A stretch of 35,722 bases of DNA from the NCBI GenBank assembly GCA_903925955.1, contig CAIYHO010000082.1:1-35722 (forward strand), written 5' to 3'. This stretch comes from an uncultured Chloroflexota bacterium. Lineage in GTDB: Bacteria; Chloroflexota; Limnocylindria; Limnocylindrales; CSP1-4. Positions 1 through 35,722 of the stretch are shown one piece after another (position 1 is the first letter of the stretch; every line of letters begins with the position of its first letter). The notes under the pieces were generated by a model, which was not told where the DNA came from, searched no databases, and saw only the letters and a program-made list of their open reading frames with translations. A program made the translations under genes and the position numbers.

Positions 1-2893
1 GCGCGGGCGGCGGTGCGGGGTCCTCGGCAGGCTGCGGCTTCGGCGCCGCTGGCGTGGGCGCGGGCGCGGGCGCGACTGGTGGCACATGAGCCGTCGCGGT
101 GGGCTTCGTGGCCGGCTTGGGCTTCGACGTCGGTTCTGGCTTGCTGTCGGCAGCCTTGCGCACCAGCGCATCTCGGGCACCGGCGGCCCCGGCCCGGGAA
201 CGTGCCGCGATCAGGTCGTCCATGGCGGCTGTGCGGTGTGCCGTGCCACGCCCGCGCAGGCGCGTTGTGATCCAGTGCCGCCCATCGGCCAGCTCACGTC
301 GGCCAAGCGACACGCGCCGCAGCGCCACGTCCAGCGGCCACAGCAGCAGCGCCAGCAGCAGCAGCCACGGCCACAGGTCGGTGGCGCGGCTTGTCGCCCG
401 CAGGTTGTGCAGCCAGGCGGCGACTGGCGTCAGGAGCGTGGTGCCGCCGGTTGCCGCCCGGATGGCGCCCAGCAGCGGCTCGTTGGCGCCCAGCAGGCGG
501 TATTCGGCAGGCGTTGGCGCCACAAGGCCAAGCGTCCGGCCGAGCGCGTTCTCACCGGGCTTTGTCTGCGTCACCCGCACGGCGTACGCGCCGCTCTGCA
601 GCGACGTGACCGGCGCCTCGTAGACGCCCGGCGCCACCTGGTTGAGCGGCACCAGCACCGGTGTCAGGTCGGGGCCAACCAGGGCCACCGACGTGGCGTA
701 GAAGTCGCGTGGGGAGCCGTCGGTGTTGACGCTCTCCACGCGCAGGTATGTGCGTCCGCTGCGGTCCGCAAAGGACGCTTCAATCCCGCCGCTTTCCTCG
801 CCCGGGAACGTCCAGGCCACCATCTGGCTGAAGAACTTGGAGAAGCCGCTCCGGCCAATCCAGTTCTTTGCCCACTGTCCGGTGGCGTCCGATGTCCAGG
901 CGACAGACCGCCCCAGCCCGTACTGCCACTGGGCCAAAAGCGGGTCGCCGCGCGCTGTGAGCAGGACGGTCTGCGCGGCGGACTTGACGGTGGTGCCGTC
1001 GTAGCCGAGGAGCTGGGGGAAGCCCTTGTCGGTGAGGTCTCTGACGATAGGTGAGAGCGACGAGAGGATGGGGTAGAACGCCTCCTCCACAATCTGCTGG
1101 CCCGAGACCTGCTGGGTCTCCTTGAGGAAGATGTCGGGGATTGCCGCCGGGTTGGCTGCTGGGTAGAAGCGGCCGCCGCCGTTCTTGGCCAACTGCGACA
1201 GGAACGGATTGGAGCCGCCGCCCGCGCCCACGGTGGACAGCGTGATCCCGGCTGCCTTCATGTCGGCGAGGATCTTGTCGTACTGGCCGGAACTGGACCA
1301 GCCGTCCGTGAGCAGGATGATGTGGCGCCGGGTGGCGGTGGCGGTCTTGAGCGACTGCACGGCCTGGTCAAGCCCGGAGAAGATGTTTGTCTGGCCGTTG
1401 GCAGCGATCCCGGCAATTGAGCCCTGCAGGTCCGCGATCCCGCCCAACGGCGCGGTCTTCACCACCCAGTGCGCGGACGAGTCAAACGCCACAACGCCCA
1501 GCTCGTCCTTGGCGGTGAGCGCAGACGCGGCGCGCAGGATTGCCTCCTTGCCGATGTCCACCTTCTTGACGCCCGCGATCCCCGCGCCGCCGCCCATGCC
1601 GCCGTTGAAGCTGTTGCAGTGGCAGGCGTCCATGGAGCCGGACTTGTCAATCACGACCACCAGCGCCACATCGGGCTGCTTCTGCCGGTCACGCACGCCC
1701 ATGTCCACTGGGAGGGTCTCCTCGAGCGGCGTGTTGGCGTAGCCGCCGGCGCCATAGCTCTCAGGACCGCCGATGACGACGAGGCCTCGCCCAAGGTCGC
1801 GCACGTAGACCTGGAGGCTCTCGAGCGCCTTGTCGGTGAGGCGCAGCCGCGGGACGTTGACCATGACAATGCTGTCGTAGTCGGTGAGCGCGGCGAGATC
1901 CGTGGGCAGGGCCTCGGGGATGACCGTCTCCACGTTTTGGCGCTCCAGACGCAGCGCGGCCACCAGCTGCTCCGCCACCGCGGGATTGCCCTGAACCACG
2001 AGGATCTTGGGCTCGCCCTTGACGATGGTGCTTGCGTCGGCACGGTCGTTCTGGTTGAACGTGTCGCGGGCCGCGTCTACCACCACGCGGAAGCGCAGGA
2101 AGCCCGCGTCCTTGGGCTTGAACGTGAACGTCACGCGGTTTGGGCCGGCCACCAGCTGCGTGGGCAACGTGGAGGCCAGATCGCCGTTTACAAAGAGGCG
2201 CAGCGTTGCCGGCTGGGCCACGGTGGAGGTGATGTCGGCCTCCAGTGTCACGCTCTCGCCAAGACGGGCCGTGGACGGCGTCGAGAGGCGCTCAATCAGG
2301 ACCTCGTCGCGGCCGTTGAGCCCCGTGAGCACGGTCTCCACCTGGATGCCGCGAGCGGCCGCAAGCGACGCCTCGGCCTGCCCGGAGCCCGTGGTGTCGT
2401 TGCCGTCCGACAGCAGCACGATCCGCTTCTGGGCGCCGTCGGGGAAGAGCGCCGCCGCCAGACGCAGGGCCGCGCCAAGATCTGTGGCTGACTTCACGGG
2501 CGTTGAGTCAAGGCGCTCCACGTCGGCCAACTGCGCCGGCAGTCGCTCCACAAGCGCATCCCCGCCAAATGCCACGATGCCCGCCACGTCGTCCTGCGGG
2601 CGCGCCTTGAGCGAGTCGCGGATATAGGCCAGTGCCTCCTCGCGCCCGGCCGTCCCCACGGAGTCCGACATGTCCACCGCAAACACCACTGCCAGACGGT
2701 CCACCGGCAGCACCACCTGGAGCCCCGCCAGCGCAAACACGAGCGACGCCAGGAGCAGGACCCGGACCCCAAGGATGAACCGGCGGCGGGCGGAGCCCAT
2801 GCGGCGACGCGACGCGACATGGAGCACCGCCACCACCGCGAGAAGCGCGGGCAGCAGCAGCAGCGCCAGCGGGGCGTCGAAGGCGATGCCCAT
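1..2893 (-). CDS. Large membrane protein with two VWA domains and a central glutamine-amidotransferase-like domain (3' end beyond the left window edge)
   Basis: Not in the ORF track because it runs off the edge. Reverse-strand reading from ATG at 2893 stays open to position 1: MGIAFDAPLALLLLPALLAVVAVLH...; VWA1 with DMSDS; central ...KILVVQGNPAVAEQL...VVIGGPESYGAGGY; VWA2 with DKSGSM MIDAS; two N-terminal TM stretches and a C-terminal TM stretch. The start overlaps the upstream stop (TGATG). Confidence 0.85.
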   Translation of the reverse strand, partial: MGIAFDAPLALLLLPALLAVVAVLHVASRRRMGSARRRFILGVRVLLLASLVFALAGLQVVLPVDRLAVVFAVDMSDSVGTAGREEALAYIRDSLKARPQDDVAGIVAFGGDALVERLPAQLADVERLDSTPVKSATDLGAALRLAAALFPDGAQKRIVLLSDGNDTTGSGQAEASLAAARGIQVETVLTGLNGRDEVLIERLSTPSTARLGESVTLEADITSTVAQPATLRLFVNGDLASTLPTQLVAGPNRVTFTFKPKDAGFLRFRVVVDAARDTFNQNDRADASTIVKGEPKILVVQGNPAVAEQLVAALRLERQNVETVIPEALPTDLAALTDYDSIVMVNVPRLRLTDKALESLQVYVRDLGRGLVVIGGPESYGAGGYANTPLEETLPVDMGVRDRQKQPDVALVVVIDKSGSMDACHCNSFNGGMGGGAGIAGVKKVDIGKEAILRAASALTAKDELGVVAFDSSAHWVVKTAPLGGIADLQGSIAGIAANGQTNIFSGLDQAVQSLKTATATRRHIILLTDGWSSSGQYDKILADMKAAGITLSTVGAGGGSNPFLSQLAKNGGGRFYPAANPAAIPDIFLKETQQVSGQQIVEEAFYPILSSLSPIVRDLTDKGFPQLLGYDGTTVKSAAQTVLLTARGDPLLAQWQYGLGRSVAWTSDATGQWAKNWIGRSGFSKFFSQMVAWTFPGEESGGIEASFADRSGRTYLRVESVNTDGSPRDFYATSVALVGPDLTPVLVPLNQVAPGVYEAPVTSLQSGAYAVRVTQTKPGENALGRTLGLVAPTPAEYRLLGANEPLLGAIRAATGGTTLLTPVAAWLHNLRATSRATDLWPWLLLLALLLWPLDVALRRVSLGRRELADGRHWITTRLRGRGTAHRTAAMDDLIAARSRAGAAGARDALVRKAADSKPEPTSKPKPATKPTATAHVPPVAPAPAPTPAAPKPQPAEDPAPPPA

Positions 2894-5031
2894 CAGGCGG
2901 GCCCTCCGCCGCGGATGCGGGCAACCAGGTGGCGGCGCAGGCGTGACACGGTGTCGCGCTCGTAGACCAGCCACTCGGCGGTGAGCACCAGCAGGGCGAT
3001 CAAGACGATGGGGATCCAGAGTTCGTCGCGGGCTGCGGGCTCCTTCGCGGCGTTGGTGCCGGTGGTCCCACCTGAGCCCGTGCCCGCGCTTGGGTTGGCG
3101 CTTGCGGCGGGCTTGCCAAGACGAGTGAGCTTGGCCGGGTCACCGGGGGCGATGTTGGACTCGTCCACGTCAAGCAGGTCAACCGCAAACAGGGTTGGCG
3201 CGGAGGGGTCCGCCGGGCGGAAGGTGGGGGCAGGCGCCGATGACGACGGACCGGCTGCGCCTGCCGGCGTGGGCGTTGGCGCGGCCGACGCCGTTGCTCC
3301 CGCCGAACCCGAGGGCGACGGGGAGGCGCTGGGGTCCGCAATGGGGGAGACCCGATAGATGCCCAGGAGGTCCGTCCGCGCAAACGTGACGCTTGCGGCA
3401 CCCGCGACTGGGGCCAGGAGCTCGTCCGCCGACCCGTCGGGGCGCTCCACCCTGACGCCAAGCGCTCCGGCTGGGATTGCCAGGGTCACCGGCGTACCGG
3501 GGGCCACGGCATCGGCAGGCGTTGCGGAACCGCCGAGCAGCTCGCCTGCGAGATTGGCCAGGAGCACCGGGAACGCCACCTGGAGCGGCAGGTCAGACTT
3601 GCGGGGCAGGAACGTCAGGACCGCCACAGGTCGCCCCGCGATCTGGCCCGCGTAGAGCAGCGGCGCCCCGCCAGGTCCAGGGATGACGTTGCGCGCCCAG
3701 GCGGGAAGGTCAATCTTCTGGGCCTCGCCGATGTGGACCGTTGAGAGGTCCACGTACCGCAGCAGCGGATCCGACTGGTCCAGCCGCCCGATCCCAGGGT
3801 TGGTGAGCGTGCCGGTGACGGTGCCAAGCGGCGATGTGGCTGGCGGCGCGATGGCCAGAATCGGCTGGGCGGGCAGGGCGGCTGGCAGCCAGCCTTCAAA
3901 GATGATCAGGTCAAACTTCTCGGGATGGGTTGCGGGTCCATAGTCGGCTGGCTTGATGCCGTACAGCTCGGTGTCGGGAAGATAGGTGAGCGCGGTCTCA
4001 AGGTACGGGTCGCCTGCGCCCACCAGCAGTACCCGGCGCAGGGCGGCGGGCGGCACCACAGCCCACGCATGGTCGTCCACGGCAAGGTAGTCGGGCGCCG
4101 CAGCACTGCCGTCGGTGGCTGCCGGATCGGGTTCGGACGCCGTCAGGCGCACCTCCACCACGGATGCCGGGTGGAGCGGGTCATCCACATCGTCGATGGA
4201 CACGTCGGTCCGGCGCTGCGGATCCAGCGTGAGCGTGCGCGCCTCGCGCAGCACGCCGTCCGCATACAGCTCAACCCGCCGCGTGGCCATGCTGAGGCCC
4301 AGGTTGGCCACGGAGATGAACGCCGAATGCGACAGGCCGCTTGAGGCGCTCCGCACGGCGAGCGCAACGATGGCCAGGTTGCCGCCGTCGCGGCCCACGC
4401 GCAGGACACGCACCGGCGCCTCCAGCGTGCCCGTGGGAAGGGTGGCCACGGCGGCATCGGTTGCCACAAGGATCTCGGCATCGGCGGACCGTGCAGCCAG
4501 CGCGGAGGCCAGCCGCAGCGCATCGCCGATGGAGCCCGCGTCTGAGGTTGCGGTGATGGACGCGATGGCCTGCTTGACCAGCCCCAGATCGTCGGTGCCA
4601 TTGGCCACCACCTTGGCGGTTCGCCCCGCGGCGATCACGCTGACGCGGCCGCCCGAGGGAAGGTCCTTGAGCGCTTCAAGCACAGCCGCCTTGGCCGCGC
4701 CGAGCCGGTCCGGGGTGACATCGGTGGCCTGCATAGACGCCGAGGTGTCGATGACCACGACGATGTCGCCTGCGAGCCCTGCAGGCCGCTCCGTGAACGG
4801 CCGGGCAGCCAGCAGCGCCAGCACGATCACCAGGAGCAACTGCAGCAGCAACAGCAGGCTTCGGCGGAGGCGCTGCCACGGGGCATTCGCCTCAACATCC
4901 GCCACAAGGCGCTGCCAGAGCAAGGTGGAGGGAACCACTGCCTGGTCGCGGCGCAGCTTGAGCAGGTACATGGCCAGGACAACCGGCACGAAGAGCAGCC
5001 CGGCCAGTGCCAGCGGCGCAACAAACGGCAT
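2893..5031 (-). CDS. BatA-like VWA domain membrane protein (aerotolerance regulator N-terminal type)
   Basis: ORF 2893..5163. Likely start is the internal ATG at 5031, giving MPFVAPLALAGLLFVPVVLAMYLLKLRRDQAVVPSTLLW (BatA-type N-terminus), then VVVIDTSASM (VWA MIDAS) and a C-terminal TM helix. Confidence 0.85.
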   Translation of the reverse strand: MPFVAPLALAGLLFVPVVLAMYLLKLRRDQAVVPSTLLWQRLVADVEANAPWQRLRRSLLLLLQLLLVIVLALLAARPFTERPAGLAGDIVVVIDTSASMQATDVTPDRLGAAKAAVLEALKDLPSGGRVSVIAAGRTAKVVANGTDDLGLVKQAIASITATSDAGSIGDALRLASALAARSADAEILVATDAAVATLPTGTLEAPVRVLRVGRDGGNLAIVALAVRSASSGLSHSAFISVANLGLSMATRRVELYADGVLREARTLTLDPQRRTDVSIDDVDDPLHPASVVEVRLTASEPDPAATDGSAAAPDYLAVDDHAWAVVPPAALRRVLLVGAGDPYLETALTYLPDTELYGIKPADYGPATHPEKFDLIIFEGWLPAALPAQPILAIAPPATSPLGTVTGTLTNPGIGRLDQSDPLLRYVDLSTVHIGEAQKIDLPAWARNVIPGPGGAPLLYAGQIAGRPVAVLTFLPRKSDLPLQVAFPVLLANLAGELLGGSATPADAVAPGTPVTLAIPAGALGVRVERPDGSADELLAPVAGAASVTFARTDLLGIYRVSPIADPSASPSPSGSAGATASAAPTPTPAGAAGPSSSAPAPTFRPADPSAPTLFAVDLLDVDESNIAPGDPAKLTRLGKPAASANPSAGTGSGGTTGTNAAKEPAARDELWIPIVLIALLVLTAEWLVYERDTVSRLRRHLVARIRGGGPA

Positions 5032-5039
5032 GGCGGGGC

Positions 5040-6032
5040 CTACCCAACCACGCGGCGGCGCCGCAGTTCGGCAAACACCAGATCCGCCAGCGGCAGATCG
5101 GACGGCACCGGCACATAGGAGGCACGGCGCTTGGCCGCAAGATCCGCGAAGCCCTCCTGCCATGCGGCCAGACGCGCCTTGTACGCGTCGATGGCGGCAA
5201 GGTCCACCGTGACGTCCACGCCCTCGCCTGTCTCCGCATCCACAAGGCGCAGGTCGCCTTCAAGCTGCGGGTCAAGCTCTTCGGGGGAGAGCACGTGGAG
5301 GATGATCAGCTCTGAGCCCGTGGCTGCCAGCTCGCGGATCACGCGGTCCGCACCCGGGTCCAGCAGGTCTGAGAGCAGGACGATGACGCCGCGTCCGGAC
5401 AGCATGGCCGCCGCGTGGCGCACCGACGCCACAAGATCCGTGGGGCCCTCGGCTGGGCGGATGGACGAGAGGTTGCCCAGCAGGCGGAACACGCGCCCGG
5501 ACCCGCGCAGACCGCCCTGGCGCCGCGCAGAGCGGCCCGTGAGCGCCGTCACCACCACGCGGTCTTCGCCCGCCAGCGCGATGTAGCCAAGCGCTGCCGC
5601 CGCCCGCTTGGCGAAGAGCAGCTTCTCGGGCCGGCCAAACGCCATGGACGGGCTTGCGTCAAGGAGGAACGTGATGGTCACGTCCTCCTCTTCCACAAAC
5701 AGCTTGACGAACAGCTTCTCAAGCCTCGCGAAGACGTTCCAGTCCAGCTGGCGCAGGTCATCGCCCAGGGCGTAGTCGCGGTAGTCCGCAAACTCCACGG
5801 ACTGGCCGCGCTTGACGCTCCGGCGCCCTCCTTTGAGGCCGCCCCGGACGGGCTGCTTCATCAGCACGCCTAGACGCTGGAGCTGGCGCAGGAACCCCTC
5901 ATCAAAGACCGTGGGGTCAAGGTCGCTGGGCAGGTAGGCGCCCGTGCCGGCGCTTGGTCCCGGGCGTGGCGGGACCTCGGGCGCGGGCGCGTGGGCCAGC
6001 GGCTCGAGGTCGGGATCGGGCTGGAGGGTCAT
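5040..6032 (-). CDS. DUF58 domain-containing protein
   Basis: VKRGQSVEFADYRDYALGDDLRQLDWNVFARLEKLFVKLFVEEEDVTITFLLDASPSM is the characteristic DUF58 core. Confidence 0.92.
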   Translation of the reverse strand: MTLQPDPDLEPLAHAPAPEVPPRPGPSAGTGAYLPSDLDPTVFDEGFLRQLQRLGVLMKQPVRGGLKGGRRSVKRGQSVEFADYRDYALGDDLRQLDWNVFARLEKLFVKLFVEEEDVTITFLLDASPSMAFGRPEKLLFAKRAAAALGYIALAGEDRVVVTALTGRSARRQGGLRGSGRVFRLLGNLSSIRPAEGPTDLVASVRHAAAMLSGRGVIVLLSDLLDPGADRVIRELAATGSELIILHVLSPEELDPQLEGDLRLVDAETGEGVDVTVDLAAIDAYKARLAAWQEGFADLAAKRRASYVPVPSDLPLADLVFAELRRRRVVG

Positions 6033-6061
6033 GGCAGGGTCAGGTGGGGCGCGGTTCGCGG

Positions 6062-7072
6062 CTACTCCACCGCGGGCGGCGCAACCTCGTCAAGAATGGT
6101 CCGGACCACGGCCTCCGTCGTAATCCCCTCGGCCTCGCCCTCAAAGTTGAGGATGACGCGGTGGCGGAGGGCCGGCAGCGCGGCTGCGCGGATGTCGTCC
6201 GTGGAGACGTTGAACCGCCCGTCCATGAGCGCAAGGATCTTGCCCGCTGCCACAAGCGCCTGAGCGCCGCGCGGGGAGCCGCCATAGCGGACGTACTGGC
6301 GCACAATCGCCGGGGCGCGGCTGCTGTCAGGGTGCGTGGCCGCCAGGACGCTCACCGCGTACGCCGTGATGTGCGGCGCAATTGGCACACCGCGCGCCAG
6401 ACGCTGCATCTCCACAATCTCGGCCGCGGTTGCCACGTGGTTGGCCTGGGGGTTGTCGGTGCCCGTGGTGCGGTTGATGATGGCGATCAGGTCCTCCTCA
6501 GCGGGGAAGGGGACCATCACCTTGAGCAAGAACCGGTCCAGCTGGGCTTCGGGCAGCGGGTACGTGCCCTCCATCTCAAGCGGGTTCTGCGTGGCCAGCA
6601 CGAAGAACGGCGGGTCCAGCGGATAGCGGTTGCGCGCAACGGTGACCTGGTGCTCCTGCATCGCCTCAAGCAGGCTGGACTGGGTCTTGGGTGTGGCGCG
6701 GTTGATCTCGTCAGCAAGGACCAGGTTGGCAAAGATTGGCCCGGGCTGGAACCGGAAGATCCGCGACCCGTTCTCCTCGATGAGGATATTGGTGCCCGTG
6801 ATGTCCGCCGGCATCAGGTCCGGGGTGAACTGGATGCGGTTGAACGTGCAGTCGATGACGTCGGCAATGGTCCGCACGAGCATCGTCTTGCCAAGGCCAG
6901 GCACGCCCTCAAGCAGGACGTGGCTGTTTGCCAGCAGTCCCACAAGCGTGTGCCGGACCAGCTCGCGCTGGCCCACGATGACCTTGCCAATCTCGGTCTC
7001 GATGGCACGTGCCTTGTCGGCGAAGCCCTCGGGGGCGAGCGGGCCGCGGGTGGCCGGAGCGGTTGCGTCCAT
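6062..7072 (-). CDS. MoxR family AAA+ ATPase
   Basis: Walker A GVPGLGKT, Walker B LVLADEINRATPKTQSSLLEAMQEHQVT, and ATQNPLEMEGTYPLPEAQLDRFLLK, typical of MoxR. Confidence 0.96.
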   Translation of the reverse strand: MDATAPATRGPLAPEGFADKARAIETEIGKVIVGQRELVRHTLVGLLANSHVLLEGVPGLGKTMLVRTIADVIDCTFNRIQFTPDLMPADITGTNILIEENGSRIFRFQPGPIFANLVLADEINRATPKTQSSLLEAMQEHQVTVARNRYPLDPPFFVLATQNPLEMEGTYPLPEAQLDRFLLKVMVPFPAEEDLIAIINRTTGTDNPQANHVATAAEIVEMQRLARGVPIAPHITAYAVSVLAATHPDSSRAPAIVRQYVRYGGSPRGAQALVAAGKILALMDGRFNVSTDDIRAAALPALRHRVILNFEGEAEGITTEAVVRTILDEVAPPAVE

Positions 7073-7102
7073 GGATCCTCCGGGGGTCGGCAGGCCTGCC
7101 GG

Positions 7103-9106
7103 TCAGTTGCGGGGGTCGAGCGAGCTGAAGTAGTTGCGCACAAAGTCCTTGACGGAGATGGGCACGTACGAGCGGTCAAGCGTGGTCAGGGCGTAGTTGT
7201 AGAAGTCGCCGTAGACCTGCTGGTAGGGGACGAAGGCGCCGTTGTTGGAACCCGAACCCTGCTGGTTGCCCTGCTGCGTCTGGCCGTCGCCGCCGGTGCC
7301 CGCCACGTACGACGGGTCGCCGGGCTTGCCGAGGCGGTCGAACGGGGCGAAGACGGAGCCGAGGTCGCCGCCAAGCGTGCTGGGCCGGTTGGGATTGGTG
7401 GGTCCGCCGGGCGTGCCATTCGACATGCCCTGGCCGAGGTAGGCGGCGTTTGATCCGCCGCCGCCGAGCGAGCCCTGACCTTGGCCCTGGCCTTGGCCCT
7501 GCCCTTGGCCCTGACCCTGGCCCTGCCCTTGGCCCTGACCCTGGCCGCTGCCGCTGGACCCGGGGTTGCCCGAGCCGCCGGTGCCGTTGCCCTGGCCGCT
7601 GCCGCTGGACCCCGGGTTGCCCGAGCCGCCGGTCCCGTTGCCCTGCCCCTGGCCGCTGCCGCTGGACCCCGGGTTGCCCGAGCCGCCGGTGCCGTTGCCC
7701 TGCTGGCCGTTGCCTTGTTGGCCCGACCCCTGCTGCCCCGAGCCCTGCTGGCCGGTCTGCCCGGACTGCTGGCCGCCGGCATTGGCGAGGTTGCGGCGCG
7801 CGTCCTGCAGATTTGACGCAGCTGACGCGAGGTCGCGGTTCTGCTGCACCTTGTCGCCCGCCCCCTCGAGCGCCTTGCCCAGCCGGTCAAGCGCATCCTT
7901 GGCGCCGGCCGTATCGCCCTGCGCAAGGCTTGCAACCGCGTCCCGAAGTGCCTGGCCAGCCGTGGCATCTGCCTGGCCAACCTGCTCCTGCAGACCCGCG
8001 AGCGATGCGGCCATGGCCTTCTGCTGTTCAGCCGTCATCTGGTCCAGCTTGTCGCCAAGCTTCGTCAAGTCCTCGTGCGCCTGCTTTGGGTCGCCGGCCG
8101 GGTTTGCCTTCTGATCGCCGCTAGAGGTCCGCGACAGTGCGCGGGACGCCGCCGCAAGGGCCGAGGCCTTCTGCTCGCTCGCAGGGTCAAGCTGTGCTCG
8201 GACCCCGTCCTCGACGGCGCCAAGCTTGGCGAGGTTGGCCTGGAGGTCGCCGGGCTTCGCGCGGAGTTGCTCCGCGAGTTGACGGAGCTGCTGGGCCAGC
8301 TGCGTGCGCGGATCCGTGGCGTTGGCGCCGCGTGCCTCAAGCTTCTGAGCCGCCTCATCAAGCCGCCGCGCCTGCTGGGCTGCCTCCTCGCGAAGTGCGT
8401 GGTTGCGGTTGATCACCGCGTCCTGCGGGTTTGGCAGGAGCAGCGCGGGCACCATCAGCACAACGGCCGCAAGCGCGACGGCCGCAGCGCGCCCGGGCCT
8501 TCGCGGCCGGAACAGGGATGGCTCTACAAGACTGAGCCGGCGGAGCGCATCGCGGCGCTGGCGGAGGATGAATAGGCCGTGGATGGCCGCTTCACCGGCC
8601 GGTCCGCTTGCGGGTACATCAGCAGTTGTGTCGAGTGCAGGGTGCTCGGCGCCAAAGGCCAGGGCCGAGGCGATCGCGTCGCCTGCCCCTGCCTCTGCGT
8701 CCACCGCAAGCGCCGTCTCGCCGATTGTGGGCCGAACCCGGACCACCAGCGCCAGCAGTCCGAGCGCGCCGCCGGCGAGGATGGCTCCCGCGACGATGAG
8801 CGCCTCCTCGATAGGCCAAAGCCGCTGGGCCACAGCAAGGACCAGTTCTGCGGCCGCAACGGACGCCACCGCCATCCATCCACGACGGACGGCGCGGCGC
8901 AGCCAGAGGCCGCGGCGGTGGCCCACCAGCACCGATCGGAGCTGCAGAAGGATGGGGTCGATGGGGGCCGGCAGCAGGCCGGGATCCGCGGGGGCCTGCA
9001 TCGCGGATCGGGTGCGGGCTCCACGGGGCGATGTGCGCAGGAAGGACAGCCGGGTGCGGAGGCCCGTGCTGATCCTGCGTGAGGGAGTGCGTCGTTTTGC
9101 GGTCAT
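7103..9106 (-). CDS. Membrane protein with long Gly/Gln/Asn-rich low-complexity linker, MoxR-operon associated (DUF4175-like)
   Basis: N-terminal TM helices, coiled-coil-like middle, GNGTGGSGNPGSSGSGQ repeats and a (GQ)n run, conserved-looking C-terminus YGDFYNYALTTLDRSYVPISVKDFVRNYFSSLDP. ATGA overlap with the upstream permease gene. Confidence 0.75.
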   Translation of the reverse strand: MTAKRRTPSRRISTGLRTRLSFLRTSPRGARTRSAMQAPADPGLLPAPIDPILLQLRSVLVGHRRGLWLRRAVRRGWMAVASVAAAELVLAVAQRLWPIEEALIVAGAILAGGALGLLALVVRVRPTIGETALAVDAEAGAGDAIASALAFGAEHPALDTTADVPASGPAGEAAIHGLFILRQRRDALRRLSLVEPSLFRPRRPGRAAAVALAAVVLMVPALLLPNPQDAVINRNHALREEAAQQARRLDEAAQKLEARGANATDPRTQLAQQLRQLAEQLRAKPGDLQANLAKLGAVEDGVRAQLDPASEQKASALAAASRALSRTSSGDQKANPAGDPKQAHEDLTKLGDKLDQMTAEQQKAMAASLAGLQEQVGQADATAGQALRDAVASLAQGDTAGAKDALDRLGKALEGAGDKVQQNRDLASAASNLQDARRNLANAGGQQSGQTGQQGSGQQGSGQQGNGQQGNGTGGSGNPGSSGSGQGQGNGTGGSGNPGSSGSGQGNGTGGSGNPGSSGSGQGQGQGQGQGQGQGQGQGQGQGQGSLGGGGSNAAYLGQGMSNGTPGGPTNPNRPSTLGGDLGSVFAPFDRLGKPGDPSYVAGTGGDGQTQQGNQQGSGSNNGAFVPYQQVYGDFYNYALTTLDRSYVPISVKDFVRNYFSSLDPRN
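7472..7546. repeat. 6-bp-period (Gly-Gln)n-encoding simple repeat
   Basis: Run of ccttgg/ccctgg/ccctga units; the minus strand reads GQGQGQ... about a dozen times. Confidence 0.9.
7547..7702. repeat. Three tandem copies of a 51-57 bp in-frame repeat encoding GNGTGGSGNPGSSGSGQ(GQ)
   Basis: gctgccgctggaccc(c/g)gggttgcccgagccgccggt(g/c)ccgttgccctg... begins at 7547, 7598 and 7655. Confidence 0.9.
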
Positions 9107-10293
9107 GCGGAGTCACTCACGGTGGCGGCGGGCTCGGCATCGGGCCCGTCTGCCGCCAAGGACGCCGCAGAGTCCACAACGGTTTCCGCCGGGGCCGCCG
9201 GAGCCGCGCCGGTCGCGCCGGAGGGGCGACGTCGAGGCAGCTGCAAGGCGACGCGGGGTCTGCGCCACCTGCGGGTGGGCGAGAGCAGCTGGGAGGAGAG
9301 GAGCACAAGGATCACGCCCATCGCCAGCATGGCGGCCACGCCGCGCGGCCAGTAGCTGTCACGCGGGACGCCAAAGCCGTCTCCGCCGCTCACGCCTGTG
9401 GTGATCCCCTGGACGACGTCCAGCCGGTCCGTCATCGCCAAGACCGCGAGACACGCCGGCGAGAACGTGGTGTCGGTCCCGCAGACAACATCGACCTGGC
9501 TTGCAAACGGATTGATCCAGAGCATTGCGGCGGGCGGCATGTGGATGTTTGCCCAGTCCATGGGCGCGCCGGTCTCGTTGGCTTTGGTCTGCGCGTCGGA
9601 GAAGGTCATGGCGGCGCCAGCCCCGTAGAGGGCAACCGTGCCGCCCGCGATGCCAAGGGCAAGCACGAGGTTGATGATTGTGGCCGCCTGGGTCCGCTTG
9701 AGGAGGGCGGAGAGGAACAGGCCCATGGAACCGTAGGCGAAGGCGGCCGCGGCAAGCACGATGTAGGCACGGACGATGTCGTCCGGGGCAACTCCACCAA
9801 AGGTGAACACCAGCGCCATCACGGGCAATGAGGCAAGCAGCAGCAGGACAATCCAGCCAACGCTTGCGAGCAGCTTGCCCAGCACCAGGGCGATGGACGA
9901 CACCGGCGTTGTGACAAGCATGTCGAGCGTCTGCTTCTCGCGCTCAAGGCTGATTGCGGCGGCCGTTGAGCCAGGGGCGAGGATCATCACCACGATGGTC
10001 AGCAGCACCAGCAGGCCGATGAAGAGGCCGCGGCCGATATCGGCTGTGGAGGTGCTGGAGAACCCATTCATCATGGTGCTGACCTGGAGCTCCTGGACCA
10101 GGGCCGCAAAGCCTGCGAGGAGCAGCAGGTGGATGGTGATGATGGCGAAGGCGCGTCGGCCGCGCATGCGTCCGCGCAGCTCCTTGATGCCAACTGCGCT
10201 GATGCCCGTGCCGATCCAGCGCAGACGCGCTGCGAGTCCCTGCAGCCGCGGGCCCAGCTTCATGGCGCCGATCCGGCCGGCCAGCGCGGTCAC
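9103..10293 (-). CDS. ABC transporter permease (ABC-2 type)
   Basis: Multiple TM segments with ISLEREKQTLDMLVTTPVSSIALVLGKLLAS, the ABC-2 permease signature. Adjacent to the ABC ATPase with a 4-bp overlap. Confidence 0.9.
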   Translation of the reverse strand: MTALAGRIGAMKLGPRLQGLAARLRWIGTGISAVGIKELRGRMRGRRAFAIITIHLLLLAGFAALVQELQVSTMMNGFSSTSTADIGRGLFIGLLVLLTIVVMILAPGSTAAAISLEREKQTLDMLVTTPVSSIALVLGKLLASVGWIVLLLLASLPVMALVFTFGGVAPDDIVRAYIVLAAAAFAYGSMGLFLSALLKRTQAATIINLVLALGIAGGTVALYGAGAAMTFSDAQTKANETGAPMDWANIHMPPAAMLWINPFASQVDVVCGTDTTFSPACLAVLAMTDRLDVVQGITTGVSGGDGFGVPRDSYWPRGVAAMLAMGVILVLLSSQLLSPTRRWRRPRVALQLPRRRPSGATGAAPAAPAETVVDSAASLAADGPDAEPAATVSDSA

Positions 10294-11270
10294 GACCAGA
10301 CCCCGGTCATCGGCTGTGCGTGAGCACCCGTGGCCGATGGTCCAGTGACTTGCAGGAAGATCTCCTCCAGATCGCTTGCGGCACGGGCGAACGAGACAAT
10401 CCGAATGCCGGTGCCGATGGCTGCGCCAAGGAGCGCCGCCGCCTCCTCATCGCCGCCAACAAGGCCAAGCTGGAGAACATCGCCAACGGGCGCAACGGAG
10501 GCAACCTCTGGCCGCAGGTCAAACCATGCGGCTGCCGCGGCCTTGGCCGCCTCATCGCCCAGCATGTGGACGTGGTACACGGCGCCCGCCCGGAGGCGGC
10601 GCTCGATGTCGGACACGCGGCCCTGGGCGAGGATCCTGCCATGGTCAAAGATGGCCACCGAGGTGCACAGCTCCTCAAGCTCCGGGAGGATGTGCGACGA
10701 GACCACGATGGTCTTGCCCAGCGCCCGCAGTTCGCGGAGCAGTTCCCGCAGCTCAACTCGGGCACGCGGGTCCAGACCGGACGCGGGCTCGTCGAGGAGC
10801 AGCACCTGTGGGTCATGGACAAGCGCGTGGGCAAGGCAGAGCCGCTGCTGCATGCCGCGTGACAGGCCTGCCACATACGTGTCGCGCTTGGGGCCAAGGT
10901 CTACAAGCTCAAGGAGGTCCTCGATGATGCGCCGGCGACGCTGGGCCGAGATCCCGTAGCAGCGCGCGAAGAAGTCCAGGTACTCCCACACCTTCATGTC
11001 GTCGTACACGCCAAACGCGTCGGGCATGAACCCAAGGATGCGGCGCACTTCATTGGGGTTGTCGCGGACGGAGAAGCCCGCAACCTCGGCCTCGCCCGCG
11101 TCGGGGACCAGCAGCGTCCCGAGGATGCGCAGCGTTGTGGTCTTGCCGGCACCGTTGGGCCCGACAAGGCCGAAGATCTCACCGGCCGCGATGTCGAGGT
11201 CCAAGCCGCCCACAGCCACGGTTCGGTCATAGCGCTTGACAAGCCCGGTGGCCCTGATGATCCCGCTCAC
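10290..11270 (-). CDS. ABC transporter ATP-binding protein
   Basis: Walker A GPNGAGKTTTLRIL, signature LSRGMQQRLCLAHAL, Walker B LLLDEPASGLD. Confidence 0.95.
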   Translation of the reverse strand: MSGIIRATGLVKRYDRTVAVGGLDLDIAAGEIFGLVGPNGAGKTTTLRILGTLLVPDAGEAEVAGFSVRDNPNEVRRILGFMPDAFGVYDDMKVWEYLDFFARCYGISAQRRRRIIEDLLELVDLGPKRDTYVAGLSRGMQQRLCLAHALVHDPQVLLLDEPASGLDPRARVELRELLRELRALGKTIVVSSHILPELEELCTSVAIFDHGRILAQGRVSDIERRLRAGAVYHVHMLGDEAAKAAAAAWFDLRPEVASVAPVGDVLQLGLVGGDEEAAALLGAAIGTGIRIVSFARAASDLEEIFLQVTGPSATGAHAQPMTGVWS

Positions 11271-13726
11271 TTGACGGACCCCGAGATGACGGCGCGGAAC
11301 TGGAAGTAGACCTGCTCGGGCCGCTCGTTGACAAACCGCACACGCAGGTCGCCTGTCACCGGGTCAAGCCATCTGCCCGGGTCTGGCAGGCGGAACGACT
11401 GACCGAGGGCGAGGTGTGCGAATTGGACCCAGGCACCGGTCCTCACGTCAAAGACGTCAAGCTCCGGGATGCCGTCCTGTACACGTGAACAGTCGGCTGC
11501 GGTGATTTCGCAGCGGACCTCGGGCTTGGCGTCGAGCGGGCTCCCGCCGGGCATCGTTGGGTCGCCGCCGTTGGTCATGGCCACCAGGATCTCGGATGCT
11601 GTGAATGTGCCATCGAAGGCAACCGGCCGGTAGTCCATCTCAATGGTCCCTGTGCCAAAGCCCATGGACCAGGGATCCTTGGAGAAGAACGAGGAGTCAT
11701 TGCTGACCATGGTGGGCGGCAGCAGGTCCCCGGAGAAGGACACCTTGCCGTTAATGGAGTAGCGGAACGGGATCTGGTACAGCACGTCCGTGACGCGCCG
11801 CACCTGCTGGCCCTCGATGACCGCGGGGATCACCGGGTCACTGCCCCATGCCAGGAGCACGGCGGACCCGGCCGGGAGTGACCAGCCGATGCCCGTCATC
11901 GGGTCCATCGTCAGCTGGTCGATGACGGCGCGGCGGACCATCCTGCGCTGGGTGGCCTCGTCCATCCCGGAGGCGCCCCAGTTGACCTGCCCAACCACCT
12001 TGTCGGAGAGCTGCACTTGGTTGAACGCGACGCCGGCCAGCGGCAGGCTGATGGTGGCGGTGGCGCCGGGCGCAAGGTCCGGAAACGGGACAACGGACGA
12101 GCCCAGCACAAGGGCCGGGGCAAGGAGCGTCATGGGTGAGCGGTTGGTCACGGTCCCGGTGAGCCTGGAGTCCACAAGCGTCAGGGTTGCCTCAACGACG
12201 GGCCCCGTGGCGCTGCCCTCAGCGCGGATGGTGCGCAGCGACCCGTAGCCAACACCAAGGTCTCGGACCTTCGTCGGGTTGCCCTCGAGGACGTCGAGCG
12301 GACTGGTTGCGCCCGTGCTGAACATGTCGCCGCTGATTGGCCCGGCGATCAGCGTGTCGCCCGGGACGGTGATGGCAAACGACGCGCGGGTTGGGCTGAA
12401 GATGCCAAGCCACGACTGGGCTGAGGCAAGGTCCGTGCCCGGGGCGCCGCGGACGATGGCAACCTCGTGGACGATGACGCTTGACCCGCGCGTCAGCGCT
12501 CCAATGCCAAAGGCGCCAACGGTGAACACGACAATGAGGGCGGGGACCGTGGCCCACGCCCACTCGCGCCGGTCCAGCCGCCGCAGCACCAGGTAGTTCA
12601 CAGGTCCAATCAGCAGGATGTAGCCAAAGATCAGGACCAGCAGCCCGCTTGTGGGGGGCAGCGAGAGGCTTGGCAGGCTGGCGGCGCCCGACACAAGCTG
12701 GCTGTCATCGGTGAGCGCAACCAGCGTGCCCGACCGCTGGGGCACGAGGCGACGCCACAGGAGCGCCTCCATGGTGCTGTCCGCGGTCATCCACGAGCTG
12801 AGCGGGTTGAAGCCAAGCAGCGTCACGTGGCCCGAGCCGTAGGGCATGTCCGCCGCAACGACTCGATCGCCCGACGTTGCCAGCGGGCGACCCTTCCCGG
12901 GTGACCCGACAAGCGCAGCAACTGGGGCGGCGTCCTTGGGCAGCGCGCCGAGGATGGGCCGCAGGAGCGCCGGGTCAACGTCCAGGACGCCGGACGGCCG
13001 ATAGGGGAGCAGCTCCTCGGGGAGCGCGTTGAGCGCGTCAGGGCCTGCTGTGCCGCCCACGATCACCAGGCGACCCCCGGCGGCCACCCAGCGGCTGAGC
13101 GCTGTGAGCTGTTCTGTGCTGAGGGACGCGGCGTCTGTGTCCTGCCAGATGAGGCGGTCGAGGCCGGCCCACCCCTGAACGCGGTCCGGGAGGTCGGCCA
13201 CCACCAGAGGCACAAGCACGGCGGTGGTGCCGGTTGCTGCGTTGGGCAGCAGCGAGACTTGGCTCACGATGCGGGCCGGGTTCTCGGCGAGGATCCCTAC
13301 GACCAGCTGGTTGGGGTCATGGAGGGCAACGGCTGCCTTGGCGGTGGCGACGGTGCTGCCGCCGGCCACCAGCTCAACGACGAGCGGGCTTGTGGAGCCG
13401 ACGAAGCCTGGCGGCTGAACGTAGAGCGTGAACGTCTTGCGCGAGCCCGTTGCCAGTTCGACCCCGAGACCAAACCGCGTCCGCATGTCGGGGCCGCCGG
13501 TCACGCGCAGTTCGCCCGTGACCGTGGGGCCGGCGTTCTCGACATCGACTGCAACCGCCATCCAGGCGCCCTGTCGCGCGTGTCCCTGCAGCAGCGCGCG
13601 GGCCGTCATGGTGAGTCCGCCGTCGGCGGCGACAGGCGCAGCGGGAGCGAGCGCAAGGAGCACGAGGGCGGCCCCGGCGACAGCGCGGGTCAGGCGGACA
13701 GCACGGCCCGGCTTGCGGAGCGGCAC
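11267..13726 (-). CDS. Secreted/membrane protein of unknown function (signal peptide, glutamine-amidotransferase-like segment, TM helices)
   Basis: ORF 11267..13795. Preferred start is GTG at 13726, just after AGGAG on the minus strand, giving MPLRKPGRAVRLTRAVAGAALVLLALAPAAPVAADGG (signal peptide). Internal LTALSRWVAAGGRLVIVGGTAGPD and TM block LLVLIFGYILLIGPVNYLVLRRLDRREWAW. Confidence 0.75.
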   Translation of the reverse strand: MPLRKPGRAVRLTRAVAGAALVLLALAPAAPVAADGGLTMTARALLQGHARQGAWMAVAVDVENAGPTVTGELRVTGGPDMRTRFGLGVELATGSRKTFTLYVQPPGFVGSTSPLVVELVAGGSTVATAKAAVALHDPNQLVVGILAENPARIVSQVSLLPNAATGTTAVLVPLVVADLPDRVQGWAGLDRLIWQDTDAASLSTEQLTALSRWVAAGGRLVIVGGTAGPDALNALPEELLPYRPSGVLDVDPALLRPILGALPKDAAPVAALVGSPGKGRPLATSGDRVVAADMPYGSGHVTLLGFNPLSSWMTADSTMEALLWRRLVPQRSGTLVALTDDSQLVSGAASLPSLSLPPTSGLLVLIFGYILLIGPVNYLVLRRLDRREWAWATVPALIVVFTVGAFGIGALTRGSSVIVHEVAIVRGAPGTDLASAQSWLGIFSPTRASFAITVPGDTLIAGPISGDMFSTGATSPLDVLEGNPTKVRDLGVGYGSLRTIRAEGSATGPVVEATLTLVDSRLTGTVTNRSPMTLLAPALVLGSSVVPFPDLAPGATATISLPLAGVAFNQVQLSDKVVGQVNWGASGMDEATQRRMVRRAVIDQLTMDPMTGIGWSLPAGSAVLLAWGSDPVIPAVIEGQQVRRVTDVLYQIPFRYSINGKVSFSGDLLPPTMVSNDSSFFSKDPWSMGFGTGTIEMDYRPVAFDGTFTASEILVAMTNGGDPTMPGGSPLDAKPEVRCEITAADCSRVQDGIPELDVFDVRTGAWVQFAHLALGQSFRLPDPGRWLDPVTGDLRVRFVNERPEQVYFQFRAVISGSVK

Positions 13727-13942
13727 ACGGACTCCTATAGCGGTGGAATTGGACGCGTCCTGCCAACGACGCTCCTGCATGCCGAATAGTTGCACGAGGG
13801 ACCCCCGTCTCCTGCCTGGCCCACCCGTAGCTGTCGGGTGGCCCTTGCGACGCGCCTATCGTACGATGCACGGACGTCCGGGCAGGAGGCCCCGCCGAAG
13901 GCGCCGGGCCACCACCATCGCCGACGCCGCCCAAGGACACCT

Positions 13943-15253
13943 GTGCCCGATATCCGACCCTTCCGCGCCCTTCGCTTCGATCCCGGTGTCGCCGGTGATA
14001 TCGGCAGCCTTGTGGCGCCCCCGTATGACGTGATCAGCCCGGCGCTGCATGAGGCGCTGCTGGCCCGTAGCCCGAAGAACGCAGTGCGGCTGGACCTGCC
14101 CGCGGTGGTTGTGGGCGAGGATCCGGACGAGCGCTATCGGCGCGCTGCCCACACGCTGGCCGCTTGGCGCAGCGACGGGACCCTGCGCAAGGACCCGCGG
14201 CCGTCCGTGTACGTGCATGAGCAGACGTACCGCGTCCCGGGGACCAGCCTCGCCCGGACGCAGCGCGGCTTCTTCGCCCGTCTGCGGATTGAGCCGTTTG
14301 GGCCCGGTTCAAGCGTGCTGCCGCACGAGCGGACCCTGACCGGCCCCAAGGAGGAGCGCTATCGGCTCCTCCGCGCCACCGGCCTCAATACCTCGCCCGT
14401 GATTGGCCTCTTTAGCGACCCTGCGGGTGCCGCCGCCGCGGCGATGGCCGCCGTGGTCCTGGCGCCGCCCCTGACAGATGTCACAGACGACGACGGCGTG
14501 CGCCATCGCCTGTGGGCGGTCCCCGCCGGGGGTGACGGCACGGCCGAGACCCTTGTGGCCGCCGCTGCGGCCGGCCCCGTGACCATTGCGGACGGCCACC
14601 ACCGCTACGAGACGGCGGTTCGCTACCGTGACGAGCGACGTGTGGCGCATTCGGCCGAGGTGGATCCCGCCTACGACTTCGTCCTCATGCTGTTTCTTGA
14701 TGCCGGCGGCCAGCTGACCGTGCTGCCGACGCACCGGCTTGTGCATGGCGTTGGCGCCGCGGATCTTGCCCGCCTGCATGGTGGTATGGACAGCCTGTTC
14801 GAGGCTGAGCCCGCCACGCCCGCCGCCCTTGCGCAGCGCTTTGGCGCGGCTGGAGGGCTTGCCGGGGGCGAAGGCCGCTTTGGCCTGGTCACCACCGACG
14901 GCGCATGGCTCCTGCAGGCAAGGCGCGAGGCGTTTGCAAAGCTGCTGACCGCCGGCGGCGAGGCCGTGCGTCGGCTTGACGTGACGATGCTGGGGGCAGC
15001 CCTAGACGTTCTGCTTGGGATTGATGCCGCTGCGGTTGCGAGCGGCGAGCGCGTGGCGTACACCAAGTCGGCCGAGGAGGCCATCACGGCCGTTGCCTCG
15101 GGTGGCCACGCCGACGCCGCGTTCCTCCTGGAGCCCACGCCTGTGGCGAGCATCCTTGCAGTGGCGCAGGCCGGCGACGTGATGCCCCAGAAGTCCACGT
15201 ACTTCTACCCGAAGGCCCTCACGGGTCTCCTGTTCAACCCGCACGAGCAGTAG
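13943..15253 (+). CDS. DUF1015 family protein
   Basis: GTG start preceded by AAGGA; VPDIRPFRALRFDPGVAGDIGSLVAPPYDVIS...; TIADGHHRYETAVRYRDE; MPQKSTYFYPKALTGLLFNPH. All typical of DUF1015. Confidence 0.92.
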   Translation: MPDIRPFRALRFDPGVAGDIGSLVAPPYDVISPALHEALLARSPKNAVRLDLPAVVVGEDPDERYRRAAHTLAAWRSDGTLRKDPRPSVYVHEQTYRVPGTSLARTQRGFFARLRIEPFGPGSSVLPHERTLTGPKEERYRLLRATGLNTSPVIGLFSDPAGAAAAAMAAVVLAPPLTDVTDDDGVRHRLWAVPAGGDGTAETLVAAAAAGPVTIADGHHRYETAVRYRDERRVAHSAEVDPAYDFVLMLFLDAGGQLTVLPTHRLVHGVGAADLARLHGGMDSLFEAEPATPAALAQRFGAAGGLAGGEGRFGLVTTDGAWLLQARREAFAKLLTAGGEAVRRLDVTMLGAALDVLLGIDAAAVASGERVAYTKSAEEAITAVASGGHADAAFLLEPTPVASILAVAQAGDVMPQKSTYFYPKALTGLLFNPHEQ

Positions 15254-15260
15254 CCCGCGC

Positions 15261-16130
15261 ATGACCGACACAACAGCGGACCGCCTTACATCGCGCACGC
15301 CGCCGCCGGGACGACCCGTCCGCAAGGACGAGATTGAGCTTGCGGAGCGTGGCCTCTACGTCGAGTCATGGTTGCCGGAGCGGCGCTCGCGGCGCAAGCC
15401 GCTGCTGTTTGTGCACGGGTTCCTGGGCGGTTCGTGGGTGTGGGAGCGCTATCTCCACCACTTTGCCGCGCGCGGCTGGGAAGGCCATGCGCTGAACCTG
15501 CGCAACCACTACTGGAGCCAGACAGCGGATCCCGCCACGCTCGACATTGAGTCCTATACCGAGGATGTGGTTGCGGCCCTCGAGCGGCTTGGGCCAAACG
15601 CGGTGGCTGTCGGCCACGGCCTGGGTGGTCTGCTGGTGCTCAAGGCCGTTGAGCGTCTACCAGTTGCGGGGTACGTGCTGCTGGCCCCGGAGCTGCCCCG
15701 CGAGCTGCGCGATCCCGCCCGCACGCATCTTGTGCGCGACGTGCCGGATGCGTGGGGCCGTGCGGAGCTGGGCTGGGAGACCCTCCCGGAGCGGCTGACG
15801 CGTGAGCACCGCGACCTCTCCATCGCAGACGTTGTGCGGATCCAGCACCTGCTTGGGCAGAAGACCTTTGAGTCCGGCGCCGCGCGCCGCCAAGTCCTCC
15901 AGGGTGTCCCAGTGGACCGGACGGCGCTGCCGGACGTGCCGCGTCTCGTGATTGGCGCCGGCCTGGATGTCTACGTGCCGGAGCCCTCCGTGGAGGCGCT
16001 GGCGGACTGGCTGGGCGCCCAGTACGAACCCTTCGGCGCCCACTCGCACTATGGGCTGGTGCTGGGCGAGCAGAGCTTCCTGCAGGTGGCCGAGACACTG
16101 CGCTCGTTCCTCGAGGCACACCGCCTGTAG
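15261..16130 (+). CDS. Alpha/beta hydrolase
   Basis: KPLLFVHGFLGGSWVWERYLHHFAARGWEGHALNLRNH (oxyanion HGF), VAVGHGLGGLLVLKAVE nucleophile-elbow region with GHGLGG in place of GHSxGG, and C-terminal HSHYGL histidine. Confidence 0.88.
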   Translation: MTDTTADRLTSRTPPPGRPVRKDEIELAERGLYVESWLPERRSRRKPLLFVHGFLGGSWVWERYLHHFAARGWEGHALNLRNHYWSQTADPATLDIESYTEDVVAALERLGPNAVAVGHGLGGLLVLKAVERLPVAGYVLLAPELPRELRDPARTHLVRDVPDAWGRAELGWETLPERLTREHRDLSIADVVRIQHLLGQKTFESGAARRQVLQGVPVDRTALPDVPRLVIGAGLDVYVPEPSVEALADWLGAQYEPFGAHSHYGLVLGEQSFLQVAETLRSFLEAHRL

Positions 16131-16153
16131 GAGCCCCGTCGGGGTGGCCGCGG

Positions 16154-16183
16154 TTGCGGGTCCCGCCCGGCGCCTGCTATCCT
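16154..16183 (+). promoter_or_regulatory. Candidate sigma70-type promoter for tRNA-Glu
   Basis: TTGCGG, 18-bp spacer, TATCCT; the -10 hexamer lies about 32 bp upstream of the tRNA 5' end. Confidence 0.45.
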
Positions 16184-16215
16184 GCCCGCCCGGCCGCGCA
16201 AACGGCCAGCACAAC

Positions 16216-16292
16216 GCCGCATTCGTCTAGAGGCCCAGGACGCCGCCCTCTCAAGGCGGAGATCACCGGTTCGAATCCGGTATGCGGTACCA
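16216..16292 (+). tRNA. tRNA-Glu (anticodon CUC)
   Basis: GCCGCATTCGTCTAGAGGCCCAGGACGCCGCCCTCTCAAGGCGGAGATCACCGGTTCGAATCCGGTATGCGGTACCA; acceptor GCCGCAT/ATGCGGT, anticodon loop CTCTCAA, encoded CCA. Confidence 0.95.
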
Positions 16293-16409
16293 GCCTCTGC
16301 CCCCGCCCTCGGGTTGTCCCCGGGGGCATCGTCATGTCTGGGGGCGGCTCAGCCCGTGGGCCATGGCCGTATTCTTCCAACACCCAGCCCAGCCGCCGTG
16401 GAAGGATCC

Positions 16410-17522
16410 ATGCCCGCCTCAGCTTCCGCCTCTGCTAACCGCCGCCTCGTGATCCTTGCTGAAGGCAAGTTCAGCTTCCACAACGGCAAGACCGCCATGG
16501 GCGTCATCCGGTTTGGCCGGGACACCGTGCTTGCGGTGGTTGACTCCACGCAGGCGGGCGGCAACGTCAAGACCTGGCTTGGGGAGCAGCCGCGCTTTGA
16601 CATCCCCATCGTTGCGAGCCTGGACGAGGCGCTTGCCCTTGGGGGGCACGCCAACGCGCTGCTGATTGGCATTGCGCCCACCGGTGGCAGGCTGCCCGAG
16701 ACATGGCGCGAGGTGATCCTCGCCGCGATCGCCGTGGGCCTGGACATCCACTCCGGGCTCCACACGTTCCTCGGCGACGATCCCGAGTTTGCCGCGGCCG
16801 CGTCAACTGCCGGCGTCAAGATCGTGGACTACCGTCGGCCGCCGGAGCGCCACGAGACGGCCGTTGGCCGCCGCCACGCACCGGGCAAGCGCGTGATTCT
16901 CACAGTCGGCACGGATTGCGCCATTGGGAAGATGTCGGTGGCGCTGGAGCTGCGCCGCGCAGCCGTGGACGCGGGCAGGTCAACCGCCTTTGTCGCCACC
17001 GGCCAAACCGGCATGATGATCGAGGGCTCGGGTGTCGCTGTTGACCGCGTGATCTCGGACTTTGTCCAGGGCACGGTGGAGGAGATCGTTGCGGAAGGCG
17101 AGCAGCGCGGCGACTGGGTCCTTGTTGAGGGGCAGGGCTCGCTGGACCACCCGGCCTACAGCTGCGTCACGCTGGGCCTGATCCACGGCTCCACGCCGCA
17201 CGCGATGATCCTCGTCCACAAGCCCGGCCTCATCGCGCACGACTTCGACCATCTGCCGGAGCGCAGCTTCCCCCTTGCGCCGCTGGGCGACTTTATCCGT
17301 CTCCACGAGCAGGTTGCCAGCCTTGTGGCGCCGTCACGCGTGGTGGCAGTGGCGCTCAACACGTCGCTCATTGCGGACGAGGCGGAGGCACACCGGGTGA
17401 TTGCGGCCATCGGGGCCGAAACTGGCTTGCCCTGCGCTGATCCAGTTCGCTTCGGCGGCGACGGCCTCTGGCGCGACATCGAGACGGCAGTGGACGCGCT
17501 GCCCTGGGTGACCCCGGCATGA
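16410..17522 (+). CDS. DUF1611 family P-loop protein (DgcN-like)
   Basis: ATG at 16410 with GGAAGGAT upstream; ILTVGTDCAIGKMSVALELRRAA P-loop, VEGQGSLDHPAYSCVTLGLIHGSTPHAMILVHKPG, NTSLI. These are DUF1611 hallmarks. Confidence 0.88.
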   Translation: MPASASASANRRLVILAEGKFSFHNGKTAMGVIRFGRDTVLAVVDSTQAGGNVKTWLGEQPRFDIPIVASLDEALALGGHANALLIGIAPTGGRLPETWREVILAAIAVGLDIHSGLHTFLGDDPEFAAAASTAGVKIVDYRRPPERHETAVGRRHAPGKRVILTVGTDCAIGKMSVALELRRAAVDAGRSTAFVATGQTGMMIEGSGVAVDRVISDFVQGTVEEIVAEGEQRGDWVLVEGQGSLDHPAYSCVTLGLIHGSTPHAMILVHKPGLIAHDFDHLPERSFPLAPLGDFIRLHEQVASLVAPSRVVAVALNTSLIADEAEAHRVIAAIGAETGLPCADPVRFGGDGLWRDIETAVDALPWVTPA

Positions 17523-18607
17523 TGTTCTCCATCCGCCACCAGACGCTGCGCCTGCCGTTGCGGGACCCGTTCATCATTGCCCGCTCCGCGCCCGGTGAGG
17601 GCCACGTCATCACCACGGTGGTGGTGGAGCTGCGCGATGAGGCCGACGGCGGGGCCGGGCCCGTGGGCCTTGGTGAGGGCTATCCCGACACCTTCTACGG
17701 CGACACAGCGGAGACCATGGCGGCGGTCTTCCCCCTGCTGCTTGAGGCGATTGCGCCCGCCGCCGCCGGCCTCCGGGGCCCGTTGGCCGAGGCACAGGCG
17801 GCGCTGGAGCAGGCCGCAGACCTGATGGCTGGGGCGATTGCCCACCACGGCGGTGCCAAGTGCGCCATCGATGTCGCCCTGCACGACCTTGTCGGCAAGC
17901 GCCTGGGATTGTCGCTCCCCGACGTCCTTGGTCTCCATGGCGAGATCACTCCCACGGACTTCACGCTTGGCATCGACGAGCCGCAGGTTGTGGCAGCCCG
18001 GGCAAAGCGCGCAATCGACTTCCCGGCGCTCAAGATCAAGGTGGGCGGGGCGTCTGACCTGGCCACCCTTGAGGCGGTTCGAAGCGTGTACGCAGGGCCC
18101 ATCCGCGTGGACGCGAACATGGGCTGGACGCCCGCAGGTGCCGTGGCGCTGCTGCCCGAACTGGTCCGCCTTGGCGTGGTCCTGGTGGAGCAGCCGTTCC
18201 CCGCGCACCGGTTGGATTGGCTGCGGGACCTGCAGGCGGTTTCCCCGCTTCCGATTGTCGCCGACGAGAGCGCCGTGACCATCGATGACCTCGACGGCCT
18301 GGTTGGCGTCGTGGACGGCGTCAACGTCAAGCTTGCCAAGGTGGGAGGCGTTGGTCCCGCTCGGCGCATGCTGGAGCGCGCGCGCGCCCTCGGGTTCCGC
18401 ACGTTTCTTGGCTGTATGGAAGAGACATCAATTGTGATTGCCGCGTCGGCGGCCGTGTCGCCGCTTGCCGAGTGGGCCGATCTTGACGGCTGCCTGCTGC
18501 TTGCGGACGATCCCGTCGAGGGCCTGACCATCGGCGCCGACAAGCGCTGGCGGCTGCCCGATGGGCCCGGTCTGGGGCTCCGGCTCAAGGCCGGCGACCT
18601 GCCCTGA
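17519..18607 (+). CDS. Dipeptide epimerase, enolase superfamily (Ala-D/L-Glu epimerase / DgcA-like)
   Basis: Catalytic set visible: KIK (PALKIKVGG), RVDANMGW, LVEQPFP, VADESA, NVKLAKVGG. The start overlaps the DUF1611 stop (ATGA). Confidence 0.92.
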   Translation: MMFSIRHQTLRLPLRDPFIIARSAPGEGHVITTVVVELRDEADGGAGPVGLGEGYPDTFYGDTAETMAAVFPLLLEAIAPAAAGLRGPLAEAQAALEQAADLMAGAIAHHGGAKCAIDVALHDLVGKRLGLSLPDVLGLHGEITPTDFTLGIDEPQVVAARAKRAIDFPALKIKVGGASDLATLEAVRSVYAGPIRVDANMGWTPAGAVALLPELVRLGVVLVEQPFPAHRLDWLRDLQAVSPLPIVADESAVTIDDLDGLVGVVDGVNVKLAKVGGVGPARRMLERARALGFRTFLGCMEETSIVIAASAAVSPLAEWADLDGCLLLADDPVEGLTIGADKRWRLPDGPGLGLRLKAGDLP

Positions 18608-18884
18608 CACGGTTCCCGTCGGAGCGCATCCACAGGTTTGGCCCGTAACGGCGCGGCTGTCCACCATCACTCGGAGGCTGTGGACAACTCGGCTGGGCAC
18701 TTCGTGGAGAAGCCCCTTCCCCTGCCCGTCGCGGATCCGTAGGATGACGCGAGTCGCCGCCTGAGGGGGACTGGGGAGGTTCCAGGCACACGACAATCCA
18801 CAGGACTGACGACGGTGTTCGCTGCAGGACGCGCCGCGCCACCGCAAGCCGCCGCATGCCCAGAGGGAGAGGAGACCCGCATCG

Positions 18885-19232
18885 ATGCTGCCCGTCAGCC
18901 CCGTCGTACCCGCCATCTCGGTGGCAGCCTTGGCCGCGTCACCGGTCGCCGAGGCGTTTGTCCGCTTCTGCTACCAGCGCCGACGCGTTGGGTGGCCGGA
19001 GCTCTATGACGAGATGTGCCTCGTGGCCACGCGCGGTCTGTTCCGCGGCATGGGCCACGACGCCCTGTCGGATGTCGGCGTTGGGTTCAGCCTCTTTGAG
19101 ACCCCGCGTCTGGCGCAGCTGGTGGCACGGATCATTGGCGAAGAGCAGGCGGCTCGCCGGGCGGCCAGGGCAGCCGCGGTAGACGGGATGCGGGGCGAAG
19201 GCGAAGCGGGCGGCGCAACGGCAGCGGCCTAG
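18885..19232 (+). CDS. Small hypothetical protein (115 aa)
   Basis: ATG preceded by GGGAGAGGAG; soluble helical-looking protein MLPVSPVVPAISVAALAASPVAEAFVRFCYQRRRVGWPELYDEMCLVATRGLF... Confidence 0.6.
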   Translation: MLPVSPVVPAISVAALAASPVAEAFVRFCYQRRRVGWPELYDEMCLVATRGLFRGMGHDALSDVGVGFSLFETPRLAQLVARIIGEEQAARRAARAAAVDGMRGEGEAGGATAAA

Positions 19233-19241
19233 GTCCATGCC

Positions 19242-19259
19242 CACCCTCTTTAGGGGGTG
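19242..19259 (+). terminator. Candidate hairpin terminator after the 115-aa ORF
   Basis: CACCCTC-TTTA-GGGGGTG 7-bp stem; no clear T-tract. Confidence 0.35.
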
Positions 19260-19336
19260 TGCGGGTCTTGCGCTAGGGGCGTAGCATCCGGGGGCGGCCG
19301 TGGCAGGTGATCCGTTGATGCCTGCGTGGCCCGCGC

Positions 19337-22300
19337 GTGGTCGGGGGTCTGAGTCTACTGATGGGCGGCGTGACGCCACATCGACGGCTGCTGGGCGGTT
19401 GGCCCGCGGCCTGGTTTGTCGTTCTGCTGATAGGGATCGCTGCGGCGTTCCTGCGCCAGTTGACAACGGCTGCAGGGACCGGCCTCCTCGCCACGGCGTG
19501 CGGGGTCACGGCCACCCTGCTGTTGCTTCGCGCGGGGCTTACGCGTCACCGCGCTCAAGCACCGGCATTTGCGGCCGTCGCGGTGTCGATCCTTCTGGGG
19601 ACGGCGGGGATGACGCTGCGAGCAGGCGCTGGCGGTCCAGTCGCTGACGTTGCCCTGCTGACGGCCGACATCGGCACAAACCTTGCCGGCGCCATAGGCC
19701 TGCTGCTGTTCGCACGGGGATTTGGGCGCGCCGATGCCGACGCCTGGCTTGACGCCGGGTCCATCGGTCTGCTCCTCAGCCTGCTGATCTACGACGCCTT
19801 CACGCGCACGGCTGACATCCCGGGCATTCAGGGCTTCGCTGACTTTGGTGTCGCCACGCTGGACGCCATCCTGTTTGCCATCCTGCTGCGCTTTGTCATC
19901 CGGTTCTTGCGGAACCCCGGGCTGCTGCTGCTGGCCTTCGTGCTTGGCGCGGCAATTGTGATTGACGCGGCCTACTCCGCGCATGGAGGACAGGCGTCCG
20001 CGCTGCCCGCAGCCGCGTACGAGGGGATGTGGCTGCTCGCCTACACCGTGATTGGCGCTGCCACGCTTCACCCCGCGCTGCGCTCGCGCCCGCCGGCGCC
20101 GGTGCCGGTGCCGGAGGCGGACGCGCTGACGCACATCGTGCGCCGGGTGCTGGTGGCCGTGGCCATCCACACGGGCAACGGGCTCATCGTGCTCGCCGTG
20201 ATCGGGGTCCATATCGCGGCAGGGATTGCAGAGCCGCTGCCGGTCATGCTCCTGGGTCTCGCGGGTCTGCTGACTCTTGGCACGGCGCGGTCGGTTCGAG
20301 TGGTACGCCGTCTGGAGTCCGACATCGCGGCGCGGCTTGCGGTGGAGGCGCAGTTGCGTGTCAGCGAGCAGCGCTACCACCGGCTCGCCGAGATGGTCCC
20401 CGTGGGGATCCAGGAGATCGATGCGGCGGGCAACCTGGTTGCCTCAAACCCTGCCTGGTCGACACTCATCGGCACGCCAGACACCGACGCCCCCAAAGCA
20501 AGCCTCATGCGGACCATCCATCCTGATGACGCGCAGCGCGTGCTTGCGACCTGGGATGCGGCCATGCGAGATTTGACGCCGATTGACGAGGAGCACCGGA
20601 TCCTGCGTGATGACGGGACCACCCGCTGGGTGCGGACGGAGGCGGTTCCGCTGCGTGACGCTGGCGGGCAGGGAACTGGCTGGGTCGCGGCGATCAGCGA
20701 TGTCACGGACCTCGTCGACGCCCGCACGATTGCGCTTGAACACGAGGCGATTGCAAACGGCATGCAGGACCAGTCGCCGGTGGGTATCGAGGTCTACGAC
20801 GTGGAGGGGCGGACGCTGCGCCGCAACGACGCCCAGCGGCGTATCCGGGAGCTTGCGAGTCTGCCAGATGCGCCGATCGCCGACGTTCGGGCGGATCCCC
20901 TGACCGCGGCCCTCGCGCAGGGCGCCGCCATCTCGCGCGCACTCGCGGGCGTGGCCGATCCCGCTGAGCCAGAGTCCGTCCGCCTGATGCTCCACGGCCA
21001 TGGCGGGACCGCAGGCGAGGTCTGGCTTCGCATCCGCTGGTTCCCGCTCAAGGGCGACGACGGGCGCGTGGCCGCGCTCATCTCGTTCACCGAGGACGTC
21101 ACGGCGAAAGTCCAGGCCGCCGCAGACCGTCAGGCAGCCGATGCCGCCGTGCGGGAGGCGGCGAAGCTCGAGGCGCTGGGCGTCCTTGCCGGCGGCATCG
21201 CACACGACTTCAACAACATCCTCGTGGCGATCCTGGGCCACATCGGCTTCGCCCGCGAGGGGATTGCCGAGGAGTCCGCCCCGGCCACGGACCTTGCTGC
21301 CGCGGAGCAGGCCGCGCATCGGGCTGCCGATCTCGCCCGCCAGATGCTGGCCTACAGCGGCCACGGGACCATCCAGGTGGGCCCCATGTCGCTCAACGCC
21401 GCGGCCCGTGACATGGGAGACATGGTCATCAGCAGCCTTGCACCCGGCGCCCGCGTGGTGTTTGACCTTGATGAGGCCCTTCCGGCGGTGATCGCGGACG
21501 CCACGCAGGTGCGCCAGATCGTGCTGAACCTGGTCGTGAACGCGTCCGAGGCGCTGGGAGGGCAAGCAGGGACCGTCACAGTCCGCACAGGGCTTGCCGT
21601 TGTTGGCCCGGATGACCCCGACCTCATCCCCGGTACCACCGCGGAGCCGGGAACCTACGCGATGCTGCAGGTTTCCGACACCGGTATGGGGATGGACGCC
21701 GCCACCATGCATCGGGTCTTCGAGCCGTTCTTCTCCACCAAGAAGGCTGGCCGGGGTCTTGGTCTGGCTGCCACGCTGGGCATTGTGAAGGGCCATGACG
21801 GGGCAATCCGGGTTCGATCGCGGCTGGGCCTTGGGACCTGTTTTGAAATCCTGCTTCGCCCAGATGGCGGGGTGGTGCCGGCTGCCGCGCCGTCGCCGTT
21901 GGCGCCGCCGGATCGCCTGACGGTGGCGTCAGTCCTGCTTGTGGACGATGAGGATGGCGTGCGACGTGTGGCGCGCAGGGTTCTGGAGCGGTCTGCGTAC
22001 CGGGTGGTGGAGGCGTCAGATGGGCCGGACGCAATTGCCCTGTTTGAGGGAGCGCCCGATCTCTACGAGGCCGTTGTGCTTGACCTCGCCCTGCCAACGA
22101 TGGGCGGTCGGGCCGTGCTTGCGGAGTTGCGTGCCCGTCGCGCAGAGATCCCGGTGGTGATCTGCTCTGGCTGGGCAGCCGACGACGTTGGCGACACCCT
22201 GCGCGCGTCGCCGCACACCGTGTTTCTGCAGAAGCCGTTTACGCCACCGGAGCTCACGGGTGCGCTGGAGCAGGCAATCCGGGCAGCGGCAACACGCAAC

Positions 22301-22345
22301 GTGTTGGGCGAGTTCGCGGGCGCGCCCGCGACAACCGACAGGTAG
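19337..22345 (+). CDS. Membrane hybrid sensor histidine kinase (N-terminal TM sensor, PAS domains, HisKA/HATPase, C-terminal receiver)
   Basis: About eight hydrophobic segments, then PAS (RYHRLAEMVPVGIQEIDAAGNLVASNPAW); KLEALGVLAGGIAHDFNNIL H-box; VLNLVVNASEAL N-box; SDTGMGMD; FEPFFSTKKAGRGLGLA; receiver VLLVDDEDGVRRV...VVLDLALPTMGG...FLQKPFTPPEL. Confidence 0.93.
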   Translation: MVGGLSLLMGGVTPHRRLLGGWPAAWFVVLLIGIAAAFLRQLTTAAGTGLLATACGVTATLLLLRAGLTRHRAQAPAFAAVAVSILLGTAGMTLRAGAGGPVADVALLTADIGTNLAGAIGLLLFARGFGRADADAWLDAGSIGLLLSLLIYDAFTRTADIPGIQGFADFGVATLDAILFAILLRFVIRFLRNPGLLLLAFVLGAAIVIDAAYSAHGGQASALPAAAYEGMWLLAYTVIGAATLHPALRSRPPAPVPVPEADALTHIVRRVLVAVAIHTGNGLIVLAVIGVHIAAGIAEPLPVMLLGLAGLLTLGTARSVRVVRRLESDIAARLAVEAQLRVSEQRYHRLAEMVPVGIQEIDAAGNLVASNPAWSTLIGTPDTDAPKASLMRTIHPDDAQRVLATWDAAMRDLTPIDEEHRILRDDGTTRWVRTEAVPLRDAGGQGTGWVAAISDVTDLVDARTIALEHEAIANGMQDQSPVGIEVYDVEGRTLRRNDAQRRIRELASLPDAPIADVRADPLTAALAQGAAISRALAGVADPAEPESVRLMLHGHGGTAGEVWLRIRWFPLKGDDGRVAALISFTEDVTAKVQAAADRQAADAAVREAAKLEALGVLAGGIAHDFNNILVAILGHIGFAREGIAEESAPATDLAAAEQAAHRAADLARQMLAYSGHGTIQVGPMSLNAAARDMGDMVISSLAPGARVVFDLDEALPAVIADATQVRQIVLNLVVNASEALGGQAGTVTVRTGLAVVGPDDPDLIPGTTAEPGTYAMLQVSDTGMGMDAATMHRVFEPFFSTKKAGRGLGLAATLGIVKGHDGAIRVRSRLGLGTCFEILLRPDGGVVPAAAPSPLAPPDRLTVASVLLVDDEDGVRRVARRVLERSAYRVVEASDGPDAIALFEGAPDLYEAVVLDLALPTMGGRAVLAELRARRAEIPVVICSGWAADDVGDTLRASPHTVFLQKPFTPPELTGALEQAIRAAATRNVLGEFAGAPATTDR

Positions 22346-22354
22346 GCCAGGGCC

Positions 22355-22591
22355 TCAGGCGCGGATGCGCCGCCGGGACATCTCGCCCTCGATCTGCCGC
22401 TCAGCTTCCACATAGCGGTCGATCTGGTCCCGCAGCTGGTTTGCCTCAGGCGTATAGAGGTGAACCTGCTGCTGGAGGATGTAGGAAAGCCGCCTGCTGG
22501 TCATCCGGACGTGGTCCAGGTTCTTCATCAGCACAAGCGGATCCATCGACGCGAGGTCAGACGCGGGGTACATCTCGTTCATCGCCAGCAA
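22355..22591 (-). CDS. Small helical hypothetical protein (about 75-78 aa)
   Basis: MNEMYPASDLASMDPLVLMKNLDHVRMTSRRLSYILQQQVHLYTPEANQLRDQIDRYVEAERQIEGEM; compositionally protein-like, convergent with the kinase. Confidence 0.55.
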   Translation of the reverse strand: MLAMNEMYPASDLASMDPLVLMKNLDHVRMTSRRLSYILQQQVHLYTPEANQLRDQIDRYVEAERQIEGEMSRRRIRA

Positions 22592-22701
22592 TGCTAGCCC
22601 AAGCGGGGCGGCCCTTGCGGGGCGTTTGGCGCGAAGGGCTGTTGCGGAGCCGCTGCCGCGGGTAACCTGCCTGCTCTCGGAGTTTGGCAGGAGGGTGGTT
22701 G

Positions 22702-23433
22702 ATGCGGACGATCGCAGGCGCGCTGCTGGTGTTCATCGTGGCCGGGTGCGCCGGGGGCGGCTCGCCAACCGCCGTCTCGTCAGCTGCGCCGTCGGTTGCG
22801 CCCGCCACCACGGCTGTGCCGACGCCCGCCGCGACGGCCACCCCAACCGCCCCGCCAGCGCCAACGTTGCCGCCGGCCCCCACGCCAACACCCCGCGGCT
22901 GCCTGCCAGACCCCATTTCGCTTGTGGATCTCATCGGCATCGACAAGCCGCAGGGGCCGCTGTCCGCCAAGTACCCGCAGATTGCCGGACCGTACGGCGA
23001 GCACGCGTTGGCCTGCCTCGGTGGCGCCTCAATCACGTTCAAGGGCTTTGTTGCCGTGCCAGAGGGACTCGGCGGCGTGACGGCCTTCAGTTACGAGCCC
23101 ACGTGGTTCTTCACGGGCTACTGGGTGCAGCCAACGGCGGCGGTGATGGACCCTGCGTTCCCGGAGTTTGGCGCCGGGCCGTGGCTGGCAATGGCGATCC
23201 CCAAGGAGGTGGGCAACTGCTGGGGCGCGGACGGGATAGCGGACCCAACGTGCCCATTTCAGCCGTACGCGGGCAAGTGGGTGATGGTGACCGGGCACTA
23301 CGACGATCCCGCGGCGAAGGACTGCCGCGTGGTGAGCAAGAGCCCGGAGGTTGGACCCGCGCCCAACGCCAAGCAGATGGTCCAGATCTGCCGCAGCACG
23401 TTTGTGCTGGACAAGGTTGCCCCGGCGAGTTGA
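22702..23433 (+). CDS. Hypothetical lipoprotein with Pro/Thr/Ala-rich linker
   Basis: ATG 22702 after GGAGGG; MRTIAGALLVFIVAGCAGGG lipobox (VAGC), PT-rich spacer, then a Cys-containing globular domain. Confidence 0.8.
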   Translation: MRTIAGALLVFIVAGCAGGGSPTAVSSAAPSVAPATTAVPTPAATATPTAPPAPTLPPAPTPTPRGCLPDPISLVDLIGIDKPQGPLSAKYPQIAGPYGEHALACLGGASITFKGFVAVPEGLGGVTAFSYEPTWFFTGYWVQPTAAVMDPAFPEFGAGPWLAMAIPKEVGNCWGADGIADPTCPFQPYAGKWVMVTGHYDDPAAKDCRVVSKSPEVGPAPNAKQMVQICRSTFVLDKVAPAS

Positions 23434-23477
23434 CCGGCGGCGGCACGCGCTAGGGGGCGCGGACTAAGGGGCACGCG

Positions 23478-24881
23478 CTAGAGGGCGCGCAGCCTCGTGG
23501 GCGGCCACGTCCAGTTGACCGGCACGTCGGCGGCCGCAAGTGCCCGGCGTCGGCCGGCCTCTGTGGCGCCCAGCACCAAGATCACGTCCGTCTTGGTTGC
23601 CTGGCCTGCTTCAGCGCCCCACAGCCGCGTCATCTTGCGATTGGCGGCCACTTCGTCACGGACGAGGCCCGCAAGGCGGAACCCGGCGGGGTGGGCCGCT
23701 TCCTCCCAGACCCGCTCGGCCAGGCCAAGACCCGCTGCCGACGGCTTGCCGCGGTCTGTCTCCACGTCGCCGATCACCAGCACGGCGATCCCGTCGTCGG
23801 TGAGCGCCGGCCGCAGGTCCGCAAGCACGTCGCGCATGAACTCGATGTACGCCTCGGGCTGGTGTGCCGTGTCCAGCGTGGCGTCGATGGCGGCGGCGTC
23901 AAAGCCCAACAGCCAGGTGCGCAGCCAGTTGTAGTAGCCGTACTTGAGCACGCGCAGATACGGCGGCGACGTCACCACGAGCCGGACCCGATCGCCCATG
24001 CCGCGCTCCCGCAGCGCAACGCGGGCCCGGCGACCGGCCGTCCGCGCATCCCCAAGCAGCGCGATGCCGGTGGTGGGGGGCAGTGGCTGGCGGTAGAGGC
24101 GGTCGAGCTTTGCCGCAAGCGCCCCAAAGGCATCGCGCTCGGGCGGCTGGTACCCGGTCCGCTCCACAAACGCCTGCACGTAGCGCGGCGCCATGCTGAA
24201 CGTGTTGGGCATGACCGTGGAGAGGTAGGCCGGCGTCTTGCCGTGCAGGATCCCGGCCAGGGACGCCGCAAGGAAGCGGTCCACGTGGTTGTCCAGCTGC
24301 AGGCGGGACCGCAGGTGCGCCACCTGCCCCAGCGTCTGGGGGTGGAAGGCCACGGCCACCGCAGCAGGCAGGGCCTCGTCACGGGCCTCAGGACCGCCGC
24401 CGCTGCCCGCTCGCGGGATAAACGCTGAGGGATGGCCAGGCCTGATGCCCGCCTGGCGCCCGATGGATGTCCATGCCTCAGCATCCGCGAGCCAGCCGAG
24501 GCGCAGGGCAAGCAGCCGCGTCCGCGCCTCCACGGCTGTGGCGGGTTCAATCTTGGCGGCGGTGAGGACGTGGGCAAGCGGGTTGAGGTCGTTGCCAACG
24601 CCAATCCGTCCCTCCGCGGCCGCCTGCACGGGTGCCGTGCCGCGACCGGAGAACGGGTCAAGCACCACGTCGCCGGGGCGGCTGTAGCGGGCGATGAAGG
24701 CGTGGGCGAGGGCAGCCGGGAAGCTCGCGAGATACGAGCACATCGGGTGCAGGCTGTGGCCCCACAGGCGCGGCTGGTCCTTCCAGTCTGCCTCAAGTGC
24801 AAGCGTCGGCAGGGCGCTCGGCAGCTCCAGCGCAAGCTGGCCAGCCGTGGACGCGTGTAGGTGCCGTGTTGTGTCGGGCAT
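23478..24881 (-). CDS. DNA methyltransferase (N4-cytosine/N6-adenine family), apparently orphan
   Basis: HSLHPMCSYLASFPAALAHAFI; motif I VVLDPFSGRGTAPVQAAAEGRIGVGNDLNP; motif IV VVTSPPYLRVLKYGYYNWLR. Likely start MPDTTRHLH at 24881. Confidence 0.85.
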   Translation of the reverse strand: MPDTTRHLHASTAGQLALELPSALPTLALEADWKDQPRLWGHSLHPMCSYLASFPAALAHAFIARYSRPGDVVLDPFSGRGTAPVQAAAEGRIGVGNDLNPLAHVLTAAKIEPATAVEARTRLLALRLGWLADAEAWTSIGRQAGIRPGHPSAFIPRAGSGGGPEARDEALPAAVAVAFHPQTLGQVAHLRSRLQLDNHVDRFLAASLAGILHGKTPAYLSTVMPNTFSMAPRYVQAFVERTGYQPPERDAFGALAAKLDRLYRQPLPPTTGIALLGDARTAGRRARVALRERGMGDRVRLVVTSPPYLRVLKYGYYNWLRTWLLGFDAAAIDATLDTAHQPEAYIEFMRDVLADLRPALTDDGIAVLVIGDVETDRGKPSAAGLGLAERVWEEAAHPAGFRLAGLVRDEVAANRKMTRLWGAEAGQATKTDVILVLGATEAGRRRALAAADVPVNWTWPPTRLRAL

Positions 24882-24964
24882 TCCCGGGCCTCGACGGTCC
24901 GCGCGGCGAGGACGCCGCGTGCGGGTGGCGGAGCATACCACCGCGGATTCGAGCCGGGGCGACC

Positions 24965-27673
24965 TCAGCGGGGCGCCGGTGCCTCGATACGCACACGGGC
25001 ATCAACCACAACCGCGCCATCGGCCAGCACGACGACCGGGTTGCAGTCCATCTCCACAATCTCCGGATGCGCCTCAACCATGGCGCTGACGCGGAGGAGC
25101 ACGCCCTCGAGCGCACCGATGTCGGCGCGCGACGCGTTTCGGTAGCCCTCAAGCAGCGGGTACATGGCCAGCGAGCGGAGCATCTCGCCCGCATCGCGAT
25201 CGGTCAGCGGCGTGATCCGCACGGCCACGTCCTTGAGCAGCTCCATCTCGGAGTCACCGGCGCCGCACGCGATGACAGGACCAAACAGCCGATCATGGAC
25301 GACGCCCACGAGCATCTCCGTGCCCGACGGGACCATGCGCTGAACGAGGAACCGTTCAATCTTGTGGCCAGCGGCCGCAAGATCCGTTGCCATCGCCTCA
25401 GCCGCCGGGCGGACGTCGTTGGCATTGAGTCCCAGCACCACGGCGCGGGCCTCGCGCTTGCGCACAACCCCGGGTGCAACCGCCTTGAGCGCAACGGACC
25501 CACCCAGCTCCTCGGCGGCTGCGGCTGCTTCAGCAGGCGTTGCGGCAAGCCGCCAGTCCGCCACCCGGATGCCGTAGCACTCAAGCAGCTGCGCCGCCTC
25601 GTCGGGGGGCAGCCAGCGCGAGCGGTGGGGCGCATCGCCAACTTCGGCCAGAGCCCGGGCCAAGAGGCGCGTGGCCTCGTCAGGCCGGAGGTCGGGCAGG
25701 TTGGGGGCGTTGCCTTCAGGCGCCATGCGCCACTCGGCGTAGCGCACCGCGTGGGCAAGCGCCTGGGCGGCCTCCTCGGGGAACATGAACGCTGGAACCC
25801 GCAGGTCCGGCCCCCGCAGCTCTGCGGGACCGCCCTCGGCCGACATGAACACGGTGAGCACCGGGACGGGACGCGGAAGCGTGGCCACCGCGGTGTGGAT
25901 GGCCGCGGCCACATCGCTGCTTGAGGCGCCCAGCGGCGGCACAAACAGCACGATGATTGCGTGGATCTCCTCGCACGCGGCAAGGATCCCGATGGCGCGC
26001 CCGTAGGCTTCGGCAGACGCGTCACCTGTGTCCACCGGGTTGTCCAGCGTTGCCATCGCCGGCAGGCATTCGCCAAGCGCCCGACGCGCGGTCTCGGGGA
26101 GTGGTGGCACCAGCAGGCCGCCCGCTTCGCAGGCATCGGCAGCCAGGATGCCCGGCCCGCCGCCGTTGGTCAGGATCGCCACACCGCGCCCAAGCGGCAG
26201 CGGCTGGTTGGCCAGCAGCGAGGCCACATCGAAGAACTCCGACAGCGTGTCCGTGCGCACCACACCGGCCTGGTGGAACAGCGCATCCACCGTGACGTCC
26301 GACGCCCCGATCCGGGCGCCGGTGTGGGACATCGTGGCCCGCTGGCCTGCCGCAGACCGGCCGCTCTTCACCGCGATGATGGGCTTGGTCCGGCCAACGC
26401 GCCGGGCGATCCGTGAGAACTTGCGCGGGTTGCCCACGGATTCCAGATACAGCGCGATCACGCTGCACGCCGGATCTGACTCCCAGTACTGCAGGAAGTC
26501 GTTGCCCGAGAGGTCTGCCTTGTTGCCGATGGAGATGAAGCTTGAGAGCCCCAGCCCCAGACGGTTGGCGTGCTCGATGATTGCCAGACCCAGCGCGCCG
26601 CTCTGCGAAAAGAAGCCAACGCGGCCGTTGATGGGCAGGGTGGGGGAGAATGTGGCATTGAGCCGGACGCTGGGCTCAAGGTTGATGACGCCCATGGCGT
26701 TGGGCCCAACCAGACGCATGCCTGCGCCGCGGCAGGCGGCCACAAGCTCGCGCTGGCGGACGGCGCCTTCGGGCCCGGTTTCAGCAAAGCCCGGCGACAC
26801 CACCACCACCGTCTTGATGCCCTTGGCCGCACACTCGTGGACGGCGCCGATGGTGATGTTGGCCGGCAGCGCGATGAGCGCGAGGTCAACTGGCCCAGGG
26901 ATGGCGCTCACCGAGCGGTACGCGGCAACCGACTGGACCACGTCGGCATTGAGGTTCACCGGATAGACCGGGCCCGTGAAGCCGCTGCTCACGAGGTTGT
27001 GGAAGAGCTCGCCGCCCACGGTGCCACGCTGGCGTGATGCGCCAATGACGGCAACCGACGCCGGGTGGAGCAGCGCGTGGACCGCCGCGGCCGCCGCCAC
27101 CTGCTCGCGGCGCTCAAAGCGCTGGCGCGCTTCGCCGCTGAGCTCGGTGGGGAACTCCACCGAGATGCTGCCTGGCTCCGAGTGCAGCCGGAGCGGGAAG
27201 CCGCTGGCCCGGAAGACATCGAGCATCTTGGCGTTCTCCAGCAGGACCTCCGCCAGAAAGGTTGTGATGCCCGCCTCGTTAGCGCGCCGTGCAAGCGCCT
27301 CCAGGAGCAGCGTGGCAACCCCCATGCCCTGCCACTCGTCGGCCACCACAAACGCAGCTTCGGCTGTGGTCTTGTCCAGGAAGAGGTAGGTGCCGGTACC
27401 GATGACGTGCGTGGCGCCGCCGATCTCGGTCTCCGCAACCAGCGAGCAGTCCCGGGGATCTTCAAGCACCGCCCATGTCCGGGCGCGGGCCTCAAGATCG
27501 CCGCCGACGCTTGCAAACCGCAGCCGTCGCGACTCCGGGTCCAGCGCCTCAAGGAACGCCACCATCCCGGGGACGTCCAGCTCGGCGGCGTCGCGGATCC
27601 GGATGGACGAGCCATCGCGCAGGATCGTGTCGCGCGTCTCGTCCCGGCTTGCCGCGGGCGTAAAGCCGTCCAC
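24965..27673 (-). CDS. Fusion of N-terminal GNAT acetyltransferase and acyl-CoA synthetase (NDP-forming)/ATP-grasp
   Basis: GTG start at 27673 preceded by AAGGAGG on the minus strand. GNAT motif VADEWQGMGVATLLLEAL; CoA-binding AVIGASRQRGTVGGELFHNLV; AVKSGRSAAGQRATMSHTGA; C-terminal ATP-grasp SVALKAVAPGVVRK... Confidence 0.92.
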   Translation of the reverse strand: MDGFTPAASRDETRDTILRDGSSIRIRDAAELDVPGMVAFLEALDPESRRLRFASVGGDLEARARTWAVLEDPRDCSLVAETEIGGATHVIGTGTYLFLDKTTAEAAFVVADEWQGMGVATLLLEALARRANEAGITTFLAEVLLENAKMLDVFRASGFPLRLHSEPGSISVEFPTELSGEARQRFERREQVAAAAAVHALLHPASVAVIGASRQRGTVGGELFHNLVSSGFTGPVYPVNLNADVVQSVAAYRSVSAIPGPVDLALIALPANITIGAVHECAAKGIKTVVVVSPGFAETGPEGAVRQRELVAACRGAGMRLVGPNAMGVINLEPSVRLNATFSPTLPINGRVGFFSQSGALGLAIIEHANRLGLGLSSFISIGNKADLSGNDFLQYWESDPACSVIALYLESVGNPRKFSRIARRVGRTKPIIAVKSGRSAAGQRATMSHTGARIGASDVTVDALFHQAGVVRTDTLSEFFDVASLLANQPLPLGRGVAILTNGGGPGILAADACEAGGLLVPPLPETARRALGECLPAMATLDNPVDTGDASAEAYGRAIGILAACEEIHAIIVLFVPPLGASSSDVAAAIHTAVATLPRPVPVLTVFMSAEGGPAELRGPDLRVPAFMFPEEAAQALAHAVRYAEWRMAPEGNAPNLPDLRPDEATRLLARALAEVGDAPHRSRWLPPDEAAQLLECYGIRVADWRLAATPAEAAAAAEELGGSVALKAVAPGVVRKREARAVVLGLNANDVRPAAEAMATDLAAAGHKIERFLVQRMVPSGTEMLVGVVHDRLFGPVIACGAGDSEMELLKDVAVRITPLTDRDAGEMLRSLAMYPLLEGYRNASRADIGALEGVLLRVSAMVEAHPEIVEMDCNPVVVLADGAVVVDARVRIEAPAPR

Positions 27674-27760
27674 CGGTCCTCCTTGCCGCAGCGCGGTTGT
27701 CGCTGCCAAACGCTTGCCATCCTACGCGCTGGCTGGCGCCACTCTAGACTGCCCAGCGTC

Positions 27761-28933
27761 ATGCCTGTGTCCCATCCCAATCCAACCCCGCTCGTCATCT
27801 ACGGACCGGCCAGCCTTGCCTACGACTTTGGGCCAGGTCATCCCTTCACCCCGCGCCGTTTTGGCCCCGGCATCGACCTGCTACGCGCGCTTGGCGCAAC
27901 TGACGTTGTGGAGCCCGCTGCTGCATCCGCGGCCGAACTTGCGACGGTCCACAGACGCTCGTTCCTGGCGGACATCGAGCGCCTCTCCGACTTTCCGGAG
28001 ATGGGCGCGGAACTGGCGGTCACCGATGGCGACACGCCGCCCTTCTACGGGATGCACGCGGCTGGGGCAACGGTGGTGGGCGGAACCCTGCACGCGATGG
28101 AGCAGATCCTTGCGGGTGAGCGGCTCCACGCCTTCCACCCAGGCGGCGGCCTCCACCACGCGTTCCCGGCACGGGCCACCGGCTTCTGCGTCTTCAACGA
28201 TGTTGCGGTTGCCATCCGCCGGGCGCGTGACGACGGTCATCGCGTCCTCTACGTGGACGTTGACGTCCACCACGGCGACGGCGTGGAGGCCATCTTCTGG
28301 GATGACCCCTTGGTGCAGACCGTGTCCATCCACGAGTCTGGCCTGACCCTGTTCCCGGGCACGGGCTGGGTGGAAGATCGAGGCGGGGAGGGCGCTGAAG
28401 GGTCCGCGGTAAACATCCCGCTGGAGCGCGGGACGTCCGACGCCTCGTGGCTGGCCGTGCTGGAGTCCGTGGTGCCGGCCGTGGCGGCCGCGTTTCGGCC
28501 CACCATCCTGGTGACGCTCAACGGTTCCGACGCGCACGCGCGTGACCCGCTGGCAAACCTGCGGCTGACCACGTCTGCCTTCCAACGGGCCGCGCGGCTG
28601 CTTGACGAGACTGCCCACCAGTACGCGGGCGGCCGATGGCTCGCGACAGGCGGCGGCGGCTACGACGTGTACAGCGCGGTGCCGCGCAACTGGGCGATGG
28701 TCTGGCTGGCGCAGGCGCATCGTGACGCGCCGGTTGAGACACCTGCGGTTTGGCAAGAGCGCTGGGCGCCAGATGCCGCGAGATGGAGGGCTGGACCGCC
28801 GCCGGCGCTCATGCTGGACCCGGAAGACACAGCCGCTCCGGAGCCGCCTGCCGTAGCGGCTGCCAACCACGCCACCGCGGCCGCGGCGCTGCAGCACACG
28901 CTCCACGTCCTTGCGGAGCGGCACGGGTCCTAG
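27761..28933 (+). CDS. Histone deacetylase family protein (AcuC-like)
   Basis: Internal ATG 27761 of ORF 27065..28933; HPGGGLHHAFPARATGFCVFNDVAVAI, YVDVDVHHGDGVEAIFWDD, GSDAHARDPLANLRLT, ATGGGGYDVY. Zn ligands and catalytic Tyr present. Confidence 0.94.
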   Translation: MPVSHPNPTPLVIYGPASLAYDFGPGHPFTPRRFGPGIDLLRALGATDVVEPAAASAAELATVHRRSFLADIERLSDFPEMGAELAVTDGDTPPFYGMHAAGATVVGGTLHAMEQILAGERLHAFHPGGGLHHAFPARATGFCVFNDVAVAIRRARDDGHRVLYVDVDVHHGDGVEAIFWDDPLVQTVSIHESGLTLFPGTGWVEDRGGEGAEGSAVNIPLERGTSDASWLAVLESVVPAVAAAFRPTILVTLNGSDAHARDPLANLRLTTSAFQRAARLLDETAHQYAGGRWLATGGGGYDVYSAVPRNWAMVWLAQAHRDAPVETPAVWQERWAPDAARWRAGPPPALMLDPEDTAAPEPPAVAAANHATAAAALQHTLHVLAERHGS

Positions 28934-29170
28934 TTGCGCCTCGCCCTCCCCTGAGATTCGACGGGTGGTCACTCGCACCGCCACCAGCGTTGCCCGGGGT
29001 CGGCGTTGTCCCACAGCGCCTGTGGATCCACGGCGCCATCGGACCCCGAAGACCCACCCCCGGTGGCGCTCAACCACTCGGCCATCCGGGCGGCCAACGG
29101 GCAGTCTTTGCCTACCAGCCCCCGCGCGTTTTGGAGCTGCACCTCTGAACGCAACGGAGCGCTGTTCAAA

Positions 29171-31354
29171 ATGGGTTCCCCTCTGGCCGCGGTCCGCCGC
29201 GCAATCGCCGTCCTGGCCGTTGTCTCGCTGATTGCCGGTGGCGCCGCGGCGCCCGTGCTCGCCACGCCGGACGCGACCGCCCCCATCGTCACCACGCCCG
29301 TGGTCTCGCCCTCGCTCATCGTGCGGGGCGTGAGCGGCGCGCCCACCGTCACCGCCACGGCCACAGACCCGTCAGGCATCGCCTCCGCGGAGATGAGCCT
29401 GGACGGCGGCGACTGGGGCCCGATGGCCGCCATGGACGGCACCTTCGGCGGCGTCAGCGAGGGCCTCACCGCGGGTCTCACCGCGGGCGTCGGCAAGCTG
29501 TCCTCCCTAAGCGTGGGCATGGTCCACAACTGCGGGCTCCTCGAGGATGGCAGGGTGACCTGCTGGGGCCAGAACTCCACTGGGGCGCTGGGTGGGGCCA
29601 GCCTCGCCTCCTCGAGCCCGAGCCCGGTGATCGCCGCCGGCATCAGCACCGCCACCGCGATCAGCGCCGGGTACCTGTACACGTGCGCCCTCCTTGCCGA
29701 CAGAACCATCCGCTGCTGGGGCAGCAACACCGACGGCCAACTCGGCGACGGCACCACCACCGGCACCCACACCTCGGGCGGCCCCTACGCAAACCCAGTC
29801 ACAGTCACCGGGATCACAACGGCCATCGCCGTGAGCGCGGGCTGGAACCACTCGTGTGCCATCCTCGCCGGCGGCACCGTCCGCTGCTGGGGCTGGAACC
29901 AGGCCGGAGAGCTTGGCAACGGCACCACCGCCGATAGCCTCACGCCGGTCGCCGTCACCGGGATCACCAACGCCGTTGCGCTGAGTTTGGGCCGGCAGTC
30001 CACGTGCGCCGTCCTCGCCGACGGGACCATCCGCTGCTGGGGTTTGAACACCTACGGTCAGCTCGGCGACGGCACAACCGTCAACCGCAGCGCATCGGTC
30101 GCCGTGACGGGCATCACCACCGCCGTGTCGGTGAGCGCTGACAACTACCACACCTGCGCGCTCCTCGGCGACGCCACCGTGCGCTGCTGGGGCGACAACT
30201 GGTACGGCCAGCTCGGCGACGGGACCACCTCGTTCGGCGTCGCGTCCCCGGTCACGTTCGGTGCCACGGGCGTTGTCGCGGTGAGCGTCGGTAACGCCTC
30301 CACCTGCGCCTTGCTCGCAGGCGGCGCCGTATGGTGCTCGGGCAAGAACTCACAGGGCGGGCTGGGCGACGGCACGAAGACAAACCGGGTCACCCCGGTC
30401 CCCGTGTCCGGCATCACCACCGCCACGGCGATTGGAGTCGGCCTGGCCCACGCGTGCGCCATGCTGGCCAGCGGCACGGTCACGTGCTGGGGCGCCAACT
30501 ACACGGCGCAACTTGGCGACGGCACCTGGGTCGACAGCACCGTTCCGGTGGCCTCTATCGCGCTCCCCACCGGCACACACGAGGTCTGCGTCCGGGCCAC
30601 CGACACGGCATCCAACACCAGCGCCGGCGGCGCCTGCGCGACGCTCGAGGTGGTTGCGGCCGGGTCCGACACCACGGCGCCCACGTTCAGCAAAGCCGCA
30701 ACCGTGGCGCTGCGCACGGCCGCCGCGCTCAGCACGGTCTCGACGTCGTCCGCAGTCCCGGTCACGGTCTCCTGGGCCGCAGCCGACAACGCGGGCGGCA
30801 GCGGGCTGGACCACTACACCATCGAGGCGCGGGCCAACAACGGCGCCTGGACAACGGTGGCTCTGGCCACCCCGCTCGCGGTCAGCGCCGCAACCACGAT
30901 GCCCTCCACCGGCACGGCCACGTTCCGGGTGACGGCGTACGACACCGCTGGCAACTCGCAGATCTCCCTGACGGGCGCACGATCGGCGGCGCTCACCCAG
31001 AACACCAGCAAGCTCGTCGTGTTCAGGGGCGCCTGGACGCTCTACAAGAAGTCCACGTTCTCGGGCGCCAGCGACAAGTACAGCAGGACCAAGAACGCCT
31101 ACGCCACGTACGTGTTCACCGGCCGGGCCATCGGGCTCGTCTCCATGAAGAGCAAGCTGTCCGGACAGGTGAAGGTCTACATCGACGGCAAGCTCAAGGC
31201 CACCGTCAGCCTCACGGCGTCCGCCACCACGTACCGGACGGTCGTGTGGCAGTACGCCTTCGCCACGTCGGGCAAGCACACGGTCAAGCTTCTGGTCGTG
31301 GCAACCAGGGGCAAGCCGCGCGTGGACCTCGATGCTTTCGTCGTCCTGAAGTAG
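29171..31354 (+). CDS. Secreted RCC1-repeat (seven-bladed propeller) protein with C-terminal Fn3/Ig-like and beta-sandwich-like domains
   Basis: ATG 29171 gives MGSPLAAVRRAIAVLAVVSLIAGGAAAPVLA signal peptide; seven copies of xxxSAGxxHTCALLADGTIRCWGxNxxGQLGDGTT; then GGSGLDHYTIEARANNGAW; C-terminal IGLVSMKSKLSGQVKVYIDGKLKATV. Confidence 0.88.
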   Translation: MGSPLAAVRRAIAVLAVVSLIAGGAAAPVLATPDATAPIVTTPVVSPSLIVRGVSGAPTVTATATDPSGIASAEMSLDGGDWGPMAAMDGTFGGVSEGLTAGLTAGVGKLSSLSVGMVHNCGLLEDGRVTCWGQNSTGALGGASLASSSPSPVIAAGISTATAISAGYLYTCALLADRTIRCWGSNTDGQLGDGTTTGTHTSGGPYANPVTVTGITTAIAVSAGWNHSCAILAGGTVRCWGWNQAGELGNGTTADSLTPVAVTGITNAVALSLGRQSTCAVLADGTIRCWGLNTYGQLGDGTTVNRSASVAVTGITTAVSVSADNYHTCALLGDATVRCWGDNWYGQLGDGTTSFGVASPVTFGATGVVAVSVGNASTCALLAGGAVWCSGKNSQGGLGDGTKTNRVTPVPVSGITTATAIGVGLAHACAMLASGTVTCWGANYTAQLGDGTWVDSTVPVASIALPTGTHEVCVRATDTASNTSAGGACATLEVVAAGSDTTAPTFSKAATVALRTAAALSTVSTSSAVPVTVSWAAADNAGGSGLDHYTIEARANNGAWTTVALATPLAVSAATTMPSTGTATFRVTAYDTAGNSQISLTGARSAALTQNTSKLVVFRGAWTLYKKSTFSGASDKYSRTKNAYATYVFTGRAIGLVSMKSKLSGQVKVYIDGKLKATVSLTASATTYRTVVWQYAFATSGKHTVKLLVVATRGKPRVDLDAFVVLK

Positions 31355-31369
31355 CCGTCCTGAAGTAGC
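31342..31369 (+). repeat. Perfect 14-bp tandem duplication (CGTCCTGAAGTAGC x2) spanning the RCC1-gene stop codon
   Basis: cgtcctgaagtagc|cgtcctgaagtagc read directly. Confidence 0.97.
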
Positions 31370-31372
31370 AGA

Positions 31373-31402
31373 GGCCGGGCCGTCCGTCTGGGCGGCCCGG
31401 CC
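31373..31402 (+). terminator. Strong GC hairpin, likely transcription terminator of the RCC1 gene
   Basis: GGCCGGGCCG-tccgtctggg-CGGCCCGGCC, a perfect 10-bp stem 19 bp after the stop codon. Confidence 0.65.
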
Positions 31403-31495
31403 GCTCCCGCAGCACCCGGGCAAACGGGTGGTCCACGCCCGGGTTCATGTCTGCGCCGCGCTCAGGCGAGACAGGCTCGTTACACTCAGCGTCGA

Positions 31496-31571
31496 GCCCC
31501 CGTAGCTCAGCGGATAGAGCATCTGCCTTCTAAGCAGTTGGTCGCAGGTTCGATTCCTGCCGGGGGCGCCA
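31496..31571 (+). tRNA. tRNA-Arg (anticodon UCU)
   Basis: GCCCCCGTAGCTCAGCGGATAGAGCATCTGCCTTCTAAGCAGTTGGTCGCAGGTTCGATTCCTGCCGGGGGCGCCA; anticodon loop CTTCTAA; encoded CCA. Confidence 0.96.
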
Positions 31572-31586
31572 TTGCCGGGGGCGCCA
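31558..31586 (+). repeat. Tandem duplication of the tRNA-Arg 3' end (TGCCGGGGGCGCCA x2, 1-nt spacer)
   Basis: 31558-31571 and 31573-31586 are identical 14-mers. Confidence 0.95.
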
Positions 31587-31676
31587 CAGAGGTTGGCGCA
31601 GGATGTTCTGCCGTACGATGGGTCTACGGCGAACGTTGCTGCGGGCGGGAGCAACCCCCGATAGGGAGTGGGGTGC

Positions 31677-32063
31677 ATGGGCAAGCGCAGAACGACGGGA
31701 TTGGACGTCGCGCCCGGCGAAGACCGGCTTGCCCTAGAGCACGACTCGATTCTGATCATCAGCCTCGTGCGCGACGGCGCTGGGGCGTGCTTGGACGTCG
31801 TCATCGAGTTCGCCAACGATGCCTGGCGTGACGACTTCGGGATCAGCGAGCGGGACCTCGCCGGGCACAGCCTGTTTGCCACCGTGCCTGCCCTCAAGCA
31901 GCGTCTGCCGGTGGTCTACATGTCTGGCTATTCCGCCGAGGCGATATTTGACGGCGGCGTGCTTGAGCGCGATGTCGCGTACCTGGCCAAGCCGTTCACC
32001 GCAGACGCCCTGAAGCGGATGATCCGCGAGGTCCTTGATCAGGCCGGTACAAGCGCCGGCTAG
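31677..32063 (+). pseudogene. Short PAS/receiver chimera; probable internally deleted hybrid histidine kinase
   Basis: PAS-like N-terminus (HDSILIISLVRDGAGACLDVVIEFANDAWRDDFGISERDLAGHSLF) runs directly into the C-terminal half of a receiver domain (LPVVYMSGYSAEAIFDGGVLERDVAYLAKPFTADALKRMIREVLD). No kinase core and no phosphoacceptor Asp half. Confidence 0.7.
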
Positions 32064-33106
32064 CGGTCGGGGTGAAGGGCCTCCCGCACGATGGCCCCAA
32101 GCCGGTGCATGTCCGCCTCCTCGTACCGCTGGTCGCAGTGGATCGAGAGGATCCGGCGTGAGAGGTCCGCGTCGGGCCCGCCAGTCCCGCGCTTGGGCGA
32201 CGCGTCCAGCGGCCACAGCACAACGGGCGCCACGGCCCGCGCGGCAAGCGCGTGGAGTGCCTTGCGCTGCTCGTTGTGGGTGGCAAAGACCATGGTGAAC
32301 GCAAACCCAACGCCGCCCTGCGGCGCCTGCAACAGGCGCGCGGATGGCGGCAACTCAGCCTCGTGCTCAAGGATTGCAAGGTGTCGCCGCCGCCTCTCTC
32401 GCCAGGCCTGTGCGGGCATGCCCGGCAGCAGGGCGCGGGAGATCGGCAGGATGCCCTCGCCTGCGCCGCTCCCGCTTGGATGCCACCGGCTGCGAGCCAG
32501 GGCCCGGAACCGAAGCGGACCGGCCCCGTCGGTTGCGGACCTGCCCAGCTGGGCGGCCAACGCCTGGCCAAGGCGTCTGGTCGCTGATGGCGTGGAGTCC
32601 GCGGCGTCGGCCGGCTCCGGTGGCAGCTCCAGCCCTCGGGGCGACCACACGGCGCCGCCGTCGGGGAGCGGCAGCGTCTTGCGCAGCGAGGCAAACGCGT
32701 AGTCCGCGCCACTGCGCAGCGCCCATTCCGACCCGAGGTCGTGGGAGTGGTCCTCGATCAGGGTGACGCCGCCGGCGGTGATGGCGTCCATGGCGTCGGT
32801 GTCCGGCCTTGGCCGCACGCCCAGCTGGTTTGCCAGGACGACCACGTCGCCGCGGATCGCCGGGATCGCCCCAACCTGCGTTGGCGCCCAAAGCGCGTGA
32901 TCCGGGAACACGAGGAGTTCAACCACGTCCGCGATAGCCGCCAGCGCAGCCGGGACCTCCGGACAGTAGTAGCTGGGCACCCAGACCCTGCGCCAGCCGT
33001 GTCGAATGGCGCCCCACCGCACCAGCGCGACAAGGGCGTCACGTCCGGACGCAAAGAGCGAGGCATTGCGCAGATAGGGCAGGTTGGCTGACGGCACGTC
33101 GCACAT
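32060..33106 (-). CDS. DegT/DnrJ/EryC1/StrS-like PLP-dependent aminotransferase family protein
   Basis: FASGRDALVALVRW; VWVPSYYCPEVPAAL; GGVTLIEDHSHDLGS; DYAFASLRKTLPLPDGGAVWSP (putative PLP Lys). Confidence 0.75.
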   Translation of the reverse strand: MCDVPSANLPYLRNASLFASGRDALVALVRWGAIRHGWRRVWVPSYYCPEVPAALAAIADVVELLVFPDHALWAPTQVGAIPAIRGDVVVLANQLGVRPRPDTDAMDAITAGGVTLIEDHSHDLGSEWALRSGADYAFASLRKTLPLPDGGAVWSPRGLELPPEPADAADSTPSATRRLGQALAAQLGRSATDGAGPLRFRALARSRWHPSGSGAGEGILPISRALLPGMPAQAWRERRRRHLAILEHEAELPPSARLLQAPQGGVGFAFTMVFATHNEQRKALHALAARAVAPVVLWPLDASPKRGTGGPDADLSRRILSIHCDQRYEEADMHRLGAIVREALHPDR

Positions 33107-33322
33107 GATGGACCCAAGCCCCGTCCGTTGGTCCCAAACCAGTCAGGACGGTGTCCCAGTCCTGTCCCGGCGGCATGTCTGGGAGTTGGGACGTGCGGCA
33201 CCCGTCGCCAACCACCGGCCCACATACGGTTGTGGTGATCCCCGAGTTGGGGACTGCTCACCAACCAAGAACGCGCCTGCGCCCCGGGTGCTGTCCTCAA
33301 CCACCGCTCCCGGAGGGACCGG

Positions 33323-33814
33323 ATGCCAGTCCTGCATGCGAAACCAGCACCACCCAGCGACGACAAGCGCTGGAAGATCGTGGAGACCCGGATGCGTCGC
33401 ATGGGCGACCGTCCGTATGCGCTCATCGAGGCGCTCCACGCCGCCCAAGAGGCGTTTGGCTACCTTGACGAGAGCGCCCTCAACTACGTGGGCGACACGC
33501 TGGGCGTCCCGCACTCGCGCGTCTACGGCGTGGCCACGTTCTACTCGTACTTCACGCTCAAGCCGCAGGGCGAGCACACGTGCGTCGTCTGTACAGGCAC
33601 CGCCTGCTACATCAACGGCGCCAAGGACATCCTCGCGGGCATCGAGCGCGAGCTTGGCGTCAAGCCCAAGCAGACAACGCCGGACGGCAAGCTTTCCATC
33701 CTGACGGCGCGCTGTCTCGGCGCCTGCAGCCTGGCGCCAGCGGTCATCGTGGACGGCGCCGTCATGGGCAAGATCGGGGCGGCCGACCTGGTTGCCCAAC
33801 TGGAGGCGATGTGA
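33323..33814 (+). CDS. hoxE: NAD(P)-linked hydrogenase diaphorase subunit HoxE / NuoE-like [2Fe-2S] protein
   Basis: [38 protein letters not shown]...[40 protein letters not shown]...[28 protein letters not shown], closer to HoxE than to generic NuoE as I recall these families. Confidence 0.82.
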
Positions 33815-35463
33815 GCGAGCAGCCAGCCGCGGCACGGCCTGTCCGTCACCGCGCCGCCGTCGCCACCACCGCAGGCGAGACGCGAGCCTCCGCGTACGTG
33901 TGCGAAGCCGCGTCCTGCATGTCGGCGCAGGCCCACGACATCACGGTCAACCTTGCTGCGCAGTGCGCGGCCGCGGGCCTCACCGATGTCATGGTCAAGC
34001 GCGTCGGCTGTCTGGGCCTCTGCGCCGCAGGTCCGCTTGTGGAGATCCCCCAGACGGGCGAGCTCTTCGCGCAGGTCAAGCCTGGCGATCTTGGCGGCCT
34101 GATCACAGCCCTCAAGCACGTGAAGCCCGGCGCCACGCCCAAGCCCCAGGGCCCCTTCTTTGAGAAGCAGCTCCGCGTTGCCACGGAGAACATGGGCCGC
34201 GTGGACCCGGAGTCCCTTGAGGACTACGTCGGCCGCGGCGGTTACGAAGCGCTCCAGAGCGTGCTTGCGGATATGACCTCCACCGAGGTCCGCGAGGTGA
34301 TCAGCCAGAGCGGTCTCCGCGGTCGCGGCGGCGCCGGCTACCCCACGGCCCTCAAGTGGACCACCGTGGCCAAGGCCGAGGGCAAGCAGAAGTACGTCAT
34401 CTGCAACGCCGATGAAGGCGACCCGGGCGCGTTCATGGACCGCAGCGTCCTGGAGAGCGACCCGTTCAGGATCCTCGAGGGCATGGCGATCGCCGCGTTC
34501 GCCGTCCACGCCACCGAGGGCTACATCTACTGCCGCGCGGAGTACCCGCTTGCGGTTGCCCGCCTGCGCACGGCCATCCGCCTCGCACAGCGCGCCGGGT
34601 TCCTGGGCGCCAACATCGCCGACACCTCGTTCACCTTCGACGTCCAAGTCCGGCTTGGCGCGGGCGCCTTCGTCTGCGGCGAGGAGACGGCGCTGATCGC
34701 GTCGGTTGAGGGCAAGCGTGGCACGCCGCGTCCGCGTCCGCCGTATCCGGCCGTTGAAGGGCTGTACGGCTGCCCCACGCTGATCAACAACGTGGAGACG
34801 TTTGCCAACGTCCCGGCCATCCTGCGCAAGGGCGCGGACTGGTACGCGTCGATTGGCCTTGGGAAGAGCAGGGGGACCAAGGTCTTCGCGCTCGCCGGGC
34901 GTATCGTCAACACGGGCCTCGTGGAGGTGCCGATGGGCATGACCCTGCGCGAGATCATCTACGACATCGGCGGCGGGATCATCGACGGGCGACCCTTCAA
35001 GGCCGTCCAGACCGGCGGCCCGTCGGGCGGCTGCATCCCGGCCGACTACCTCGACAGCCCGGTCAGCTACGAGACCCTGATTGATCTTGGATCCTTCATG
35101 GGCTCGGGCGGCATGATCGTCATGGACGACACCGCCTGCATGGTGGACGTCGCCCGCTACTTCCAGGACTTCTGCCGCGACGAGTCGTGCGGCAAGTGCA
35201 CCCCCTGCCGCGTCGGCACCACCCAGATGTACAGGCTCCTCGACCAGATCACCCGCGGAGCGGCGACGATGGACGACCTGGCCACGCTCGAACGCCTGGC
35301 CGGCATCGTCCAGAAGACGGCGCTGTGCGGGCTCGGGCAGGGAGCGCCCAACCCGATCTTCAGCACGCTGCGCTACTTCCGGGACGAGTACATGGCCCAC
35401 ATCGTGGACAGGGTCTGCCCCGCCGGCGTCTGCACGATCACTCCGGTGGAGGTGATGGCATGA
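33811..35463 (+). CDS. hoxF: Hydrogenase diaphorase flavoprotein subunit HoxF / NuoF-like with N-terminal [2Fe-2S] thioredoxin-like domain
   Basis: GTG at 33811 overlapping the hoxE stop, after [17 protein letters not shown]...[80 protein letters not shown]. Confidence 0.85.
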
Positions 35464-35722
35464 CCACCGTCTACACCCTGCGGATCGACGGCAAGGATGT
35501 CGCCGGCTCGGAGGGTGCGACGATCCTGGAGGTGGCGAGGGAGAACGGGATCGACATCCCGACGCTCTGCCACCTCGAAGGCATCTCTCCTCGCGGTGCC
35601 TGCCGCCTCTGCATGGTCGAGATCGCGGGCTCACCGAGGCTCGCCGCGGCCTGCCTGACGAAGGTCATCGAAGGCATGGAGGTCACGGCGCACTCCGAGC
35701 TCCTGCTGGAGTACCGCCGCAC
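35460..35722 (+). CDS. hoxU: Hydrogenase diaphorase [2Fe-2S] subunit HoxU-like (5' part, truncated by the window edge)
   Basis: ATGA overlap with hox[88 protein letters not shown]. Confidence 0.82.

Follow-up and report, generated by a model that had tools for sequence, protein, structure and literature searches.

The short open reading frame and its flanks

The window analyzed here, a 35,722-nucleotide stretch of the genome of an uncultured Chloroflexota bacterium, carries on its plus strand a short open reading frame (31677-32063, 128 aa, with an in-frame GTG at 31668 as an alternative start) that joins pieces of two signaling domains and is read below as what a deletion has left of a hybrid histidine kinase gene. 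The first 78 codons (31677-31910, plus strand) correspond to the N-terminal part of a sensor kinase, covering the start of the first, weakly PAS-like region of the parent protein, and the last 50 residues, encoded at 31911-32063 on the same strand, represent the C-terminal half of a receiver domain (VVYMSGYS...LAKPF...) that ends at the natural stop codon of the parent. Pfam matches to the remnant are weak and partial, comprising positions 54-111 of the 111 in the Response_reg profile (E 0.023) and the N-terminal parts of PAS_9 and PAS_4 (E 0.065 and 0.1), with no Pfam match to a HisKA domain carrying the phosphorylatable histidine or to a HATPase_c domain. The receiver is incomplete, and the phosphoacceptor stretch LLLTDVMMPG of the parent falls inside the deleted part; the start region and its purine-rich leader are kept. 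The original prediction had described an open frame fusing PAS and receiver sequence from which HisKA, the HATPase and the phosphoacceptor half of the receiver were lost. Its coordinates and description are right: both halves match contigs of a sister genome, and the lost elements are all present in the sister's parent gene and all absent from the remnant. Two complete PAS domains of the parent, which that list of losses did not include, are missing as well.

Upstream of the remnant lies a tRNA-Arg (TCT) gene (31496-31571, plus strand), which is syntenic in the sister genome. Downstream, a convergent gene of 348 aa (32060-33106, minus strand) overlaps the remnant, the two stop codons sharing a CTAG at 32060-32063. 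The proposal that this shared CTAG marks a natural terminus holds, as the same arrangement is found in the sister, and the CTAG terminus is therefore an inherited gene end. The convergent gene had also been labeled a PLP gene, a label for which neither Pfam nor NCBIfam yielded a match; its homologues occur in 7 of 12 genomes of the genus, its own included.

The stretch between the tRNA-Arg (TCT) gene and the convergent gene (31571-32060 in the window; also L074, L075 and L076) varies by species and looks like a variable insertion site. In G008 the tRNA and the convergent gene are directly adjacent with nothing between them, and in G003 and G005 the intervening genes are unrelated. A kinase of the kind discussed here is thus absent from this position in these three other species of the genus, all of which carry the convergent gene close to the tRNA, and present only in the window's genome (G000) and the sister (G007), which makes it an accessory gene.

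The parent gene in a sister genome

The sister genome is that of uncultured Chloroflexi Umea1p4_bin-051 (G007), a member of the same genus, in which the parent gene lies at the same locus. In a scan of contigs from one genome per species, residues 1-79 of the remnant matched one contig of this genome at 95% and residues 77-127 matched another at 96%, the two halves of the parent sitting at the ends of contigs C605 and C583. On the first contig the frame passes through the PAS domains with no stop and is still open at the contig end, where it reads ...SGGIAHDFN, and the second begins with IAHDFNNLL and continues through the ATPase domain and the receiver to a stop codon. The two contigs have exactly 20 bp in common at their ends, where the conserved IAHDFNN H box is encoded, and when joined there they give an in-frame gene with a CDS of 2,334 bp encoding 777 aa, a full length that we infer from this overlap and from the coherent domain order of a gene split over two contigs. 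An overlap of 20 bp is the expected leftover of a de Bruijn assembler with k = 21 at a motif common to many kinases.

A profile search of the 777-aa parent placed PAS matches at residues 138-254 and 288-374, HisKA at 406-467, HATPase_c at 511-631 and Response_reg at 655-766, following an N-terminal region in whose first 130 residues no PAS domain reaches E ≤ 0.001. This is the standard order of hybrid histidine kinases with PAS, HisKA, HATPase_c and a C-terminal receiver; compared with these, the remnant is devoid of every catalytic part. Over its final 59 positions, the CckA model (NCBIfam NF046020) aligns weakly to the C-terminus of the remnant; with 17 of 1000 bits this match lies far under the cutoff, so we do not assign the name CckA to the parent. 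Judging by its MAG name, Umea1p4_bin-051 probably comes from a study of stratified lakes and ponds for which MEGAHIT assembly with default settings was reported (Scientific Data; PMC8121793).

The flanks of the two loci match on the left (an RCC1-like gene and the tRNA-Arg) and on the right (the convergent gene, nuoE and nuoF), and the kinase deletion is the sole large length difference in the stretches compared, other gaps being 38 bp or shorter. The full-length orthologue anticipated among relatives has thus been located at the syntenic position, joined from two contigs. With the same locus and flanks and a full-length gene 1,947 bp longer, the sister bears out the reading preferred in the original prediction, a recent in-frame deletion of a hybrid kinase core.

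Two further features of the alignment concern the regions beyond the kinase locus. The RCC1-repeat-like gene (29210-31210) is 95-100% identical to its sister counterpart, with the DNA on its left mostly at 79-91%, and its pS is 0.043 compared with 0.13-0.17 in the genes to its right, a pattern of divergence suggesting that the two lineages have recently recombined across this gene. Identity to the sister falls from about 95% to about 74-76% at 35153-35652, where the window closes with the end of nuoF and the DNA that follows it.

The probable deletion, its junction and its age

The CDS measures 387 bp in the window and 2,334 bp in the sister, a difference of 1,947 bp, or 649 codons, which is a multiple of three and corresponds to the absence of sister residues 79-727. 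The junction spans 31907-31911: the last base specific to the left parental sequence is 31907, the CCG at 31908-31910 is common to both parental breakpoints, and the first base specific to the right parental sequence is 31911. The left breakpoint reads CAGCGTCTGCCG followed by ATC, and the right breakpoint GCCGGGTCTCCCG followed by GTG. The original prediction had advised looking for an ancestral deletion repeat, and the parental breakpoints do carry a candidate, the 3-bp CCG microhomology lying within an imperfect direct repeat that matches at 10 of 13 positions (GTCTGCCG / GTCTCCCG). Among random junctions, exact microhomology of at least 3 bp arises in 7% and a 10/13 match in 0.15% (about 0.0015), the 13-base span having been picked after the junction was seen. 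Illegitimate recombination or slippage between short repeats is a plausible origin. By chance alone, one deletion in three would keep the frame, so nothing is proved by its being kept here.

Two other sources for this arrangement were considered and rejected. Displacement of the core can be set aside, since a search of the window's genome with both halves of the missing segment recovered only paralogues and the 35-bp edge. Nor does the receiver end derive from recombination with a paralogue, given that both parts of the remnant match the same sister locus at 95-96%, and the flanks of that locus match as well.

Remnant and sister differ by 13 synonymous and 7 nonsynonymous changes, giving a pN/pS of 0.18, with values of 0.18-0.19 in each half; in the same comparison nuoE stands at 0.05 and the convergent gene at 0.48. 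For a window lineage free of constraint ever since the split, about 20-22 nonsynonymous changes would be predicted against the 7 seen (P below 0.001), and 7 changes are compatible with freedom for a quarter or less of the window branch, as judged from small divergence counts and a crude age model. A pN/pS this low would be no less expected were the deletion an artefact. On the evidence of the sequences, divergence of this purifying-selection-like kind argues for a deletion that is recent compared with the species split, or else is not in the organism at all. Recency would also account for a frame that is still open and little altered.

Origin and meaning of the short form

The explanation we consider likely, drawn from one assembly of the species, is that a recent deletion by illegitimate recombination inactivated an accessory hybrid kinase, leaving a real allele that is either fixed or polymorphic. 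The starting state would have been the 777-aa kinase, with its weak N-terminal PAS-like region followed by PAS, PAS, HisKA, HATPase_c and REC, from which a single in-frame deletion of 1,947 bp would have taken out residues 79-727, putatively through illegitimate recombination or replication slippage between the two copies of the 10/13 repeat, with CCG at the join. Because HisKA, the ATPase and the phosphoacceptor region are gone, kinase and receiver chemistry would be lost: a product without the phosphorylated histidine, the ATPase domain and the receiver aspartate would neither autophosphorylate nor accept phosphate, and the outcome would be a loss-of-function allele. We infer, then, the existence of the deletion in the organism, the recombination that made it and the loss of function that followed. 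Like other internal-deletion gene remnants at short repeats, this one has a single clean junction, microhomology, intact flanks and a parent in a close relative; unlike them, it happens to stay in frame, and for that reason it looks like a fusion protein.

The main rival, which we regard as distinctly less probable but by no means negligible, holds that the kinase is intact in the organism and that the short form stems from a chimeric read, a mis-join or a minority strain allele picked by the assembler. The window's genome is a draft in 308 contigs, the sister assembly broke inside the same gene at an H box common to many kinases, which marks the gene as hard to assemble, and the low pN/pS is what an intact gene would show. 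However, graph collapse requires a shared exact k-mer and the parental breakpoints share just 3 exact bases, so the junction must be present in the reads. The 1.9-kb core is also absent from the rest of the assembly, in which contigs down to 1,936 bp are included, a weak argument in that such a piece could be filtered out. Of the assembly collapse raised as an alternative in the original prediction, the repeat-driven form is accordingly disfavoured, and the chimeric form persists as the rival described here.

It is improbable that the remnant is instead a functional small protein, in which the N-terminal PAS part and the half receiver act on other kinases as a decoy or regulator. The open frame, the preserved start region with its purine-rich leader and the constrained divergence from the sister would fit such a role, but the constraint is accounted for by a recent deletion, neither domain is complete, and AlphaFold2 gave the 128-aa chain a mean pLDDT of 45 and a pTM of 0.37, from a shallow alignment of three rows that leaves room for folding. 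Moreover, no fused match spanning both parts was found in a scan of contigs from 84,980 species, which uses short peptide patterns and reaches close relatives only, nor in 61 relatives, 400 genomes of the phylum or plasmids. A conserved PAS-REC fusion family was rejected on these searches, as none returned a short fused homologue, and the remnant is therefore not a protein family; homologues with the exact fused architecture, which the original prediction had set against a deletion, did not appear in the collections searched, and its suggestion of a small signaling decoy gains nothing from them or from the low model confidence. The single match across the junction region, in G032 over query residues 18-109, resembled a fused homologue but was dismissed, as it maps to the PAS-like N-terminal portion of a kinase ORF of 768 aa, ahead of the kinase core. 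A newborn signaling microprotein, in which one deletion yields a truncated product that is expressed and works on paralogous kinases as a decoy or as a small, dominant partner, is more improbable still.

The remnant is probably non-functional and not a new signaling protein. What lies at this locus is most likely something ordinary, the part of an accessory hybrid histidine kinase that a loss-of-function deletion left behind, and an odd-looking fusion protein is resolved as an ordinary deletion allele. In practice, when two half-domains are joined in one open frame, comparison with a sister genome is the best first check. A deletion that proves real and recent would offer a clean example of in-frame signaling-gene loss in uncultured Chloroflexota.
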